Position numbers and translations under genes: made by a program. From positions 1 to 64,000 of IMG/VR virus record IMGVR_UViG_3300050025_000126: a DNA stretch of 64,000 bases; one strand, given 5' to 3'. The stretch is from a virus. Shown here in pieces: positions 1-64,000 of the stretch. Below the pieces are notes generated by a model. It had not been told where the DNA came from. It worked only from the letters and a program-made list of their open reading frames with translations, and ran no database searches. Positions within the stretch are counted from its first letter, which is position 1, and every line of letters starts with the position of its first letter.

Positions 1-681
1 GGCTCAGGCCATCTACCCTCTACAGGAGGAGAACAAGAAACAGGAGCCACACAGTCTACCCGTGAAGCCTGTTTTTATGCTGTAGCTCAAGCCTGGGGCC
101 TGGGAGAATATATTCCCGAATGTCACTTACTTTTGATTGATGGCAAAGAATACGCCGGTATGCGCTTCCTCCCCAATTCATTTAAGAATTTCAACGACTT
201 GAAGGTGCATGACGCTAATTTACCTAAGCGCCTTCTCAGTCTGTATATAAAAGACGCAGTGTTACACAAGTGGGGCGCCATGGATTTTATTTTAGGTAAT
301 GCCGACCGTAACGCAGGCAACCTAATGGCGTCTGGGGACCGGGTAGTTCTTATAGACCATGGTAGCTCTATGGCTGGACCTTCCTTTAATCCACCGATAG
401 ATGGAGTATCGTTTGTCCCTTATTACCTACGCGCTGGTGTTGCCGATTTCAGCAAAATGACGACCAATGACAAGCTAAGGTGTATGCCTAGGCTAAATGA
501 AGAGAACGGTTTAAAGCTTAAGAAATGGCTTCTAGGGCTATCTCCTCAAATTATGGGGCAGATTATGACTCAATACGGTATTGACCCTGCTCCAGAGGTT
601 GCTAGGCTTGAAAAACTACAACAGGCCTGTTCATACCAGACTGCGGATTTGGCGATTTTATCAATGTGGACGGTCGGATAG
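1..681 (+). CDS. Kinase-fold (HipA/PI3K-like) phage protein, 5' partial
   Basis: The frame is open from the first base of the window, so the start lies upstream. The visible C-terminal 226 residues hold a kinase-like signature: a GNADRNAGN stretch (catalytic-loop D and N) followed about 15 residues later by LIDHG, which resembles the Asp-containing metal-binding motif of HipA and PI3K-like kinases. An upstream Glu-Ala-Tyr-type helix could be the Lys-partner helix. The glycine-rich or lysine part would be upstream of the window. Kinase fold is inference; the substrate is unknown. It ends three bases before a small zinc-motif ORF and lies upstream of tail genes. Confidence 0.55.
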   Translation, partial: GSGHLPSTGGEQETGATQSTREACFYAVAQAWGLGEYIPECHLLLIDGKEYAGMRFLPNSFKNFNDLKVHDANLPKRLLSLYIKDAVLHKWGAMDFILGNADRNAGNLMASGDRVVLIDHGSSMAGPSFNPPIDGVSFVPYYLRAGVADFSKMTTNDKLRCMPRLNEENGLKLKKWLLGLSPQIMGQIMTQYGIDPAPEVARLEKLQQACSYQTADLAILSMWTVG

Positions 682-683
682 CG

Positions 684-815
684 ATGTTGTTAGAGGCCCC
701 TCTTAGTAAGATTTGTCCTGGGTGTAAATTAGACCTGCCCATGGATGCATATTATGATGCAAAAACTCGTAAGTGGGGCAAGGCTCGTTCCAGGTGCTTT
801 TCGCATACAACATAA
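684..815 (+). CDS. Zinc-finger fragment of an HNH-type endonuclease (43 aa)
   Basis: A 43-codon ORF starts 2 bases after the preceding stop. It reads KICPGCKLDLP, then a basic stretch ending RSRC, which is the CxxC...C pattern of the N-terminal zinc finger found in phage HNH homing endonucleases (compare 15968-16273 and 20103 onward). No HNH catalytic part follows, so this is probably a remnant. It overlaps the 3' end of a convergent - strand ORF at 752-889. Confidence 0.4.
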   Translation: MLLEAPLSKICPGCKLDLPMDAYYDAKTRKWGKARSRCFSHTT

Positions 816-889
816 CCTTCCTTTGAGGAAGCCTTGCAGTAAGGACAGCGGTTCTTTCGTTTGAATAGGGAGATGAAAAATGGGCTCAT
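752..889 (-). CDS. Small zinc-ribbon protein (45 aa), early
   Basis: A 45-residue ORF with CPYC near residues 15-18 and a following C...H pair (Cys29, His32), which suggests one zinc site, plus a basic N-terminus (FKRKNR). The start ATG at 889 has an AGAGG-type ribosome site 4 bases upstream and a good sigma70-type promoter at 917-945. It is convergent with the late-strand genes and overlaps the HNH fragment at 684-815 by 64 bases. Function unknown. The clean promoter, ribosome site and protein-like composition are the support. Confidence 0.5.
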   Translation of the reverse strand: MSPFFISLFKRKNRCPYCKASSKEGYVVCEKHLERALPHLRVFAS

Positions 890-910
890 GTGACCTCTTT
901 TGTATCTGGA

Positions 911-921
911 GTAGCAATCTT
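911..921 (+). promoter_or_regulatory. Late-motif copy (GTAGCAATCTT)
   Basis: Core CAATCTT lies 34 bases upstream of the ATG at 956. That start has its own ribosome site (CAGGAGAAAC), so the transcript would carry a leader. Confidence 0.5.
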
Positions 922-945
922 AGCGTGTAGAAGGATTTTTGTCAA
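917..945 (-). promoter_or_regulatory. Early sigma70-type promoter for 752-889
   Basis: TTGACA (940-945), 17 bp spacer, TAAGAT (917-922), read on the - strand. The -10 hexamer overlaps the late motif AATCTT (916-921) on the opposite strand. Confidence 0.65.
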
Positions 946-955
946 CAGGAGAAAC

Positions 956-1345
956 ATGATCAAGAATACAGTAGATTTCAGCATCGATTGTCGCGGTGAG
1001 TTAAGTGGTAATCAGTATACAGGGGCGTTCACGGCGCGAACCAAGTTGTCGTTAAGAGACTCACTAAAACAAGACGAGCTGTATCGTAGCATCTTGGGAG
1101 CCAATAGTCAAGATGCTAGTCCTAGTTCTAAAAGTATTGCTGCGGCAATTGCTTATCTTTCCACACATATCCTTACCTCTCCAGATTGGTGGCGGGCACT
1201 CGATTCTGGCTTGAAGTGCGAAGATGTTAATTTACTCGCTGCAATAAACAATGCATGCCAGGATAAAATTGATCTAGAATATAAAGCTTTGGCTGAAGAG
1301 GGCTCCAAAGCAGAAGAGTTGTTGAAGGCTATCCCAGGAGCGTAA
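956..1345 (+). CDS. Probable tail assembly chaperone (first of a pair)
   Basis: A 129-residue protein, start chosen at the ATG preceded by AGGAG at 7 bases. It overlaps the next gene by 1-2 bases (TAATG), and the pair sits immediately upstream (apart from a - strand island) of the tape-measure-like gene. This is the usual position of the G/GT-type tail chaperones of contractile and long-tailed phages. No diagnostic motif was recognised. Whether a frameshift product exists could not be judged from sequence alone. Confidence 0.45.
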   Translation: MIKNTVDFSIDCRGELSGNQYTGAFTARTKLSLRDSLKQDELYRSILGANSQDASPSSKSIAAAIAYLSTHILTSPDWWRALDSGLKCEDVNLLAAINNACQDKIDLEYKALAEEGSKAEELLKAIPGA

Positions 1346-1839
1346 TGGACAACGTTAGGGCGATTAAGCTTGTCGCTCTCAAAGACGTAATGTGCGAACC
1401 ATCAACTGACGCACAATGGTATAAGCTTATTAGATGGTATTCTAGAACCTTTGCCACACCCTTACACGAAGTAGATGATTTGCCTAGATTAGACATTCTA
1501 AGGGCTTATTTTTCTGAACATTATGAGAACATGGACGAAGGCGAGTTACACCAAGAGCTACAAGACCTACTCAAGCCCGAAGATAAGCTACAGGATAGCC
1601 TCAACAAGGCCAAAGACGAGTCTGATGTAGACGACCTGGTGAAAGCCGCAGAAGCAGAAAACAAGGCCTTAAAAGCGAAGAGGAGCAGCCAGGTTAAAGC
1701 TGCCCCTCCAAAAGAGAATATGACTAAGGGTATGTTAGAAGCTATTGAAGGTCTTGGTGCGGCAATTACCAATATCAAGGATGCGATGCCCGAAGATGAT
1801 AAGAGCTTCGGGCTTGATTTCTCAGCTGATAGCCTTTGA
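1345..1839 (+). CDS. Tail-region protein, possible second tail assembly chaperone
   Basis: 164 residues. The N-terminal half is aromatic (WYKLIRWYSRTF) and probably folded. The C-terminal half is acidic and lysine-rich, with coiled-coil-like repeats. Translation is coupled to the preceding 129-residue gene through TAATG. Placed two genes before the tape measure, it would suit an assembly chaperone or adaptor. The role is inferred from position only. Confidence 0.4.
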   Translation: MDNVRAIKLVALKDVMCEPSTDAQWYKLIRWYSRTFATPLHEVDDLPRLDILRAYFSEHYENMDEGELHQELQDLLKPEDKLQDSLNKAKDESDVDDLVKAAEAENKALKAKRSSQVKAAPPKENMTKGMLEAIEGLGAAITNIKDAMPEDDKSFGLDFSADSL

Positions 1840-2091
1840 GACTGCTTCTAGCTTGAGCTTCAGAGCCGTGACATCTCCCTTAAGGGCTTTGTTTTCGTTG
1901 ATTAGCCTACGGACTTTGGAAACTACATTTAGGGTCTTTGTCTCCAGGAGGTCTTGCAGTTCACCGTAACAAACTTGGGCTCCATCAGCGTCGATAAGGT
2001 ACTGTCTGACTTCACAGGAACTTCCTTGGTTGGTTGTGCCGCCTTGCGTCGATAAAGGGAGCTGTTTTTGGTAATACGATCTCCGCTCCAG
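1822..2091 (-). pseudogene. Decayed C-terminal part of a YR-family gene (frameshifted)
   Basis: Downstream of the stop at 2092-2094, two further stretches look like real protein but lie in different frames. One reads SWSGDRITKNSSLYRRK, the end of a YR B-type domain. The other is a 60-residue coiled coil (QDLLETKTLN onward) ending at 1822, with no ATG, GTG or TTG start in its frame. The simplest reading is that the gene at 2095-2292 once continued through a B domain into a coiled coil and was broken by indels and a TAG. Assembly errors could give the same picture. Confidence 0.45.
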
Positions 2092-2292
2092 CTAGTGAGC
2101 AGGGCGGTAGAACTTGAGATTGCCATCAATAAGCTGCTGTACGTCACAGTCCCTCCATCCTACTGTAACCCTCGCCTTTTCATCGGAGTAGCAGACAAGG
2201 TCCCCTTCCTGTACAACATCGCCGGCCTTAAGCCAGCGTCCTTCGGGAAGGGTTTCGGTAACCTGTGTCGTGTAAGTGTGCGTGTTTTCCAT
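2092..2292 (-). CDS. YR-family protein, single A-type domain
   Basis: 66 residues from the ATG at 2292 (an alternative start nine bases upstream would precede the predicted transcription start). It has the A-type pattern LPEGRWLKAGD, xxxEGDL, and a closing FYRP, shared with 16313, 31310 and 46508. The -10 box (TAAAGT) is 7 bases from this ATG, so the mRNA should be leaderless. The protein ends at TAG and is followed by frameshifted remnants. Function unknown. Confidence 0.65.
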   Translation of the reverse strand: MENTHTYTTQVTETLPEGRWLKAGDVVQEGDLVCYSDEKARVTVGWRDCDVQQLIDGNLKFYRPAH

Positions 2293-2299
2293 AAAGGGC

Positions 2300-2327
2300 A
2301 CTTTAACATATTCCTAAACCAAGTCAA
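2300..2327 (-). promoter_or_regulatory. Early promoter, leaderless geometry
   Basis: TTGACT (2322-2327), 16 bp, TAAAGT (2300-2305) on the - strand; 7 bases from -10 to the ATG at 2292. The -35 box abuts the late motif on the + strand. Confidence 0.6.
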
Positions 2328-2337
2328 CAACAATCTT
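2323..2337 (+). promoter_or_regulatory. Late motif GTCAACAACAATCTT
   Basis: Full-length copy upstream of the tape-measure gene. A five-codon ORF (ATG at 2345, stop at 2360) follows before the gene start at 2369, which has AAGGG as ribosome site. Confidence 0.6.
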
Positions 2338-2368
2338 TCAAGGGATGGAGTCAAAGGGATAACGCACG

Positions 2369-4969
2369 ATGCCAGACATTAAGATCTCAGCTAGTCCCGA
2401 CGTGTCATCTTTCCGTTCGGTGGACAACCTCCTGAAGGGCCTTATTGTAACCGTTGATCGACTCAACGAGTCAATGAAAGGCCTGGGTAGCTCCATATCC
2501 AAGATCCAAACCGGTGGCATCCAACAAGGCAACGTCTCAGCTATCAAGACCCAAAAGCAAGACAAAGGAGGTGGCATTGGGGCAGTTATCCTTGGAGATA
2601 CAAGCGACATTCAGCAAAGGGCCAACAAGGTCCTGGCAGCTATTGAGTCTATTGATAGGGGTGTAAAGACCAAGGCCGGTAGTATTTCCCAAAGCGTTGC
2701 TTCAATTTCAACTTCCCTTAGGTCTGTTGGCAGCGGTGGTGGGGATGGGGATGCAAGTGACGTATTTGCCAGGAATGGAGCTGTAGGGGCAGCTCACCTT
2801 GGAGCCGGTGGCAGAGCTAGGCCTACAGCTCCCTCAGGCGCTCCTACAAATCAGATTGTACCATCTTTGTATCCTACGGCCAATAAACCCAGTTCTGGTG
2901 GAGGAGGTGGGGGAATAGGGATAGGGGGTCTTGTCGGAGGTGTGGCAGGAGGGGCAGAGGCTTTAATGTCTGGCAACATGAGTGGCTTCTTTGGCTCCAC
3001 ACTTGGTAGGTTGGGAGTGGCTGGAGCCGTTGCCTATGGGGCATATAGATTAGCCGATGCTGGTTCTGGGTATGCAAATAACGTAAGGTCGGCAAATCTC
3101 GACTACCAGGTCAACTTCCCCTTAACTCAGATGCAGACAACAGCAGATGCTATGGCCCCGTTTAAGCAAATAGGCAGAGACGGCTTGGGGTGGAACATCC
3201 TTGGAATGTCGGGGATGCGCGGAGCAATGCAGAGCGATGCATATAGGACTATTATAGATCCTGTAAAGCGTAAGGAGATGGTTGCTGCCAAGCTTAAGGA
3301 TTGGACCCTGTCTGGTAGATTGGCCAATGAATTTTCCGTTGCCGTAGATCCTCATGCCGGTAAATTGTTTGGGGCTGTGGTCAATGCCCTAGCTACCCCG
3401 ATGCCTTCTAATATTGGTGGGATGATTCCTATGGCTGGTATTACTTCGACCGCCTTGATAAACACGAGTGCTTCGAATGGGGATATCGCAAGGTATGATA
3501 TAGCTCGAAAGAAAGCTGAAGCCGAGGCCATTTCTGAATCAGCAGCTGGTATTGTGTCAGTTAAGGATAGTGTCATTAGGCAGAAGACATCCTTGGACGA
3601 GTATTATGAGAATGCTTTTTCTGGTGGTGGAGCTTTGAGCCGTGTAAAGACTATGAGGTCTTTTGGCAGAAGTACAGCTCCTATTAAGTTTAGGGATGGT
3701 TCTTCGGCTGAGGCTTATGAGTGGACCCAAGCGCAGGCGTTAGCCCAAGGGCGAGATTTTGGGGATATGGCTCAAGAATACCATCAGGTGCAATTAGGTA
3801 TTGGTAGAGGATATAACAAGGTCTTTGGTGGATATGGGGCTGTGTCAGCCGGGGAAGCTGGGTTTGGTAATATAACGCAGATTGCCAAGATTGCTGGTAT
3901 GATTACCGGTAGTACAGGTGGGGCAGGCACGATTATCGATAACATCCAAGGGATGACCAACGGTAAGAATGGTATTGATGTGGCCGTCAGTAGGGATTTG
4001 TTCCAAACATTAGCGCAGAATGCTTTGAATTCTGGAATGTCCGGTGCTAGTTCTTTCAACCAAGTTAATAGGATGGTGGGCACTTATGTGAGCGCCGGTG
4101 GATCAAATGTTGCCACACAGCAACGTAATGCTTACGGGTATGGGTTAGGTGGTCAATTAGAGCAATCTTATACTTCAGGGTCTAGGTCTCCTTTTGATAA
4201 GATTTCTTCTTGGCAAGATTCTATCTATGGTACTGGAGGCGTGTTTGATGGTGGAACAATAAGGTTGCAGGAGATGGGAGCTACAGACCCCAGACTATTG
4301 GCTTCTATTGCTTATGGTGGAGCCAAGGTCCCAACGTGGGCAGTCGGCCTTATTGATCAAAACTCAGCTAGAATCTACCTAGAACAATCACGTAAACGTC
4401 CATTTGCTACAGTTGTGGATGAGTTATGGGCTAACAGGCCTAAGCAGGCATCTATATTAAGCAAAATTCGTGAAGGTGGTGGAGACCCTAATTCTTTCTT
4501 TGAGAGTAGATTGAGTGGTTTAAAGCGGGGGAGTACCGAATGGTGGGAGGCTGAAGCCACTGCCGCTGAGGAAGCTGGAGGTATCTTGGGCGGCAACAAG
4601 ATGGCCAACGCCAAGATGTTGTCGGAGCAATATCTTAGGACGCAGACCTTAGACAGGCCTACTGGACCTGGTGCCCATTCGCCAGGGGCAGCTGATTATG
4701 AAGACATTGTATTAAAGAATGCTTCAATCTATCAAAAGGAAGTAGCCAAAGCGGCCAAGGCCAAAGGCGGGCCTCTTTCTGACAAAGCCAAAGATGATAT
4801 TGCTAAGGGGCTTCACCTCAAAGACCACCTAATGGCAGAAGAGGCTTTAAAGAGTGTTGGAGGAGACATACCCGCTTTGTCAGACGCTTTCGTAAAGGCG
4901 GCTTCTGATTTGGCTACTGCTATTAAGAGCAGGGCAGCCAAGAATCCTAGTACAGCAAGAGCACCATAA
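2369..4969 (+). CDS. Probable tail tape-measure protein
   Basis: 866 residues. The N-terminus is a helical coiled-coil region. A glycine-rich hydrophobic segment follows at about residues 174-198, and a second hydrophobic stretch (LGVAGAVAYGAY) at about 212-226. The C-terminus is lysine and alanine rich and helical. These features, the position after chaperone-like genes and before the baseplate hub, and the 1-base overlap with the hub gene (TAATG) fit a tape measure. The length would correspond to a tail of roughly 130 nm by the usual 0.15 nm per residue rule. No peptidase motif was noticed. Confidence 0.6.
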   Translation: MPDIKISASPDVSSFRSVDNLLKGLIVTVDRLNESMKGLGSSISKIQTGGIQQGNVSAIKTQKQDKGGGIGAVILGDTSDIQQRANKVLAAIESIDRGVKTKAGSISQSVASISTSLRSVGSGGGDGDASDVFARNGAVGAAHLGAGGRARPTAPSGAPTNQIVPSLYPTANKPSSGGGGGGIGIGGLVGGVAGGAEALMSGNMSGFFGSTLGRLGVAGAVAYGAYRLADAGSGYANNVRSANLDYQVNFPLTQMQTTADAMAPFKQIGRDGLGWNILGMSGMRGAMQSDAYRTIIDPVKRKEMVAAKLKDWTLSGRLANEFSVAVDPHAGKLFGAVVNALATPMPSNIGGMIPMAGITSTALINTSASNGDIARYDIARKKAEAEAISESAAGIVSVKDSVIRQKTSLDEYYENAFSGGGALSRVKTMRSFGRSTAPIKFRDGSSAEAYEWTQAQALAQGRDFGDMAQEYHQVQLGIGRGYNKVFGGYGAVSAGEAGFGNITQIAKIAGMITGSTGGAGTIIDNIQGMTNGKNGIDVAVSRDLFQTLAQNALNSGMSGASSFNQVNRMVGTYVSAGGSNVATQQRNAYGYGLGGQLEQSYTSGSRSPFDKISSWQDSIYGTGGVFDGGTIRLQEMGATDPRLLASIAYGGAKVPTWAVGLIDQNSARIYLEQSRKRPFATVVDELWANRPKQASILSKIREGGGDPNSFFESRLSGLKRGSTEWWEAEATAAEEAGGILGGNKMANAKMLSEQYLRTQTLDRPTGPGAHSPGAADYEDIVLKNASIYQKEVAKAAKAKGGPLSDKAKDDIAKGLHLKDHLMAEEALKSVGGDIPALSDAFVKAASDLATAIKSRAAKNPSTARAP

Positions 4970-6969
4970 TGGCGACTTCCCTTGATCCATTAAACCTATT
5001 AGGTAATGCCTATGACAATAGGTTTGTGGGTGTTGATGAGCTATTGCCTGGTGCTTTTAGTAAGCCTGAGAATAATATAACTGAAACGGTTCCCTTGCCT
5101 AAAATTGAGCAAGGGGTGGTATATGATGTAGGTAAGGACTATGGTAAAGAAGGCGAAACCGATCTTTCTTCAAGCCCCTCTTGGTGTATAGCTATATTCC
5201 GTTTGGGGACACCCGTTACCTATTCTAGATTTGAGTCTAAGTCGATATCTTCTGTGACCGTACTGGGCGGTGTCATTAGTAGAAAAGAGGCTCCTTTAAT
5301 TATTACTAGTGAATGTATACAGATGCAGGTTTCTTGCACCAAAGAGAGTTGTACTAAGACTCTTAACGCAACTTTAAAGGGCGATACCAACTACCTGTCT
5401 GCCAACACTGTTCTTCCTGGGGACTGGTTGATGGCATGGATGCATACTAATAGTAATGATACTAAAAGAATAATAAAGTCTTTACAAAGTGGTGCGGCTG
5501 CCAATGATTTTAACTCTGGTTTAAAGTTTGTCGGTAGGGTTCACGATATCAGGAAGAATCTTAGGGTAGACGCTAACGGAGCTAAGACTGTTACCTATAA
5601 CTTGCAAGGCGTAGGGTTTGATGAACTTTCCACTATGTTCTTTTATGATCCTGCTTTAGCTACAGCTGAGTCATTAACCGATATATGGCAGTTTTTGGCT
5701 CATATCAGTCAGGATATAAACGCCTGGATTAGCAAGGTTAGTCCTAGTGCTGGACAAATTAAAGACAACGCCGAGGCTTTGGTTGTTGGGTTTTTAGATT
5801 TGATAGTAGGTAAATCGACATCTTCAATTATCAATAGACCTGGGGCTAGAACCGGTCTTGACTCTGATTTGAAGGTTTCGCCTCAGGTAAGTGGAGAGGC
5901 ACCTTATGCATATTTAGTACCTGTAAGTGTAGCAACTACATTAGGCAGAACGATTGTCGATTCTAAAAAGGGCGACGGGTTCAGCCATCAAGCATTCGGA
6001 TACGCAGACCTGCTTACACTGCTGACGGGTGTTCAAAAGTATAAACCTGTCGATGACGAATTCCACCATGGGTTTGTGCCAGACAATATTGATTTTAGTA
6101 AATCGACCAAGGGCCGTCTTAGATGTTCAGATTCAATTAAAGGCACGTATATACCTATTGAGCAATGTTTTATCAATACTCCATTGTGGGGATTGTTGAA
6201 CCAGTTTAAGAACCCTACCATTAACGAGATGTACACTTGTATTAGGCCAGATGTTTTTGGCGATCTGATGCCAACGATTGTGTTTAGGCAAATGCCGTTT
6301 AGTTCTAACTCAATACAAGAAGACTCTTCCATGCCTTTGACCAGGTTTTTGGGCATGCCTAGGTGGAAGATACCAGCGGCTTTGATTACTAATTTAGATT
6401 TGGGTCGGTCCAATACCGCTCACTGGAATTTTATTCATGTTTACGGCAATCTAAACCTATATCATCCTGAGTCAGAAACCAGCATTGCTGCTCAAATGTT
6501 AAAAAACCCTCCCATTGCTGACTATGTTGATATGGCCAGATCGGGGATGAAACCGTTTATGTCTGTCGTATCTCAATCCATAGAGGACGCTTCTATTCCT
6601 GGTAGAGGTAGAAAGTGGATGGAGGCTATTGCTGATTGGACTATGGGCGTTCAGTTTACCTTGAACGGTACAGTAAATTGTTTTGGTATTCAAAGCCCCA
6701 TTGCAGAAGGCGACAATATCGAAGTAGACGGAATAGCTCTTCACATAGATAGTTTGACGCATAGCTGTGGAATTAACGGCAACTATAAATACTTCAATAC
6801 AACGCTTAATGTCACACATGGTATGCCCATAGACCAAGGTGAAGCTAGCCCAATTGCTCCTAGATACCCAGGCATGGCCCCAATCGTCTTTAGCAACGAT
6901 TTAAGGCAGTCTGGGGACGACAAGGTAGCAACTACTTATAACCCAGGGACGACGGTGGAGAAGGGCTAA
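4969..6969 (+). CDS. Baseplate hub protein (gp27/gpD-like)
   Basis: 666 residues. The middle has the pattern FVGRVHDIRKNLRVD followed by a NLQGVGFDEL strand, typical of hub proteins of the T4 gp27 / P2 gpD class, which form the ring under the tube and carry the spike. The C-terminal part (INGNYKYFNTTLNVTHGM) resembles the final barrel of such proteins. It overlaps the tape-measure gene and lies upstream of the spike gene 7538-8455, which supports the assignment. Its 3' end overlaps a convergent small gene by 38 bases. Confidence 0.6.
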   Translation: MATSLDPLNLLGNAYDNRFVGVDELLPGAFSKPENNITETVPLPKIEQGVVYDVGKDYGKEGETDLSSSPSWCIAIFRLGTPVTYSRFESKSISSVTVLGGVISRKEAPLIITSECIQMQVSCTKESCTKTLNATLKGDTNYLSANTVLPGDWLMAWMHTNSNDTKRIIKSLQSGAAANDFNSGLKFVGRVHDIRKNLRVDANGAKTVTYNLQGVGFDELSTMFFYDPALATAESLTDIWQFLAHISQDINAWISKVSPSAGQIKDNAEALVVGFLDLIVGKSTSSIINRPGARTGLDSDLKVSPQVSGEAPYAYLVPVSVATTLGRTIVDSKKGDGFSHQAFGYADLLTLLTGVQKYKPVDDEFHHGFVPDNIDFSKSTKGRLRCSDSIKGTYIPIEQCFINTPLWGLLNQFKNPTINEMYTCIRPDVFGDLMPTIVFRQMPFSSNSIQEDSSMPLTRFLGMPRWKIPAALITNLDLGRSNTAHWNFIHVYGNLNLYHPESETSIAAQMLKNPPIADYVDMARSGMKPFMSVVSQSIEDASIPGRGRKWMEAIADWTMGVQFTLNGTVNCFGIQSPIAEGDNIEVDGIALHIDSLTHSCGINGNYKYFNTTLNVTHGMPIDQGEASPIAPRYPGMAPIVFSNDLRQSGDDKVATTYNPGTTVEKG

Positions 6970-7117
6970 CCTTCCTTCGGAAGTAATCAACCGAAGTATC
7001 CTCTAGCTTTTGACCAATACAACAGTTAACCGGCCTCCATGTCTTGTCGTTTAACGAACAAAACTGATCTGTGTCTTTGATTCGTTCTCCCAATTTTAGC
7101 ATTCTGTATTCTGGCAT
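6932..7117 (-). CDS. YR-family protein, single B-type domain
   Basis: 61 residues with the B-type pattern: YRMLKLGERIKDTDQF, a central W, and a closing YFRRKV. It is the shortest complete member of the family in the window. It lies 9 bases downstream of 7127-7351 and probably shares its transcript. The 3' end runs into the baseplate hub gene on the other strand. Function unknown. Confidence 0.6.
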   Translation of the reverse strand: MPEYRMLKLGERIKDTDQFCSLNDKTWRPVNCCIGQKLEDTSVDYFRRKVSPSPPSSLGYK

Positions 7118-7126
7118 GGTAGCTCC

Positions 7127-7351
7127 TTATTCATGTGGACAATATGAGATAGCTGTTCCATCATTTAGAACATCTATCACAAAGAAAGTGTTTGACGCAA
7201 AAGGATATTCATATACGGTGCTGTCCAGGACTTCTTTATCGTAGGCCATGTTTTCAACGACTTTGTACAGAGGCACCGAGTTAGTCAGCCCTGGGCGCTT
7301 TAACCTAGGCCGGTTCTTGCTTTTTAAAAATGTATTAAGAGAGCTTTTCAT
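7127..7351 (-). CDS. Small conserved phage protein, paralogue of 54840-55040
   Basis: 74 residues. The last 18 residues (VIDVLNDGTAISYCPHE) match the end of the protein at 54840-55040 (VDVLEDGTAITYYPWLN), and both begin with MK-LN-FL-type N-termini, so the two are paralogues. The ribosome site is AAAGGAAAC. Upstream lies a promoter at 7493-7520 and a hairpin with a T run at 7376-7407, so expression may be attenuated. Function unknown. Confidence 0.6.
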   Translation of the reverse strand: MKSSLNTFLKSKNRPRLKRPGLTNSVPLYKVVENMAYDKEVLDSTVYEYPFASNTFFVIDVLNDGTAISYCPHE

Positions 7352-7375
7352 GTTTCCTTTGTTAAGTTTTTGAGT

Positions 7376-7407
7376 AAAAATTGCCAGGATTCACGCCTTA
7401 CCTGGCA
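7376..7407 (-). terminator. Intrinsic terminator or attenuator in the leader of 7127-7351
   Basis: On the - strand, TGCCAGG pairs with CCTGGCA (7 bp, 12-base loop) and is followed by AATTTTTA. It lies between the promoter at 7493-7520 and the gene start at 7351. Confidence 0.5.
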
Positions 7408-7486
7408 TGGCGCTTCCTTACTAGACTAAGCTCGGAAGGTGTTGGTGTTTTCCGTTGAAAAGTTCCGACAAATCAATCGACCAACA
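7376..7486 (-). ncRNA. Candidate small RNA or regulatory leader (about 110 nt)
   Basis: The promoter at 7493-7520 predicts a start near 7486, and the terminator-like hairpin ends near 7376. Between them a second hairpin can form (CTTCC with GGAAG, plus positions about 7413-7437). No credible ORF lies inside, only a 5-codon one. It may be a small RNA, an attenuator, or a leader for 7127-7351. Confidence 0.35.
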
Positions 7487-7492
7487 AAACCA

Positions 7493-7520
7493 ATGGTATC
7501 ACGTTTCAGAAAACTGTCAA
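7493..7520 (-). promoter_or_regulatory. Early sigma70-type promoter
   Basis: TTGACA (7515-7520), 16 bp, TACCAT (7493-7498) on the - strand. It is back to back with the late motif at 7516-7531. Confidence 0.6.
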
Positions 7521-7531
7521 GTAGCAATCTT
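7516..7531 (+). promoter_or_regulatory. Late motif, leaderless geometry
   Basis: GTCAAGTAGCAATCTT, then 6 bases (AAGTAA), then the GTG start at 7538. No ribosome site can fit. Confidence 0.6.
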
Positions 7532-7537
7532 AAGTAA

Positions 7538-8455
7538 GTGCCAGAGACGATTCCTTCTATATACAGCGTGTCATCTATAGGTGGTGGCCATCATGGCGGA
7601 ACCTTACCCAACGACAATGTGCGTCTAAGATTTGGCGAAGTCAAGAGAGAAATCCTACCTAATAGTAAGGAGTCGTATTCCAAGCTGTACCGCGAATATG
7701 AAGTCTTAGTGCAGCATTATGAAGGCGGTTCTGCAACGCACCGCATGTATCATCACTGCATGGTGTTAAACTCTCTTTGCGGCCTTGGAGACCATTCGGA
7801 TATGGCCCTTAGGACCTCTGATAAACCAGACTTTCATTTGGGCAATGGCTCTAGGGTGTTCTTGTTGTGTGTAGAAGGGAACGACGCTAGGGCAATTATA
7901 ATTGGTGGACCACAGCAAAGGTTGGATGATTCTCCAAAAGGGTTGCACAAGGAATTAGAATACAATGGCGTCAACCTTCAAATCAATGATGATGGGTCTT
8001 GGACGTTGGTTAACAAGGGCAAGACTAATTCAGACGGCTCTATGAGTGATAAGGCGGATAGTGAAGGTGCAGGGACAACTGTAAAAGTAGAGTCTAATGG
8101 TAATTTTATTGTTAATACCCAGAATGGTAAATGTATTATCAATGTGAACCACAAGTCAGGCGCTATTGACGTTCAGGCCTCGGATACTATTACTATTAAA
8201 ACTACTAATGTTTCGGTTGAGGCCGATACAATTGATTTGAAGTCAACCTCTACTAATATCAATTCTGACTCTGTTGGCGTTGGCTCTAATGCCGTTTCCC
8301 CTGCGGTCCTTGGAGACAAACTTGCCGCTATCTTAAGTGAAGCCTTTGGAGTCATTGGACCTACATTACCTACATCTCCACAACAAGCCGCTGTAGCCGC
8401 CGCCGCAGCTCAACTTGTTACCGCATTGTCTTCCTCAGTTAGGGTGGCTCAATAA
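7538..8455 (+). CDS. Central spike / baseplate puncturing protein (gp5/gpV-like)
   Basis: 305 residues. The N-terminal region (about residues 20-130) contains the pattern of an OB-fold spike protein with a long beta hairpin (REYEVLVQHYEGGS). The C-terminal part from about 140 is a run of short beta repeats (IDVQASDTITIKTTNVSVEA) typical of the triple-stranded beta-helix needle. No lysozyme domain is present, unlike T4 gp5. The gene follows the hub gene and overlaps the fibre gene by one base (TAATGG). GTG start chosen from late-motif spacing. Confidence 0.65.
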   Translation: MPETIPSIYSVSSIGGGHHGGTLPNDNVRLRFGEVKREILPNSKESYSKLYREYEVLVQHYEGGSATHRMYHHCMVLNSLCGLGDHSDMALRTSDKPDFHLGNGSRVFLLCVEGNDARAIIIGGPQQRLDDSPKGLHKELEYNGVNLQINDDGSWTLVNKGKTNSDGSMSDKADSEGAGTTVKVESNGNFIVNTQNGKCIINVNHKSGAIDVQASDTITIKTTNVSVEADTIDLKSTSTNINSDSVGVGSNAVSPAVLGDKLAAILSEAFGVIGPTLPTSPQQAAVAAAAAQLVTALSSSVRVAQ

Positions 8456-11400
8456 TGGCTATAGACCCAATTGCCCTAAGAAACAAAATCCTGTGGTATC
8501 TTAATCAAGCCAACCACAACAACAACCAAATAACGAGCGACATGTGGCTCGCTGTGGCAAAAGCCCTGTCAGACATGTTTGGCGATGGCGCAGGAGACCA
8601 CAGAAATCTATCCCATCGTTCAGATCCAGACCAACACCCCGCGTCAGCTATTTCAGCCGATACCTCGACCTTTAACCACAACCTAAGCAACCTAGATATA
8701 AACGTCCAGCATGCGCTAGAAACGCTCGATGACCTTGTCCTAGGGGTAGACGACCACAAAGTAAAAGCAGACGCCCCAGACGGCTCCCCAGACTACCTAC
8801 AAGGCAAGATAAAGGATGGAGCACACATAGCTTGGACGATTGACACTACCGGGGGAATAAGGAAGCTAAGGGGGGATGTTACCTGGCCTACTATTCCTTC
8901 TGGTCCGACTGCATCATTAGAGATACCCTTACCCGATGGAGTAGGAGACCCAGGCGACACATCTAGCAATGAATATGCCGCCAAAAGACACGTTCACCCT
9001 GCTCTAACTCCAGCAGCCGCTGCATCTACTTTATACACTGCGCAAAAACTAGACCCTAATGACCATGGTCAAGTGGTTAGCGTATTTATCTCTTATACTT
9101 CATGTACTCCGTCTTTGTGGGCTGGCTGGACCGAGATATCCCCTGGGGTAATGCAAAAAAATACTACAGGATGGTTGTCTTCGGCTCAGTTTGACGGGAC
9201 AATGGTTATTCCTCCAGCTGGCTTGATTTCTGATCTAGTAGGCAAGACCGTATTGGCTTATGCTGGTCCAGGTGAATCAACCTATGACCAAGCATTGAGC
9301 GGTCCTTACGTTGTTGAAGATGCTGGGGGAAGTTGGGTGTGGACTCTTGATATCCCAACAAGCACTTACTATTGGTTGTATGTGCCTACTTATGCCAGAA
9401 TGCGTCGTGCTCCTGGATACGATGCAGCGGCTGGCTTTGTTCAAAACATGACCTTCCAGACTCAAACCGGAAATGTCTACGGCACCGGCTTCTTTACCCT
9501 TACTACACCTCAACCAATTACTTTAGATGTTACCCCTCTTGCTTGGACATTCACCCCAGGCCCTACATATCCTTGGGTCCTTACCAAAGAGCTTCTTACT
9601 AATAGTCAATTGGTTTCAGAAGGTGTTAGCAATGCTACCCTGTCGATATCTAAATCTATAGGAGGGTTAGGCAACGCTGCTTTTGATGGTTTTCCAACGT
9701 TAGTAGGGACGCCTGGATTGTCTAGTCTGCCTGCTGGACCTTGGAAGTTTGATTTTGAGGGTGTTTGGTTGGATGCAGATATCGGTGGCAGCACAGCCAT
9801 ATCAGTAGAGGCTTATCGAGTTTCTGGAACTAGTGGGACTCTGTTCACTACCCCTGGTACCATTATACACAACACCGTTGCTGCTCCGCTATCGATAATT
9901 TACAACGCTCCTTCTTTTGCTTGGTCTCCTACAGACCAATTAGTATTTATTGCTCACGTTCAAAATACTGTAGACACTGGATCTAGTCTGGTTACGGCTA
10001 ATTTTATTTACAACAGTGCATCAAGGCTCACTAGGGTTACCGTTCCTTTTGATATGGCCGGTGGAACAAGTGGAGACCACAGATTCTTATCTCATCGTAA
10101 TGACCCTAGTCAGCACTTAGCAACAGCTGTAGATACCGATACCGGTTCTTTTACTAATAACCTATCGGGCGCAGATACAACTGTCCAACACGCTTTAAAC
10201 ACTTTAGACGCTCTTACGTTTTCTTCGTCTTTGCCAGCTCCTTATTATTCTATTGGCGGCAAGGCTTCTATTGGTAATCCTAGTGGGGCTGTAGAGCTAT
10301 TTAACGTAGGTACAACTGGACAATTTACAGTTACGTCAGCTGGTGTTGTAGCCGCGCCTAATATCACTGCAACTCCAGGCGTTGCTAAGACACCTATTTC
10401 AGATGGTTCAGCGACATTGAATTCTTGGGTAACCAATGCTCCAGCTGGGTCAATCGTTACTTCTACAACAAATGTCACAATTGGTTCTACGGCTCCTAGT
10501 GGTATCGGACAGACTTTAGTAACGACTTCTACGACCAATGCAACTTGGCAAAGTATTGTATTAGCTTCTTCGGTCAGTGGAACGACCAATTACGTATCTA
10601 AATTTGTTTCTGCTTCGGCTATTGGTAATTCGCAGATTTTTGACGATGGTACACATGTAAGTATAGGTAATACATCTACCACCGCTTTATTAAACGTGGG
10701 TACAGCTGGCCAATTTACGGTTACATCAGCTGGCGTTGTAGGGGCAGCTAATATTACAGCTACTCCTTCTGCTACTAGAATTCCTATCTCGGATGTTTCT
10801 GGTACATTAAACAGTTGGGTTACCTCTGCCCCCGCTTCTTCGTTTGTGACCTCCACCACAAATGTTACAATTAGTTCTACAGCACCATCGGGAGCGAGCC
10901 AGGCTTTAGTAACTACCTCTACCACTAATGCAACATGGCAAGTCGTAGCCACGTTGTCTAGCTCTACCCCAAGCGCATTAGTCTATGGAGGGGCAGGTAA
11001 TGCTGGTTCTGGGACATCTGCATCAAAGTTTGACCACGTCCACCCACTCCCACAAATAACGCAATCCCAAATAATAACCGCCTTGGGCTCTATCGTCTCC
11101 CCTGGCACTTATACTAAAGTAACCGTTGATGCAGCTGGACTAGTTACTGTAGGCGGCTCAATATCTCTTATCGATGTGACTACAGCTCTAGGGTATACTC
11201 CTGTCTCTACCACTTCGGGCACTACCAATTTCTTGCCTAAGTATTACGCCGTTACTTCTCTTACTCCGTCTCAGGTTTCTGATGATGGCGTTACTATTAC
11301 AATGGGTACAGTTGCCAATGCCACGCTAAGGGTTAATGGCGGGACGGCGTCTATGTACATTGGGCAGTTGTCCGATAATACAGGATATTCCGGTCTGGCT

Positions 11401-12036
11401 GTTTCTTCTGGTATATCTACTTCTAATTTTTGTTTCGCTGCCGACGTAACTGCTGGAACTGTTGTAAATGCCAATGCAGGGAAGACGGTATTTTTCAACG
11501 TAGGGAACGTTAATTATGCTTCGGTTACTAATACTGGTATTGCCGCGTCAAATATTTCAGCTACTCCAGGAGCTGGTACTATACCTAAGGCAGATGGAAG
11601 TGCAACTCTTAATAGTTGGGTAACAGGCCGTGTGATATCGGCTGGGGCACAACAGTTTACTTCTGGTTTAATTGTAAATCCGGATAGCACTTGGCACGAT
11701 GTTGTTTCCACGTCTATTACATATGTAACAGGGGAGACAATTATCTTAGACGCATCTATTCAATTTAGTACCGTTTATTCTAATTCTTCGGTAGGAGTAA
11801 GTATTTGGATTTCTGCAAATGGTGGAGCTTATGTTTTTTATGGATTAAGCAATTTGTGTGTGTGCTCTACTTTAATTGGAGGGGGTTATTATGCTACAGG
11901 GTATGCTCATGCGATTTTAACAGGGGCAGCGCCAGGAACAATGAGCATTGTTGCTAGGGCGCTGTCTTATAACAATTCGGTTACGGTACCAGCTGGATCA
12001 AATTACGCCGAGCTTCGTATTCAAATAGTGAAATAA
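8455..12036 (+). CDS. Repetitive tail-fibre or baseplate fibre protein
   Basis: 1193 residues, rich in Ser, Thr, Ala, Gly and Val. Two copies of a module beginning GDHR-LSHR-DP-QH and ending QHALETLD lie at about residues 46-96 and 540-587. A second module (NVGTTGQFTVTSAGVV to TTSTTNATWQ) occurs at about 617-702 and 747-831, with a shorter third copy near 1014-1058. The HVHP motifs near residues 181 and 862 are common in fibre proteins. The C-terminal 120 residues are unlike the rest and may be the receptor-binding tip. The gene ends just before an early promoter. Confidence 0.6.
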   Translation: MAIDPIALRNKILWYLNQANHNNNQITSDMWLAVAKALSDMFGDGAGDHRNLSHRSDPDQHPASAISADTSTFNHNLSNLDINVQHALETLDDLVLGVDDHKVKADAPDGSPDYLQGKIKDGAHIAWTIDTTGGIRKLRGDVTWPTIPSGPTASLEIPLPDGVGDPGDTSSNEYAAKRHVHPALTPAAAASTLYTAQKLDPNDHGQVVSVFISYTSCTPSLWAGWTEISPGVMQKNTTGWLSSAQFDGTMVIPPAGLISDLVGKTVLAYAGPGESTYDQALSGPYVVEDAGGSWVWTLDIPTSTYYWLYVPTYARMRRAPGYDAAAGFVQNMTFQTQTGNVYGTGFFTLTTPQPITLDVTPLAWTFTPGPTYPWVLTKELLTNSQLVSEGVSNATLSISKSIGGLGNAAFDGFPTLVGTPGLSSLPAGPWKFDFEGVWLDADIGGSTAISVEAYRVSGTSGTLFTTPGTIIHNTVAAPLSIIYNAPSFAWSPTDQLVFIAHVQNTVDTGSSLVTANFIYNSASRLTRVTVPFDMAGGTSGDHRFLSHRNDPSQHLATAVDTDTGSFTNNLSGADTTVQHALNTLDALTFSSSLPAPYYSIGGKASIGNPSGAVELFNVGTTGQFTVTSAGVVAAPNITATPGVAKTPISDGSATLNSWVTNAPAGSIVTSTTNVTIGSTAPSGIGQTLVTTSTTNATWQSIVLASSVSGTTNYVSKFVSASAIGNSQIFDDGTHVSIGNTSTTALLNVGTAGQFTVTSAGVVGAANITATPSATRIPISDVSGTLNSWVTSAPASSFVTSTTNVTISSTAPSGASQALVTTSTTNATWQVVATLSSSTPSALVYGGAGNAGSGTSASKFDHVHPLPQITQSQIITALGSIVSPGTYTKVTVDAAGLVTVGGSISLIDVTTALGYTPVSTTSGTTNFLPKYYAVTSLTPSQVSDDGVTITMGTVANATLRVNGGTASMYIGQLSDNTGYSGLAVSSGISTSNFCFAADVTAGTVVNANAGKTVFFNVGNVNYASVTNTGIAASNISATPGAGTIPKADGSATLNSWVTGRVISAGAQQFTSGLIVNPDSTWHDVVSTSITYVTGETIILDASIQFSTVYSNSSVGVSIWISANGGAYVFYGLSNLCVCSTLIGGGYYATGYAHAILTGAAPGTMSIVARALSYNNSVTVPAGSNYAELRIQIVK
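10303..10950 (+). repeat. Internal duplication in the fibre gene
   Basis: Two copies of a module of about 85 codons (10303-10560 and 10693-10948) are clearly alike at protein and DNA level. A partial third copy lies at 11494-11628. This looks like intragenic duplication in a fibre shaft. Confidence 0.6.
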
Positions 12037-12039
12037 TCC

Positions 12040-12068
12040 TTGACTTTCTTCAAGGTCTATGGTATCAT
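12040..12068 (+). promoter_or_regulatory. Early sigma70-type promoter, + strand
   Basis: TTGACT (12040-12045), 17 bp, TATCAT (12063-12068), 21 bases before the ATG at 12090. It starts directly after the fibre stop codon. The leader carries GAAAGGA as ribosome site. Confidence 0.65.
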
Positions 12069-12089
12069 AAGGGTTTTGAAAGGATACGA

Positions 12090-12485
12090 ATGATCAAAGT
12101 AACTCTAAAACAGCTCAATTACGCAGTGACCACAAACGCCTGGGACGCTTTCCTAAACGCTAAGAAGCCTATTTCTGTCAAGCTGGCTAACAGGAAGATG
12201 CCTGAGGAAGTAACCGAGGCCCTACAAATGTTTAATGACGAGAAGCTTCGATTAGCCAGAGAGCTAGGCGTTGAAAACAAGGAAACGCAGCGTTACGAAC
12301 GTATTCCAGAGAACAAAGCGTTGTACGACAAAATTGCAGAGCTTGAACAGCAAACCGTAGACCTAACTGGCAATCCGGTAGATTTTAATGATTTGAAGGC
12401 TTTTGACCAAGAGACCAAGCAAGATGGTCCTTGGAATCCAGATGAAAGAGTGCTAGGCGCCTTAGAGTCTTTTATCAAGTTTTAA
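12090..12485 (+). CDS. Hypothetical early protein (131 aa)
   Basis: A soluble, helical, charged protein with no recognised motif. It has its own early promoter (12040-12068) and ribosome site, so it is an early gene inserted on the same strand as the late genes, between the fibre gene and a small membrane-protein gene. Function unknown. Confidence 0.6.
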   Translation: MIKVTLKQLNYAVTTNAWDAFLNAKKPISVKLANRKMPEEVTEALQMFNDEKLRLARELGVENKETQRYERIPENKALYDKIAELEQQTVDLTGNPVDFNDLKAFDQETKQDGPWNPDERVLGALESFIKF

Positions 12486-12544
12486 TTGTAATATACCATG
12501 CTTATCCGGTTGACGCACACCACTGAAACGATAGGAGAACAGTG

Positions 12545-12730
12545 ATGGAGATAGCTCTTTGTATTGGGGTGGCTACTGTCGGAGTTGTAGCGCTTATGGT
12601 GTGTGCAGCCATGGCGCTTTGGCCAATAAAATCAACACCTCTTCCGCCTTTACCGTCTACGGGAGATCCATGGAAGGACGCTGCGCAGGAATGGGACCGC
12701 GCTGCTAAGTTGTGGCGCGAGGTTGGCTGA
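12545..12730 (+). CDS. Small single-pass membrane protein (61 aa)
   Basis: The N-terminal 25 residues are hydrophobic (IGVATVGVVALMVCAAMALW) and would form one membrane helix. A proline-rich linker and a short amphipathic tail (WDRAAKLWREVG) follow. The ATG at 12545 is preceded by AGGAG at 8 bases; a GTG three bases upstream is less likely. It ends before a strong bidirectional terminator. Confidence 0.55.
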   Translation: MEIALCIGVATVGVVALMVCAAMALWPIKSTPLPPLPSTGDPWKDAAQEWDRAAKLWREVG

Positions 12731-12759
12731 AATAGGCGTCAACCGGATAGGCATGTAAT

Positions 12760-12803
12760 ATACAAAACGTCGGTCTTTGTTGATAAGTACCGACGTTTTG
12801 TAT
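12760..12803. terminator. Bidirectional intrinsic terminator
   Basis: A 15-bp perfect stem, ACAAAACGTCGGT with ACCGACGTTTTGT plus flanking pairs, and a 14-base loop (12775-12788). A and T runs sit at the outer ends of the stem, so it can serve both the + gene ending at 12730 and the - gene ending at 12808. Confidence 0.8.
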
Positions 12804-12807
12804 TGCG

Positions 12808-13338
12808 TTAATTACTTCTTTGTGTGTAGGCGACGGCGGAAAGTATTGTCTTCTGCAATACTCTGTGGAACAACTCGACGATAGACGGTCCTACCTTATT
12901 CCAGCCGCCATTATACTGCGTCTCGTCACCTTTCTTTACGGTTTCTCCCTCTTGGAGGAAACGGTATCGAGGAGCAGCTTTGATCTTGCGGCGGTAGGTA
13001 AAGCTCACGTGACCAGCGTTTTGACCTACGTAACAAGTAGACTCCCAGCCCCGCCGCCCCCAAAGCTCGTCTCCTTCTTTAAGAGTCTCGTCCTTAAGCA
13101 AATACCGATATCCTTCTGGTGGGGTAGCTGGTGCTCCACGGAAGATTTCGGGCTTGGCAATATAAACGGAGGTAGGGCGACTATACTTGGCATCAAAGTT
13201 GCCACTTGGGATACCGTGGTGGTCCTTACAGAATTCTTCGATCTCCGCAAGGAAGGGGTTAATTTTCCCTTCTCCCAGGGGAATGGTCCAGTAAAGGTCA
13301 AGAAACTTTTGGAACTCGGGAGTGAACTTTTGCGTCAT
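12808..13338 (-). CDS. YR-family protein with unique N-terminal domain
   Basis: 176 residues. The first 75 are not repeated elsewhere in the window (helical, FLDLYWTIPLGEGKINPFL). Two B-type domains follow: YRYLLKDETLKEGDELW ending TYRRKI, and YRFLQEGETVKKGDE, whose end has diverged. It has a standard leader with AGGAG and an early promoter at 13366-13393. It ends at the bidirectional terminator. Confidence 0.65.
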   Translation of the reverse strand: MTQKFTPEFQKFLDLYWTIPLGEGKINPFLAEIEEFCKDHHGIPSGNFDAKYSRPTSVYIAKPEIFRGAPATPPEGYRYLLKDETLKEGDELWGRRGWESTCYVGQNAGHVSFTYRRKIKAAPRYRFLQEGETVKKGDETQYNGGWNKVGPSIVELFHRVLQKTILSAVAYTQRSN

Positions 13339-13365
13339 TTGTTTATCTCCTAATTGTTAAACCGT

Positions 13366-13393
13366 ATAATATCATTTTCCCAGGTTTTGTCAA
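13366..13393 (-). promoter_or_regulatory. Early promoter for 12808-13338
   Basis: TTGACA (13388-13393), 16 bp, TATTAT (13366-13371) on the - strand. The leader is 27 bases with AGGAG. Confidence 0.7.
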
Positions 13394-13403
13394 CATCAAT
13401 CTT
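13389..13403 (+). promoter_or_regulatory. Late motif, leaderless geometry
   Basis: GTCAACATCAATCTT, then 6 bases (TAGAGG), then the GTG start at 13410. Confidence 0.6.
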
Positions 13404-13409
13404 TAGAGG

Positions 13410-15971
13410 GTGGCGTCTCCTTCTACGAATGTAAGTATAGCTTCTAACGCAGCACCCAAAGGAACCTGGGAGGGAGCTACGCCCGTTGAAGGCCCGGTTA
13501 CAGTAGACCAAAATTTAAGACTTGCGTCAGACAATGAACAAGACATCTATGTAGAGGACAGCTTTTGGCCTAGGCCCAATTTGGACCCTACAAAGTGGGA
13601 CCGCCTGTGTCCATATCAGCTTTTAGTAGTCCAAGTCAAGAGAGATAAAACGTATTCTCCTTATAGGGATTGGCAATACACCCTCCCTCTCCCCCCGGAG
13701 TCAATGCAAATATCGACTCCTTTTGCTGTCCAGGGAACCGTGACGCTAGATGGCTATGTAGAAGAACATAACGCAGCGCCCATTAGACACATCGTGTTTA
13801 GAGGGACTACCGGTTTCTTGCCAGCCAGAGATACAGGCGCTTCTAGAGGTGGTACTGGTGCGTTAGGCAAATTAGAAGACCAAGTGACTTCTATCTTTGC
13901 TGGTACGGCTGGGGTCGATAGAGCTATTACCAATGGTGTCAAGCAAGCCTACAACTCAATTACTAATTCTTCCCCTCAAGCCTATAACGTACACCAAACA
14001 GCCGAATTCAATGTTACTACCCAAAATAACCTGTTAGTAAACACAACTGGCTTTGCCCAAATAGCCTTGTTGAGAGACTTCCTAGAATCCTATGTAGCCT
14101 TCAAAAAGAAGAACACCGAGATAGCTAAGACTCTTAGGCTGGCTGTTGCTATATGGAAAGACAATCAGGTCTTCCTAGTAACCCCTCTTTCGTTTGATGT
14201 ATCTAAAGACGCTTCTTCGCCATTGGAATACAAATACTCGTTGGCCTTCAAGGCTTTCAAGCGAATACAATTAGAAGCAGGTAACTTCCTAGACGAATCA
14301 CCTACACCTATCAGGCACTCTCCAAACCTAATTGCTAGAGCTATTAACACTCTTACCAACGCTAGAAGAGCTGTACAGGCTATTGGCACTCTTAACCAGG
14401 CTGTCTTAGGGGATATTGATTATATCTTCAAGCCTTTCCACGATACTATTCTTTTAGGCAAGGATATCCTTGGGGCTACTTTGTCTGTAGAAGATATTCC
14501 TTCAGCCGTTAAAGAGCGGGTCAAGGTAAATATTGTTAATCTCAAGTATGATTCTAATCAACTGTGGAATCAAATTAGCTCTGGTCAAACCTCAAAAGAT
14601 TCGGCTAACTCAGTCAAGACCTATGTATCTGCCAAGCTAAAGGATTTGCCTAGTGGTAGTCCTGATAACCGGTCATCTCAAAGTAACGCGGTTGGTAATA
14701 GGGGTAAGGTAGCTTTAAAGGACATTCCTAATGACTTAGCTAGTCAAATACCTTTGTCCGCCTTGGCCTTGTCTCCTGCAATTACTACCATTATCCTTAA
14801 TGACGTCAAAAGGGTCAGAACACTTAGACGCAAAGACTTTGAAGATTACGCTAATACAATTAGAAACACTGCTGACAAGATAGCTTTCCTTGTAGGAGCT
14901 GGCGACCCTACTTATGCCGAAACCTATGGCATCAATGTGGCTCCTATTAAATCAGAGCCTACTCAAAGCGATTGGGATAACCTCAACGCTTTAAATGACT
15001 CGATAGCTATTATGCAACAGTTTGCTGCTACAGCCGATGGAGAGCCTACCCAAGGCCCAACTTACCTAGAACAATTCGGCGGGCTTGCTGTGGCATCTGG
15101 GATAGCCTGGACGCAACCTGTATCTAAGTTTGCCATTCCATTCCCTTATGGTGGAACGTTGGAGAATTTGGCTTCTACGTATTTGAATGACCCCAATCGA
15201 TTTATGGAGATTGTGGCGTTGAACGGGTTGAGGACGCCTTATGTGGACGAGGTAGGGTATACGATTCCTTTGAATGTAAATGGAAACGGTAAGTCAATTA
15301 TAATACCGTTTAACGCAGATCTATATGTAGGCAAGACGGTTTGGCTTTCTTCTAATGCGTCAAATAGAAATCAGTACACCATCGAAAGTATTCAAACCGT
15401 CCAAGACGTTTCGACTATCAAATTGAATGATACGGTTGATTCCTACAAGACCGCCGACAATGCTCGCCTAGAAGCGTTCCTAAGCGGCACAGTTTGCTCT
15501 AGGAACCTCATTTGGATACCCTCGGATGTAGAACCCCTAGACCCTGAGTCGGTGGTCACAAAAGACATCCCAGGCGTAGACGTGACTGACCCAATGGTTT
15601 CGATTGGGGGAGTTGATTTGATGCTGGGGCCAGACTTGGATTTGGTGCTGGTGGATAATGAGTTGCGTTATAGCGTTGGGTTGGCTAATATTGTGCAGTG
15701 GGTTAGAAGCGTGTTGTCAATTGAAAAAGGCGAATTGCTCCAGCACAAAGACTTGGGCATGCCTCTATCGATTGGCATGTCTCTTGCAGACTTTAACGCC
15801 CAAGACGTCGTAACAGCAATTCGTAAGCAGCTATCCCAGGATTCAACCTTTAGCCGTATTGATAAAATCGTTGTTACTCAAAACGGCCCAGGAGTTAGCA
15901 TCGATATTTCAGCTTTGGTTAGCGGAACGTCTGTCCCCCTTCCTCTGTCATTTGGAATGAGACTATCGTGA
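13410..15971 (+). CDS. Baseplate protein with LysM and gp25-like domains
   Basis: 853 residues. The N-terminal region (YTLPLPPESMQISTPF at about residue 90) resembles tail proteins of the XkdP/gp53 type. A LysM-like segment (GTLENLASTYLNDPNRF to YTIPL) lies at about 577-620. The last 125 residues (GLANIVQWVRSVLSIEKGE, then DLGMPLSIG) match the T4 gp25 / P2 gpW wedge family. So inner-baseplate functions that are separate in T4 appear fused here. The GTG start is set by the late motif 6 bases upstream. Confidence 0.65.
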   Translation: MASPSTNVSIASNAAPKGTWEGATPVEGPVTVDQNLRLASDNEQDIYVEDSFWPRPNLDPTKWDRLCPYQLLVVQVKRDKTYSPYRDWQYTLPLPPESMQISTPFAVQGTVTLDGYVEEHNAAPIRHIVFRGTTGFLPARDTGASRGGTGALGKLEDQVTSIFAGTAGVDRAITNGVKQAYNSITNSSPQAYNVHQTAEFNVTTQNNLLVNTTGFAQIALLRDFLESYVAFKKKNTEIAKTLRLAVAIWKDNQVFLVTPLSFDVSKDASSPLEYKYSLAFKAFKRIQLEAGNFLDESPTPIRHSPNLIARAINTLTNARRAVQAIGTLNQAVLGDIDYIFKPFHDTILLGKDILGATLSVEDIPSAVKERVKVNIVNLKYDSNQLWNQISSGQTSKDSANSVKTYVSAKLKDLPSGSPDNRSSQSNAVGNRGKVALKDIPNDLASQIPLSALALSPAITTIILNDVKRVRTLRRKDFEDYANTIRNTADKIAFLVGAGDPTYAETYGINVAPIKSEPTQSDWDNLNALNDSIAIMQQFAATADGEPTQGPTYLEQFGGLAVASGIAWTQPVSKFAIPFPYGGTLENLASTYLNDPNRFMEIVALNGLRTPYVDEVGYTIPLNVNGNGKSIIIPFNADLYVGKTVWLSSNASNRNQYTIESIQTVQDVSTIKLNDTVDSYKTADNARLEAFLSGTVCSRNLIWIPSDVEPLDPESVVTKDIPGVDVTDPMVSIGGVDLMLGPDLDLVLVDNELRYSVGLANIVQWVRSVLSIEKGELLQHKDLGMPLSIGMSLADFNAQDVVTAIRKQLSQDSTFSRIDKIVVTQNGPGVSIDISALVSGTSVPLPLSFGMRLS

Positions 15972-16273
15972 TCTCTAAAACTTGCAGCAAGTGCCATTTC
16001 ACTAAGGATGTTGAAGATTTTTGTAACGACAAAAATAGAAAGGATGGGAAATACCCCCAATGTAGATCTTGCCGCAGCGATGGGTCTAAAAGTAGGAGCA
16101 AGAGCAATTCGGCAAGAGAGTTAATCACCGTACCCGTAGAGAAAAGATGCCCAAAGTGTAAATCCGTAAAAACCAGCGACCAGTTTGATAGATGTAGAAG
16201 CAAACCGGACGGACTCAAGGGCATCTGCAAGGTATGCTGTCGGGATTGGGTAAATTTAAAGACAATCCGTTAG
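15968..16273 (+). CDS. HNH-associated zinc-finger protein, catalytic part missing
   Basis: 101 residues with two CxxC...CxxC units (CSKC...CRSC and CPKC...CKVC). Each matches the zinc finger that precedes the catalytic domain of phage HNH endonucleases. No H-N-H motif follows, so it is a truncated or repurposed homing-endonuclease relative. The GTG start overlaps the stop of the baseplate gene by 4 bases. It ends before the convergent YR gene. Confidence 0.5.
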   Translation: MISKTCSKCHFTKDVEDFCNDKNRKDGKYPQCRSCRSDGSKSRSKSNSARELITVPVEKRCPKCKSVKTSDQFDRCRSKPDGLKGICKVCCRDWVNLKTIR

Positions 16274-16312
16274 CCTTACAAGGAGTTATTAATTATTTAA
16301 AGAAGCACGACC

Positions 16313-17023
16313 CTACTTTGCTTTCCTGCGGAAGCGATAAGTTGGTTGCTCCTTGACCTTGTAGCCCTCAAAGCCGTCGTTTATAGCTATGTTAAACCAG
16401 CCCCTAGTTACAGAATCATAAGCTTGGTCTCCCTTGCGAACGACTTCATTGTTCTTCAAGGTGCGGTACTTGGGCTCTGGCTTCTTGACTGGTGGTGTTG
16501 TGATTAGACGGCGCCTGGACCTTTCAGCCCCCTGCTGTTGGTTGGTTGTTTTACCAACTTCAACAGACGGTCGCCATCCAAGGCCGGTAATTACTTCGTC
16601 GCCCTTTTCTACAACGTCTCCATCAACCAAGTAGTAATAATGCGGATCGTTAGCTCCTGGTATCTTTACATTTGGGTAGACTTCTTCCTTGGGCTCTTCG
16701 ACAAGGGCCAATTCATTAATCTGAAACATTCCAACCGTTGCGTCATCTGCGCTTGCATATTTAATTGCCTTCTTTACAATTGGGTCCGGGCGGTAGCAAA
16801 GGTTCTTGTGCCAGTGACCGGGGATGTCTTTACCTACTGAACAAACATGCAGCTCGGCATCGTCTTGAACTACAGTCTTCGCCTTTTTGTCTATATACAA
16901 ATAAAGGTCCGTTTCTTGAAGGATTTCTCCCGCCTTAAGAAACCTTCCTGGTGGCAAAACTTGCTTGTGCTTCTTTCCGTTGATGTCTGTGTATCGATGG
17001 TACTTCTTGGTTGCTTGCGTCAT
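16313..17023 (-). CDS. YR-family protein, domains A-B-B
   Basis: 236 residues. An A-type domain (LPPGRFLKAGEI, ETDLYLY, CYRPD) spans about residues 1-75. A connector follows, then two B-type domains (YYYLVDGDVVEKGDE ending SRRRL, and YRTLKNNEVVRKGDQ ending YRFRRK). It is the last gene of the - strand operon that begins at 19936; the ATG overlaps the stop of 17023-17304. Function unknown. Confidence 0.65.
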   Translation of the reverse strand: MTQATKKYHRYTDINGKKHKQVLPPGRFLKAGEILQETDLYLYIDKKAKTVVQDDAELHVCSVGKDIPGHWHKNLCYRPDPIVKKAIKYASADDATVGMFQINELALVEEPKEEVYPNVKIPGANDPHYYYLVDGDVVEKGDEVITGLGWRPSVEVGKTTNQQQGAERSRRRLITTPPVKKPEPKYRTLKNNEVVRKGDQAYDSVTRGWFNIAINDGFEGYKVKEQPTYRFRRKAK

Positions 17024-17304
17024 TAATATCTCCTCGGGTCATAAAGGGTTTCTCGAATCTTTAGATATGAAAGTCTACCACAACCTGGGCACGTATGGCA
17101 ATGAACTTCGCCTTGCTTTAGACAAATCATTGAAGGCGGGTTGTGGTCTGGATGGGAACAGGGGCGACAATCCCATTTAATGGGCTTTGGGTCAGAGGGT
17201 CCATCGGGTCTTGTGAAGGGGCCTTTTACACCATTAGCTATTTCTTCATACGAAGGCAGCTCTGGTACGCCATTCTTACCGTGGGTTTGCTTGAGTGGGT
17301 TCAT
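17023..17304 (-). CDS. Small zinc-binding phage protein (93 aa)
   Basis: The second half carries CRPCSHPDHNPP, then HCHTCPGCG, a CxxC plus CxxCG arrangement typical of a zinc ribbon seen in many small phage proteins. Start and stop overlap the neighbours (ATGA with 17301-17543 and TAATG with 16313-17023), so translation is coupled within the operon. Function unknown. Confidence 0.55.
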   Translation of the reverse strand: MNPLKQTHGKNGVPELPSYEEIANGVKGPFTRPDGPSDPKPIKWDCRPCSHPDHNPPSMICLKQGEVHCHTCPGCGRLSYLKIRETLYDPRRY

Positions 17305-17543
17305 TGGTCTAAATACTCCTGCGAATAGTCTTTATTGGGAAAAACGAAATCTGCTAATTTTATCCAAAGGTTGACGATTTTAGTGTCATCTATCTTTATG
17401 TTTGGTCTTATAAAATCTGTGTCTATCCAGGAGATTATTACCACAGGGATAAGCGTCACCGCTAAGGCGCAAGCCCCTAAAACCTGTGCAACAAACTTAC
17501 TAACATATTTTAAGATACTTAGTGTTAATCTTCCGCGTTTCAT
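17301..17543 (-). CDS. Small membrane protein (80 aa)
   Basis: A basic N-terminus (MKRGRL) is followed by one hydrophobic helix (VLGACALAVTLIPVVIISW, about residues 21-39), then a polar C-terminal domain of about 40 residues ending in an acidic tail. A type II single-pass protein is likely. It lies inside the kinase-phosphatase operon. Function unknown. Confidence 0.55.
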   Translation of the reverse strand: MKRGRLTLSILKYVSKFVAQVLGACALAVTLIPVVIISWIDTDFIRPNIKIDDTKIVNLWIKLADFVFPNKDYSQEYLDQ

Positions 17544-17552
17544 TTCGATATC

Positions 17553-18350
17553 CTACTTCATCTTCGACGCTACATCTACGAAGAAGCTCGTACCACCAAT
17601 AGGCTTAACCCATGCACGCAAGGCCCCTCCGAAGCAGCAGCCGCCGTCGCAAGCAATGGTATTGTTTAGAACCTGCGGCTGCCAGTAGACAGCGTGCCCA
17701 AAACACACCGTCCATCGTCCATCCCAATAGTGATACCAGGGATAAGAACCTTCCGGTACCCACCACACGTCGTCAATTTCTATGCTTTTTACTGGAGTAA
17801 GGCGATTATCCTTGACATTCCTGGTAAAGTATCTGTTGCGTATGAATGCGTTAACTTCTTGCTTGAACAAAGAAGGAGCCAGGCCTGCATGTAGACATAC
17901 CACGTCATAGGGTTCCTGGGTGCCTTCCTTTGTAAAATACACCGCATGAGGACAAGAAGCCATAAACTCCAGGCTTGAATGTGACAGCTGGTTGTAAGAT
18001 GGCGGGCAGCGCATGGGAATTTTGTAAGACGGGTCCAAAAGGTTCTTGAGAACGTGGTAGTGGTATCTTGTATGCTTAGAATCGTGGTTCCCGACGACGC
18101 AATACGTTGGACTAGTTGCAGCATATTCTTTAACGAATTGCACCACACCTTCAGGGTCTGGGCCGCGATCTACCAGGTCCCCAAGCAACACAACCGAATC
18201 GTCCATAGTAGGCTTTAACTTGTCCCAAAGCTCCTTAAGCTCCTCTAGACAGCCATGGACGTCCCCAATTGCAATTACCCTACCCTTAGGCATGGGCAAA
18301 TGCTTTACAATTACGGTTTTAGATGCTTTGAATTGGGTTGGGTCAGTCAT
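17553..18350 (-). CDS. Calcineurin-like metallophosphatase (lambda-PP/Pnkp-phosphatase class)
   Basis: 265 residues from the ATG at 18350 (a TTG 12 bases upstream is less likely). Metal-binding motifs are in order: GDVHG (29-33), GDLVDRG (57-63), GNHD (87-90) and a later CLHAG. The family removes phosphate from proteins, nucleotides or 2',3'-cyclic phosphate ends. The same operon carries a polynucleotide-kinase-like gene, so 3'-end healing of nucleic acid is a reasonable guess, as in bacterial Pnkp. Protein phosphatase or Ap4A hydrolase roles remain possible. Confidence 0.75.
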   Translation of the reverse strand: MTDPTQFKASKTVIVKHLPMPKGRVIAIGDVHGCLEELKELWDKLKPTMDDSVVLLGDLVDRGPDPEGVVQFVKEYAATSPTYCVVGNHDSKHTRYHYHVLKNLLDPSYKIPMRCPPSYNQLSHSSLEFMASCPHAVYFTKEGTQEPYDVVCLHAGLAPSLFKQEVNAFIRNRYFTRNVKDNRLTPVKSIEIDDVWWVPEGSYPWYHYWDGRWTVCFGHAVYWQPQVLNNTIACDGGCCFGGALRAWVKPIGGTSFFVDVASKMK

Positions 18351-18630
18351 GGGGTCTTTCAAGTTCTCTAATCATAAAGGCAATCGCCCCAGAAGTCCAG
18401 GTAAAGGAATCGCAAGTCATTTCAGCTAGATAATTTCTAGAGAATCTAGCACAATATTTCCTAGCAGTCTTTAAGCCATACTCATTAAAAAGGATTAACC
18501 ATGCTGTTGTCATGGCGCTTTTCCCGTACCAACCCCACGATGCGTCTTCACCTGAAGCGATTGTGTATCCTTTGCTTGTTACGGTTCTGGCACCGTCCCT
18601 AGTCGAAAATCTGTAAACATTAGACTCCAT
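18343..18630 (-). CDS. DUF6166-like phage protein (95 aa)
   Basis: The central pattern GYTIASGEDASWGWYGKSAMTT, then a helix ending YCARF, is reminiscent of the DUF6166 family of small phage and plasmid proteins; this is by eye only. It has its own early promoter (18637-18665), only 6 bases from the ATG, so it should be made from a leaderless mRNA. Its 3' end overlaps the start of the phosphatase gene. Confidence 0.5.
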   Translation of the reverse strand: MESNVYRFSTRDGARTVTSKGYTIASGEDASWGWYGKSAMTTAWLILFNEYGLKTARKYCARFSRNYLAEMTCDSFTWTSGAIAFMIRELERPHD

Positions 18631-18636
18631 ATATAA

Positions 18637-18665
18637 ATATTAGCCTACTTATACTTCGGTGTCAA
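18637..18665 (-). promoter_or_regulatory. Early promoter inside the operon, leaderless geometry
   Basis: TTGACA (18660-18665), 17 bp, TAATAT (18637-18642); 6 bases to the ATG at 18630. The -35 box lies inside the 3' end of the kinase gene. Confidence 0.6.
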
Positions 18666-19206
18666 TATTAAAATGCTCGATATTGTGTTCCCGGCAAAAG
18701 CGATTGAGCTTCAAAACGTTGTCTGTGTCATTCAGGCGTTGATACATGCCTCGAATGGTCTTTTCGGGAACCTGGTGGACGTTGCGCTTTAAGGAGGTTT
18801 CGACGCTGATGTTTAGCGTTACGATTACGGTTTTGTAGCCATATGCGTCGGCAATCTTAACGTAATGCGAAAACTCTGATATAGTGGTGTTGGTGTTGTC
18901 GAGGAAGATGCAGGAGTACTTAATTATATTCCACACTCCATTATATAGAGGTGGCCAGTACCCCTGGACACAACTGATAAAACGCCTTAGGCAAGATTGG
19001 TGAGCGAGGCCAATCATAGAGCGGTCAAAGTTATAGGTCCCGGCCTGAATAAAATAACTATCAGCGCTACAATCATTGTACGGGCCTGTAGTTCTTGAAT
19101 ATATCATTTGCTCAATCGTGCTCTTCCCCGCCCCAGGAATTCCTCTCAAAATGAAGACGGTTGGCTTATCGAATTTGACTTGCTGCAAAAATTCTTCTTT
19201 GGTCAT
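18649..19206 (-). CDS. Polynucleotide-kinase-like P-loop kinase
   Basis: 185 residues. Walker A GIPGAGKST at 22-30. SADSYF and LDNTNT downstream are the substrate and Walker-B-like signatures of the T4 Pnk / AAA_33 kinase class, which phosphorylate 5'-OH nucleic-acid ends. A basic lid (SLKRNVHQVPEKTIRGMYQR) follows. There is no fused phosphatase; a separate metallophosphatase lies two genes downstream. The ATG at 19206 is chosen because upstream sequence belongs to 19208-19936. Confidence 0.7.
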   Translation of the reverse strand: MTKEEFLQQVKFDKPTVFILRGIPGAGKSTIEQMIYSRTTGPYNDCSADSYFIQAGTYNFDRSMIGLAHQSCLRRFISCVQGYWPPLYNGVWNIIKYSCIFLDNTNTTISEFSHYVKIADAYGYKTVIVTLNISVETSLKRNVHQVPEKTIRGMYQRLNDTDNVLKLNRFCREHNIEHFNIDTEV

Positions 19207-19207
19207 T

Positions 19208-19936
19208 TTAACCCTTATTGATTTGGCGGCGGTAGACGTCAGCTTTAAAAGTCTTGGCGTTAGTATACCCACTCTTTACCCATTGCTTTCCCCGGAGGTA
19301 TTCGTCTCCTTCCAGGATAACTTCGCCTACGTTCAAAAAGATATAGCATGGGCGATTGACATTAGCAACCTTTTCTTCCTTCACCGGTTGCGTGATCTTG
19401 CGGCGGCAATGACCTACATTGTTCTCCCACAGGGTGTTACCGTCCCACATACCCTGAACCTTCCACCCACCATTCCCGATATTCCATTCGTCAGTTCCTC
19501 GGATCTTGTCTCCCTCTTGGAGGTAATAGTAACCGTTGTTCTTGGCAGGCTTTTGTTTGACTTCAGGCGTCTTAACTTCTACCTTGCGGCGAACGACGAA
19601 GCGCTCACTATAAGTAGAGGCCTCCTTTCCGATTTGGCTGGAGCAACCCATCCAAAAGGCCTCACTGGCGCTAGGGGCAACCTTATAATTAAATTCGTCG
19701 CCCTTTTTAACAATTTCATCGGGCTTCACAACGCGGTAGCCCTTGCCTACATTAAGAGTCTTGACGCGCTTGGCCTTAGACTTGATGGGGCGGCGGTAAC
19801 GGCAGGCTTGGCTATCGTCCAGAACAACTCCTATCATGCTAAGGCACTCTTCATAAATCCCATCAGAACCGGCCCATTCATCGCCCTTACGAATGGTGTC
19901 ACCAGCGGTCAATGTCTTGTATTGTTTGTTTGCCAT
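19208..19936 (-). CDS. YR-family protein, four B-type domains
   Basis: 242 residues made almost entirely of B-type units, each starting Y-x-x-L-x-x-G-[DE] with a GDE about 9 residues on and ending in YRR or RRK. Starts are at about residues 6, 65, 132 and 193. It is the first gene of the operon running to 16313. The -10 box is 7 bases from the ATG at 19936, so the mRNA should be leaderless. Confidence 0.65.
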   Translation of the reverse strand: MANKQYKTLTAGDTIRKGDEWAGSDGIYEECLSMIGVVLDDSQACRYRRPIKSKAKRVKTLNVGKGYRVVKPDEIVKKGDEFNYKVAPSASEAFWMGCSSQIGKEASTYSERFVVRRKVEVKTPEVKQKPAKNNGYYYLQEGDKIRGTDEWNIGNGGWKVQGMWDGNTLWENNVGHCRRKITQPVKEEKVANVNRPCYIFLNVGEVILEGDEYLRGKQWVKSGYTNAKTFKADVYRRQINKG

Positions 19937-19943
19937 GGAAGAC

Positions 19944-19971
19944 ACTTTATCATATTCAGAAACGAAGTCAA
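19944..19971 (-). promoter_or_regulatory. Early promoter for the 19936-16313 operon, leaderless geometry
   Basis: TTGACT (19966-19971), 16 bp, TAAAGT (19944-19949); 7 bases to the ATG at 19936. Back to back with the late motif at 19967-19981. Confidence 0.6.
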
Positions 19972-19981
19972 CAACAATCTT
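19967..19981 (+). promoter_or_regulatory. Late motif, leaderless geometry
   Basis: GTCAACAACAATCTT, directly followed by ATGTGTATG. The second ATG (19988) is 6 bases from the motif, as at the other leaderless late genes. Confidence 0.55.
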
Positions 19982-19987
19982 ATGTGT

Positions 19988-20716
19988 ATGCTCGGCTTCG
20001 TAACCCAAGAACAACCCAATGCGTTAAGGATAGATTATAACTCGAAAGAGTTCTTGAATCTACACAAATCTTTTCCTGTTTTGACACTAGTTGTTAAGAA
20101 GGTTTGTGTGGGGTGTGGAGTTGAAAAGCCTCTGGAAGAATTCTCCCTTCAAAAACTAGGCAAGCTAGGAAGAAGGTCCAGATGTAAAGATTGCATCAGT
20201 CAAGAAAGGTCCGCCTATCTTTTGGAAAATTTAGATAGCGAAAGGGCAAAAAAAAGGAGCTACGCAGCAGCCCACAAAGAACAAGGTAGACTAAGAGGTA
20301 AGAGGTTCCGGGAAAGCAATCCTGATCGACGGCTGGCTATTAGAAAAAAATCGGAGGATAAGTGTAGAGCGTCTAGGAATGAAAGAAACAGATTCAGAAC
20401 AAAAACCGATATTGCCTTTAGATTGAGAAAGGCTATCAGAGGTAGGGTAAACAAATGGGTTAAGGGCATAGGCAAGGCCGGTTCTGGAGTTAAAGATATT
20501 GGTTGCACTATGGAGTTTTTTAAAGGATACATTGAGTCGAAATTTCTTCCCGGAATGAGTTGGGATAACTATGGGTTGAGAGGATGGCACATAGACCATA
20601 TCGAACCTTTAATTAATTTTGATCCTACAGACAGGGGGCAATTTCTTAAGGCGTGCCACTACACTAACCTACAGCCCTTGTGGTGGCTGGAGAACCTTTC
20701 TAAGGGGAGTAAATAA
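19988..20716 (+). CDS. HNH homing endonuclease with zinc-finger domain
   Basis: 242 residues from the ATG at 19988 (an ATG at 19982 is also in frame). A zinc finger (CVGCGVEKPLEEFS, then CKDC) lies at about 38-65, a long basic helical linker follows, and the C-terminus has HIDHIEPLI with a later YTNLQPLWW, the catalytic and metal-binding signature of HNH endonucleases. It is likely a selfish homing element placed between a late promoter and gene 20717-22882. Its stop TAA is one base from the next start. Confidence 0.7.
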   Translation: MLGFVTQEQPNALRIDYNSKEFLNLHKSFPVLTLVVKKVCVGCGVEKPLEEFSLQKLGKLGRRSRCKDCISQERSAYLLENLDSERAKKRSYAAAHKEQGRLRGKRFRESNPDRRLAIRKKSEDKCRASRNERNRFRTKTDIAFRLRKAIRGRVNKWVKGIGKAGSGVKDIGCTMEFFKGYIESKFLPGMSWDNYGLRGWHIDHIEPLINFDPTDRGQFLKACHYTNLQPLWWLENLSKGSK

Positions 20717-22882
20717 GTGGCAGTGGTGTTTGTAGCGTGGGACGGCGACTTTATTGGCAAGCTGATAGGCCAAGCCCGCCTTCACGATGACCCAGATGCG
20801 CTTAGAAAGGTCGCCTCTTCTATCGATAGAGGTAACCAGCTTTTTAACAATTGGGCTGTAAACCACGGTGGAACAGCTATCAGCGCTGGTGGAGACGAGG
20901 GAATAGTAAGCGTTCCAGCTACAGCTCTTGCTGACTTACAAGACATCAAGTCAAAGTATGAAGATGCCCTTACCGTAACTGTTTCGATTGGCGTGGGGAT
21001 GCGTATGAGCCAGGCTTTCACCGCGCTTCTAGCTTCTAAGTTAAGAGGTAAGAATAGGGTGACAATGTACGATAAAGACGTACAGGACGAAGTAAACGAA
21101 GCCTCAAAGAGCGAAGACACAGAAAAACAAAAACTAGCCAAAGAATACCTATCAAAAGCCCAAACCATAACACACACAGGCGATGGCGGCAAACCAAGTA
21201 GCTATCAAGTCCAGGAACAGTCTGCTAATCCCGAAATACAGCAGCAACAGGACCTAGAAGGCTTTAAGCACCAAGTACCAGAAGATATCAATAATTTTGA
21301 AGCAGAATTCCACAAGATAGCCGCTGAATCAGAAAAGAAAGACCAAGCCTTCAAAGCCTCTAAATCGACTGACCTAAAAGCCCTTAAGCAAAAGGTCGCT
21401 CAATCGCTACAGGCTATCCATCAACAGCTACCTCAATTAGCAGAAATCAAGCAAGCCGCTCCTGAAACCTATGCAGCCGTAATAGGGGTTGTACAGGGTC
21501 TAATAGCAATGGGCAGGCAGCTACAGCAAAACGACCAACAATTAGCAAAAGCTATTGGTGTAAAAAGAAAGGCTTGGACCGGTGGAGGAGCTACTATTCC
21601 TGCTTACGGTACTCCTGAACGAGCTAAGTGGGAAAACAATTATAAACAGGCTGTAGCCAATTACTTTACTGAAGGCCAAGCCCACAAGCTTAAACTAGTC
21701 AAATTCCCTATTGATAAAGTTGACCGGTCTCATGCTGTATTTGGTAATGAAGCCAAGACTCGATTATATCATAGGATGGTCGTTGGTGGTGATCGGTTGC
21801 CTCCTTCTTATGGAGCTGTGCGTAACGGACGTCTTAGAATCGTAGACGGTAATCGCAGGCTAGATGTTGCTTTAGCTAACAAACTACCCCATATCGAGGC
21901 TTATGTTCAAAAATCGGAAGTAAACGTAACCCACAATGATAGTCTACCTCCAGCTGGTATGACCGCTACTTCTACAGGTGGCTTTGAGAATTATGATTTG
22001 GGGATGGATAAGGCGGATTTAATGCCAGGCGGTCTAGCTGATAATCTAAGGCCTGAAAACTTCGACCAAGAGCAATTAGCAATAGGGGAACAACACGAGC
22101 TAGAACATACGAATGACCCCCAATTAGCTTGTGAAATTGCTATGGATCATCTGGCAGAAGATCCTGATTACTACAAGCAGGATGAAGATTTAGACAAAGA
22201 GCCGTTGCAGAAGATGGCCCTTATTCATAATGACCCTAACAAGCCAATGACGGTTTATAGGGTACAGAATGCTAATGGTGAGGGGCCGTATAGTCCTACT
22301 GATAGGCACGACGTTCCTATGAATACTCCCAAAGGAAGTAGCCCTTTACCAGAAGACGATTTTTCTGCGAATGATTGGGGTATTCAAACGGGGGAACACC
22401 GGTTTGGCTTTGAGAAACCGGAACACGCAAAAAAGTGGTTTGGCGAGGACATCCTTAACCGATTGGGCACTCGCGGGTTTGCGTTAGAACCGGTGAAGGC
22501 AAGAAGGGTCTATCGCAGCAAGTCTGGAAGGCAAGTCTTCTTCCTCCCTCACGAATCTGAGACCAAACTTCAAATGGCTAAATCAGATTGGCCTATGTCT
22601 GAAGACAAAGAAGAGCTTGACCCTTCCCAGCCAGTAAAAGAAAGCAAAGTCTTGGACAAGGGCGTTATGCCAGAGCACATTGCGTCAATGAAAGCCAAAC
22701 ACAAATTAGTGCCTGGCGAAATTTTAGATTCGAGGCATTTGGTAGGAGTTTCGCCTAGTGGAAAAAACGTGGTAAGAGAGGTCAGCGCGGGAATGCAACG
22801 CGACCTGTCAGAGACCAGCAACACAACAGGACCAGGCGAAGGACAGCCTACCTCCGCTAGGAACCGGCCAAGCAGGACTTAA
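20717..22882 (+). CDS. Cas10-palm / mCpol-like domain protein with ParB-like domain
   Basis: 721 residues, GTG start. Residues 1-120 carry the palm-polymerase pattern of minimal CRISPR polymerases: WDGDFIG (Asp9, Asp11), GGDE at 58-61, SIGVG near 88 and LASKLRGKNRV near 104. These Asp and Glu residues would bind metal and NTP. A long Gln- and Lys-rich helical region follows. Residues about 325-395 look like a ParB/sulfiredoxin fold (IVDGNRRLDVA). A further folded module lies at about 510-610 (VYRVQNANGEGPY to RQVFF). It lies in a late block behind an HNH gene. Cyclic or linear oligonucleotide synthesis is inference. Confidence 0.6.
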   Translation: MAVVFVAWDGDFIGKLIGQARLHDDPDALRKVASSIDRGNQLFNNWAVNHGGTAISAGGDEGIVSVPATALADLQDIKSKYEDALTVTVSIGVGMRMSQAFTALLASKLRGKNRVTMYDKDVQDEVNEASKSEDTEKQKLAKEYLSKAQTITHTGDGGKPSSYQVQEQSANPEIQQQQDLEGFKHQVPEDINNFEAEFHKIAAESEKKDQAFKASKSTDLKALKQKVAQSLQAIHQQLPQLAEIKQAAPETYAAVIGVVQGLIAMGRQLQQNDQQLAKAIGVKRKAWTGGGATIPAYGTPERAKWENNYKQAVANYFTEGQAHKLKLVKFPIDKVDRSHAVFGNEAKTRLYHRMVVGGDRLPPSYGAVRNGRLRIVDGNRRLDVALANKLPHIEAYVQKSEVNVTHNDSLPPAGMTATSTGGFENYDLGMDKADLMPGGLADNLRPENFDQEQLAIGEQHELEHTNDPQLACEIAMDHLAEDPDYYKQDEDLDKEPLQKMALIHNDPNKPMTVYRVQNANGEGPYSPTDRHDVPMNTPKGSSPLPEDDFSANDWGIQTGEHRFGFEKPEHAKKWFGEDILNRLGTRGFALEPVKARRVYRSKSGRQVFFLPHESETKLQMAKSDWPMSEDKEELDPSQPVKESKVLDKGVMPEHIASMKAKHKLVPGEILDSRHLVGVSPSGKNVVREVSAGMQRDLSETSNTTGPGEGQPTSARNRPSRT

Positions 22883-23399
22883 TCGTCTCGAAAGCTTCAG
22901 TAAGCTTCTCCAGCTTCTCTTTAAGTTCCTTGTTTTCTTGGCGCAGTCTGTTAAGTTCTTCCTGTACTGCGCAATTCGTTGCCGGTTCCTTTTCGGCTGC
23001 TTCTGCCTTCGGCTTATTCTCAGCCGCACTTGAGCCGCTTACTTCGGTGGTTGTGTTTCCTTTATAGACCCGAGCGTCCCCATAGACCCGAGCGTTCCCA
23101 GAGACCCGAGCGTTCCCATAGACCCGAGCGTCCCCATAGACCCAAGCGTTCCCAGAGACCCAAGCGTTCCCATAGACCCAAGCGTCCCCATAGACCCAAG
23201 CGTTCCCAGAGACCCAAGCGTCCCCATAGACCCAAGCGTTCCCAGAGTGGTCTAGATTTCGCTCCGCTTCAATAAATCCGCCTGGTTCGCCCTTTTTAAC
23301 ATCGCCAAACGCGCGCAGCGCGACAATGCGATGTAAGATGGCGCCGTAATGATCGACAGTTTCTTTTGTGAACTTGTACTTCTTTTGGGGCTTTGCCAT
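22857..23399 (-). CDS. Hexapeptide-repeat left-handed beta-helix protein
   Basis: 180 residues from the ATG at 23399 (AAAGGA upstream). After an N-terminal domain of about 50 residues come ten 6-residue units of the type G-[ND]-A-[WR]-V-[YS] (about 51-112), which form a left-handed beta helix as in YdcK-like and polymer-type phage proteins. The first six units have Trp and the last four Arg at the third position. A linker and a C-terminal coiled coil (LNRLRQENKELKEKLEKL) follow. The gene overlaps the end of 20717-22882 convergently. Role unknown. Confidence 0.65.
   Translation of the reverse strand: MAKPQKKYKFTKETVDHYGAILHRIVALRAFGDVKKGEPGGFIEAERNLDHSGNAWVYGDAWVSGNAWVYGDAWVYGNAWVSGNAWVYGDARVYGNARVSGNARVYGDARVYKGNTTTEVSGSSAAENKPKAEAAEKEPATNCAVQEELNRLRQENKELKEKLEKLTEAFETIKSCLAGS
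23063..23247 (-). repeat. 18-bp tandem repeat inside the beta-helix gene
   Basis: About ten units of 18 bp, differing at a few positions (TTCCCAGAGACC and TCCCCATAGACC versions on the + strand). Each unit encodes one hexapeptide. It is a coding repeat, prone to slippage. Confidence 0.85.
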
Positions 23400-23445
23400 G
23401 TTTGGGTCCTTTGCTAGAGTTTGCTTAATCTTTGAAAGTGAAACT

Positions 23446-23474
23446 AGTCTATACCGGGTCTGGGGAAGAGTCAA
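23446..23474 (-). promoter_or_regulatory. Early promoter for 22857-23399
   Basis: TTGACT (23469-23474), 17 bp, TAGACT (23446-23451) on the - strand. The ATCTTT sequence next to the -35 box resembles half of the late motif, although no + strand gene starts here. Confidence 0.5.
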
Positions 23475-23481
23475 TCTTTAT

Positions 23482-24258
23482 TTAGGCAGTAAGCTGTCGG
23501 GGAGCCGCTCCTAGACTAGGCTTAGCTCCTCCCAGATTGATTTTAGAGCCCGCTTCTTTGCCTTGGGTATGTGCATCCCGGTTAATGTAAGACTTGCTCT
23601 GTGCGACGTTCTTAAGGGCTGGCTTGATTTGGTTAAAATACTTCTCGACTTCCTTGTGGTCTTGACGCACCAGAACCATTGCCTTGGAATCGGTGACTGA
23701 TTCAACCTTCTCTGCCGCAACCTGTTCAATCAAGCGGCGGTAAATTTCATTTGACGCACCAAGGAAGAACGAATTCTTGTAATGTTTCCCGTGGATTCGG
23801 TTGGCTTCCACAGGAGAAAAGGCATTAAAATTAAGCCATGCGTTATTAGCCAGTCGTTCAATCTCTTTCTCCAGGTAAAGGTACATATAATTGGCGGTCT
23901 GAACGTTAGCGCGACGACCCACAACCTTGAAACGATTGTGCTTGGTACGGTTGGGATACTCGCCCTCGATAACGTAGGTGTACCAGCCGTGGCAGTGGAA
24001 GGCCTTGATAAGACCCATGAGGATGTTGCTCTTCCAGGTAATAACACGCTGGCCATTGACGCCGTCCCAAAAGATATTATCAATCGGGTCAGAGTTTGAT
24101 GCACCGCTTTCAACCCTCAAATCGGCCTCTTCAAGCTCATAGTCGGCCATCATCTGGGCAGCCTTACCAGCAGCCGCAGCAGCTTCGTTAGCGTTAGAGC
24201 TGGTGGAAAGGGCCAAGAGCTTCTTGATTCGGTCAATGATTTTTGAAGTGTTTTCCAT
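23482..24258 (-). CDS. DUF2786-family protein
   Basis: 258 residues. The N-terminus, IDRIKKLLALSTSSNANEAA followed by KAAQMMADYEL, is the helical DUF2786 signature. The rest has the basic and aromatic composition of the C-terminal domain that usually goes with it (often named DUF7168). The molecular function of the family is unknown; it is common in phages. The -10 box is 7 bases from the ATG, so the mRNA should be leaderless. Confidence 0.7.
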   Translation of the reverse strand: MENTSKIIDRIKKLLALSTSSNANEAAAAAGKAAQMMADYELEEADLRVESGASNSDPIDNIFWDGVNGQRVITWKSNILMGLIKAFHCHGWYTYVIEGEYPNRTKHNRFKVVGRRANVQTANYMYLYLEKEIERLANNAWLNFNAFSPVEANRIHGKHYKNSFFLGASNEIYRRLIEQVAAEKVESVTDSKAMVLVRQDHKEVEKYFNQIKPALKNVAQSKSYINRDAHTQGKEAGSKINLGGAKPSLGAAPRQLTA

Positions 24259-24265
24259 GGAAGAG

Positions 24266-24294
24266 ACCTTAGCTCAGGAGCCAAAACAAGTCAA
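24266..24294 (-). promoter_or_regulatory. Early promoter for 23482-24258, leaderless geometry
   Basis: TTGACT (24289-24294), 17 bp, TAAGGT (24266-24271); 7 bases to the ATG at 24258. Confidence 0.55.
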
Positions 24295-24304
24295 CAACAA
24301 TCTT
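24290..24304 (+). promoter_or_regulatory. Late motif, leaderless geometry
   Basis: GTCAACAACAATCTT, then 6 bases (TTTAAA), then GTG at 24311. The motif decides this start over upstream in-frame codons that would overlap the divergent gene. Confidence 0.6.
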
Positions 24305-24310
24305 TTTAAA

Positions 24311-25369
24311 GTGCCACTAGACGCATTGTCACCAAAAATAAGGCCTCGGGATGGGGCGGATGTAACCGAGGCTTTTGGTATATTCTCGGGGGATATCCTT
24401 ATTATGAATGCGTTGCGCTATGGGTTACAAGACCTTCGTGACAACCCGTGGCAATTAACTTTAGTCTTTGCGTCATTGTTAAACGATCCTCTTACCGCAG
24501 AAGCCTACGGACAGAAAGAGGCCCAGAAGGCAATTGATTGGTTTCTAAAGACGAGCGTGCCAGTTATTCTTGACGCAACTCTTACTAATAGTCCAGCAAT
24601 GCCCTGTGTCATTGTCGGCCTGCAAGACTCCAACGAAGCTCAGGCCACTCTTGCCGATCTGCATTATGTACCCCATCAAACCGTTGAAAGCGAATGGGAG
24701 CCTCTAACACAGAAATTCTCGGCTGTTTACGATCCTTCTACAGGCCTAGTTATCCCTTCTGTCCCCGTAATCGTCAACAATCAAATGGTCCTGTTTGATA
24801 AGAACGGTTCTACCTTTCCTGTTCTAGACACTCAAATAGATATCAACGGTAATGAAAACTTCCTGATTACTAAAAATGCTCCTAATGCTGATTTTAGTCA
24901 ATGTGTATTGAAATGGGCCACCAATAGGGTGTCGGTTCAGTTAGAGTCTTTGGTCTTTAGCGAGACTTATAACATAGTGTGTAATACCAAAGGCGAGCCT
25001 AGTTATACGTTATATCTTTATTCTATAATTAAGTATATCCTCCTGAGGTACAAGAAAACATTGCTTGAGGGTCGAGGATTTGAGAACACCACGATTAAAT
25101 GTAGTCGACTCATGCCTAACAACACCCTAGGTCCTGCTGGTTCAGAAAATATCTGGACACGGGTAATTACTATTACAGGTCTCGTTCGTGAATCCTGGGC
25201 GACTACAACTTCAGAACGTATTACCCAAGCCTCTTATAACAACGCTGGCCCCGATGGTTTACTTGTCTCTCAAAAAGATTTCTTGCCAAGCGGATTTAAA
25301 GCAGACCCAGCTCAATCAGACCCTTCATATTTGGCGGGCCTTGGCGATGGAATAGGAGTTAAGTTGTAA
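24311..25369 (+). CDS. Structural protein of the tail/neck block, unidentified
   Basis: 352 residues from the GTG at 24311. The frame stays open for 36 codons upstream, but that stretch overlaps the divergent DUF2786 gene and precedes the late motif. The beginning, PLDALSPKIRPRDGADV, and a later LLRYKKTLLEGRGFENT segment look like a conserved virion protein of large myoviruses, but I cannot name it. It lies four genes before the sheath gene and overlaps the next gene by one base (TAATGG). A neck, tail-completion or baseplate role is possible. Confidence 0.45.
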   Translation: MPLDALSPKIRPRDGADVTEAFGIFSGDILIMNALRYGLQDLRDNPWQLTLVFASLLNDPLTAEAYGQKEAQKAIDWFLKTSVPVILDATLTNSPAMPCVIVGLQDSNEAQATLADLHYVPHQTVESEWEPLTQKFSAVYDPSTGLVIPSVPVIVNNQMVLFDKNGSTFPVLDTQIDINGNENFLITKNAPNADFSQCVLKWATNRVSVQLESLVFSETYNIVCNTKGEPSYTLYLYSIIKYILLRYKKTLLEGRGFENTTIKCSRLMPNNTLGPAGSENIWTRVITITGLVRESWATTTSERITQASYNNAGPDGLLVSQKDFLPSGFKADPAQSDPSYLAGLGDGIGVKL

Positions 25370-25956
25370 TGGACCTACCAGAGTATCAAGAAACAGTTCC
25401 ACACCTAGCTGACCATCCGTTATTTAACGGTAGTCAATCTGTAGGCATGATTAGTGGTGAAAGTCCAAAATGGATATCGAAATTGCCACTGTCCCAACAA
25501 GAGCCAATTAAAAACTATGGACACCAAATGTTAGGTAAAGACCTACAGCATATGGGGCTAAGACATGAGGCAACTGAAGGTAGTTATGGTAGTCCAGAGA
25601 AATCTTATATCGTCTATGGAGCGTCGAAAGACCAGCTACACAATTTAGCTAACAAATATGGTCAAGATTCGTATATTCATGCTGCGAATGGTCATAAATC
25701 TGCCAAGATGCATTATAGTGACTTAGCCCAAGATGAAGCTGGCAATTCCTTAAGAGGCTTTCATGTGCCCAGTAAGGGTAGTTACGCTTTTCATCCAACC
25801 GAGAAGCCAGACGACTACTACACAAAATTGCCTGGCAAAGGTTATATGCGCTTAAATCTAGATTTCGAGCATCCTCCAGTAAGTGATGGCCCAGTGACCA
25901 AATCAGAGTTAAAGCAAAAACTACTAATTGCATTGAAGAAAGCTATGAAACAGTAG
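25369..25956 (+). CDS. Hypothetical late protein (195 aa)
   Basis: Coupled to the preceding gene by TAATGG. The middle section, EGSYGSPEKSYIVYGASKDQ, followed by LANKYGQDSYIHA, suggests a small alpha/beta domain with vague similarity to the DUF3293 type. The end is a basic helix (SELKQKLLIALKKAMKQ). No function is assigned. Confidence 0.45.
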   Translation: MDLPEYQETVPHLADHPLFNGSQSVGMISGESPKWISKLPLSQQEPIKNYGHQMLGKDLQHMGLRHEATEGSYGSPEKSYIVYGASKDQLHNLANKYGQDSYIHAANGHKSAKMHYSDLAQDEAGNSLRGFHVPSKGSYAFHPTEKPDDYYTKLPGKGYMRLNLDFEHPPVSDGPVTKSELKQKLLIALKKAMKQ

Positions 25957-25970
25957 CTATTTGTATCTTT

Positions 25971-25984
25971 GTGACGTTAATCTT
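25971..25984 (+). promoter_or_regulatory. Late-motif copy (GTTAATCTT)
   Basis: AATCTT at 25979-25984, 24 bases before the ATG at 26009, which has AAAGGA as ribosome site. Confidence 0.5.
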
Positions 25985-26008
25985 AAATAGGAATACAAAA
26001 AGGACACA

Positions 26009-27862
26009 ATGACTAAAGAGTTCAACGCCAGTCTAGCCAAAGCCATTAAAGACGGAATTTCCAAATTCCAATCAACTATCGCCAAGAACCAAGCCAAAGA
26101 AAAGAATGGCCTGGCTAAGCTAAGTAAAACTCTTGGGGGACAAGATCCTGCCTTAACTGGTGCTGGCGGCGATTTAAGTGCTGGCAGTGCTATGACGGAA
26201 GTCCCCAATTTGGCTAGGGCAAGCTCCGATTTAATGCGGTCTGCTGCTTCAGCTAGGGAAGCTTCCAGGTCGGCTAGGGTGAAAGGTAATGGGGAGGGGA
26301 ATCAGGCTACGTATTTACACGGCGGCAACCCAACAGACGAGGGTAACGAGCGTGCTGTAGCTAAAGACAAAAAAGCCAAGAAAAACAATACCAGAGCTGA
26401 ACATGAAGCCTCTAAAGTAGAAAAGGGCGCTTTGCCCGAAGGTGGAGGACCAGGTGTCCCAGGTGGTGTTGGCGACATGAATAGTAATGCTGATGCTGGC
26501 TTTGGCGCTTCTGAAAAGGATATGAACAAAGACGAATTAGGCATGGATAGCCCTGGTTGTGGCGCTTGCGGTTCTAATTCTATTGTTCCGATGGGTATGC
26601 TTGGCAATACTAATTACGTAAAGTGTATGGGTTGCGGCAATATCGGTACTACTCCTAGAGAAGAAAATACCGAAGCTAAGGAGGTTGTTGATCCTACTGT
26701 GGCGAAGGCTGTCATTCCCTTCAATAAGCCAAAGAAGAAGGGGCCAGGTGAGGGCTGGATTACTACAAGAAACAATCCTGCTAACAATCACTTTCTTGCT
26801 TTTAGTAGTTATCAGATTCCCAAAGACGTAGAAAGAGCAAAGAAAAACAACACCAGAGCAGAGCATGAAGCCTCTAAAGTAGAAAAGAGCATGGCCAAGT
26901 TACCTGATGGTTCTGGTTGCGCTACTGGGGTAGTTAAGTCTGAACCCCTAGCCACAATGAGAACAACCAAGATGAAGGGTATTTCTGGTCTACCTGCTCC
27001 TAAGAGCAAAATGGTTGTTAAGGCTGAATTAGAGAAAGTAGCCCCTCCTGGTGAAGAAAGATTGGTCCATAAACTAAAGAATGAATATGGTCATGACACA
27101 GCTGGCAAAAAGAAAGCGTTTGCTACAGCTTGGGCTATTCATAATAAGACCGTAAACAAGGCTGAACTAATTTCTAACAAGGAATCAGAGCAAGTCGGTA
27201 CAGTTGCTGCCAAGAATGTAAAAGGCGCCAAGGACGGTTCTGAAAAGGTTCCTGAGGCAAAGAAGACTGATGATTCTGGGGATGTAAGTAAAGGTAAGAT
27301 TGAAAAAGGCGCAATGGTAGACCATATCAAAGCGGCTTCTGCTAAGGCTGGCGTTCCTGTTAAGTCTGTTCTTGGCTATCAACCCCCAAAGACACTAGCT
27401 GCTGTTAAACCAGCTCCTACGCCTGCTTTTAATAAGTCTACGATTCCTATGGTTGGTGTAGCTAGGGAAATGGCTGTAAAGACTGGTAAGCCGGTTATTC
27501 CAGGTCGTCCAATGGTTACTAAGCTAACAGGCGGCGTACAGGGCCAAATTGCGGCTCAAAAGAACCCCTTGATCCCAATGGTTAATAAAGGGGTTGTGGC
27601 GAAGGGGGAGAATGACTTTAGCTATGGCAGACCAACAAAAGGTAAGATTCAGTTAGGCTATGACGCAACCAAGGATTCAAAAACAGAAACATTGTTTGGG
27701 AAAGAGCCCAAGGTTCTTCATCCTTCTGACAAAAAGAAAGTAACCAAAGCCGAACCAACAATGGCTAAGCCGGTAACTAAATCCCCTGGTTCTGCTCCTG
27801 CCGCTAAGACTGCTGCCCCCAAGGCTCCAGTCGCAATGAAAACCCAAGCACCAAAACTTTAA
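26009..27862 (+). CDS. Low-complexity late virion protein with zinc motif
   Basis: 617 residues, rich in Lys, Ala, Pro and Gly. The 19-residue unit KKNNTRAEHEASKVEK with its flanks occurs twice (about 124-141 and 279-294). A CxxC...CxxC zinc motif (CGACG, then CMGCG) lies at about 185-211. A short segment (ERLVHKLKNEYGH to KAFATAWAIHNK) at about 350-375 resembles a motif repeatedly found at ends of phage proteins. The C-terminus is a Lys-Ala-Pro tail. It lies just upstream of the sheath gene. Function unknown; a packaged or scaffold-like protein is possible. Confidence 0.45.
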   Translation: MTKEFNASLAKAIKDGISKFQSTIAKNQAKEKNGLAKLSKTLGGQDPALTGAGGDLSAGSAMTEVPNLARASSDLMRSAASAREASRSARVKGNGEGNQATYLHGGNPTDEGNERAVAKDKKAKKNNTRAEHEASKVEKGALPEGGGPGVPGGVGDMNSNADAGFGASEKDMNKDELGMDSPGCGACGSNSIVPMGMLGNTNYVKCMGCGNIGTTPREENTEAKEVVDPTVAKAVIPFNKPKKKGPGEGWITTRNNPANNHFLAFSSYQIPKDVERAKKNNTRAEHEASKVEKSMAKLPDGSGCATGVVKSEPLATMRTTKMKGISGLPAPKSKMVVKAELEKVAPPGEERLVHKLKNEYGHDTAGKKKAFATAWAIHNKTVNKAELISNKESEQVGTVAAKNVKGAKDGSEKVPEAKKTDDSGDVSKGKIEKGAMVDHIKAASAKAGVPVKSVLGYQPPKTLAAVKPAPTPAFNKSTIPMVGVAREMAVKTGKPVIPGRPMVTKLTGGVQGQIAAQKNPLIPMVNKGVVAKGENDFSYGRPTKGKIQLGYDATKDSKTETLFGKEPKVLHPSDKKKVTKAEPTMAKPVTKSPGSAPAAKTAAPKAPVAMKTQAPKL

Positions 27863-27866
27863 TGAA

Positions 27867-27876
27867 TACCAATCTT
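27867..27876 (+). promoter_or_regulatory. Late motif before the sheath gene
   Basis: TACCAATCTT, 18 bases before the ATG at 27895, which has GGAG as ribosome site. Confidence 0.5.
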
Positions 27877-27894
27877 AAGATGGAGAACGAATAA

Positions 27895-30423
27895 ATGGCA
27901 CTTCAATACACAACTTCAAATGGTCAGACCCTAATCGTACCTGGTGGATATGCCGATTCTCAGGTAGTAGCTACCCCTTCGCAGGTTGCTGCTAATGGTA
28001 TTCTAATGGTAGTGGGTGAAGCTGATTCTGGTCCTTCATATGCAGAAGAGCTAGACATCACCCAGAATGCCTTTGGTCCTGATCAAAAATCGGATATCAT
28101 TGCTAAGTATGGTTCCGGTCAACTTGTAGATGCTTTCGTAGGGGCTGTAACTGCTTCTAATGATAATCGTATCAAGGGTGCTTTTACTCGATTTGTAGTC
28201 GCTAAGACCAACACATCTGTAAAGTCGTCTACCTTGCTACCTGCTATTGGTGGTGGTACTTATGCTAACGTTGTAGCTAAGTCAGCTGGTAAGCCAGGCA
28301 ATCTAATTACAAGGGCGGTAACAGCGGCTAAGGTTGAAATTGGGCCTGTTGTAGGTCCAGCTGTTCTAGCTTCTCCTCAGGTTGTTACAGATGTGACAGC
28401 CCGCATTAGTGGTGGAGCTGCTCTTACAATTGGCGGAAGTCATCTAGCTGTAGGTGCAACTCCCACAGCTCTTGTATCCGCCCTAGGCGCCCTTACTGGC
28501 GTCACCACTTCTGGCGGTGCAGCAAGAGGCCTAATCGGTACTACACGAAACGTAACTGTAGGTAACATTTCGGGGTTATCGGCTACTTTAATCGCTACTA
28601 CAAATTGGGCAGCTCTTCCAGTTGTAGGCGATATTCTTTATCTCCCTGCGGCTTCTGCGTTTAATGCAGCAAATCACGGTACCTGGGTTGTCACTTCAGT
28701 AAGCTCTAGCGGTATCTCTGCTCTAAAAGTAATGGACGCTACTGGCGCTGGTTTTGACCGTGCAGCTCCTTTTGCTGAAACAGTTGCAGCAGCTGCTCCT
28801 GCTGATATGGAAAGTTACAGCCCAGTTACAATCGGTCTAACTGTAGCTGGCGGTGGTGGGTCTCCTGGTCTAGGTCGTTCGCTTGAACTAGCCGATAACA
28901 GCCTTGTTGCTGGTTTGTTCTCTAATCTACTTTGGTCATACAGCCCAACTCTATTAACTGTAAAGCGCTATGGAGCTGTCTCTACTTCTGTTACTCCGGT
29001 TGTTGTTTCTTCTTCACAAGAATACGAAGTAGACCTTAACCTAGTACGTCAAAAAGACGGTATTTCCGAAAATATCGTTGTAGGTGGAAGTCCTGTTCTT
29101 AGCCTTGGTTACGCTGGGACAACTGCTCAAGCTGTAATCAACAATGGAACGATGGTTCTTACCTTGACTGGTGGAGCTTCGGTTTCGTTGTCGCCTATTA
29201 CAATTACTTTGAACGACTTCCCAACTATTGGCGACTTGTGTCAATATCTAAAGGCTTTCGGTGGTTTTACTGCCGCGCCAAGTCTAGCTACCTTCTCCTC
29301 AATCAGTCCAACCCGCCTTGACCCTGGTACCTACAACTTCGGTACCACTTGGGGCGCTATGACTGGTCGTATTAAGACAGACGGCGCAGATTTCCTAGAC
29401 GCCGTTAACTCCCAATCGGTCCTAGTTAACGTAACTCCTCCAAATGTCGCAAGTGTCCTTGTTGGTCTACCCGATATCGCTTCTCTAGGCTTCCTATCTG
29501 GCGGTTCTAGGGGCGGTACGAGCAACGCCAGTATCCAGGGCGCTCTAGATAGTTTGCAGGCCGTAAAGGGCAACCTGGTTATTCCGCTGTTTTCAAATGA
29601 TTCGACAGTAGATGTTGCAGATGGTTCAACCGACCCAAGTTCTGTTTATGACATTGCGTCAATTAATACAGCGGTAAGGGCACATTGTCTCCAAATGTCG
29701 CAGCTGAAGATTAGGAAGCGCCGCATTGGTATGCTTTCAAATCGTGACACGTTTAGTAACAACAAGACCAACGCCTCCAACATCGCTAATTCGCGTTGCG
29801 TTATGACCTTCCAAGACGTAAAAGACAACAACGCTCTAGGTAGCCTAGTTTCTTTCAAGCCCTGGATGGCCGCTATCAAAGCAGGCGGTATGCAAGCTGC
29901 TGGGTTCTACAAAGACATTACCCACAAATACACTACGGTTAGTTCTGCAACTGTTCCTGGTGGTGGCTTTACTTACAATATCAATTCTAATCTAGAAGAT
30001 GCCCTAACTTCAGGTCTACTACCTCTTATTTTTGATGGCAGTGGCTTTAAGTGGGTTTCTGACCAGACTACTTACTCCGTTGACGACAATTTCGTTTTCA
30101 ACTCATTGCAAGCAATGTACGCCCTCGATATTATCATGGCTACAAGCGAACAACGTATGGAACGGGCGTTCACTGGTGAATCATTAGCGGACGTTTCAGC
30201 TACTACAGCTGTTACAGTCTTTGGCGCTATTATGGACGATTTAATGCGTCTAAAGTTAATTGCTCCTTCAGACGATGCCCCTCGTGGTTTCAAGAATGTC
30301 GTTATCAAGATTGTAAACGGCAATGCGATGGTTGTAGGGGCAGAAATCAAGCTTGCTACTTCAATTAAGTTTGAAAGCATCTTATTCATGGTGTCGGCGA
30401 TCCAACAAGTAGCTCAAGGTTAA
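27895..30423 (+). CDS. Tail sheath protein
   Basis: 842 residues. The N-terminus is VPGGYADSQVVA with an early GxxxGxxA-like pattern. The C-terminal 150 residues (NSLQAMYALDIIMATSEQRM, then PRGFKNVVIKIVNGN) have the helix and final strand typical of contractile sheath proteins, where the strand interlocks neighbouring subunits. It is long for a sheath (T4 gp18 is 659), with the extra sequence in the outer, variable middle. The tail-tube gene follows directly, as in most myoviruses. Confidence 0.8.
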   Translation: MALQYTTSNGQTLIVPGGYADSQVVATPSQVAANGILMVVGEADSGPSYAEELDITQNAFGPDQKSDIIAKYGSGQLVDAFVGAVTASNDNRIKGAFTRFVVAKTNTSVKSSTLLPAIGGGTYANVVAKSAGKPGNLITRAVTAAKVEIGPVVGPAVLASPQVVTDVTARISGGAALTIGGSHLAVGATPTALVSALGALTGVTTSGGAARGLIGTTRNVTVGNISGLSATLIATTNWAALPVVGDILYLPAASAFNAANHGTWVVTSVSSSGISALKVMDATGAGFDRAAPFAETVAAAAPADMESYSPVTIGLTVAGGGGSPGLGRSLELADNSLVAGLFSNLLWSYSPTLLTVKRYGAVSTSVTPVVVSSSQEYEVDLNLVRQKDGISENIVVGGSPVLSLGYAGTTAQAVINNGTMVLTLTGGASVSLSPITITLNDFPTIGDLCQYLKAFGGFTAAPSLATFSSISPTRLDPGTYNFGTTWGAMTGRIKTDGADFLDAVNSQSVLVNVTPPNVASVLVGLPDIASLGFLSGGSRGGTSNASIQGALDSLQAVKGNLVIPLFSNDSTVDVADGSTDPSSVYDIASINTAVRAHCLQMSQLKIRKRRIGMLSNRDTFSNNKTNASNIANSRCVMTFQDVKDNNALGSLVSFKPWMAAIKAGGMQAAGFYKDITHKYTTVSSATVPGGGFTYNINSNLEDALTSGLLPLIFDGSGFKWVSDQTTYSVDDNFVFNSLQAMYALDIIMATSEQRMERAFTGESLADVSATTAVTVFGAIMDDLMRLKLIAPSDDAPRGFKNVVIKIVNGNAMVVGAEIKLATSIKFESILFMVSAIQQVAQG

Positions 30424-30443
30424 TTAAAAGGAAGAAATAACAC

Positions 30444-30911
30444 ATGCCAGCAAAAGTTTTAAGTGGTGCAAGGGCCGTTATGGGGTTTTACGATGGGACC
30501 AATTTCAGTCCTGTTGGTATCTTCTCGGATTGCTCGTTTGGCGTAACGTACGATGTGCAGCCTGCATGGATATTGGGCAGATATAGTGCGGCATCTTTAG
30601 ACTATACAGCACTTGAAATTTGTCACGTCACAGCTAACGGCTACCGTATAGTCGATCACGGCTGGTTTAATGACGCACAGTTTCCATCATTGTCCGAATT
30701 GATGGCGTTCAATCCAATTACTATTCAGGTAGTTGATAGGCAGACTAAATCCATAATAGCAAGAATTGACCAAGTAATGCCAACTGCTGCAACTGGAGGG
30801 TTCAGCGCCCGACAGTTGTCTACATCCACCCACACATACCAAGGGATTTTGGTTTCAGACGAAAGTCAGCCTAACAATACAGAATCCCCTGGAGCTATGA
30901 ACCTGCCGTAG
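30444..30911 (+). CDS. Tail tube protein
   Basis: 155 residues, the normal size for a contractile-tail inner tube subunit. The pattern GFYDGTNFSPVGIFSDCSF, then a beta-rich core ending in STHTYQGILVSDE, fits the tube fold. The gene lies 20 bases after the sheath gene with AAGGAAGAAA as ribosome site, and is followed by a clear terminator, suggesting that sheath and tube end a transcription unit. Confidence 0.75.
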   Translation: MPAKVLSGARAVMGFYDGTNFSPVGIFSDCSFGVTYDVQPAWILGRYSAASLDYTALEICHVTANGYRIVDHGWFNDAQFPSLSELMAFNPITIQVVDRQTKSIIARIDQVMPTAATGGFSARQLSTSTHTYQGILVSDESQPNNTESPGAMNLP

Positions 30912-30946
30912 ACTTAGCTGACTTACAAAGAGTAGAAACAGCAACG

Positions 30947-30983
30947 AGGCCTTAGTGATAATAGCTAGGGCCTTTTGCTTTTG
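30947..30983 (+). terminator. Intrinsic terminator after the tail tube gene
   Basis: AGGCCTTAG pairs with CTAGGGCCT (9 bp, one G-U), with a 9-base loop, followed by TTTGCTTTTG. Confidence 0.75.
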
Positions 30984-30990
30984 TATCCCG

Positions 30991-31004
30991 ACAGATTTAA
31001 TCTT
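30991..31004 (+). promoter_or_regulatory. Weak late-motif-like site
   Basis: GATTTAATCTT matches the AATCTT core but not the CA before it. It lies 64 bases before the ATG at 31068 and could serve the two small membrane genes. Confidence 0.25.
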
Positions 31005-31067
31005 CTATACTAGCAGACACGAAGCCATATTGCTTCACAGCCTGGTTTTCTTTCATAGGTGTGCTAG

Positions 31068-31136
31068 ATGTATATCGGCGGCGGTCTGAGTCTACTTATT
31101 ATTGTTTTAATTGTTCTTATTTTGGTGCGGGCCTAA
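31068..31136 (+). CDS. 22-residue membrane peptide
   Basis: The ORF starts MYIGGGLSLL and continues as an unbroken run of Leu, Ile and Val, ending VRA. It is one short transmembrane helix. Its stop overlaps the next ATG (TAATG), the coupling seen for real gene pairs here. Function unknown; small-ORF calls are inherently uncertain. Confidence 0.4.
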   Translation: MYIGGGLSLLIIVLIVLILVRA

Positions 31137-31309
31137 TGTATTTTTCGTGGAGCCCATTGGTGTTCTTCCTTATTGGTATGATTATGTGGTTACCAAATTG
31201 GAAGTACGGTAAAATTGTTGAATTTGGAGGTTGGATGGTACTGTCGGCTATTCTTACTTTTTGTGTTGGAATAGCGTCGCATTACGGTTGGCACAAGGTT
31301 AACTGGTAA
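31136..31309 (+). CDS. Small membrane protein with two helices (57 aa)
   Basis: Two hydrophobic segments (PLVFFLIGMIMWLP and WMVLSAILTFCVGIA) are separated by a short charged loop (NWKYGKIVEF). The start is the ATG overlapping the stop of the 22-residue ORF. A longer reading from 31061 is in frame but ignores that coupling. It could be holin-like or a membrane-associated accessory. It abuts the stop of the convergent gene 31310-31912. Confidence 0.5.
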   Translation: MYFSWSPLVFFLIGMIMWLPNWKYGKIVEFGGWMVLSAILTFCVGIASHYGWHKVNW

Positions 31310-31912
31310 TTACACTGCCTTCAACAATTTTCTAGAAACAATTACGGCCTGTAGCCCTAGAATCGGCTTGTCTGGCCAAAGGATACAATTATCCTTGCCT
31401 TCAAGTTCTAGAACAGTACCAGAGCCTTTTAGAGAAGTCAAGGAAGAAAGATCGAAATCGACTCTGGAGCCTGGCTTGAGGGGCTTAACAGGTGGGCGCT
31501 TGTAGATACGCCAATCTTTTTCCATTGCCTTCATTGGCGGGTAGTATTCACAGCCTTGAACGACGCATCCTTGTGGAAAGGTTTTAGAAAACCAGATATC
31601 TCCGTCTTGGACAATCTCTTCTGGCTTCAAGGTTCTGTAACCAGCTAGAGGGCCTTTGGAATTCTCCTTCTTGGCACGCTTCTTGCTAGGGCGGTAAAAG
31701 TATTCTTTCTCGTAACTGTAAATAACATACCCGACAGGATAGAGGAAAGAGTTAATTTTCTTTCCTCCCACGACATCCGGTTTAGCGTCTGAATAAATCC
31801 TAAGATCGCCCTTACGAATCTTCTCTCCCACGTCTAGATAACGTCCCTCGGGGAGCCTTGCGCGGTGCTTCTTATTTTTCTTGTCTTCGTATGTGATAAA
31901 ATGTGCTTTCAT
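31310..31912 (-). CDS. YR-family protein, domains A-B plus tail
   Basis: 200 residues. An A-type domain (LPEGRYLDVGEKIRKGDL to YFYRPSKK) covers about 1-85, and a B-type domain (YRTLKPEEIVQDGD) about 93-145. The end reads PLKPGSRVDFDLSSL, then GSGTVLEL, a small beta barrel comparable with the KOW/SH3-like insert in 35796 and 46508. The -10 is 7 bases from the ATG, so it is leaderless. Confidence 0.65.
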   Translation of the reverse strand: MKAHFITYEDKKNKKHRARLPEGRYLDVGEKIRKGDLRIYSDAKPDVVGGKKINSFLYPVGYVIYSYEKEYFYRPSKKRAKKENSKGPLAGYRTLKPEEIVQDGDIWFSKTFPQGCVVQGCEYYPPMKAMEKDWRIYKRPPVKPLKPGSRVDFDLSSLTSLKGSGTVLELEGKDNCILWPDKPILGLQAVIVSRKLLKAV

Positions 31913-31919
31913 GTTTTGT

Positions 31920-31947
31920 ATCTTAGCACGTTATAAAAAGATGTCAA
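31920..31947 (-). promoter_or_regulatory. Early promoter for 31310-31912, leaderless geometry
   Basis: TTGACA (31942-31947), 16 bp, TAAGAT (31920-31925); 7 bases to the ATG at 31912. Confidence 0.65.
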
Positions 31948-31957
31948 CAACAATCTT
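31943..31957 (+). promoter_or_regulatory. Late motif, leaderless geometry
   Basis: GTCAACAACAATCTT, then TAAGCT, then the ATG at 31964. Confidence 0.65.
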
Positions 31958-31963
31958 TAAGCT

Positions 31964-32275
31964 ATGCCGGATATCTTAGTAGGAGCAGTTGCGCCAGAGT
32001 CCCTTAAGGTTATTATTAATCAGGGTAGCTCTGGAGTTGATCTTACTACTGCCACGGCGGTTCAGTTGGTGGTGATCAAAAAAGGTGATAACACTAGACA
32101 GTCTTGGACGGGGTGTGTTATAAACTCTCAAACCTTAACAACCCTGGCTGTAACTCATACTTTTCAACCAGGGGATGTTGGTAGGGAAGGCGTATATTCA
32201 GTTATAGCTATGGTCACTATTCCTAGCGGTACGGTGAGGGCTCGGTGCGGTACCTTTAGGGTGGTCGGTGTTTAA
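31964..32275 (+). CDS. Small beta-rich structural protein (103 aa)
   Basis: An all-beta composition with alternating hydrophobic residues (VQLVVIKKGD, SVIAMVTIPSG). This is the pattern of BppU-N-like or Ig-like adaptor domains that lie near fibre genes. It is the first gene of a late block of fibre-like proteins ending at 35249. No ribosome site; start set by the late motif. Confidence 0.45.
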   Translation: MPDILVGAVAPESLKVIINQGSSGVDLTTATAVQLVVIKKGDNTRQSWTGCVINSQTLTTLAVTHTFQPGDVGREGVYSVIAMVTIPSGTVRARCGTFRVVGV

Positions 32276-32285
32276 CAACAATCTT
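32274..32285 (+). promoter_or_regulatory. Late motif between two co-directional genes
   Basis: AACAACAATCTT overlaps the stop of 31964-32275 (GTTTAACAAC) and lies 24 bases before the ATG at 32310, which has AGGAG as ribosome site. No divergent gene is present here, so the motif is not just a by-product of an opposing -35 box. Confidence 0.6.
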
Positions 32286-32309
32286 TATAGGACAAACAGG
32301 AGATAAACT

Positions 32310-32729
32310 ATGGGCTCGTTCTCAGACTACGCAGAAGCAAAAGTTTTGGATTACGTTTTCGGTGGAGCCACCTTCGCCTCGCCAGCTACACTATACGTAG
32401 CTCTTTATACAGCAAACCCAACCGATGCAGGCGGCGGTACAGAGCTTACTATTGGCTCGCTTGGATATACTAGAGCGGTCGTTACCAACAACGCAACCAA
32501 CTTCCCAGCTTCTACAGGCACTACCCCCACTACCAAATCTAATGGTACAGCTATTACGTTTGCGGCTAACACTACCACTGACTGGGGTACTATTACAGGC
32601 GTAGCCTTGTTTGACGCTGCTTCTGCTGGTAATATGATTGCTTGGACCGCTCTGACTGTGTCTAAGCCAGTAATGGTTGGTGATACTGCTTCTTTTGCTA
32701 TTGGAGCACTTACCTTTACTCTGGACTAA
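32310..32729 (+). CDS. Gp80-like phage structural protein
   Basis: 139 residues. The opening FSDYAEAKVLDYVFGG, then PATLYVALYTANPTDAGGGT, is the recognisable start of a small phage structural family (the Gp80-type fold, with a typical LYVALyT strand). The rest is beta-rich. The family is usually linked to tail-fibre or capsid decoration genes. It sits between other fibre-block genes. Confidence 0.55.
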   Translation: MGSFSDYAEAKVLDYVFGGATFASPATLYVALYTANPTDAGGGTELTIGSLGYTRAVVTNNATNFPASTGTTPTTKSNGTAITFAANTTTDWGTITGVALFDAASAGNMIAWTALTVSKPVMVGDTASFAIGALTFTLD

Positions 32730-32732
32730 GCT

Positions 32733-33179
32733 ATGGCTTGGTACGAAATAGGATTTACCACTACAGCCACAACAACGGGAGCCCCTGTAGCTGCGTTTAG
32801 GGCGCCTACCAGGACATCTAGGTTGTGGGAAATAGGTTGGTCTTGTAACGCCGCGACAGCCTCTACCGCTACCATTCTAAGAAACACTAATGGTTCTTAT
32901 GCCGCTTCTACTTCTACTTCAGTAGGGCAACAGACAAACCCCCTTTGGGCTAACGGTACTTCTTTAGTCGATACCGCTTGGACTACCGCACCTACAATTA
33001 CAGCCGCTTCAAGGCTAAGAAGAGGACAGCTACCGGCTTCTATTGGTGCTCAGTGGGTTTGGACATTTAGGGATGGCTTGTGGGTAAGGTCGGCAACAGC
33101 TACAGATATCGTTGTTCTTTGGAACGAAGGCGCTTCTACCAACTCGGTACTGAACGGTTACGCAGTCTGGGAGGAATAA
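32733..33179 (+). CDS. Beta-rich structural protein (148 aa)
   Basis: Ser, Thr, Ala and Trp rich, with a conserved-looking ending WVRSATATDIVVLWNEGA. This resembles small phage decoration or fibre-tip proteins. It lies 3 bases after the Gp80-like gene and its stop abuts the start of the next (TAAGTG). Role inferred from context. Confidence 0.45.
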   Translation: MAWYEIGFTTTATTTGAPVAAFRAPTRTSRLWEIGWSCNAATASTATILRNTNGSYAASTSTSVGQQTNPLWANGTSLVDTAWTTAPTITAASRLRRGQLPASIGAQWVWTFRDGLWVRSATATDIVVLWNEGASTNSVLNGYAVWEE

Positions 33180-35249
33180 GTGTCGTATTTGTCTGGCCCT
33201 TGTGGGGCAGGCGCAGCGGCTCAGGTACCAAACGGTCTGTTTGACAGTGGTCCCACCCTTGCTATAAACCCTGGGACCGAAGCACCAGGCGAAGACCCTA
33301 ATGGAGTCTACGACAACAACCTTTTCGCAACTTCTTATCCAAGTAGTTTATTAGTAGGAGATCCAAGGCAATCTTCGCCAGATCTTTTTGCTGTTTCTGT
33401 AGGTCAATCTAGTGCTACTGGGGCTTTAATTGAAGCCAAGAATATAGTTGGTTTGTCCGTTTTTTCTTCAAGTTTATTAGCCTCTACAAAAATAAGCAAA
33501 AGTCTCAGCGGGGTTACAGCAGGTTTTGTTAGTGGGGCTAGCGCTAGCGAAAAAGTTGCCCGAGCCTTAGGTGCTATTAGTGTTGGTCAGCTTTCGTTTA
33601 CAACCAGCACTCTTGGAAGAATAAAGATACTGCAAGGGTCTATTAGTCTTTTGTCTAGCCTGTCTGTTGCTTCCAACATTTCAAAGAGGATAGCCGGTAC
33701 GAGTGCTGGAGTTTTTAATCTATCCGCCTCTACAAAAATAAGCAAAGCTATTGGAGGCTCTTCGACATTTGTCTCAAGTGTAACAGCTAACGAAAGAACA
33801 GCTAGAAGTTTCTTAGGGAGCACTGCTTTTGTGTCTAGCTTCCCTTCGGTCAATCAAAAAATAGCACGCAGTGTCAAAGGGGCTTTTGTTCTTCAATCTA
33901 GTTTAACGGCCACCGAAAAGGTTCTAAGAACCATTGTGGGGCCGGTTGTTCTTCAGTCGAATGTAACGGCGACAAAACAAAACGTAGCCCGTACAGTTCA
34001 AGGCTTAAGCCAGGCTACTTCCTCCTTAACTATAAGCAAACCGAACGTAAGCCGTAAATTCGTTGGGAGCATTCCTTTTCAGTCTTCTGTTGCAGGGGCT
34101 TCTAAAGTTTCTAGACCAATAGCAGGAAGCGTTATAGTTGTTTCAAGTGTTGTCGGTTCTGGGGCTATTAAGAGAAACCTTGGGGGTAGCGTTCAAGGGC
34201 AGTCTAGCTTAGTTTTGCCAATAAGGGTAGCTAGAAGGTTTTCCTCTTCTGTGGCTGATATTCTTTCTATGTCAGGTACGCTTAGTGTTCAGGAATTGGC
34301 CAAGCTACTTGTTGCACAGATAGACCTTGTGTCTTTGGTCGTCGCTAACATCAAAATACAGAAAGCAATGAAAGGCACCGTTGCTGATAGCCTAGGGGTG
34401 TTTGGGTCCGCAAGCTTGAGCAAGAGACTGGTCGGGGTTTCTAGCGCCGTAAGTCAATTTAGCGCAACTAGACAAAATATAACACGTCTGGTTGTTGGCT
34501 CTTCAGCATTCCACCTAGGTGTAACTGGTAGCATCAAAGAGAATAAGGCCCTTTACTCCTCCTTTGGCGCCTCTAGTACCTTTGTCTCTACATCAAACTT
34601 AAGCCGTAAACTTGCCGCTAACGCTTCTTCTTTACTGTCTATCTCTGCCTCTCCAAGGGTTTTAAGAGCGACTAGGGGTAATGTGACAGCTTCCCTTCAA
34701 GTGGCCTCCAATGCTTCCGTAAAGTTTTCTATGAAAGGGTTCGTTTCGTCTGCGTTAGGGGTGGTTTCTAATATTGCCCTCAACAAGAGACTGTTTGGAA
34801 ATGGTACAGGGTTTTCCCATGTAGAAGGTAATGTTGGGGCGCGTCGGGGGCTTTTTGGTAGAACAGACCTATTTTTGGTCTCAAGCAGTTCTTTTGTAGT
34901 TTTGCGTCACTTAGAAGGCGCTAGCAGTGGCCAATTCACTTTTGATACTAAACCCTTCGACAATCAAGTAGTAATAGTAATAGATACCATTACTGGAGAC
35001 GTTGTCGATGTCTTTTACGTTTTGAACAGTAATTTAGACAACTCCTTGGACGATTCCTTGGGAGGAGACATAGATATATACACAGAACTCGTGGGAGACG
35101 TAGAGGACCGGGATGTTGTAGTTGGTAGTATAGAGCCTAAATCTTCTCTAGAGGGAGAGATTATTCCTTTGATCTATCCTCTAATTACTTCTGTAATATT
35201 GGCCCCAAACAGTTCTATTAAAGGGGACATCGATCTCAGCTTGAGATAA
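33180..35249 (+). CDS. Repeat-rich fibre protein (about 22-residue units)
   Basis: 689 residues. From about 90 to 580 the protein is a degenerate repeat of roughly 21-23 residues with the core [AS]-R-x-[FLIV]-x-G-S followed by [FV]-x-SS[LV]-TA (for example ARSFLGSTAFVSS and ARSVKGAFVLQSS). At least fifteen units are readable. Such arrays form beta-structured shafts. The C-terminal 110 residues are acidic and unrepeated (VVIVIDTITGDVVDVFYV, then SLDDSLGGDIDIYTE). GTG start. It is the last gene of the block. Confidence 0.5.
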   Translation: MSYLSGPCGAGAAAQVPNGLFDSGPTLAINPGTEAPGEDPNGVYDNNLFATSYPSSLLVGDPRQSSPDLFAVSVGQSSATGALIEAKNIVGLSVFSSSLLASTKISKSLSGVTAGFVSGASASEKVARALGAISVGQLSFTTSTLGRIKILQGSISLLSSLSVASNISKRIAGTSAGVFNLSASTKISKAIGGSSTFVSSVTANERTARSFLGSTAFVSSFPSVNQKIARSVKGAFVLQSSLTATEKVLRTIVGPVVLQSNVTATKQNVARTVQGLSQATSSLTISKPNVSRKFVGSIPFQSSVAGASKVSRPIAGSVIVVSSVVGSGAIKRNLGGSVQGQSSLVLPIRVARRFSSSVADILSMSGTLSVQELAKLLVAQIDLVSLVVANIKIQKAMKGTVADSLGVFGSASLSKRLVGVSSAVSQFSATRQNITRLVVGSSAFHLGVTGSIKENKALYSSFGASSTFVSTSNLSRKLAANASSLLSISASPRVLRATRGNVTASLQVASNASVKFSMKGFVSSALGVVSNIALNKRLFGNGTGFSHVEGNVGARRGLFGRTDLFLVSSSSFVVLRHLEGASSGQFTFDTKPFDNQVVIVIDTITGDVVDVFYVLNSNLDNSLDDSLGGDIDIYTELVGDVEDRDVVVGSIEPKSSLEGEIIPLIYPLITSVILAPNSSIKGDIDLSLR

Positions 35250-35259
35250 ATAAATCTTT

Positions 35260-35754
35260 TTAGATATCATACGTATTAAACCCAAACCCACCCATAGAAT
35301 AATAGCGCGGCTTAGAATCGCTCCTGGGAGTCAATAGGACCATCACAGAAGTAAGCAAATCTTGGCTTGGCTTAGGCGTATCTTTCTCAAAATAGAAGAC
35401 AACCGGCAAAGAGAACTTCTTTAATGTATTGAGCCATTTAGAAGGTTGAGTTAGCTTCAACTTGATTCCAGGGTGTCGTTTAATAGCTCGCTTAGCTTTG
35501 TGGTTGAGCCTAGGAGCGTAGTTTGGGTTGAGTCTGGAGGTTATCTCCTGCCTGAATTCATCGACGCTTAAATCGCTTTTGGCTTGGTTACAATCATAAC
35601 ACGCTGGGTTGAGATTTCTAATTTTCCAAGTGCCACCTTGAGCTTCGGGTTTAATGTGGTCTAACGTAAGAAGGGTAGATGGCTCACCGCAGTAAGCGCA
35701 TCTACCCTCGTACTTATTGTATATCTTTTGTCTTTTTGTCTGGCCTGGTTTCAT
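35260..35754 (-). CDS. HNH endonuclease (McrA-type)
   Basis: 164 residues. CAYCG, then LTLDHIKPEAQGGTWKIRNL, then ACYDCNQAKSD is a complete HNH motif with two CxxC zinc pairs. The C-terminal 70 residues are basic and probably bind DNA. It has its own promoter, with 7 bases from -10 to ATG. It is probably a homing endonuclease. It ends 10 bases from the fibre gene stop. Confidence 0.75.
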   Translation of the reverse strand: MKPGQTKRQKIYNKYEGRCAYCGEPSTLLTLDHIKPEAQGGTWKIRNLNPACYDCNQAKSDLSVDEFRQEITSRLNPNYAPRLNHKAKRAIKRHPGIKLKLTQPSKWLNTLKKFSLPVVFYFEKDTPKPSQDLLTSVMVLLTPRSDSKPRYYSMGGFGFNTYDI

Positions 35755-35761
35755 TCCCTAT

Positions 35762-35789
35762 ATGGTAACACAAACCAGGCTTTAGTCAA
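35762..35789 (-). promoter_or_regulatory. Early promoter for the HNH gene, leaderless geometry
   Basis: TTGACT (35784-35789), 16 bp, TACCAT (35762-35767); 7 bases to the ATG at 35754. Confidence 0.55.
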
Positions 35790-35795
35790 TTACTA

Positions 35796-36998
35796 TTATA
35801 CCTTTCGGCGGAACTTCTTGAACTTGGCATTAAAGGGGCCTACGACGCAGCTATAATAGGTTCGATCTAGAGGTCCCCAAACCGGTTCTTCTTCGTTAAA
35901 ACCAACAACCTGTTCATCTGAAATTCTAAGGGGTTCATTCTCAATAAGAAATCGATACCCATCTCCTACCTTACGCCGTGCAACAAGACTACCTCCGCAG
36001 TCTCCAGGTGTATCTTCCGCAAGTCCACCAACAGCTATCCAGCTGCTGTTACCCATTGCGGCAAAAATAATTTCATCGGTCTTTTTCATCTTCTCGTCCT
36101 GTCCTAGGCGTCGATATCCCTTGCCAACATCGAAGCCATCGTAAGGAATGGGCTCTACGGGCATAGCTTGCTTGTCTTCGGTGCGTTCAAGCTCAGTGGC
36201 CCAGAACCAGGAATGAGTGTACTTTTCCTTTTCTTGCGGTACGTCATACTTGACACGACACGCCTTATTGGCTAGCTTGTTATAATATCTGTAATCCACA
36301 ATGACGCCCGTAGCTCCAAGGAATCGAGAATATTTGCTCGACACCTTAACCCTATCGTGGGATTGAACAACGCTGGCAGGCTTTGCTGGCTGTTCATATT
36401 TGTAATCGTTTGGCACCTTGCGGCGATATTCAAACCCAGAAAAACCCAGCATATTGGTCTGACACCCTACCCAATGGGGGCGAACGTCTAGCCACTCATT
36501 GGAAAGATTCTTGTCGAAATATTCATCCCCAGTTTCCAGCTTCTCTCCAGCCTTCAGTGGGCGATACTTTTGAACCGGTGTGACAATCTTGCGGCGGTAA
36601 TAGCTCCAGGATGTGTCTCTTGCATTAACCAGACAGCCTACACGGTCAGAAGGACGCCAGGTATTGTCAAGGGCAAGCCATTCGTCACCCTTTTCGATAG
36701 TCTCGCCTTTAACCATATACCTATAACCCGCGTCACAGGCTTTGGGCAATGGACTAACCGGCTCTGGCTTGACTTCAGGTGCCTTAACCTCCACCTTGCG
36801 GCGGAACGTAACGCCTTTCATTTCTCCAATTTTGTTTCCAATGCAGGCGTGAGCGTGGATGAAGTGTGGCTTATTTTTGTATTCTCCATTACTAAAATCA
36901 ACGTCCCAAACAAATTCGTCCCCTTCCTTAACGACCTCTCCCTTACGAAGCCATCGGTAACCTGGTGCGCACTTTGGTCTACGGGTCTTTGTACTCAT
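35796..36998 (-). CDS. Largest YR-family protein, B-B-B-SH3-B-B
   Basis: 400 residues. B-type domains start at about residues 14, 72 and 131. A non-repeated insert at about 205-270 (HDRVKVSSKYSRFLGATGVI to HSWFWATELE) looks like a KOW/SH3-type barrel. Two more B-type units start at about 293 and 347, the last ending KFRRKV. The leader has AAAGGAG and a promoter at 37034-37061. Function unknown. Confidence 0.65.
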   Translation of the reverse strand: MSTKTRRPKCAPGYRWLRKGEVVKEGDEFVWDVDFSNGEYKNKPHFIHAHACIGNKIGEMKGVTFRRKVEVKAPEVKPEPVSPLPKACDAGYRYMVKGETIEKGDEWLALDNTWRPSDRVGCLVNARDTSWSYYRRKIVTPVQKYRPLKAGEKLETGDEYFDKNLSNEWLDVRPHWVGCQTNMLGFSGFEYRRKVPNDYKYEQPAKPASVVQSHDRVKVSSKYSRFLGATGVIVDYRYYNKLANKACRVKYDVPQEKEKYTHSWFWATELERTEDKQAMPVEPIPYDGFDVGKGYRRLGQDEKMKKTDEIIFAAMGNSSWIAVGGLAEDTPGDCGGSLVARRKVGDGYRFLIENEPLRISDEQVVGFNEEEPVWGPLDRTYYSCVVGPFNAKFKKFRRKV

Positions 36999-37033
36999 GT
37001 GTTATCTCCTTTGGTTTTTGAAACTGTAAACGA

Positions 37034-37061
37034 ATACTAACATATCTTAAAAAGTTGTCAA
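37034..37061 (-). promoter_or_regulatory. Early promoter for 35796-36998
   Basis: TTGACA (37056-37061), 16 bp, TAGTAT (37034-37039); leader of 35 bases with AAAGGAG. Confidence 0.65.
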
Positions 37062-37075
37062 TACTTTATTTTAGG

Positions 37076-37103
37076 TTGACTTTAAATTAAAGTATGGTAA
37101 GAT
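37076..37103 (+). promoter_or_regulatory. Early promoter for the + cassette 37112-40270, leaderless geometry
   Basis: TTGACT (37076-37081), 16 bp, TAAGAT (37098-37103); 8 bases to the ATG at 37112. It is divergent from the promoter at 37034-37061. This early-early pair has no late motif between. Confidence 0.65.
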
Positions 37104-37111
37104 GGTTGGTC

Positions 37112-37720
37112 ATGGAAACTTTTAAGAAAATTCGTAGGTGGTATGAAGGTTGGCACGTTGGGCCACTTAAACACGTGAGCCGGTTCTTGTATTGGCTTAG
37201 AACCCATACCTATAATAGATATCACATGTTGAACTTAAAGAATAGTAGAAACGGTTATGCCTGGGGATATTTAGACAAGTCTGAGGGCATTCTTTTTGCT
37301 AATATGGCGATTTTGGTTGACTTTGTTGAAAAAGAAAAAGCCTTTGATTGTCACGTAGATTGGCGTAGTGCGGCGGAATGTAACGCCAACGGAGAAAACG
37401 AAAACGACCCATCTAGTGATGCCAATCGTGATGCCCATGCAGCGGCCAAGAAAGAAATACTTGAAATTTATAATTGGTGGGTCAAGGGGCGTAAAGAAGA
37501 ACACGATGCGTTGGATAAGATGTCCGATGACGCATACCAACACACCTCTTTCAAATTAGAGCCATCTAAAGACCACCCTAAAATGTTTGATATGGTAACA
37601 GCTAACCGTCCTTCCAGCGACGTGGTAGAAGACCTTTGGAACCGCGAATCCGCTCTAGAAGAAAAAGATAAAGAAATGATGATTCGGCTTATCAAGGTCT
37701 CTGGATTTATGTGGACCTAA
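37112..37720 (+). CDS. Conserved hypothetical phage protein (202 aa)
   Basis: Starts METFKKIRRWYEG; an ATG 18 bases upstream overlaps the -10 box and is rejected. Features are a conserved-looking stretch THTYNRYHMLNLKNSRNGY, an acidic middle, and the ending EEKDKEMMIRLIKVSGFMWT. The overall pattern resembles a conserved phage family of unknown function, probably mostly helical. It is the first gene of a + strand early cassette. Confidence 0.55.
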   Translation: METFKKIRRWYEGWHVGPLKHVSRFLYWLRTHTYNRYHMLNLKNSRNGYAWGYLDKSEGILFANMAILVDFVEKEKAFDCHVDWRSAAECNANGENENDPSSDANRDAHAAAKKEILEIYNWWVKGRKEEHDALDKMSDDAYQHTSFKLEPSKDHPKMFDMVTANRPSSDVVEDLWNRESALEEKDKEMMIRLIKVSGFMWT

Positions 37721-37730
37721 ACGCAATCTT
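37721..37730 (+). promoter_or_regulatory. Late-motif copy inside an early-type cassette
   Basis: ACGCAATCTT, 18 bases before the ATG at 37749, which has GGAGGAAAG as ribosome site. It may give the downstream genes a second, late expression phase. Confidence 0.4.
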
Positions 37731-37748
37731 TTGTATCGGAGGAAAGAA

Positions 37749-38090
37749 ATGAAAACACGCAAGATACCATATGTTTGTCCAGTTTGCAATGGAAGCGGAG
37801 AAGGCAACGTTCTATCTACTTCTATGAGTAATACCCTGCCGCCTAAATGTAAAGCCTGCAAAGGCGAATGTGTGCTGTGGGGCGAGGAAACAGACGACAG
37901 CGTTGATTTCAGCAAGATTACGATTAACCCCGCACCTTTAACAGTTCCTAGTGACTATATTCCTTGGTATGAACCTTATAGCCCCTGGAGACAGATTGAA
38001 CCTTATACACCTCCCACGGTTGCCCCTTATCTTTGGCCTAATATCACCTGGTGTTGTAACAATACAGGCTGTCCTAACTTCGGTTTCTGA
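37749..38090 (+). CDS. Zinc-ribbon protein (113 aa)
   Basis: CPVCNGSGEG and CKACKGEC at about 10-40 form a DnaJ-like CxxCxG pair, and CCNNTGC lies near the end. The middle is proline and tyrosine rich. A zinc-binding adaptor is likely. The start ATG is chosen from its strong ribosome site; a TTG start 18 bases upstream is rejected. The stop overlaps the next ATG (TGATGG). Confidence 0.5.
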   Translation: MKTRKIPYVCPVCNGSGEGNVLSTSMSNTLPPKCKACKGECVLWGEETDDSVDFSKITINPAPLTVPSDYIPWYEPYSPWRQIEPYTPPTVAPYLWPNITWCCNNTGCPNFGF

Positions 38091-38380
38091 TGGCCGAAAA
38101 GGTGTTGCAAATTTGTCCTTGTCCTAAAGAAGTCAGGATTGCCTGGTATAACGCTGGGCGCATTGACTTACACAAACCTACATGTCTAGCAATTGTAGAA
38201 AGAGGCCTCACCCAGGAAGTAGTCTACCTAGAAACAGTTGACAACGTAATCGAAAGGGTAGATACTGAAGATAAAAATTTCTTGGGGTTTGTAGAGATTG
38301 ACGACTCTCAAGAAATAGCAAGACTTACCCAACAGGTCCAAGAACAATACCAAAAGGAACAAAGTGTCAAATCAAAGTAA
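38090..38380 (+). CDS. Hypothetical protein (96 aa)
   Basis: The N-terminus has CPCP and a later CLAIVE; the C-terminal 30 residues are a Gln and Glu-rich helix (EIARLTQQVQEQYQKEQ). Coupled to both neighbours by overlaps. Not recognised. Confidence 0.45.
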   Translation: MAEKVLQICPCPKEVRIAWYNAGRIDLHKPTCLAIVERGLTQEVVYLETVDNVIERVDTEDKNFLGFVEIDDSQEIARLTQQVQEQYQKEQSVKSK

Positions 38381-38990
38381 CGACTTTTGCACGCCACCCG
38401 AATTAGTACAGCCAATTAAAGAGTTTTTCGGAGGGAAGATAGACCTAGACCCATGTAGTAATAAGAACAGCTTGGTTAAGGCTTGTACGGAGCTGATGTT
38501 GCCAACCAATTCATTAATGCAGAATTGGTGCAAACTTGGAACAACTGTATTTGTAAATCCTCCTTATGCTCCTTACTATTTGAGTGAAGACGGAACGCTT
38601 TGTCTTTCTGCTTCTGAGCGTAAGGAATATACAGGCCCGGCCCACTTAATTCGTTATACAATTAAGACCTGGCTGTGGAAAGGGAAAGAGGAGGCTAAGA
38701 ATGGCTGCGAATTGATTTATCTTATTCCGGCTAGGGGAGCAGGCAGTTTGGTTTGGCAGGATATCATCTTCCCATATTCTGACGCTATTTGCTATTTAAA
38801 GAAGCGTACTCCATTTTGGGAGAATGGAGAGCCCTGCAAGGGTCCAGATGGTACAGTCAACCCTGGCACATTTGATTGTGCTCTGGTATACTTTGGGCCG
38901 CAGTATTGGGAATTTAAGAAACACTTCAGTAAGTTGGGGTACGTCTTAATTCAGGATATGGCTCTCCCAGAGGAAAGGCTAAACTCATGA
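38364..38990 (+). CDS. Phage DNA N6-adenine methyltransferase (Dam family)
   Basis: 208 residues, GTG start overlapping the preceding gene. CTPPELVQPI, DLDPCSN (27-33) and VNPPYAPY (NPPY at 65-68) are the cofactor and catalytic signatures of the phage Dam-like methyltransferase family. It is likely to methylate adenine in phage DNA, perhaps to evade host restriction or mark its own genome. Its place in the early cassette fits. Confidence 0.75.
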   Translation: MSNQSNDFCTPPELVQPIKEFFGGKIDLDPCSNKNSLVKACTELMLPTNSLMQNWCKLGTTVFVNPPYAPYYLSEDGTLCLSASERKEYTGPAHLIRYTIKTWLWKGKEEAKNGCELIYLIPARGAGSLVWQDIIFPYSDAICYLKKRTPFWENGEPCKGPDGTVNPGTFDCALVYFGPQYWEFKKHFSKLGYVLIQDMALPEERLNS

Positions 38991-39196
38991 AGGGCTGGAT
39001 TTACGTTGTTAATTGTCCCGAAGATTGGTCTAATACCGCTGGCGGACATAATTATCAAATTCTAGACGCACCGCATGTTATGGCGCAAAACAAAGACCCT
39101 AAGTGGGAATGTACTGAATGTAAAGCTATCATATCCGGAGTCGGATTGGACCCACCCGATCAGTGCTACAGCTGTATGGACAAGTGGCTAAAGTAG
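38987..39196 (+). CDS. Small zinc-finger protein (69 aa)
   Basis: The ATG overlaps the methyltransferase stop (ATGA). The C-terminal half holds WECTECKAIISG and CYSCMDKW, a CxxC pair of a small zinc ribbon. Not otherwise recognised. Confidence 0.5.
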   Translation: MKGWIYVVNCPEDWSNTAGGHNYQILDAPHVMAQNKDPKWECTECKAIISGVGLDPPDQCYSCMDKWLK

Positions 39197-39254
39197 TCGT
39201 TCCTATGACAATTGATTCAAAACTAAGAACCCTAGATACCACCTGGAGAAACCG

Positions 39255-39497
39255 ATGAACTGTAACCGATGTGGAACCGAGTTAAGCGATTACAAAACGC
39301 TATGCATCAACTGTGGAAACGTAAATCAATCGCCTTACCAATACTTTAGGGTAGACGCCCAGAACGGTATTAGGTATTGGATTGAACAAATGCGTACTCA
39401 AAACGTAGAAGAGGCTATGAAGTTCATCGAAAAATACAAGCAGGACTACAAGGGCGTTCCTGTAAGGCTCAAGAAGGTGACAGAGGAAGAAGTATGA
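39255..39497 (+). CDS. Zinc-ribbon-headed small protein (80 aa)
   Basis: The N-terminus, MNCNRCGTELSDYKTLCINC, is a complete zinc ribbon. The rest is a helical domain (YWIEQMRTQNVEEAMKFIEK). Ribosome site GGAGAAACCG. The stop overlaps the next start (ATGA). Function unknown. Confidence 0.5.
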   Translation: MNCNRCGTELSDYKTLCINCGNVNQSPYQYFRVDAQNGIRYWIEQMRTQNVEEAMKFIEKYKQDYKGVPVRLKKVTEEEV

Positions 39498-39805
39498 AAT
39501 ATTACCACATTGCGTTCAATACTCCTTTTGGGCCAGGGACTTACTTTTACCGAGGGGAAAGTCATCCGTTTATGCCTAAAGCCTATGAAGAAAGTACCGG
39601 CAAGCTTGCTTCCAAATTAAATATTCAATACGCCACCAATGTATCTCCAGCGGCTATTACTTATGCTTCTGTTAATGAACTGCCTTTGGAAGTGGCTAAG
39701 GCCCGGTGGCCTGAGGATTTTGTGGAACCTGAAAAAGAAGAGTGTCCTCAATGTAAACTACTTACTAGTACACAATGTTGTACGGCATGCGGAAAGGGGT
39801 TTTAA
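39494..39805 (+). CDS. Small protein with C-terminal zinc ribbon (103 aa)
   Basis: Starts MKYYHIAFNTPFGPGTYFY, similar to the start of 44821-45198 (QTYYHIGF). Ends ECPQCKLL...CCTACGKGF, a zinc ribbon. Stop and next start overlap (TAATG). Function unknown. Confidence 0.5.
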   Translation: MKYYHIAFNTPFGPGTYFYRGESHPFMPKAYEESTGKLASKLNIQYATNVSPAAITYASVNELPLEVAKARWPEDFVEPEKEECPQCKLLTSTQCCTACGKGF

Positions 39806-40050
39806 TGATTGATAAATATTCTGAGGCTGAAATGGACAAGGCTGGGAAAGTTGATGTGAAAAAAGTGTGGGTAGACTCAGAAGGATGGGTCTGGATGGAA
39901 TATATCTTACCATTCCCCCTTACATACATCTCAACGGTATTTTATGTAGCGGGAGAAAAAGAATTACCATCTCACCCCAATCTATGTAAGGCTGGGTGCG
40001 GCAATGAGACTGCGGAAAGATCTAAGGCTATTGTACGAGATTGCGTTTGA
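39805..40050 (+). CDS. Hypothetical protein (81 aa)
   Basis: The start is at the ATG overlapping the preceding stop (TTTTAATG); an upstream in-frame start would overlap the zinc ribbon. Contains a WVWMEYILPFPL segment and Cys residues near the end (CKAGCGNE). It overlaps the next gene by 47 bases. Not recognised. Confidence 0.45.
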   Translation: MIDKYSEAEMDKAGKVDVKKVWVDSEGWVWMEYILPFPLTYISTVFYVAGEKELPSHPNLCKAGCGNETAERSKAIVRDCV

Positions 40051-40270
40051 AATTCGCACATATAAATGTGTAGGTCTACCCAACGCCTTAAGCGGTTCAA
40101 TTAAAACTAAAAGAGGTAAGTTTGTCGCTTCGTTGCTTGAAGAGTTGTCTGAAAAGCTAATTAAAGATAGCGCTACAGCCCAAATGAAGATAGAGGTCCT
40201 AGAGGAAGAGATAGACGGATTGCGTAATGAAAATCAACAATTGACGGACCAGTTGTTAGATAATCTTTAG
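40004..40270 (+). CDS. Coiled-coil small protein (88 aa)
   Basis: A basic N-terminus (MRLRKDLRLLYEIAFEIRTY) and a C-terminal leucine-heptad coiled coil (KIEVLEEEIDGLRNENQQL). It is the last gene of the + early cassette. Function unknown. Confidence 0.45.
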   Translation: MRLRKDLRLLYEIAFEIRTYKCVGLPNALSGSIKTKRGKFVASLLEELSEKLIKDSATAQMKIEVLEEEIDGLRNENQQLTDQLLDNL

Positions 40271-40281
40271 TATCTGTCTGG

Positions 40282-40291
40282 CATCAATCTT
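40282..40291 (+). promoter_or_regulatory. Late motif before the metalloprotease gene
   Basis: CATCAATCTT, 9 bases before the ATG at 40301. A second AATCTT lies 24 bases upstream (40262-40267). Confidence 0.5.
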
Positions 40292-40300
40292 AGAGGTGCT

Positions 40301-40876
40301 ATGAATAATGGTGAAGTACAAGACGAGTTCGACCTGAGCATTACCAAACCTCTACCTAAAAAAGTAGAAGGTAACGCGGTTGGTCGTTTTTGGCCTGACA
40401 TGCTCTTGCCGCTTCGCGTCTTATATTCCCCTCTCCTTAGACTTCGCTTCCGCTCTACCTTTGCCTGCTGTGCTCACCAGGTTAACCTAGCCTGCCATAG
40501 AATGATTCTAAGTGACCCCGAAGAGGCCCCTAATCGCTTAGCAGTGGAATTTGAGCAGTTCGACCTAGTTCCCGGCCTTGGTATTGTTTACGTGCAGGAT
40601 TCGCAATGGCGTAAAGCCACACGAGGTGCTGTGCAGTTGTTTGAGGACGAGCAAGGGGTTTTAGCTTCTGCAATTGTAAGACTACCTGAGTCAGAAGACT
40701 CACCGCATCTAACGTTAGGCATTACGATGCATGAGATTGGACACTTGCTAGGATTGACGCATGGAGACGATCCTGGAAGTGTGATGTACTCGAATCCCAA
40801 GGTCAGACCACAAATTCTTTCAGACAAGGACGCCGATATCCTAAAAAGAATCTACGGTGGTAATACCAATCTTTAA
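40301..40876 (+). CDS. Matrixin-like zinc metalloprotease (metzincin)
   Basis: 191 residues. HEIGHLLGLTH at 144-154 is the full metzincin zinc site (three His plus catalytic Glu), and SVMYSNP at 160-166 supplies the Met-turn. No signal peptide; residues 30-55 are hydrophobic and basic. The upstream region is shorter than a full matrixin catalytic domain but comparable with small bacterial ones. It lies with holin-like membrane genes, so a role in lysis, host-envelope processing or prohead or tail maturation is possible. Confidence 0.65.
   Translation: MNNGEVQDEFDLSITKPLPKKVEGNAVGRFWPDMLLPLRVLYSPLLRLRFRSTFACCAHQVNLACHRMILSDPEEAPNRLAVEFEQFDLVPGLGIVYVQDSQWRKATRGAVQLFEDEQGVLASAIVRLPESEDSPHLTLGITMHEIGHLLGLTHGDDPGSVMYSNPKVRPQILSDKDADILKRIYGGNTNL
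40864..40873 (+). promoter_or_regulatory. Late-motif copy
   Basis: TACCAATCTT overlaps the end of the metalloprotease gene, 18 bases before the ATG at 40892, which lacks a clear ribosome site. Confidence 0.4.
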
Positions 40877-40891
40877 TATGTAGTACTTGAC

Positions 40892-41383
40892 ATGACACCA
40901 CCACGTACAGCCATCCCGTTAGGGCCTATTAGAGACGAAGAGTCTGGAACGATTTTAGTAACAGATACTATTCGGAGGCTAGGTAGATTGGAAGAGCAGC
41001 AAAATGAAATGTTACCAATCTTGGGCAAGGTCGCCGAGGCTGTCGACAACCTTACTACAGCTGTGGGCGACATCAAATCCGACGTCAAAACCATAGGTAG
41101 TGGATTTATTGCCTTTAGAATTGAGACCTCTGGATATGGCGGTCGGCTCCAGGTATTAGAAAACTTCCAAAATCGTCACGACACAATGAAATTAGACGAG
41201 CTTGAAAAGGCCCGCCTAAAAGCGGAAGCTGTATTAGAAAAAGATCGTATTGAAGCTGTCGCCATTTTAGAAACCAACCGCAAAGAACGAGTTGATCGCA
41301 GGAATAGAATTCTACAAACCGTTGGAACTGCTGTTAGCGGTTTCTTGGTTGCTCTTATCCTTGCTTGGCTTGGCTTGAAGTAG
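40892..41383 (+). CDS. XhlA-like coiled-coil protein with C-terminal membrane anchor
   Basis: 163 residues. A heptad-type coiled coil runs from about 28 to 135 (RRLGRLEEQQNEML, then LEKARLKAEAVLEKDR). A single C-terminal membrane helix (VGTAVSGFLVALILAWLGL) has only one Lys after it. This tail-anchored layout is that of XhlA or hemolysin-type holin partners. It is followed by a holin-like gene. A lysis role is inferred from layout only. Confidence 0.45.
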   Translation: MTPPRTAIPLGPIRDEESGTILVTDTIRRLGRLEEQQNEMLPILGKVAEAVDNLTTAVGDIKSDVKTIGSGFIAFRIETSGYGGRLQVLENFQNRHDTMKLDELEKARLKAEAVLEKDRIEAVAILETNRKERVDRRNRILQTVGTAVSGFLVALILAWLGLK

Positions 41384-41390
41384 GCCTCCG

Positions 41391-41401
41391 ACCCTAATCT
41401 T
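41391..41401 (+). promoter_or_regulatory. Late-motif copy, leaderless geometry
   Basis: ACCCTAATCTT, then 6 bases (TAGGGT), then the ATG at 41408. T replaces C before AATCTT. Confidence 0.5.
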
Positions 41402-41407
41402 TAGGGT

Positions 41408-41722
41408 ATGTGCGACAACAAGAATTCGACAGCCGTAGACGGTGGTTTTTGGTCTAGAAAATTACTTTTTGCCTTGTTCAGCTCTATTATGATTTTGGCG
41501 GCATCTAAAATATGCCCTGGAGCTGGTCTTGGAGAGGTTGTTGTAGGGCTAGTTAGCGTATGTTCTTTATATTTGGGAGCAAATACTGTTGTCAAATGGA
41601 GGGCCGCTGACATTGAGAAGGCTAAAAATGAGCTTCCCGGCATGTTAGGTAAAATGGTAGACAAAGCAGTTGAAATCGCTGATAAAAAAGAAGACGCCGA
41701 GGACAAGGATAAAAATGACTAA
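41408..41722 (+). CDS. Holin-like membrane protein (104 aa)
   Basis: Two hydrophobic segments (LLFALFSSIMILAASKI, then VVVGLVSVCSLYLGANTVV) near the N-terminus are followed by a charged, Lys/Asp/Glu-rich tail (KKEDAEDKDKND), the layout of class II holins. It overlaps the next gene (ATGACT at 41715). No endolysin was recognised in the window, so the lysis assignment stays tentative. Confidence 0.45.
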   Translation: MCDNKNSTAVDGGFWSRKLLFALFSSIMILAASKICPGAGLGEVVVGLVSVCSLYLGANTVVKWRAADIEKAKNELPGMLGKMVDKAVEIADKKEDAEDKDKND

Positions 41723-42395
41723 TCAAGACAAAACAAATAAGGCCATAGCCCTTGGTAAGAAATTCTGTCCTGATTACAATGTCAAGCTAAAAAGTTCTAG
41801 CTGGGTACAAAAGGCTATCGGGTGGGTTCTAGGTAAAATTGGTAATAAAGATTACATGAATAGTTACTGTACCACGATGGGTCAAACCACCTACGTGCCC
41901 AATATGGACGGTGACTACTTGTGGGCAACTCTCCTACACGAAATCCAACACGCCAAAGACGCCCAAAAGATTAGTAACACCCTATTCGGTACAGCTTACC
42001 TTATGCCTCAGTTGCTCGGTATCCTGGGTGTCTTCTATACCCTCGTGGTTAGCATTGGCTGCGTGTTTGGCTGGCCTTTGGCGCTTCTATGGGGCTGTAC
42101 CTCTCTTTTATGTCTAGCGCCTCTACCGGCATTTGGGCGGGCCTATATTGAGGTAAGAGGTTATACCGTTTCCTTGGCTGTTTATTTTTGGGCCGGTGTG
42201 TTACAAGACGAACAGGCCTACATCGAATTCCTTGTTAATACTTTTAGTAGCGGGGCTTACTATTTTATGTGGCCGTTTAAATCTTGGGTTCGCTCCTACT
42301 TCCAACAGAAGCTCCAGGAGCTTAAGACCGGGCAGTTTCAATTAGACGCTTATCTGGCAGCGTGTAAGGTCCTGGCCAAAGATTTAGCCAACTAG
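41715..42395 (+). CDS. Membrane-associated HEXXH protein
   Basis: 226 residues. HEIQHAKDAQK (His75, Glu76, His79) is a zinc-protease motif, followed by two or three membrane helices at about 85-145 (LLGILGVFYTLVVSIGCVFG, then LALLWGCTSLL). A second Glu ligand could be in the AYIEVRGY or QAYIEF segments. This would be an integral-membrane or membrane-docked gluzincin-like peptidase. Start is at the ATG overlapping the holin-like gene. It overlaps the convergent nucleotidyltransferase gene by 12 bases. Confidence 0.55.
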   Translation: MTNQDKTNKAIALGKKFCPDYNVKLKSSSWVQKAIGWVLGKIGNKDYMNSYCTTMGQTTYVPNMDGDYLWATLLHEIQHAKDAQKISNTLFGTAYLMPQLLGILGVFYTLVVSIGCVFGWPLALLWGCTSLLCLAPLPAFGRAYIEVRGYTVSLAVYFWAGVLQDEQAYIEFLVNTFSSGAYYFMWPFKSWVRSYFQQKLQELKTGQFQLDAYLAACKVLAKDLAN

Positions 42396-43415
42396 AGCTG
42401 CCTCCTTTACAATTGATTGAACTACCGTATTAATTTCTTTCAGGTTCGGACTACTAGGCAGCAAGGTCTTTTTCAGAGCCAGTTGAATTAGGCTTTCTGC
42501 ATCGCTAGCCCAAGCCTCTATCTTTTCAAAAGGCCAAGAGCCTTCGCGGATTTCAATAAGTTCTTTTGCGTCTGGACGTTTGATGATTAGTGTACCAGTT
42601 TCAAGGCACTCTAGACATTCTCTATAGAGTCTAACCAAATGCATTAAATGCTTGGAGTCATATCCGCATTTCTCTTCCAACAGCTTTCGCTTAGGGTTTC
42701 TGGACTTAGCCCAATTATCGTAAGCTTCCTTTTGACTTACTAGAGCACTGTACCTCTTCTCCTTATACAAAAGCTCTACGAAGTTGGTTTCAAAGCCCAG
42801 GCCCTTGGCGGCTTCTTTGTATAAATCTAGCTGTTGGGTTTTGTCAATAGCCCAGTCGCCAGCCATCATATCCAGGACCTTTGTCACAGAGGCATCTGCT
42901 GCGTGGAGCTTGGGTACCATACTTCTAGCGGGCAGGCCGAATTCTTCGCGGGTGGGAATTTGAAGCACTGGGTTAAGAAGGTAGCCGCGATGCGTCCTGA
43001 TTTTATGGAGTTGGCCCTTTGCGTAACCGGCAAATGTAGCGGCAATTCTCTTAGACAAGAACGAGCGCCTAATGCTCCTAATCCTCTCCCACTGCGGAGT
43101 AGTCAATAGGATATCTGATTCGTCAACAAACAAAAGCTCTAAAATATTAGGATTGTTGTCATACGCCAGCTTGGCGAATTTCAACAAAGAAAACACCTCA
43201 AAATCATAAGGCTCTTTACCTTGAGCCTGGTCGAATTTTTCTACGAAACCAAACACAACCTCGGGCGGCAAAGTGGCTACACCTTTGATATCAACGTCCG
43301 ACCCTTCTATGTTTGTGTTATAGCAGTGACTACCAGCCAAGGTCAAAAAAATAACGTGTTCTTTCAACCATTTTGGATTTTGTGGATATTGAAGTGTGTC
43401 TAGATCTATTTTCAC
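42384..43415 (-). CDS. RlaP-like nucleotidyltransferase (Pol-beta superfamily)
   Basis: 343 residues, GTG start. AGSHCYNTNIEGSDVDIKGV at 27-46 is the GS...SDxD signature of the RlaP/COG3541 nucleotidyltransferases, a class linked to RNA ligases and RNA repair. A conserved NILELLFVD strand and an LRREF-like basic helix follow. The GTG overlaps the stop of the preceding gene, which encodes a second nucleotidyltransferase. It is likely to add a nucleotide to RNA or protein; the substrate is unknown. Confidence 0.7.
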   Translation of the reverse strand: MKIDLDTLQYPQNPKWLKEHVIFLTLAGSHCYNTNIEGSDVDIKGVATLPPEVVFGFVEKFDQAQGKEPYDFEVFSLLKFAKLAYDNNPNILELLFVDESDILLTTPQWERIRSIRRSFLSKRIAATFAGYAKGQLHKIRTHRGYLLNPVLQIPTREEFGLPARSMVPKLHAADASVTKVLDMMAGDWAIDKTQQLDLYKEAAKGLGFETNFVELLYKEKRYSALVSQKEAYDNWAKSRNPKRKLLEEKCGYDSKHLMHLVRLYRECLECLETGTLIIKRPDAKELIEIREGSWPFEKIEAWASDAESLIQLALKKTLLPSSPNLKEINTVVQSIVKEAALVG

Positions 43416-44110
43416 TTAAGCCCCGCTTCTATCTGTCCCCTAGTCTTAGACCTATCCTTGGTCAAAGCCCAGTAAATATCTAATAGGTCGCCAGCGTTTT
43501 CAGGAATATAATGAACGTCTACCGCCTTTAACTGATCTAGGAAGTCCTTATAGTCAGTAAAACCTCGTTTGGTCAAATCAGCCAAGACAGAAATGGTCAT
43601 GTTGGTCGACTCTCTGCGGCCTAAACCAATCTTCTTGACTACCTTGGGAATTCTAATTAAAGAAGACAAAGGATAGTTAGAGCCCGTATAAGATGTAGTT
43701 TGCAAGGCCATATCCCGCTGAAAGCCCTCTGAACAATAAAAAGCTGTCAGGTCGTTCTCAAGGTTCATCCAAACCCCAATTTGGCAATGCGTAAAGTCAA
43801 AGCTGTCAACGAGAGCCCTTAAAGTAGGTTTGAAGTATTTACACAATTGGACCTTCTTGTCATCAATTGTAATTGTAGCGGCATTAAGGTCGTTCTTTTT
43901 GACCCCCAGCACATCGTTAGCCACTAATTCAAATACGGTTTGGGATTGTTGGGTTGGGTAAAGGTCTAAGTCATCGAATTCCTTAAGTAACCCTCCACCA
44001 GCCAAAACGACCGACCTGATGTGCTTGGATAGAAGATAATCCTTAACTGCCCCTCTTACCCTTTGTATCGCTCTTAGTCGGAATTCTTGCTTTAGCTTGT
44101 TGTCCATCAC
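43412..44110 (-). CDS. Second nucleotidyltransferase-like protein
   Basis: 232 residues. VVLAGGGLLKEFDDLDLYP at about 35-53 has the GG and DxD spacing of nucleotidyltransferase-fold proteins; FDFTHCQIGVW near 110-122 would supply the third acidic strand. It is related in fold, not closely in sequence, to the adjacent RlaP-like gene, and coupled to it by overlap (TTAAGTGA). Substrate unknown. Confidence 0.6.
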   Translation of the reverse strand: MMDNKLKQEFRLRAIQRVRGAVKDYLLSKHIRSVVLAGGGLLKEFDDLDLYPTQQSQTVFELVANDVLGVKKNDLNAATITIDDKKVQLCKYFKPTLRALVDSFDFTHCQIGVWMNLENDLTAFYCSEGFQRDMALQTTSYTGSNYPLSSLIRIPKVVKKIGLGRRESTNMTISVLADLTKRGFTDYKDFLDQLKAVDVHYIPENAGDLLDIYWALTKDRSKTRGQIEAGLK

Positions 44111-44364
44111 TTCACAGCCTCAGGTAGGTGCTTCTTCCAAAACTCCGTCATAGCCTGGGCAATCAAAACGCCCACTGTATCCTGCAATTGCTCTGGATAC
44201 TGCATATAAGAAATTCTACCCCAGCCACGAACCCTAAGGGCAGCGTCGGTATCTTTCAATACGCCGTCTGCTACCATATTGTCCTTTGCGTCATAGATAT
44301 ACCCATGAACATATCGGAATGGTGGGTGATACAACGTCAGGGCTACTTTAGTGATTTCGTTCAT
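44107..44364 (-). CDS. Hypothetical protein of the nucleotidyltransferase operon (85 aa)
   Basis: A small alpha/beta protein (FRYVHGYIYDAKDNMVADG, then RGWGRISYM). First gene of the operon, overlapping the next by 4 bases. The -10 box is 6 bases from the ATG, so the operon mRNA should be leaderless. Not recognised. Confidence 0.5.
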   Translation of the reverse strand: MNEITKVALTLYHPPFRYVHGYIYDAKDNMVADGVLKDTDAALRVRGWGRISYMQYPEQLQDTVGVLIAQAMTEFWKKHLPEAVK

Positions 44365-44370
44365 TTCTTG

Positions 44371-44399
44371 GTTATACCCTTCTTCTCCTAAATAGTCAA
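44371..44399 (-). promoter_or_regulatory. Early promoter for the nucleotidyltransferase operon, leaderless geometry
   Basis: TTGACT (44394-44399), 17 bp, TATAAC (44371-44376); 6 bases to the ATG at 44364. An AGGAG lies inside the spacer, where it cannot be part of the transcript. Confidence 0.65.
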
Positions 44400-44400
44400 C

Positions 44401-44742
44401 TTAAAACGGAGCCTTTTCTACTTCTGGCTCTTTGCCTTTTCGGATGGCCCCGTAGTACCTTTGGTTAATTCCGCCATCTTTACAATTACAATCGTGACAA
44501 AGCAAGGATAATTTACCGTTTCCGTAGTCTTCTTCATATCGCGTCATCCTCATTTGAGGACTTAGCTTCCTAGCCTCGTATTCCTTGCCAAAGGGATGGT
44601 CGAATTCTAAATTTTCGCTGGACCCACACTTTCGGCACTTACCACCTAGCTTTATGATAAGAAACCCACACCTAATATCAAGTCTGGCTTTTGTTTTTAG
44701 CCATTCTTTATGATAGTTGCGTTTTCTTTTGTTTTGCGTCAT
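44401..44742 (-). CDS. HNH endonuclease (113 aa)
   Basis: CRKCGSSENLEFDHPFG, then LSLLCHDCNC gives the zinc pair and the first His-containing strand of an HNH nuclease. The N-terminus is strongly basic (NKRKRNYHKEWLKTKARL). Probably a free-standing homing endonuclease. It ends one base from the -35 box of the operon promoter at 44371-44399. No clear promoter of its own was found. Confidence 0.65.
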   Translation of the reverse strand: MTQNKRKRNYHKEWLKTKARLDIRCGFLIIKLGGKCRKCGSSENLEFDHPFGKEYEARKLSPQMRMTRYEEDYGNGKLSLLCHDCNCKDGGINQRYYGAIRKGKEPEVEKAPF

Positions 44743-44820
44743 AATTAAGTTCGTCGGTAGAATCTCCTGGTCTCTCCGACACCCGTCTCAGCCCTAGTAG
44801 CCAGGCCTTGGTCTGAAACA

Positions 44821-45198
44821 TTGCAGACATATTATCACATCGGGTTTTTAAGTCAAGAAGTAATCTTAGGGGTAGGAAAGGCGGGTAGCCAAATCATAAT
44901 CCCTTCAGATGAAATTGTGTCCAAAAGCATCGTAGGAAAACTTGGGAACAAGGTCCTATGGGCGGTTTCAACCATTGGAGGACTTTTTCTAGTAGAATCT
45001 AGATCTCCAGACGGGTCCAAAACTGTCTTAGGAGCTGGTTCGCACCGAGGTGTCGCTCGCATGGTGGCTAAAAGACTACAGCCCGATATCGAATGGACGG
45101 TTTTAGAGAAAAACCAAGAAATTGATGAACGCGATGTCGAAGATATTTTACCGTTCTGGATTCAAGTCGTAGAGATGGCCCAAAAGAAACTAAGCTAA
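44821..45198 (+). CDS. Hypothetical late-strand protein (125 aa)
   Basis: TTG start (no ATG or GTG in frame upstream before a stop). The opening QTYYHIGF resembles the start of 39494-39805. The rest is a small alpha/beta domain (RMVAKRLQPDIEWTVLEK). Its stop TAA abuts the next ATG. Function unknown and start uncertain. Confidence 0.45.
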   Translation: MQTYYHIGFLSQEVILGVGKAGSQIIIPSDEIVSKSIVGKLGNKVLWAVSTIGGLFLVESRSPDGSKTVLGAGSHRGVARMVAKRLQPDIEWTVLEKNQEIDERDVEDILPFWIQVVEMAQKKLS

Positions 45199-46026
45199 AT
45201 GGAATCTCCTGGTCTAAAGCCTACAGTCAACAGTATTCGTTTCCCTACAGCTACTAGCGTCGCGTTTGACCTACAGGCTTTCAACGATGGTATTGCCGCT
45301 CACGGATTACTTTTTATTCATCTCCGAGCCATGCGTGACCCCGTTGGTTTAATTGATAAATTTGACGCCCGAAGGCCTAATCCTAGTAGTAAGGAAGCTC
45401 TTAATGGATGTATTCATACTCGGGCAGGCATAGTCAGAGCGTTGTGTCTTGGTAACACTAAAGAAACAAAAGCTTCCGATGCAGGACTAACTGACTCGGC
45501 TCAGGCTCAATTCACCCCATTGAGTCAATATGAAGACACAGGTAAAAGAGTGTTCCTGGCCCCTTATGACCGATTGCTATTGCAAGAAGAATCGGTTTTG
45601 GTGACGAGACACGAATTGATAGAAGCTTCCCCCACTGGTATTGACCGTCCAAAATTCCCGGCTGTGGAGATACTAGACTGTATCGACGCTAACAGCATCA
45701 GGTATCACCAGGGTACCGATTTTGAGATTACTCAAGACGGATTAATTGTATGGAAAGATAGAAGGCCTGGACAAGATGTATCCTCTGGGAAAGGAATTGT
45801 TTTTGGAATTAGGTACGTCTATAGACCGTTTTGGATTGTCGCTAGGATGATTCACGAAATTAGAATGGTACAATGCGATAATTTTCTAACTGGCGAACGT
45901 ACCATGGTCCAAGCGCCTCAATCAGCATTGATCTATCGCGAATTCTATTTTGAAAGCGAAGCCGCTGATTCTGGCACTAGAGCGTCAGAAGAAGGCCCTT
46001 CCAACGGGCAAATAACTGCTCAATAG
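45199..46026 (+). CDS. Structural protein, unidentified (275 aa)
   Basis: A mixed alpha/beta protein with a mid-section VLVTRHELIEASPTGIDRPK, then IRYVYRPFWIVARMIHEIRM. The layout resembles conserved virion proteins of large myoviruses, but I cannot name it. It is followed by a late motif and a membrane-anchored coiled-coil gene. Probably late. Confidence 0.4.
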   Translation: MESPGLKPTVNSIRFPTATSVAFDLQAFNDGIAAHGLLFIHLRAMRDPVGLIDKFDARRPNPSSKEALNGCIHTRAGIVRALCLGNTKETKASDAGLTDSAQAQFTPLSQYEDTGKRVFLAPYDRLLLQEESVLVTRHELIEASPTGIDRPKFPAVEILDCIDANSIRYHQGTDFEITQDGLIVWKDRRPGQDVSSGKGIVFGIRYVYRPFWIVARMIHEIRMVQCDNFLTGERTMVQAPQSALIYREFYFESEAADSGTRASEEGPSNGQITAQ

Positions 46027-46033
46027 CAATCTT
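46024..46033 (+). promoter_or_regulatory. Late-motif copy
   Basis: TAGCAATCTT overlaps the stop of 45199-46026, 21 bases before the ATG at 46055, which has AGGAG. Confidence 0.5.
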
Positions 46034-46054
46034 CCTAAATAGGAGAAATACAAA

Positions 46055-46507
46055 ATGACTGACATCGTAGCCACCGTAGAAAATGCAGTAAAAGCCGCTG
46101 AACCCGTAGTTGTAGCAGAAGCCGCAAAGGTCGAAGCCGCAGTCGCCCCTGTTGTAGCTGTTGTAGAGACTAAAGCTCAAGAAGTCGCCAAGACTCTATC
46201 TGATATGGCTGTAGAAGCTGTTAAGGCCGCTGAAAAAGAACTAGAAGTAGCTAAGGCCAAGGCTGCTACTGTAAAGGCTGACCTGGAAGCTTCCCTAGCT
46301 AAAGAAGCAGACCGCGTTAAATCGGAGCTTGCTAAGATTCAGGCAATTACAGAAGTCAAGAAAGTAGAACAAGCTGTTGCCTCCGTAGCCAAAGAAGTGG
46401 TGGCCGAAGAAGCAACAGTTGTTAAAGGTCATCCTAATCTAGTAGCGCTTGTAATTGCTGTAGTAAGTCTAGCTATTGGTGTTGTCGGTACCTTGATTCT
46501 AAAGTAA
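46055..46507 (+). CDS. Ala/Val/Lys/Glu-rich coiled-coil protein with C-terminal membrane anchor
   Basis: 150 residues. Residues 1-120 are almost only Ala, Val, Glu, Lys and Thr (AAEPVVVAEAAKVEAAVAPV), a long helical or phasin-like coil. A C-terminal helix (LVALVIAVVSLAIGVVGTLI) would sit in a membrane, making it tail-anchored like 40892-41383. It abuts the convergent YR gene. Role unknown; spanin-like or envelope-associated is possible. Confidence 0.45.
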   Translation: MTDIVATVENAVKAAEPVVVAEAAKVEAAVAPVVAVVETKAQEVAKTLSDMAVEAVKAAEKELEVAKAKAATVKADLEASLAKEADRVKSELAKIQAITEVKKVEQAVASVAKEVVAEEATVVKGHPNLVALVIAVVSLAIGVVGTLILK

Positions 46508-47278
46508 TTACGACACCTTGCGGCGGAAGCGTCTCCCCGGAGTGGTGCTACCGGTGCAACTTGGCCAAATAACAGGAATATAACCAACAGAAGCCTTCAC
46601 CTTCTTCCATCCGCGCTTACACGTATAATACTGGTCATTTTCCTTAATAACCTCTGTAGGCTCCAATTCTCGATACTTAGAGGCCTTCTTTGCTGGCTTC
46701 TTTTCAACCACATCTACCAATTCCAACTCATGGTCGGCATACTTAGGCGTATCTCCTCCGACTACCAAAACAAAGTTGCGCCATGATTCTGGGGCGTCTT
46801 TCTCTAGGACCTTAAAGACCTTACCAATTTCGCCCTTGCGTCCTGCGTGAAGAATCTTGACACTTTGACCAACCTTGAACTTGGTTTCAACGGGCTTAAC
46901 AATCTTGCGGCGACACCGACCTGCGTTACAAGCTGACAAGTGTTCTGTTCCCGGCTGCGTACAACCGTGGTCATAGGTATGCCACTCCTTATGGTCGTCT
47001 GTCCACTGATCTCCTTTTTGAATGACGTCGCCCACCTTCAAATAATAGTAATCATTATTGGTAGGGTCTGGGCGGTACCAGTTCCGACAAATCTCTTCAT
47101 CCCGCAGAACGTTATTGCCAACATTCCTAGAAATGACCGGCTCTGACTTGGCATACTTGTAGAGCCAAAGGTCGCCTTCCTTGATAACATCTCCATACTT
47201 AAGGAAGCGTCCTGGGGGCAAAACTTCTCGTACTTGCTCTGTCTTGGTGATTTCGCGGGTCCACACATGTTCGTTCAT
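46508..47278 (-). CDS. YR-family protein, A-B-KOW-B
   Basis: 256 residues. A-type domain (LPPGRFLKYGDVIKEGDLWLY to WYRPDP) at about 17-77, B-type (YYYLKVGDVIQKGDQW to CRRKI), a KOW/SH3-like insert (FKVGQSVKILHAGRKGEIGK) at about 138-190, and a final B-type unit ending FRRKV. Leader with AGGAGAA and promoter at 47306-47334. Confidence 0.65.
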   Translation of the reverse strand: MNEHVWTREITKTEQVREVLPPGRFLKYGDVIKEGDLWLYKYAKSEPVISRNVGNNVLRDEEICRNWYRPDPTNNDYYYLKVGDVIQKGDQWTDDHKEWHTYDHGCTQPGTEHLSACNAGRCRRKIVKPVETKFKVGQSVKILHAGRKGEIGKVFKVLEKDAPESWRNFVLVVGGDTPKYADHELELVDVVEKKPAKKASKYRELEPTEVIKENDQYYTCKRGWKKVKASVGYIPVIWPSCTGSTTPGRRFRRKVS

Positions 47279-47305
47279 TGATATTCTCCTGAGTTGTTAA
47301 AAGTA

Positions 47306-47334
47306 ATAATACCAAAGGTTCGTAGGCGAGTCAA
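47306..47334 (-). promoter_or_regulatory. Early promoter for 46508-47278
   Basis: TTGACT (47329-47334), 17 bp, TATTAT (47306-47311); 27-base leader with AGGAG. Confidence 0.7.
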
Positions 47335-47344
47335 CAACAATCTT
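47330..47344 (+). promoter_or_regulatory. Late motif
   Basis: GTCAACAACAATCTT, then 10 bases, then the ATG at 47355. No ribosome site fits. Confidence 0.55.
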
Positions 47345-47354
47345 TTCTTTAAAG

Positions 47355-48107
47355 ATGTTACCGTCATTTTTCAAGGAAATTTTAGGAGAGCAAGGCGCCT
47401 CAGTAATGATGCAATTGGCCAAGACGTCTAAAGAGCTTGGGGCCTATCTTACTCCTCGCATCATAGTTAGCTGGCTTAGGCAATCTGAATATGGGGCTAT
47501 GCCTATTCCCGCTGGTTGCCCTCTTACTTCTTTGACTAAAAACGGATACGGCTATTCTGGCACAAGCAATATCCTAGGTCAAGATTATTCTTTTAAAAAT
47601 TCATCGGAAGAACACATTGCAGCAGTTATTGCAGTTGCGTCAAATCAGAAGATAGAGCCGGTCGAGGTCAAAGATGTCGACCTAGCGAGACTAGCTAAAA
47701 CCATTGACCTATTGTGTAAAATTGCTTTAAAGGCTCCTAACGACCAACACGAACGCACCCAGACCGCCTCTAATATCCAGCCCGAAGAGCCTATCCAACC
47801 AGTCCTAAAGCAACCTGCTCAGAATCAAACCAAGACGCCTGTTAAGAGTAGAATCCCTAAGATAAAGAAGCCGTTAGTTAATATTCAAAAGCCCTTGAAG
47901 GTAACCAAGAGCGAATCGGAGAGTCTTTGTTTGGTGTGTGGCGGCAAGATGTTTCAAAAGGGTATTTTCGTTGGTTGCACTTGTTTTAAGCCGATGGCCA
48001 AGAGCGTGAAGACTTCTGTAAGTGGTGGTGGGTATTTACTTACGTTTGATGATGAGTGGGATATGGACGCACATTTAGCTTTGATTGGAGCTTTGAAACG
48101 TGGATAA
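47355..48107 (+). CDS. Late protein with C-terminal zinc motif (250 aa)
   Basis: The N-terminal domain is helical (LTPRIIVSWLRQSEYGAMPI). A Pro/Gln/Lys linker (about 130-190) leads to CLVCGGKMF...GCTC, a zinc ribbon near residue 196. The end is acidic and aromatic (LLTFDDEWDMDAHLALIG). Unrecognised. It overlaps the next gene by 8 bases. Confidence 0.45.
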   Translation: MLPSFFKEILGEQGASVMMQLAKTSKELGAYLTPRIIVSWLRQSEYGAMPIPAGCPLTSLTKNGYGYSGTSNILGQDYSFKNSSEEHIAAVIAVASNQKIEPVEVKDVDLARLAKTIDLLCKIALKAPNDQHERTQTASNIQPEEPIQPVLKQPAQNQTKTPVKSRIPKIKKPLVNIQKPLKVTKSESESLCLVCGGKMFQKGIFVGCTCFKPMAKSVKTSVSGGGYLLTFDDEWDMDAHLALIGALKRG

Positions 48108-48579
48108 CCAAGAAAAACCAAAATGGCGCAACGTATACGAAACTCTTAAACCAGAGGACCACGACCAATTAGAAGCAAATTCTGCCATTAACGAGTTTAG
48201 GGGTGGACTTCCAAAAGAGGAAGCCGAATCCAAAGCACACCAAGACTACCTCAAGAACCACGCTATGGATAGTGCAGCTTTTCACTATATCGGGATGCGC
48301 GCTGCAACAGCCGCTCAACACGAACCAGCCGCCAAAAAACACGGGGCCGCATACTCCTTGGCTATGAAGCACCTCGGTTTAAACCCGCTAGATGCTCCAC
48401 CCAAAGAAATACTAGATCGCGTGAAGGATGTTGAAAAGTCTCCGTATAAATTCTCTCCACATAGTGCAGATGAATTTTTTGTCCCTAAAATGCCACAACT
48501 TCCAGAGCCAACAGAAGAACAAAAAACTCTAGAGCTAGTTGAAAAGCTTAAATCTATGCGAACAAACAGTCCTAAATAA
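48100..48579 (+). CDS. Helical late protein (159 aa)
   Basis: Helical, with a His/Ala-rich section (AAFHYIGMRAATAAQHEPAA, then KHGAAYSLAMKHLGLNP) of a type often found in the middle of phage structural proteins. GTG start overlapping the preceding gene. Function unknown. Confidence 0.4.
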   Translation: MDNQEKPKWRNVYETLKPEDHDQLEANSAINEFRGGLPKEEAESKAHQDYLKNHAMDSAAFHYIGMRAATAAQHEPAAKKHGAAYSLAMKHLGLNPLDAPPKEILDRVKDVEKSPYKFSPHSADEFFVPKMPQLPEPTEEQKTLELVEKLKSMRTNSPK

Positions 48580-48584
48580 CACAA

Positions 48585-49565
48585 ATGTCGCTCTCAGAAA
48601 CTCCAACGTTTAAAACATGTCCAGACTGTAAAACAAAGAAGCCAAGTTCCGCCTTTAACAAAAATGGAAACAAGCTTCAAGACTATTGTAAAGACTGTCA
48701 CTCAAAACGTCAAAAAGCCTCACGCGAAAAAAACAGCAATAGAAAGAACATTGTAATACCAGATTTTAAAACATGCTCTAACTGTGGCGTTGAAAAACCG
48801 TCTTCATGTTTTTGTAGGTCTAGGGGCAATAGAAGCGGCCTTGGCTCTTTTTGTAAGGACTGTCAGTCCAAACACCAGAAGCGCTCATACGGGAAGAACA
48901 AAGCTAGAAAGTATATTTTAATCCCAGACTTTAAGACATGTCCGGGATGTAACATAGAGAAACCGGGTTGTGTTTTTGGGCAATCTAGGGGCTCGAAGGA
49001 TGGACTTGGTGTATACTGCAAGGTATGCTCGGCTATTCATAACAGAAAGCGTAGATACGGTGTCACGGAAGAGTGGTACCAGGCAATCTTACTCGCACAA
49101 AATTACTCTTGTGCTATTTGTAAAACCAAGACACCTGGTGGTAAGGGCACTTGGCACACAGACCACAACCATTTAACGGGTGAAGTTCGCGGACTGTTAT
49201 GTAACAACTGTAATTCGGCAATCGGTTGTTTTAAAGATTCTACCTTTTTAATCGATAAAGCAATTAAATATCTAAGCCTTCCTATGTCGGGTATTGTCTA
49301 CAAAAAAGCTTCGGCTAAAAACATAAGTGCCGCATTTTTAAAGGCCCAAAACGGTTTGTGTAAAGTCTGCCTAACTGACCTATCTATAAAGGGCTCTTGT
49401 TTAGACCACTGTCACTTAACTGGAATAGTTAGAGGCTGTCTTTGTAGATTTTGTAATTTAGGGTTAGGGCGTTTTGGGGATTTTGGGGATTCAGCATCAG
49501 TAATGCAAAGTGCTATCGAGTATCTAATTAAGTTTGAATCCCTTAAGGTCGCTCCGAAAGTTTAA
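48585..49565 (+). CDS. Endonuclease VII-like protein with tandem nuclease domains and zinc fingers
   Basis: 326 residues. Three CxxC...CxxC zinc units (about 12-35, 64-87, 108-131) precede an endonuclease VII-type domain (CAICKTK, then WHTDHNHLTGEVRGLLCNNC). A second, shorter copy follows (CKVCLTD, then LDHCHLTGIVRGCLCRFC). Duplicated catalytic units plus triplicated fingers are unusual. It could be a homing endonuclease or a Holliday-junction resolvase. It overlaps the convergent gene 49543-49701. Confidence 0.7.
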   Translation: MSLSETPTFKTCPDCKTKKPSSAFNKNGNKLQDYCKDCHSKRQKASREKNSNRKNIVIPDFKTCSNCGVEKPSSCFCRSRGNRSGLGSFCKDCQSKHQKRSYGKNKARKYILIPDFKTCPGCNIEKPGCVFGQSRGSKDGLGVYCKVCSAIHNRKRRYGVTEEWYQAILLAQNYSCAICKTKTPGGKGTWHTDHNHLTGEVRGLLCNNCNSAIGCFKDSTFLIDKAIKYLSLPMSGIVYKKASAKNISAAFLKAQNGLCKVCLTDLSIKGSCLDHCHLTGIVRGCLCRFCNLGLGRFGDFGDSASVMQSAIEYLIKFESLKVAPKV

Positions 49566-49701
49566 TAACCTCCGCGTACCTCTTAGCTGTCATCTTTTTG
49601 CCCTTAGCTAATCCTAGGGCTAATAGGTGTCGTTCTTGCCGCCTACGACGTTCAAGAGTAGGATTAGAATTCTTGAACCGTGTTCTGGTGCGCTTAGACA
49701 T
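49543..49701 (-). CDS. Small basic protein (52 aa)
   Basis: Starts MSKRTRTRFKNSNPTLERRR and continues with a basic helix (KGKKMTAKRYAEVIKL). Start overlaps the stop of 49694-50674 (AATGTCTAA). Likely to bind nucleic acid; function unknown. Confidence 0.45.
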   Translation of the reverse strand: MSKRTRTRFKNSNPTLERRRRQERHLLALGLAKGKKMTAKRYAEVIKLSERP

Positions 49702-50674
49702 TAGTCTTATCCTTGCTGTACCATTCTGTGCGAGCCTTGACTGCACCATCAAAGGCCTTAAGGCAATTCGCTAGATACTTGGCCAAAATATAATCCGGTG
49801 TGTCACTGCCGTTTTCGAGGGTATACTTCTTAATAAGCAGCTTTAGCTCATGGGTGAAGGTAGTTGACTTTTCTTCTACTTTGGATTCTACTGGCTTGAC
49901 GTCTGGAATTGTGGTCTCCTTCTTTACCACACTAGTAATCTTGCGACGATAACGGTCTCCCCCTTTCCCAAATCCCGAATCTCCTACTTTGGCATTGTAA
50001 GGCGTATAATGTCCTGAGGACCCCATCCAGTCGTCACGACGGTATTCAAACTGGTCTCCTTCAATCAACTTCTCCCCAATGTCCAAATAGCGATGCGTTG
50101 CGTCTTGCATACGAATAGGACGACGAATCTCTCCATTCTTTACCCAACTCTTCCCTACAACCATGCCATGCGCCCCAGGGCTAGTAACGGCTTCCCACAC
50201 GCCCCTATTATTCTTCCACTGGTCAGTAGTCGTAGTCGCTACTTCGCCCTCTGCAAGAATACGATATTCAATCTTTTCAACCGGTTTAGCTACAGGTTCA
50301 GAGGTCTTAACCTCAACAACAGGCTTGGTAACTCGCGGGCGACGGTATTGGGCCTCTAGAATGTCTTTCTTTTCTAGAGCTTCCCCGTAAGACGACACAA
50401 TCTTTTGCCACTCCTTTTGATTCCTACACCGGTATTCGTCACCCTTACGCAGCTTGTCACCAGTGCGTAGCTTGATGTAGGGCGAAAGAGTCTTTGGCAC
50501 AGGACGGCGAAACCGGAATCGCAATACTCCACTGTTTTTCCACTTGTTGGGAGTGTTGATTCCATCTCCGGTCCACTTATTTACATCTTCCCACTTATCC
50601 TTAAATGGGTATGCCCACTGGTCTCCAAGCTTAATGGCTTCGTCTGCTCCTAAAATTCTATACTTTGTCTTCAT
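49694..50674 (-). CDS. YR-family protein, four B-type domains plus helical C-terminus
   Basis: 326 residues. B-type units start at about residues 4, 60, 130 and 190 and end RRPV, YRRPR, IRRPI and YRRKI. After a linker, the C-terminal 55 residues (GSDTPDYILAKYLANCLKAF, then TEWYSKD) match a helical domain common in other phage proteins of unknown function. This is a direct fusion of YR units to a known phage module. Confidence 0.65.
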   Translation of the reverse strand: MKTKYRILGADEAIKLGDQWAYPFKDKWEDVNKWTGDGINTPNKWKNSGVLRFRFRRPVPKTLSPYIKLRTGDKLRKGDEYRCRNQKEWQKIVSSYGEALEKKDILEAQYRRPRVTKPVVEVKTSEPVAKPVEKIEYRILAEGEVATTTTDQWKNNRGVWEAVTSPGAHGMVVGKSWVKNGEIRRPIRMQDATHRYLDIGEKLIEGDQFEYRRDDWMGSSGHYTPYNAKVGDSGFGKGGDRYRRKITSVVKKETTIPDVKPVESKVEEKSTTFTHELKLLIKKYTLENGSDTPDYILAKYLANCLKAFDGAVKARTEWYSKDKTNV

Positions 50675-51084
50675 TGTAGCGGTACCTCGTTCCTTGTGTC
50701 TGCTCGTTTGTATTGTTCCGCTATTGAATTACTACATAAATCAACCAGGTCCTTAATGCACTCCGCTGCGGCATATCGAAATGCTGGATAGCTGATTGGT
50801 TTTACCGTTAGCATAATCGCTTGGATTAGCTCATTGATTTTGTCTGTTTCATCCTTGATTACATTTAGAATAGTAGCAGGCCGGGCTTGGTAAGCTTCTC
50901 TAAGCATAGAGATTGCTTGGCTTTTGAAAGTCTCCATACGGGCCTCAACTTTTTCATTCAAGGCTGTCATTAATTCAGTGTAGTCTTCTTCAAACGCCTT
51001 AGCCTTAGCTGCTGTGGGTTCTTCCTGGGCCTTGATATGGCCAGTCATTTTAATGTTTCTACGTTGTTTCTTGTTCAATGCCAT
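50671..51084 (-). CDS. Helical hypothetical protein (about 137 aa)
   Basis: Mostly helical, with a basic N-terminus (NKKQRRNIKMTGHIKAQ). The ATG at 51084 is only one base from a TATAAT box, so the true start may be the TTG at 51078 (7 bases from -10, leaderless) or the ATG at 51048. It overlaps 49694-50674. Unrecognised. Confidence 0.5.
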   Translation of the reverse strand: MALNKKQRRNIKMTGHIKAQEEPTAAKAKAFEEDYTELMTALNEKVEARMETFKSQAISMLREAYQARPATILNVIKDETDKINELIQAIMLTVKPISYPAFRYAAAECIKDLVDLCSNSIAEQYKRADTRNEVPLQ

Positions 51085-51085
51085 T

Positions 51086-51113
51086 ATTATACCTTAATTT
51101 GAGGAAAGGTCAA
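51086..51113 (-). promoter_or_regulatory. Early promoter for 50671-51084
   Basis: TTGACC (51108-51113), 16 bp, TATAAT (51086-51091). The -10 is one base from the first ATG and 7 from an in-frame TTG. Confidence 0.6.
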
Positions 51114-51879
51114 GGTTTAAGTTTTTGTATATCAGTTTTACCAGTTCTAAGAAGTCCTCATAAGACATAGCCAACTTGGCGCGATTGCATCTTCCACAAC
51201 AGGAAACACAATTATCGATCTCGTAACCCTTAGAGTTATCTTTTCTGTCTATACCATTGTAGATGTATATTGATTTTTCTATGCCTCTAGCGGTTACGGT
51301 ATTTCCGCTTGATTTAATTATTTGTGAGGGCTCTTTCCCGCAATACCAACACGGCTGCTTTGACAGCCATTTGATGTCGTCAATGCCTAAAGAAAACGTC
51401 AGACTACGTCTTATAGCGTTAGCTTTATAGCTTCGACACAGCCTACGGAAGCTGGATTCTCCATCTGGAAGAGTCCAATTTGCCATTCTATTACAGCCAC
51501 AAGATATTCTTCGCCCTTTTCTTAAACAAAAACCAGTTACTAAGACTTCTTTGCCGCAAAAACACTGACAAATCCATTCGTATGATTTTTGGGAAGATTT
51601 TGATTGACCTATTACTTTAAGATATCCAAAAACAGATCCTATCTTTATAGGTATTTTGTTCTGTTTGCCAACCTTTCTCATTGTTTCAGATTTAATACAT
51701 CCACAAGAGGTCCTTTTATGATCTCTTAGGCTTTTGCTTGTAGCCTCTAACGTTTTATCACTACCACACTCACACCTGCAAAGCCACAGTATTTTATTGC
51801 GGGCAGACCTCTTACCGGTTTTATTTAAAACCCTAAGACGACCATATAGATGTCCTGTAATATCTATTTCAGGTGGCAT
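51094..51879 (-). CDS. HNH endonuclease with zinc-finger N-terminus
   Basis: 261 residues. GHLYGRLRVLNK, CRCECG and TSCGC are the repeated finger units (two copies at about 1-110) of a common phage HNH class. The C-terminal nuclease has CWYCG, then NGIDRKDNSKGYEIDN, CCGRCN. Probably a homing endonuclease inserted after the DNA ligase gene. The start abuts the ligase stop. Confidence 0.75.
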   Translation of the reverse strand: MPPEIDITGHLYGRLRVLNKTGKRSARNKILWLCRCECGSDKTLEATSKSLRDHKRTSCGCIKSETMRKVGKQNKIPIKIGSVFGYLKVIGQSKSSQKSYEWICQCFCGKEVLVTGFCLRKGRRISCGCNRMANWTLPDGESSFRRLCRSYKANAIRRSLTFSLGIDDIKWLSKQPCWYCGKEPSQIIKSSGNTVTARGIEKSIYIYNGIDRKDNSKGYEIDNCVSCCGRCNRAKLAMSYEDFLELVKLIYKNLNLDLSSN

Positions 51880-53040
51880 TTAATCATAATCTCGGATGCT
51901 TTTTCCAATAGGGAACCGAGGAATTCCATAGGCGGTAAGTTGCTGATACTTTATTGTAAGTAACTTGTTTTTCCACTGTTTTGGTTCGTTAAACAACTCC
52001 CTGCGCCTCTCATAAGTAGCCCTTAGGCGTGCTTTAAATTCCGATCCATCCTTGGTCTTACATACAAATGCCCCAACCGTTCCGGCGTCCTTACCTCGGC
52101 CCTCTTCTGCACCAATTATAGGCCACTCGGCTTCCTCAAAATTCTTTAGTTTTTGTAAATAGTAAGAGCGCTTGCCTCCTTCGTAAGGGCCATCTCCGCG
52201 AACCATAGATCCTTCAAAGTTTCCTTCAAGGTTTTTCTCGTGACACGCCATAATTTCATCGTCATTATGACAGATAGCCGTTTCTACAGGAACAAGTGGG
52301 CCACCAAAGCAATTGTAATTATCCTTTAGCCATCTGTCTCTAACAGAAAAAGTACCTTTATTACTTGGTACGTCATAGATATGATAATCCACCTTCTCAT
52401 GACCTGGTCCAGGTTCACTTTGGCGGATAAGACTCATAAGTTCTTCAAATTGATCGTGATACTTGACTGAATAAGCCTCTCCATCAAGAACCAGATCGGG
52501 ATACTTTTTGCCAAAACGTTCTTCAACGGCTTTGACAATATGTGGCAAGGAATTCACCTGTTTTCTGGTGCGACTCCACAGTGTACACTTACCGTTGCTC
52601 AAAACGGCCACTAGACGCGAACCATCATATTTGCTCTGTACGTAAACAGGAAACGTAAGCTTGTGCTTAAAGGTAGGATAGATTTTAGACGGGGCAAGCA
52701 TAACATCAACCCCACCTAAAATAACAGTAGAATCAATCTCTCCGTTTTCTGCATCCTCAAGGCTTTCGACGTATTTCTTCTTTTTTTGTTTGGTCCACCT
52801 CGCTTCTGCCTCTGCCAGAGCCTGTTGTGCCGCCGTGGTCGCATTGGCCCTGCCCTGGTTCTTGCCCGACTTAATCGTCTCAGTGGCTACCTGAATAGCC
52901 CCACCAAGTTGACCATGGCTTACCGTGATTTGGTCTCCATTAACCTGAATCTGCCAGGTTTGAATAGCTCCCGTAGACGACTTTTTATAGAGAATCGGGA
53001 GAGTGTTTGTGTTTACGCCGTTTTTTAGTTCTTGAAACAT
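51880..53040 (-). CDS. ATP-dependent DNA ligase with N-terminal WGR domain
   Basis: 386 residues. Residues about 15-90 match a WGR domain (TWQIQVNGDQITVSHGQLGG, then GKNQGRAN), a DNA-end or nucleic-acid binding module. The nucleotidyltransferase core has KYDGSR (Lys137 would take AMP), LVLDGEAY (motif III), HIYDV (IIIa), EGSMVRG (IV) and LQKLKNF (V). A short OB domain follows. It seals nicks in phage DNA. Downstream of the DUF3310-like gene in one operon. Confidence 0.85.
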   Translation of the reverse strand: MFQELKNGVNTNTLPILYKKSSTGAIQTWQIQVNGDQITVSHGQLGGAIQVATETIKSGKNQGRANATTAAQQALAEAEARWTKQKKKKYVESLEDAENGEIDSTVILGGVDVMLAPSKIYPTFKHKLTFPVYVQSKYDGSRLVAVLSNGKCTLWSRTRKQVNSLPHIVKAVEERFGKKYPDLVLDGEAYSVKYHDQFEELMSLIRQSEPGPGHEKVDYHIYDVPSNKGTFSVRDRWLKDNYNCFGGPLVPVETAICHNDDEIMACHEKNLEGNFEGSMVRGDGPYEGGKRSYYLQKLKNFEEAEWPIIGAEEGRGKDAGTVGAFVCKTKDGSEFKARLRATYERRRELFNEPKQWKNKLLTIKYQQLTAYGIPRFPIGKSIRDYD

Positions 53041-53052
53041 ATGTCCTTTATA

Positions 53053-53529
53053 CTACTTCTTGTTCTTTTTGGCAAGCAATTTCTTTGTACGCTTTGTGAT
53101 TTCTAGGTCTACGAACAACCTGGCCATACGTAGCCGCTTGGGTTCTTCAAATGCGTCAAAAAACCACAAATAAAACAAGGCCTTCTCAATGTTCCTAGGT
53201 GCCTTCCCTACGATGGCGACAATCTTATTACCGCTCTGGTGGTTAAGGCACGAAGAGTCTTGCTTCCAGCGATTCTTTTTGTCTCCCTTACGGAACCTAA
53301 GGGTCTTTCCTGTCTGTTGAAAGTATTCCCTATTGACATACCAACGGGCCTTCTTCAAATCCTCTAGGGGGCTCCATTTGTTTTCAAAACGGAACAGATA
53401 CTTAAAGGCGTTCCCAGGATTAAATCCCATATATCCACACATTTCAATTGCTTCTATACCAGAAGGGTGCGAGGTATAATGCGCTGGGTGGTTTACGGGA
53501 TTGTTGACGAGCTTAGACTTTTTGGCCAT
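53053..53529 (-). CDS. DUF3310-like protein
   Basis: 158 residues from the ATG at 53529. NHPAHYTSHPSGIEAIEM, then GNAFKYLFRFENK and DLKKARWY form the DUF3310 signature (small helical phage proteins sometimes annotated as nucleotide kinases, without proof). The -10 TATAAT lies 7 bases upstream, so the mRNA is probably leaderless. The C-terminal 90 residues are basic and not part of DUF3310. Confidence 0.75.
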   Translation of the reverse strand: MAKKSKLVNNPVNHPAHYTSHPSGIEAIEMCGYMGFNPGNAFKYLFRFENKWSPLEDLKKARWYVNREYFQQTGKTLRFRKGDKKNRWKQDSSCLNHQSGNKIVAIVGKAPRNIEKALFYLWFFDAFEEPKRLRMARLFVDLEITKRTKKLLAKKNKK

Positions 53530-53536
53530 ACTGGTA

Positions 53537-53564
53537 ATTATACTCCGTTTGTTGAAATTGTAAA
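53537..53564 (-). promoter_or_regulatory. Early promoter for the DUF3310-ligase operon, leaderless geometry
   Basis: TTTACA (53559-53564), 16 bp, TATAAT (53537-53542); 7 bases to the ATG at 53529. Confidence 0.6.
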
Positions 53565-53723
53565 GCAAAAGCCTGAGGTAGGGATTGCACCTACACCGTC
53601 GTCGGTTCTGGCCTACGCCTTGATTGGATACTTGGGCCGAGGCCTTGCGCCTGTCAAGGTTGGTAGGATTACTAAGACGAAAGTTCCCTTAAGCCGCTAG
53701 CAGCACTTCGGAACTCAGTTCGT

Positions 53724-53844
53724 GTACAGGTTTGGAATCGAACCAAAAATTCCACCGGTTCAAGGTGGTGATTTACCTCTGCGTATCTGTAGATGTGGGT
53801 GACTATAGATTCCACAACCCAGATTATCTTTAATCTACCTGCAC
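53724..53844 (-). ncRNA. Structured RNA with tRNA-like ends (121 nt)
   Basis: On the - strand GTGCAGG (53838-53844) pairs with CCTGTAC (53724-53730) as a 7-bp acceptor-like stem. The 3' part has a canonical T-arm (TTTGG, loop TTCGATT, CCAAA) and before it a 5-bp hairpin with a 7-base loop (CCACC TTGAACC GGTGG, GAA in anticodon position). The 5' part is about 45 bases too long for a tRNA and has no normal D-arm. A degenerate tRNA, a tRNA with an insertion, or a tRNA-like RNA. Confidence 0.4.
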
Positions 53845-53858
53845 GTATTAAATTGGTG

Positions 53859-53915
53859 CGGAACAGCGTCTTATACGGGGCGATAGCGCCTATCTCATAT
53901 AGGTCCGATGTTCCG
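53859..53915 (-). ncRNA. Small structured RNA (57 nt)
   Basis: CGGAACA pairs with TGTTCCG (7 bp), enclosing hairpins CCTAT/ATAGG and, as an alternative, GGCG/CGCC. The closing stem is followed by CACCA. There is no T-arm, so it is not a standard tRNA. It sits between two tRNA-like elements. Confidence 0.3.
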
Positions 53916-53920
53916 TTTGG

Positions 53921-54017
53921 GCAGGAGGAAGGAATCGAACCTTCGGTAGAGCGTATTCGTTAGAATCTTGCTCTGGCGGTCGTAATGCTGCTGTGTCTAC
54001 CACTTCACCACTCCTGC
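53921..54017 (-). tRNA. tRNA-like gene, Leu-type D-arm, mispaired anticodon stem (97 nt)
   Basis: GCAGGAG pairs perfectly with CTCCTGC. TG at positions 8-9, a D-arm GTG...GGTAGA...CAC of tRNA-Leu type, and a T-arm GAAGG TTCGATT CCTTC are all canonical. A long variable arm (AGAGC...GCTCT) is present. The anticodon position (loop ATTACGA) has a stem that does not pair, so the isotype cannot be stated. It may be a pseudo-tRNA or a tRNA-like RNA. Confidence 0.5.
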
Positions 54018-54022
54018 CATAT

Positions 54023-54155
54023 TTGCCCTCTTGTAGCTTTTTATCCGGATTAGTTATGCTACGACTGTAAGGTCGGTAAACGTCATTCCTTACTGTTCTG
54101 CGGATGCTCTCCAGCTGTCAATGACCGACTGGCATATCTACCACCGCAGGGGCAA
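54023..54155 (-). ncRNA. Cloverleaf-like structured RNA (133 nt)
   Basis: TTGCCC (54150-54155) pairs with GGGCAA (54023-54028). Three stem-loops lie inside: CTGCGG/CCGCAG (54144-54149 with 54098-54103, inner CCAG/CTGG), GTAAGG/CCTTAC (54088-54093 with 54067-54072) and GTAGC/GCTAC (54058-54062 with 54033-54037). No T-loop sequence. A four-way-junction RNA of unknown role, directly downstream of the lipoprotein gene. Confidence 0.4.
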
Positions 54156-54161
54156 TGTTAA

Positions 54162-54410
54162 TTACTTCTTTGCAATCGGATTAAACAGACTGAACCCAAT
54201 AAAGTAAATAGGTACAACTACCGTCTCTACCAAAAGAGCTGTCCAAATAATATTTCCTACGCTTACCTCATAGCGGATTGTGGGGTCTTTGTTTTCGTCC
54301 TTGTTCAGTAGGCCATATGTAGGCTGACACTTACCTTCGATTACCTTTGGTTCTCCACACCCAACCATTAGACAGGCGCTTAGAACCACGGCAGCAATCA
54401 ACTTCTTCAT
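54162..54410 (-). CDS. Small lipoprotein with C-terminal membrane helix (82 aa)
   Basis: Signal peptide MKKLIAAVVLSACLMVGC with a probable lipobox ending at Cys18, a short soluble part, then a membrane helix (IIWTALLVETVVVPIYFIGF) at about 54-73. This is the layout of phage-encoded surface or superinfection-exclusion proteins, or of a unimolecular spanin. The start overlaps the stop of 54410-54628 (TAATGAAG). It supports a host with a lipoprotein-sorting pathway. Confidence 0.6.
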   Translation of the reverse strand: MKKLIAAVVLSACLMVGCGEPKVIEGKCQPTYGLLNKDENKDPTIRYEVSVGNIIWTALLVETVVVPIYFIGFSLFNPIAKK

Positions 54411-54628
54411 TACTCTACCACCGGCTCTTCCACAACCTTCTTGGCCCGTGTCTTGACAGGCACTCCAGTTGCTGCACTGCGAAGCTCATACATCCTCTTG
54501 AGGCCCATACGGCTACCATGCTTGAGAGCCAGGGCTTCGTTGACGTCCTTTACAGAGCCGCCAGCCTTAAACGCCGCTAGGGCTTCTGCTTCTCGTTCTT
54601 CTACTACATTCTTTGCTAATCGTCCCAT
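54410..54628 (-). CDS. Small helical basic protein (72 aa)
   Basis: MGRLAKNVVEEREAEALAAF, a Gly-Gly-Ser turn and a helix (KDVNEALALKHGSRMGLKRM) resemble a helix-turn-helix-like DNA-binding protein. Strong promoter (TTGACA-16-TATAAT) and AAAGGAAG ribosome site. First gene of a two-gene unit with the lipoprotein. Possible regulator; not proven. Confidence 0.5.
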   Translation of the reverse strand: MGRLAKNVVEEREAEALAAFKAGGSVKDVNEALALKHGSRMGLKRMYELRSAATGVPVKTRAKKVVEEPVVE

Positions 54629-54650
54629 TTTACTTCCTTTCGATTTTGTA

Positions 54651-54678
54651 ATTATATCAGGTTTCTTTTTGTTGTCAA
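54651..54678 (-). promoter_or_regulatory. Consensus sigma70-type promoter
   Basis: TTGACA (54673-54678), 16 bp, TATAAT (54651-54656): both boxes are perfect. 22-base leader to the ATG at 54628. The -35 overlaps the stop of the upstream gene. Confidence 0.8.
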
Positions 54679-54830
54679 CCTACGTTTTCGGATTCAGCCG
54701 CCAGCACCTTAGTACCGAGCATTGCGTCAAGCTGGGCCTGTTGCTCCTTGGTTAAGGGTTCTCCTAGCTTTGGAAAACATCGCAAAACATCGTTCTTCTT
54801 TAGGTTCTTTGGTACACTTGTTTTTCCCAT
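54675..54830 (-). CDS. Small hypothetical protein (51 aa)
   Basis: Starts MGKTSVPKNLKKNDVLRCF, with a Lys-rich N-terminus and helical remainder (EPLTKEQQAQLDAML). AAGGAGCG lies 6 bases before the ATG. It lies 9 bases downstream of 54840-55040 and shares its promoter. Function unknown. Confidence 0.55.
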   Translation of the reverse strand: MGKTSVPKNLKKNDVLRCFPKLGEPLTKEQQAQLDAMLGTKVLAAESENVG

Positions 54831-54839
54831 TTCGCTCCT

Positions 54840-55040
54840 TCAATTAAGCCACGGATAATAAGTAATGGCCGTTCCATCTTCTAGAACGTCCACAAACCAT
54901 GATTCTTCCCCTGGGTTTACGTCACGTAATACGCCAGCGGTCTTGTCAGATACAATCGCATCCAACATTTTGGCCCCAGGAAGACATCCTCCGTTGAAGC
55001 CAAGCTCTCCGTTCAAAAAGTTCTTTAGATTTGCTTTCAT
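54840..55040 (-). CDS. Small protein, paralogue of 7127-7351 (66 aa)
   Basis: Ends FVDVLEDGTAITYYPWLN, matching the end of 7127-7351, and starts MKANLKNFLN against MKSSLNTFLK. Ribosome site AAGGGAAA. It is the first gene after the promoter at 55063-55090. The family role is unknown; both copies are early genes at island edges. Confidence 0.6.
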   Translation of the reverse strand: MKANLKNFLNGELGFNGGCLPGAKMLDAIVSDKTAGVLRDVNPGEESWFVDVLEDGTAITYYPWLN

Positions 55041-55062
55041 ATGTTTCCCTTTCGATTTTGTA

Positions 55063-55090
55063 ATTGTATCATATTTTTAAACCACGTCAA
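55063..55090 (-). promoter_or_regulatory. Early promoter for 54840-55040
   Basis: TTGACG (55085-55090), 16 bp, TACAAT (55063-55068); 22-base leader. Confidence 0.7.
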
Positions 55091-55100
55091 CAACAATCTT
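55086..55100 (+). promoter_or_regulatory. Late motif before the 6.9 kb baseplate gene
   Basis: GTCAACAACAATCTT, then 7 bases (TAAAACG), then the ATG at 55108, with no ribosome site. Confidence 0.65.
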
Positions 55101-55107
55101 TAAAACG

Positions 55108-58100
55108 ATGAGTATTTCGTCGACACCAACGCCCCAGTCGTATCAGCAAATTTTAGGTGCTCAGCTTAACACTGTGCGTAGTAGACTTGGGTTAAGGAAA
55201 TTCAAACCAGGTGGCCAATTCCTCACGATTTTCGAGGCTTCTGCCCAAAGTGACGCCCGTATTTCCGCCGACGTTTTCAAAGGTTTACTATCACAGGACC
55301 TGGATGCGTCAGAAGGCATTGTTCTAGACCGTATTGGTAATAGCGAAGGTGTGCCACGACGCAGCAAGAAAGCTTCTCAGGGTCAGATTACAGTTACCGA
55401 CCCATCGTTTCAAAAAGTTTCGTCTACTGTATATCATGGTAAGCCAGCTCCTATCGTTGGCTCAGTGTCGGTATATGTAAGCAAAGGTAGTACGTTTGAT
55501 TTAGCCCCTCCCACAGGTCAAGTTTACCTAGGCCGAGGAACAGTTAATTACGAAGGGCCTCTAAGCTATTCAGCTAAAACAGATTCTGGATCTTGCTGGA
55601 CTCTGACCCTTTCGTCAACTACTAAATTCCACAACCAAGGCGAATCTGTAATCTTAGCTCAGGGCGGCAATAGGCCTATCCAAATTGGTCAAATCGTTTC
55701 AACTACCCAAGGCGCCTCGACTGCCCCCGTCACCTTTACAACTGCCCAAGCCGCCGCTGTAGCCGATGGTGAAGTACAAATAGACCTAGTCCCTATTACT
55801 TGTACGGTCGATGGCATTGCCGGTAACCTAGCTCCTAATAGCATCGTCTCGTTTGGCGACTCTCCTCCATTTACAAACGCAACAGTTACCAACCCCAAGG
55901 CTATTAGCTTCGGTAGAGATGTAGAACAAGACAACGATTACAGAGATAGAATTAGGCAGGCAAGAGCTGACAAGCAAAGAGGGACAGCTACCGCCATTAA
56001 AGGCGCCGTTATTGATATAACTACCTCCGATGAAACCTCTTCTGTTCTTTCAGCTAATGTAGTCAAACGCAAAGACAAGCCTACCGTTCTATATATTGAT
56101 GATGGTAATGGATATGAAGAAAAGTCTGATGGTGTAGGTTATGAAACCGTTGTAGACCAAGCTGCTGGTGGAGAGACAGATTTTCTATCTATTATGTCTC
56201 CTATTGCTCAGGCCTATGTAGAAGCAACTAACCAAGCTCCTTATACAATTCTAGACGGAACAACTCTTACAATTAGAGTTGGTGGAGTAAGTTCTACCCA
56301 CTACTTTGATTCAGCTACTTTTACTTCACCTCTATCTGCGTCATCTTTTGATGTGGTGTCGTCTGTAAATGCTAATTCAAGCCTTCTATTCCAGGCTAGA
56401 CTTGCTCAAAACACAGCTTCAGTTGCTTTCTACGCAAAGTCAGAAACCAATGATGACCTACAGGTTATTCTGGCTCCAGACCCTACTATGGATGCGGCAG
56501 TTGTATTGGGATTAAGTACCGCTCCAGTCTACACTACTTCTCTGTATAGAAACGACGTTCTTCTTTCTAAGGATGGTCTTTTAGCTCAAGTCGTATCGAA
56601 TCCTTTCTCTACTTGGTCGCCTTTGTTTACTTCTGAAACCCTTATCGTAAACACTGACGCAACAGGTAATATCACCGTTACAATTAATGACACGGATTTT
56701 CAAAACCTTGGATACCCAGCCCTAAGCAACGCCGACCCTAAGACTTGGGCTGACGTATTGTCCCATAAAATCCCAGGCGTAACCGCTACAGACGAAATCG
56801 ACAAAGTAATCCTTACCTCTAACAAAGGCCGCTCTTCGTTAGCGTCTGTTTCTATTATAGGAGGTACTCTTGTAACCAAGGGCGTATTTGCTCCTTCTTC
56901 TAGTTTTGGTGTTTCTAACGACTATAGCGTAGACCGTTCAGTCGGAGCGATTGCTATAAACACATCTTTGATTCAGGACGACCTTTTAAGCCTTGGTACT
57001 CAATGGTCAGAAGCCTTTATTGAAACCGACTTCGGCTATAACTTTATCGACCTTACCTCTGACGCTTCTTATTATCTAATTGTTGACGATAATACCTCCG
57101 AGATAATCCCAACCAGTATGTTTAGAGCCGGTCTCTTTACGGCACAGCGTTTTGAAAGTTCTCCCCTCTTTACCTCTTTTGATATTTGTGATGGAACTGC
57201 TCCTGGCCCTATTCTTCCAGATATTACAGTTCCTGGCGCAGCTGATGGTGATTGGGTTTTGTTGACTGACCCTGCTTTTGATCCTACTTGGAAAGGTGTT
57301 TACAGGAACAGCGCAGACAACCTAATTAGAATTATCAAAGACGCAGATACAGCTACTAGAATTGGTCATACTTCTACAGCTCTGGATGGCACTGCTTCTC
57401 TGTTTGTGTTAATTTGCGGCGGGTTAACTACTATTCAAAGCGGCGTTGGTTTGCCTGGGGCCATTAAGGGACGTGGCGTCACGGGGAATTGTCGTCTATA
57501 TGATGCTAATTTAGGTGCGTGGATTCAACTACCCGATTTGATTACTCCTAGAGCTTACCACACCGCAACTCTTTTGCCAAGTGGTAAGGTGTGGATTACT
57601 GGCGGATTTGACGCATCTGGCAATCCGTTGGCGTCAACCGAAACTTTCGACCCAACCACAAGAACCTTTACTGCTGGGCCTCCTCTTCCTATTAGCTCTG
57701 TAGACCTTACTCCTCAACCCAGAGTCCACCATACGGCGACCTTGTTGACAAATGGTCAGGTGGTTGTTGTAGGTGGATGTAAGACAACCGCTTTGGGTGA
57801 CTCAGCCCTAAACACAAGCGTTCAATACGAACCAATCACAGGAACCTATCTCCACGACGGCACCCTCCATGTCGCTAGATATGGGCACCAGGCTCTATTA
57901 GACGTCACCCAAGACCTTGTTATTGTTTTTGGGGGTGTCTCTACCATTGCAGCCCCTGCCACGCCTATAACGAGCGTAGAGAGCTATACAGACACTGTCT
58001 CCACTTGGTTTAATAGAGTCCCCATGACCAGTGGCAGGGCGTTCTTTGGTGCTGAAAAGATTCTTGGGGGAGCTAATAGTAAAATCGTTGTAGCCGGTGG

Positions 58101-61100
58101 CTCGCTGCATCTATTTTCAGACAACTCTGTAACCACTACGGCAGCTACAGGTACGTATCAAACCTATACTCCTGCTACCGACAGCTGGACTACAGAAAGC
58201 AATATCAACACAAACGTTCCTACTATAACTATAAATTTTGCTCAAAGCGACCTGGTAAGAACTTATACAACAAATACCGTTATCTTAGGCGGACTTGCTA
58301 GCCAGCTTCTAAAATACAACAATTCAACGGACGCTTGGGACGCTTTAAGTGCCGACCCAGGTATCAGCCTTTATATTGTCAGTAGGGAAGGGTTTACAGC
58401 ATCAGCCCCTATAAGTGGTGGTCCTAAGGGCGATAACTGTGCCTGGTTTGGTGGAGCTATTCCAAACTCGACTTCAGAACAGAGCTTCCAAGGCATCGCT
58501 AACGTAGACTTTTTGGATACGGTGGTAAACCTAAGAAACCATCCATATCCTGTGTTTGCTTCTCTAGCTCTAACAAATGGTCGAGTTACCGTTGTAAGAA
58601 GCGAAACTCCTCCAGATGTAATTACTGTGCCTGCTAATGGTGGAACTTTCTATACAGCAGATTCCTTTGCTCCAGCCATTAACTTAATCGCTCAAAACGA
58701 AGTAGCAAAAGTAAAAGACACTACCAAGGTAAGGCTGTCAACTCTATCTACCGACGGGTCTATTTCTATTGTTGACCAAGACACGACCCTACCTGTATTC
58801 GCACCTAAGAAGACAGTTGTAAGTCAAAGGTCCCAGCACGCTATCGTTGTTTCTGGTAGCGATATCTCTGTTCCTTCTGGATTCCAACTACGCACTGTTT
58901 CATCTAAGACGGCCAACTCAACCGGGTTACCTCAATCCGTCATTCTTCCAGACTATGGCCCTGAATTAGACTTAGGACACATCCCAGAACCGCTAAATAT
59001 TAACGGTAAGGTTGTAGGACTAAAAAATATTCCGTTTGGTGGTCCGCCAGTAATTTCCAGATCAACCGATTTTGGCTTTGGCGACGCTAAAGGTGTTACT
59101 TCGCTTATTGGTAGTTTTAGCAGCCCAGGAGTTTTTGAAGAGACCTCAACCTCTACAGTTTCTTCTTTGGGTTCTTACCTTGGTCTTCGGTCTGCTTTGC
59201 CTGTGACCGTTGGTAACCCCGTTTATGTAGCAGAGCCTTTCAAGTTCTCAGTGTCTGACTTTCTGGACATAACCGTTGATGGAGACAGCTCTACAAAGCG
59301 ATTCTCTGTTCCTATGGCTAGAAAGATGACTACTGTTGGTAGCTATCAATCTCCCCTAACGCTTAAAGACGCCGACAATTCTAATTCTACGATTGCCACT
59401 GCCTTTGGGACTGACTATAGCTTTGACGACTTTGCTATTCTTTCAAGGGCTAGGGTAATTTCAGACCCAGCTGATGTTAGCAAGCGGGCCTTGTGGCGAT
59501 ATTACCGATACGGTGAAGAGGGCAACTATGCCTCTGTAAGGTACGTTTGGCCAACAGGACCCAACCAACCTATATCCGTGTCTGCTAGTTCTGTTCAAAA
59601 GCCCTCGGACTTTTCTTATTATAAAGGCCTCCCCAAGGCAACTACCGATATCAATATTGGAAGCGGAGCATTGCGCAAAAACCGTAATATTTCTCTTAAT
59701 ACCAGAATTGGTGTAGGTAAAGGTAGCGTAATCCTTACAAGCAACAACATTTGGACAGTTACATTACAAGTAGGCTTCACAGTTGTTAATGCTAGTCGAC
59801 TTGTTCTCAATGGAGACACAACCCTTAATATTACCACTCTGTTTGGTCCAGGTCTACCCGGCCCAGGTCTAAATCCTGGCGATGTTTTATGGTTTGAGGG
59901 AAGTTCTCCGGCTTCTTCTACTTTGCAAACCGGGCAGTTTGTAATTAAAACCATCGCTCCAGCAGGGCCTCCGGGGGCATGGACAATCACTATCAACTCC
60001 ATGATGTTGAATGATGGTACGATTTGGCCTCTTACAGCCAATCCCGGTACGATTAGCACAGACCCAAATCAAAAAGCTAAGTTTGACGATGAAGTTCTTG
60101 TAGGAGATTTGATCTCCTTTAATGATCCTACTGGCAATCTGACAAGTGAAGTTATGGCTATTTCGGTTATTGACCCAAATCGTCAATACATTGAATGTAA
60201 CGCCGTAAACTTCAACCCAACTCCTGTAAGCACATTAGCTTACGGAACGATGCCCAAGCTAACCGACCTACAAATCTTTGCTCCAGCTTCAAATACAATT
60301 ACTTCTGTCGTAGCTGCCGTTAACGCCAATCCTAATAGCCCCATCCAAGGAACTGTGACGGGTACGGGCGCAGGCATTATCAATACCGCTAGTTGGGTTT
60401 CTGGTTCCAACGCAGATTTTAGGTACAATCTAAGCGACGGTATCAATTACGTAGCAAACACCAACAAGCCCGCTAACCCAACCATCCAAACCACGTTCTA
60501 CCTTAAGTTGCCGGTAACAGGTTCCTTAACAACAAACAACGATTTCGCAAATGAAACGTTTTACGTCATTCCTCAATTAGCTTCATCGGTTGTTAAGTGG
60601 CTAAACACTCCACCCGTAACGGGTTTGTGGTCAGTTGCGTCAATAACTACTTGCGCGGATGGTAGCAAGGTCCAAATTAAATCCAACACTGCCGGAAGCG
60701 CCGGGTCAATTCTTGTTGAAGGCGGCACTGCAAATCTAAAAACTGCCGCAGTAATCGGTCAGGCCACAGAAAGTCAATTTAACAGCAACCTAACCAGCGG
60801 CTTAGTCATTACCACCACAGCCGCTGAAGCTGAAGGGTTTTGCGGCAACTCTTGGGTAGAGCTTAATAATACCGAAAGACTTCCCAAGCTAGTCGATACT
60901 TCTCCTAATTGGTCTGGAAATACAATTACGTCGATTTCTCCTGGTGGTCTAATCACATTTTCAGCTCCTCCCTATTACCTTTCTGATCTTGGAAGTGGCT
61001 CGCCGGTATTCTTCACTGTAGAAAAAGTAGGCAAATACGTAACTATAAACCTCCTTAAGTCATTCTGCGATATTTCTCTATTTCACGCCCCTACAGACTG

Positions 61101-62049
61101 GATATGGTTACAGGATTCAATTATATCGGGTATCTTCAAAATCCTTAGAGTTTCTCAGACCGAATCGGCCTATACATATTGGATTGATTATCCAGAAGCA
61201 ATTGAATCCACAGCTGGTCATAGCCTAGTCCATACGATTTCTGGATATAGCCCTATCCCAGGCGATACACTATCTATTAATAGCAACGTTTTTGGTGAAG
61301 CAAATCGTGGTAGTTGGATTGTTACTAACGTAGGCAATGGGTACACGGACAATACTCTAAAGGTGTCTGTGGTTGACAAACCTCTTGTTGCCTTTTCGGG
61401 TAGTGTATCTACAAAAGTAAAAGATGTCTCTGTTGTAGAAAAACTTCCTTTGACAGCAATCAAGAAATTGTTGTCCGTATCGCCAAATTCTGCGAACACA
61501 GAAAACGCAGACCTTCTCTTGGACGATGCGTCAAACATTGAAAGCTGGAGCCAATCTGCTGGCACCGTGTTGACATCTCTAAGCAAGCTGTCCTTCCCAA
61601 ATACAATTCAAGTGGGCAATGATGCCTATCGTTTCAATACCGGTCTAATCGCAGAGTCAAAGCGCGTCATTTACGGAGACAGCGCAGACGTTGATAACTA
61701 CCCAGGTTACGTATCAGATGGAGCAAGAGTCCTAATTCAAGGTCCAACTATCAAGCAAATAAAGCTAATTCTTCAGGTAAGACTCCAAAGCAACGATATT
61801 ACATCTGCTGATATCGTAGGGTCTATAAAGTCTGCTGTAGCTGGAGTCGTAAATTCTTCCCCTGTTGGATTCCCGATTGCTATTTCAGACATCGTCTCAG
61901 CTGCACAAGCCATTAGCGGCGTTATTGCCGTTAGCGTGGTTTCTCCCGCTTACAGCTCTGTGCAAGACCAGATTCCAGTAAGAGGTCAAGAAAAGGCTAT
62001 GGTTGTTGACCTTGATAATGATATCAAAATCCTAATCGTAGGTAACTAA
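55108..62049 (+). CDS. Giant baseplate J-like (gp6-type) protein with Kelch insert
   Basis: 2313 residues. The first 330 residues are J-like (FEASAQSDARISADVFKGLL, then a DNDYRDRIRQARADKQRGT loop and VVKRKDKPTVLYIDDG strand), the baseplate-wedge core. Residues about 750-1130 form Kelch-type blades (LPSGKVWITGGFD, LTNGQVVVVGGCK, LDVTQDLVIVFGGVS, KIVVAGGS). The rest is beta-rich, and the last 120 residues return to a J-like ending (LILQVRLQSNDITSADIVGS). It is far larger than gpJ (302) or gp6 (660). The next gene overlaps by one base. Confidence 0.65.
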   Translation: MSISSTPTPQSYQQILGAQLNTVRSRLGLRKFKPGGQFLTIFEASAQSDARISADVFKGLLSQDLDASEGIVLDRIGNSEGVPRRSKKASQGQITVTDPSFQKVSSTVYHGKPAPIVGSVSVYVSKGSTFDLAPPTGQVYLGRGTVNYEGPLSYSAKTDSGSCWTLTLSSTTKFHNQGESVILAQGGNRPIQIGQIVSTTQGASTAPVTFTTAQAAAVADGEVQIDLVPITCTVDGIAGNLAPNSIVSFGDSPPFTNATVTNPKAISFGRDVEQDNDYRDRIRQARADKQRGTATAIKGAVIDITTSDETSSVLSANVVKRKDKPTVLYIDDGNGYEEKSDGVGYETVVDQAAGGETDFLSIMSPIAQAYVEATNQAPYTILDGTTLTIRVGGVSSTHYFDSATFTSPLSASSFDVVSSVNANSSLLFQARLAQNTASVAFYAKSETNDDLQVILAPDPTMDAAVVLGLSTAPVYTTSLYRNDVLLSKDGLLAQVVSNPFSTWSPLFTSETLIVNTDATGNITVTINDTDFQNLGYPALSNADPKTWADVLSHKIPGVTATDEIDKVILTSNKGRSSLASVSIIGGTLVTKGVFAPSSSFGVSNDYSVDRSVGAIAINTSLIQDDLLSLGTQWSEAFIETDFGYNFIDLTSDASYYLIVDDNTSEIIPTSMFRAGLFTAQRFESSPLFTSFDICDGTAPGPILPDITVPGAADGDWVLLTDPAFDPTWKGVYRNSADNLIRIIKDADTATRIGHTSTALDGTASLFVLICGGLTTIQSGVGLPGAIKGRGVTGNCRLYDANLGAWIQLPDLITPRAYHTATLLPSGKVWITGGFDASGNPLASTETFDPTTRTFTAGPPLPISSVDLTPQPRVHHTATLLTNGQVVVVGGCKTTALGDSALNTSVQYEPITGTYLHDGTLHVARYGHQALLDVTQDLVIVFGGVSTIAAPATPITSVESYTDTVSTWFNRVPMTSGRAFFGAEKILGGANSKIVVAGGSLHLFSDNSVTTTAATGTYQTYTPATDSWTTESNINTNVPTITINFAQSDLVRTYTTNTVILGGLASQLLKYNNSTDAWDALSADPGISLYIVSREGFTASAPISGGPKGDNCAWFGGAIPNSTSEQSFQGIANVDFLDTVVNLRNHPYPVFASLALTNGRVTVVRSETPPDVITVPANGGTFYTADSFAPAINLIAQNEVAKVKDTTKVRLSTLSTDGSISIVDQDTTLPVFAPKKTVVSQRSQHAIVVSGSDISVPSGFQLRTVSSKTANSTGLPQSVILPDYGPELDLGHIPEPLNINGKVVGLKNIPFGGPPVISRSTDFGFGDAKGVTSLIGSFSSPGVFEETSTSTVSSLGSYLGLRSALPVTVGNPVYVAEPFKFSVSDFLDITVDGDSSTKRFSVPMARKMTTVGSYQSPLTLKDADNSNSTIATAFGTDYSFDDFAILSRARVISDPADVSKRALWRYYRYGEEGNYASVRYVWPTGPNQPISVSASSVQKPSDFSYYKGLPKATTDINIGSGALRKNRNISLNTRIGVGKGSVILTSNNIWTVTLQVGFTVVNASRLVLNGDTTLNITTLFGPGLPGPGLNPGDVLWFEGSSPASSTLQTGQFVIKTIAPAGPPGAWTITINSMMLNDGTIWPLTANPGTISTDPNQKAKFDDEVLVGDLISFNDPTGNLTSEVMAISVIDPNRQYIECNAVNFNPTPVSTLAYGTMPKLTDLQIFAPASNTITSVVAAVNANPNSPIQGTVTGTGAGIINTASWVSGSNADFRYNLSDGINYVANTNKPANPTIQTTFYLKLPVTGSLTTNNDFANETFYVIPQLASSVVKWLNTPPVTGLWSVASITTCADGSKVQIKSNTAGSAGSILVEGGTANLKTAAVIGQATESQFNSNLTSGLVITTTAAEAEGFCGNSWVELNNTERLPKLVDTSPNWSGNTITSISPGGLITFSAPPYYLSDLGSGSPVFFTVEKVGKYVTINLLKSFCDISLFHAPTDWIWLQDSIISGIFKILRVSQTESAYTYWIDYPEAIESTAGHSLVHTISGYSPIPGDTLSINSNVFGEANRGSWIVTNVGNGYTDNTLKVSVVDKPLVAFSGSVSTKVKDVSVVEKLPLTAIKKLLSVSPNSANTENADLLLDDASNIESWSQSAGTVLTSLSKLSFPNTIQVGNDAYRFNTGLIAESKRVIYGDSADVDNYPGYVSDGARVLIQGPTIKQIKLILQVRLQSNDITSADIVGSIKSAVAGVVNSSPVGFPIAISDIVSAAQAISGVIAVSVVSPAYSSVQDQIPVRGQEKAMVVDLDNDIKILIVGN
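57360..58510 (+). other. Kelch-repeat (beta-propeller) region inside the baseplate gene
   Basis: Repeated units of about 50-60 residues with a [VI]-x-[VI]-x-GG core preceded by HTATLL-type strands and followed by E-x-[FY]-[DE]P-x-T. At least five GG cores are visible, enough for most of a six- or seven-bladed propeller. Such propellers bind glycans or proteins. Confidence 0.65.
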
Positions 62050-63329
62050 TGTTAGCTATACAAGATGTAGCAAATAGTAATGGTCCAGCCACCATTGGGA
62101 CAGATTTCTTACTTAGCTCTATTGAACTGGTAGACGATCAAACTCTTTTGGTTTGGTTTACGAGAAATACCACTGGGGCAACCACTACCAGCAACTATAC
62201 TGTGACTGGACCCTCTGCCAGATCTGTAATCTTAGCCCAACAAAATGACCTAAACGGAGCTAGGATATATCTAGATCTACCGCTAACGGTAGGCCAATGG
62301 ACTCTATCCGTAACCTCTATCACATCAAACGACCCAGACGCTTTAACCCTTCCATCAGACACTAAAGTAATTTTCGATTTGGTAGATAAGTCTACTCAAG
62401 ATACTGTAGGCACCAATCTAGTCGAAGCTCCTGTATCAAAATTCATCCCCAAGGAGTTTAGGAACAAGAAGGTAGTAGGAGCTATCATCGCTGGCTTAGA
62501 AACCGGTGACGCTATTGTTAGAGATCAGACCCGCCTAGCTTTTGACCAAAGCTTCTTGTCTACGGCTAGCGGCAAATATCTAAACACCAAGGCAAGTGAT
62601 AGAGGCGTTCCTAAGCCGACGAAACTAGGATTGTCTGACACACAATTCAGAAAACTAGCAATAGATATAACAAACAGTAAATTGACCAATGCCGCTCTTT
62701 TGTCAGTTTTGGAAACTATGTATGGCGAAGATTCAGTAAGAGCCTATGTAGAGACAGAGATGTCGGGACCTTTCCAATTATTCGACCAAGGATATCTGGA
62801 TTTTTTTGTAGACGGCAAACATTCCTTTAGATTTGTAGCAAATATTTCAGGTTACACAACACCGACAGCCGTAACATCTGTTGAGTTGTGTAATTCTTTG
62901 AACTTTGCTTTTGATAAAAACAGCTTTCCAGCGCATGCAATTATAAAAAGAGAAAAGGTTAGGGTTTACAGTAATACGACAGGCATCCAGTCTAAAATAT
63001 CAATAAAAGGTGGAACACTACAGCCTTACGTCGGATTTGATTTAGATGTTTTTGAAGGAACGGGTTCCTTAAACCAACTTTCCAGTGCTTCCTGGACCCT
63101 TACCAACCCAAGACCAGGGATAGTAAGATTTACGTTGGTAAACCCAGAGCCTGCTCTCCCAGGAGTTCTAGCTTTCGTTACAGAAAAAGACTATGTTACT
63201 GTAATTGGTAGTGAATTCCCACTACCATTAAGGGGTAGCTACAATCTTGTTGCCGTAAACTGGACACAAACCTCTCCAACCGTTTGTGTTCAGTGGTTTG
63301 AGATTGAATCTTCCTATGTGGTAGTCTAA
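62049..63329 (+). CDS. Baseplate wedge or fibre-connector protein (426 aa)
   Basis: Starts at the ATG overlapping the J-like stop (TAATGT). The N-terminal 110 residues are an Ig-like beta domain (LLSSIELVDDQTLLVWFTRN). A helical middle follows (QFRKLAIDITNSKLTNAALL), then a long beta-rich end. Position directly after a J-like gene fits the tail-protein-I/gp7-8 slot that links baseplate and fibres. It overlaps the next gene by one base. Confidence 0.45.
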   Translation: MLAIQDVANSNGPATIGTDFLLSSIELVDDQTLLVWFTRNTTGATTTSNYTVTGPSARSVILAQQNDLNGARIYLDLPLTVGQWTLSVTSITSNDPDALTLPSDTKVIFDLVDKSTQDTVGTNLVEAPVSKFIPKEFRNKKVVGAIIAGLETGDAIVRDQTRLAFDQSFLSTASGKYLNTKASDRGVPKPTKLGLSDTQFRKLAIDITNSKLTNAALLSVLETMYGEDSVRAYVETEMSGPFQLFDQGYLDFFVDGKHSFRFVANISGYTTPTAVTSVELCNSLNFAFDKNSFPAHAIIKREKVRVYSNTTGIQSKISIKGGTLQPYVGFDLDVFEGTGSLNQLSSASWTLTNPRPGIVRFTLVNPEPALPGVLAFVTEKDYVTVIGSEFPLPLRGSYNLVAVNWTQTSPTVCVQWFEIESSYVVV

Positions 63330-64000
63330 TGAGCATCAACCAAACCTATTTAAAAGATCTGTGGTTCTGGAACCCTAAGACCAAAAGAATCTTCGATAAC
63401 GATTTGTGGGCCTCTGTAACTCAAATAGACGGCGTAGCCAAGGTTTCTATTCCCGCGACCTCTCAAGCCGTAAACAGAACAAACGGATTTGCAGCATATT
63501 TAAGGTATCCTTTCTATGTAGAGCCAACTATTGCAATTAGCCCCGCGCCAAGTCAGGTAACCAGATCTTCTCAGGCTTATTCTGACGCAGAAGGTAATGT
63601 TCAACCCAGAATCTCTGCTATTTATTCAGCATCTGCGTTAATTGTAACTTCTGATGGCAACCCCTCCCCGGCCCCTGGCTTAGATGTAGGTAGCGTTCTA
63701 TTAGTCGAGGGATCTGTTAATAACGGCCCTAGGGGTTCTACTGCCGCTACTGTCTATCCAGTCGCCCCAGCGGCCTATAAACCTCACGTAGGCGCTTTGG
63801 GACAGGCGGTAGTAGGCCGTTCTACGACTTCTAATACTCAAAACATGTGGTTTGTTGGTGGGAACGCTAGCTTTGGCTCAGCGTCTTTATATTCTCCTAA
63901 AACAGGCGTTGATTTTGTCCAAGTTACCTTGAATGACGATAGCTCCTTGACGGTTACAGATAGCCTAGTTGGTACCGTAAATAACCTATTCCCGTCTTGT
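63329..64000 (+). CDS. Tail-fibre-like protein, 3' partial, with Kelch-like strands
   Basis: Open to the window end (224 codons). Starts MSINQTYLKDLWFWNPKTKR. At about residue 170 is NMWFVGGNASFGSASLYSP, which looks like a Kelch blade as in the upstream baseplate gene. It is coupled to 62049-63329 by TAATGA. Probably a long fibre or baseplate-attached protein; the end is not visible. Confidence 0.5.
   Translation, partial: MSINQTYLKDLWFWNPKTKRIFDNDLWASVTQIDGVAKVSIPATSQAVNRTNGFAAYLRYPFYVEPTIAISPAPSQVTRSSQAYSDAEGNVQPRISAIYSASALIVTSDGNPSPAPGLDVGSVLLVEGSVNNGPRGSTAATVYPVAPAAYKPHVGALGQAVVGRSTTSNTQNMWFVGGNASFGSASLYSPKTGVDFVQVTLNDDSSLTVTDSLVGTVNNLFPSC

Follow-up and report, generated by a model that had tools for sequence, protein, structure and literature searches.

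A minimal CRISPR polymerase (mCpol) domain in a modular protein encoded at the virion gene locus of Mx1-like phages

The minimal CRISPR polymerase (mCpol) domain, reportedly defined in a 2015 paper, is the synthase of an anti-phage system, and phages counter such signals with sponges and nucleases. We know of no phage so far that makes these immune signals itself, and no prior report of a phage mCpol was found in the literature that we searched; the 2015 paper lay outside that search and may mention it. In bacteria, the mCpol enzyme OptS is a stand-alone protein paired with a 2TM effector (PMC12657218, PMC12657230), and the residues D6 and D57 of KpOptS hold metals and are required for activity (PMC12657218). 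Polyvalent proteins (Iyer et al. 2017, PMC5512222) are multi-module proteins encoded beside virion genes, include ParB-like and GGDEF domains, and have been proposed to undergo packaging and injection.

The stretch analyzed here, called the window, comprises 64,000 nucleotides of a 107,276-base virus record. An ORF of 721 aa with a GTG start was confirmed in it (Table 1), and all motifs from which the initial annotation had proposed an mCpol-like N-terminal domain were present in the real ORF where it had placed them: D9-G-D11-F-I-G14, G58-G-D60-E61, S90-I-G-V-G94, and LASKLRGKNRV at 105-115. IVDGNRRLDVA, the motif behind the proposed ParB-like domain, lies at about residues 375-385. The Pfam mCpol profile PF18182 scored 47.8 bits (cut-off 26.4), with the match spanning its entire 114 positions, and the NCBIfam mCpol profile NF033576 scored 40.6 bits (cut-off 40). 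The single window sequence matched the PDB OptS/mCpol chains 9nwn and 9mnr at E values of 2e-7 to 4e-7, and with the family profile as query, the OptS/mCpol matches reached 1.5e-14. PF18182 was also above its cut-off on bacterial Cas10-sized proteins of 550-730 aa, so the score alone is not decisive, and fold and architecture count. Residues 1-130, whose structural comparison the initial annotation had suggested, were modeled by AlphaFold2 with a pLDDT of about 97 (34-row alignment), and the first 6 Foldseek matches in the PDB were all OptS/mCpol chains (target-normalized TM 0.77-0.85, rmsd 1.7-2.6 Å). GGDEF domains, which belong to the same superfamily as mCpol, gave weaker fold matches and ranked below all 6 of these chains, and PF00990 (GGDEF) had no match in the window protein. 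Cas10 palm2 (PF22335), a related palm fold with a DGD...GGD layout, scored 21.8-25.1 bits, under the cut-off of 27, and no other Cas10 domain was found. The preference for mCpol over GGDEF or Cas10 was thereby upheld and, judged by profiles and predicted fold, the window protein belongs to the mCpol domain family.

The window domain is of the same family as Panoptes OptS/mCpol (PDB 9mnr, 9pd0, and 9nwn) and shares its fold and length as well as the two Asp residues that bind metal, D9 and D60 aligning with D6 and D57 of KpOptS in the sequence alignment. In contrast to OptS, the window mCpol forms the N-terminal module of a protein from a phage virion locus and has no effector partner, and its base-contact residues differ. 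The nucleobase-contact positions S30 and N34 of KpOptS are A33 and D37 in the window protein, so its product may differ from that of OptS. In the tree, bacterial mCpols form their own clade (100/97), distinct from the phage sequences; the Cas10 rows group separately (99/96). Panoptes is a bacterial locus, often near CBASS, whereas the window gene lies at a phage virion-gene locus; no S-2TMbeta, 2TM-CARF, or 2TM-SAVED effector was identified between mCpol and the downstream gene g24203 in 24 loci, where the next gene was soluble or absent. As the paired effector gene is absent, this is not a Panoptes system.

We identified 35 distinct mCpol homologues in Mx1-like contractile phages, upstream of the tail sheath; PF18182 matched 32 of the 34 family members scanned, and the mCpol gene is a trait of a whole phage family, not a one-phage oddity. 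A single-sequence scan of viral contigs and a scan of genome contigs, both with the mCpol domain, gave no matches because of excessive divergence, and an alignment of seven rows contained no sufficiently conserved stretch; homologues were retrieved with the sheath profile and with close sub-alignments, and 80 viral loci were collected with the sheath as bait. Where found, the mCpol gene shares its strand with the g24203 family and the sheath and precedes both, at 0-5 kb from g24203 in most loci and about 9-15 kb upstream in G008, G016, G017, and G024. Loci lacking mCpol mostly stop within a few kb of g24203 on its upstream side, which makes absence there unreadable. The nearest cultured relative among the phages compared is the contractile-tailed Myxococcus phage Mx1 (169,621 bp), whose genes run in the order terminase, portal, protease, GGDEF, scaffold-position gene, MCP, ..., mCpol homologue, ..., sheath. 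Its orthologue WNM70340.1, annotated only as a hypothetical protein, has 27% identity over residues 4-269. This place between the MCP and sheath genes, together with the genes of the relatives upstream of the sheath, bears out the late or structural context initially proposed; the mCpol gene is closer to the tail genes than to the head genes. The g24203 protein has no PDB relative by sequence.

The gene adjoining mCpol is usually phrog_16819, which encodes a soluble protein of 270-310 aa with no TM segment (19 loci). No phrog_16819 homologue was found in the window's 107 kb record, and the gene is missing in the window clade. At the place that it takes in most relatives, the window has 2 minus-strand ORFs (22857-24258), a YdcK-like beta-solenoid and a DUF2786/DUF7168 protein, the former overlapping the 3' end of the mCpol gene. 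On the other side, a long plus-strand ORF (19076-20716), HNH endonuclease-like in its C-terminal third, stops one base before the mCpol start; a relative occupies 79301-79957 in the record, and a similar insertion lies near the mCpol gene in L062.

Table 1. Features of the mCpol gene and its surroundings, in window coordinates
Feature	Position	Strand	Evidence or remark
Baseplate protein	13410..15971	+	phrog_975 E 8.6e-15
mCpol-containing multi-module protein, 721 aa	20717..22882	+	PF18182, NF033576; 35 distinct family mCpol sequences
mCpol domain, residues 5-118, D9/D11/D60/E61/K108 present	20729..21070	+	PF18182 E 2.1e-12, OptS fold, invariant columns
K131-S-E, predicted protease site, first K[SA][ED] in the protein, directly after mCpol domain	21107..21115	+	K[SA][ED] enrichment
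Conserved helical segment, residues 135-282	21119..21562	+	Kept even in mCpol-less relative
ParB-like module, residues 281-420	21557..21976	+	Missing in close relative L006
K399-S-E, predicted site near module border	21911..21919	+	K[SA][ED] motif
K432-A-D, predicted site near module border	22010..22018	+	K[SA][ED] motif
DUF5661 module, residues 448-490	22058..22186	+	PF18905 E 9.4e-9; present in many homologues
phrog_1106-like module, residues 509-636	22241..22624	+	E 3.3e-13; missing in L003, L006
K622-S-D, predicted site near module border	22580..22588	+	K[SA][ED] motif
Conserved C-terminal domain, last 75 residues, '..GK..VR..SAG....PTSARN.PSR'	22655..22879	+	Only in this family among the loci scanned
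Syntenic neighbor g24203, phrog_1000, weak SP10 terminator match	24203..25369	+	Downstream of mCpol gene in relatives
Tail sheath, synteny anchor	27895..30423	+	phrog_279 E 4.5e-19; 37-41% to Mx1 sheath

Three parts make up the family core: mCpol, about 150 residues of helical sequence, and a domain at the C-terminus that ends in a motif such as SSRNPxGK. Exchangeable modules sit between the core parts, these being ParB-like, DUF5661, and phrog_1106 in the window protein, and among relatives 60-68% identical, the ParB and phrog_1106 modules are gained or lost with clean borders. In record G023, the family protein is present without the mCpol domain and the remainder is kept. The ParB-like part of the initial annotation gained support from a profile match to ParB (4umk, E 2.5e-4) and from ParB_N in 2 of 5 members; its "third module" in fact comprises several (helices, DUF5661, phrog_1106, and the C-terminal domain). 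Residues 281-721 gave a low-confidence structure prediction (pLDDT 48.5) and were left out of the fold search. Like polyvalent proteins, the window protein combines several unrelated domains (mCpol, ParB-like, DUF5661, and phrog_1106) beside virion genes. Unlike them, its family keeps the helical segment and the C-terminal domain as a constant body, holds a syntenic place upstream of the sheath, and has K[SA][ED] linkers, and mCpol is not mentioned among the polyvalent proteins of PMC5512222. A role of the C-terminal domain as a targeting tag common to other phage proteins was rejected, as the domain was seen solely in the mCpol family in the loci scanned. The ParB-like module of the window protein was also identified in Mx1 WNM70333 (L001:2436-6875), a 1479-aa protein annotated as Nudix that has some K[SA][ED] enrichment, and in 2 mCpol homologues (L027:4436-6526 and L039:10001-12130), a long stretch resembling, by eye, a HipA-like kinase replaces ParB.

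The active site was counted as intact where both D9 and D60 are kept, which was the case in 24 of the 35 homologues and not in the other 11, and its state changed at least 4 times on the tree. Although D11, G59, E61, K108, and G111 lie outside this definition, they are invariant in the 24 intact members, which argues for selection for catalysis in most lineages, and K108 is also gone in most of the 11 degraded members. The site is broken, with the domain conserved, in Mx1, L019/L020, and L121/L122, for example; WNM70340.1 of Mx1 has lost the catalytic motifs (SID, LGAV), and no isolate with an intact mCpol is among the phages compared. Two degraded pairs have a dN/dS of 0.14, indicating purifying selection and hence a non-catalytic second use of the domain there. 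Catalysis is dispensable, to judge from the sequences of these 11 members. The mCpol domain is cargo-like, being active-looking, dead, or absent while the body is kept.

The 35 mCpol proteins contain 81 K[SA][ED] sites, compared with 34 expected from shuffling (z 7), and 80 of the 81 are outside the mCpol domain. The second residue ahead of the K is mostly L, V, M, or I, giving [LVMI]xK[SA][ED]. Three control tripeptides were flat in the mCpol family, and K[SA][ED] was not enriched in the sheath and g24203 families. Only 13 of the 35 members, with about 6 expected, have such a site in the 40 aa that follow mCpol. Stronger enrichment was found for the gene immediately preceding MCP, with 52 sites in 12 homologues against 14 expected (z 10.8), and Mx1 WNM70326, with 5 sites against 0.9 expected, was the strongest among the Mx1 genes tested. 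WNM70326 lies just upstream of MCP, is rich in alanine and proline, and has a heptad-like stretch; by this position and composition, its family is a putative scaffold. Scaffold is a standard prohead-protease substrate in tailed phages, and Mx1 encodes a head-maturation protease (WNM70322, phrog_1028). The K[SA][ED] sites are probably the prohead-protease cleavage sites of this phage group, and the mCpol protein may likewise enter the prohead and be cut at its linkers. Packaging is predicted from synteny and one tripeptide. In Mx1, the scaffold-position protein with its strong [LVMI]xK[SA][ED] enrichment lies at L123:18798-19670, and its homologues are at L178-L194.

We tentatively favor, as a reading that may well be wrong, a protein of the polyvalent type that is packaged in the head, processed by the protease, and injected, its mCpol module producing a cyclic nucleotide once inside the new host. 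The gene product would be a modular, virion-associated, and most likely prohead-internal protein of Mx1-like phages, with the helical segment and the C-terminal domain serving as a packaging or anchoring body. The N-terminal mCpol would be catalytically competent, dimerize, bind two NTPs via the metals held by D9 and D60, and link these to form a cyclic dinucleotide. As the head matures, the prohead protease would cut the linkers at [LVMI]xK[SA][ED], releasing mCpol and the other modules, which could then exit the head together with the DNA and act like polyvalent-protein effectors. In the new host, the cyclase might flood or bias second-messenger signaling before phage gene expression, with CBASS, Panoptes, type III CRISPR effectors, and host cyclic-dinucleotide circuits as candidate targets. 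Points against this reading are the 11 broken sites, the small number of members with a K[SA][ED] site soon after mCpol, the differing base-contact residues, and the nearness of the gene to the tail genes. As the protein looks built for packing into the virion and for cutting, the phage may deliver a second-messenger synthase of its own to the cell.

Several other explanations have to be weighed against packaging and injection of an active synthase. The mCpol fold might instead be a structural or oligomerizing part of the virion (neck, tail, or prohead core), with catalysis vestigial and the conserved residues stabilizing the fold or binding nucleotide without turnover. That the domain is kept despite a lost site in 11 of the 35 members, in two pairs under purifying selection, agrees with such a role, as does its conserved place beside the tail genes; the full catalytic set including K108 is invariant in 24 members, however, and the protease-associated GGDEF domains are mostly intact too. 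The fold is also not an essential building part, since the relative without mCpol keeps the rest of the protein, and we regard a purely structural role as fairly unlikely. The dead yet conserved versions noted above would suit a decoy or competitor, acting either by binding cyclic nucleotides of the host or by poisoning its mCpol/Cas10 dimers, but the window copy and most of its relatives have an intact site, which makes a catalytically dead protein quite improbable here.

The intact site and the late-gene place would both be expected of a cyclase that is expressed late and never packaged, altering host second messengers in lysis or assembly or blocking superinfecting phages. Against this stands the conserved body with protease-like sites in common with the scaffold-position protein, which suggests prohead entry, and we consider the non-packaged cyclase unlikely. 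Very improbable is a phage-borne Panoptes-like pair, with a neighboring gene for a toxic effector that the mCpol product keeps in check: mCpol is indeed the family of the Panoptes signal synthase, but no 2TM, CARF, or SAVED effector adjoins the gene, and the usual neighbor phrog_16819 is soluble. A conserved mCpol module at the virion locus of an entire phage group, with the site mostly kept, would invert the roles known from defense. If active, it could enable phages to keep Panoptes-type effectors restrained or to jam CBASS or type III receptors, and it would be a minimal cyclase with differing base-contact residues.

Mx1-like phages further have a true GGDEF domain, separate from mCpol, at the prohead protease. 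In Mx1, the GGDEF protein WNM70324 between protease and MCP (L123:17173-17904) matched PF00990 at 38.4 bits (cut-off 23.8), and the domain was identified in 17 of 36 records and in 12 of the 14 relatives of at least 120 kb, in or beside the protease gene; in several relatives, GGDEF and protease form one ORF. The GGDEF active-site motif is intact in most (loci L125-L140 and Mx1); in the window's closest relative, L140 (G004), it is broken, and Mx1 combines a dead mCpol with an intact GGDEF. PF00990 had no match in the window's 107 kb record, where homologues of the Mx1 terminase, portal, protease, and MCP were likewise not found, so the absence of GGDEF there is uninformative. Complementary loss of the 2 domains was considered and rejected because the records are too few: both were intact in 11 records, mCpol was dead in 5, GGDEF was dead in 1, and both were dead in 0, with about 0.3 double losses expected by chance. 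Mx1-like phages might load both the mCpol and the GGDEF synthases into the head via the prohead protease pathway and inject them, for counter-immunity or host takeover. This wider proposal we hold to be doubtful; if it is true, virion enzymes would make signal nucleotides from the first minute of infection. The Mx1 protease and MCP (L123:13002-16721 and 19703-21103) also have a segment in common, KAMEAGNFNAxPSTLxxGSA, which is N-terminal in MCP.
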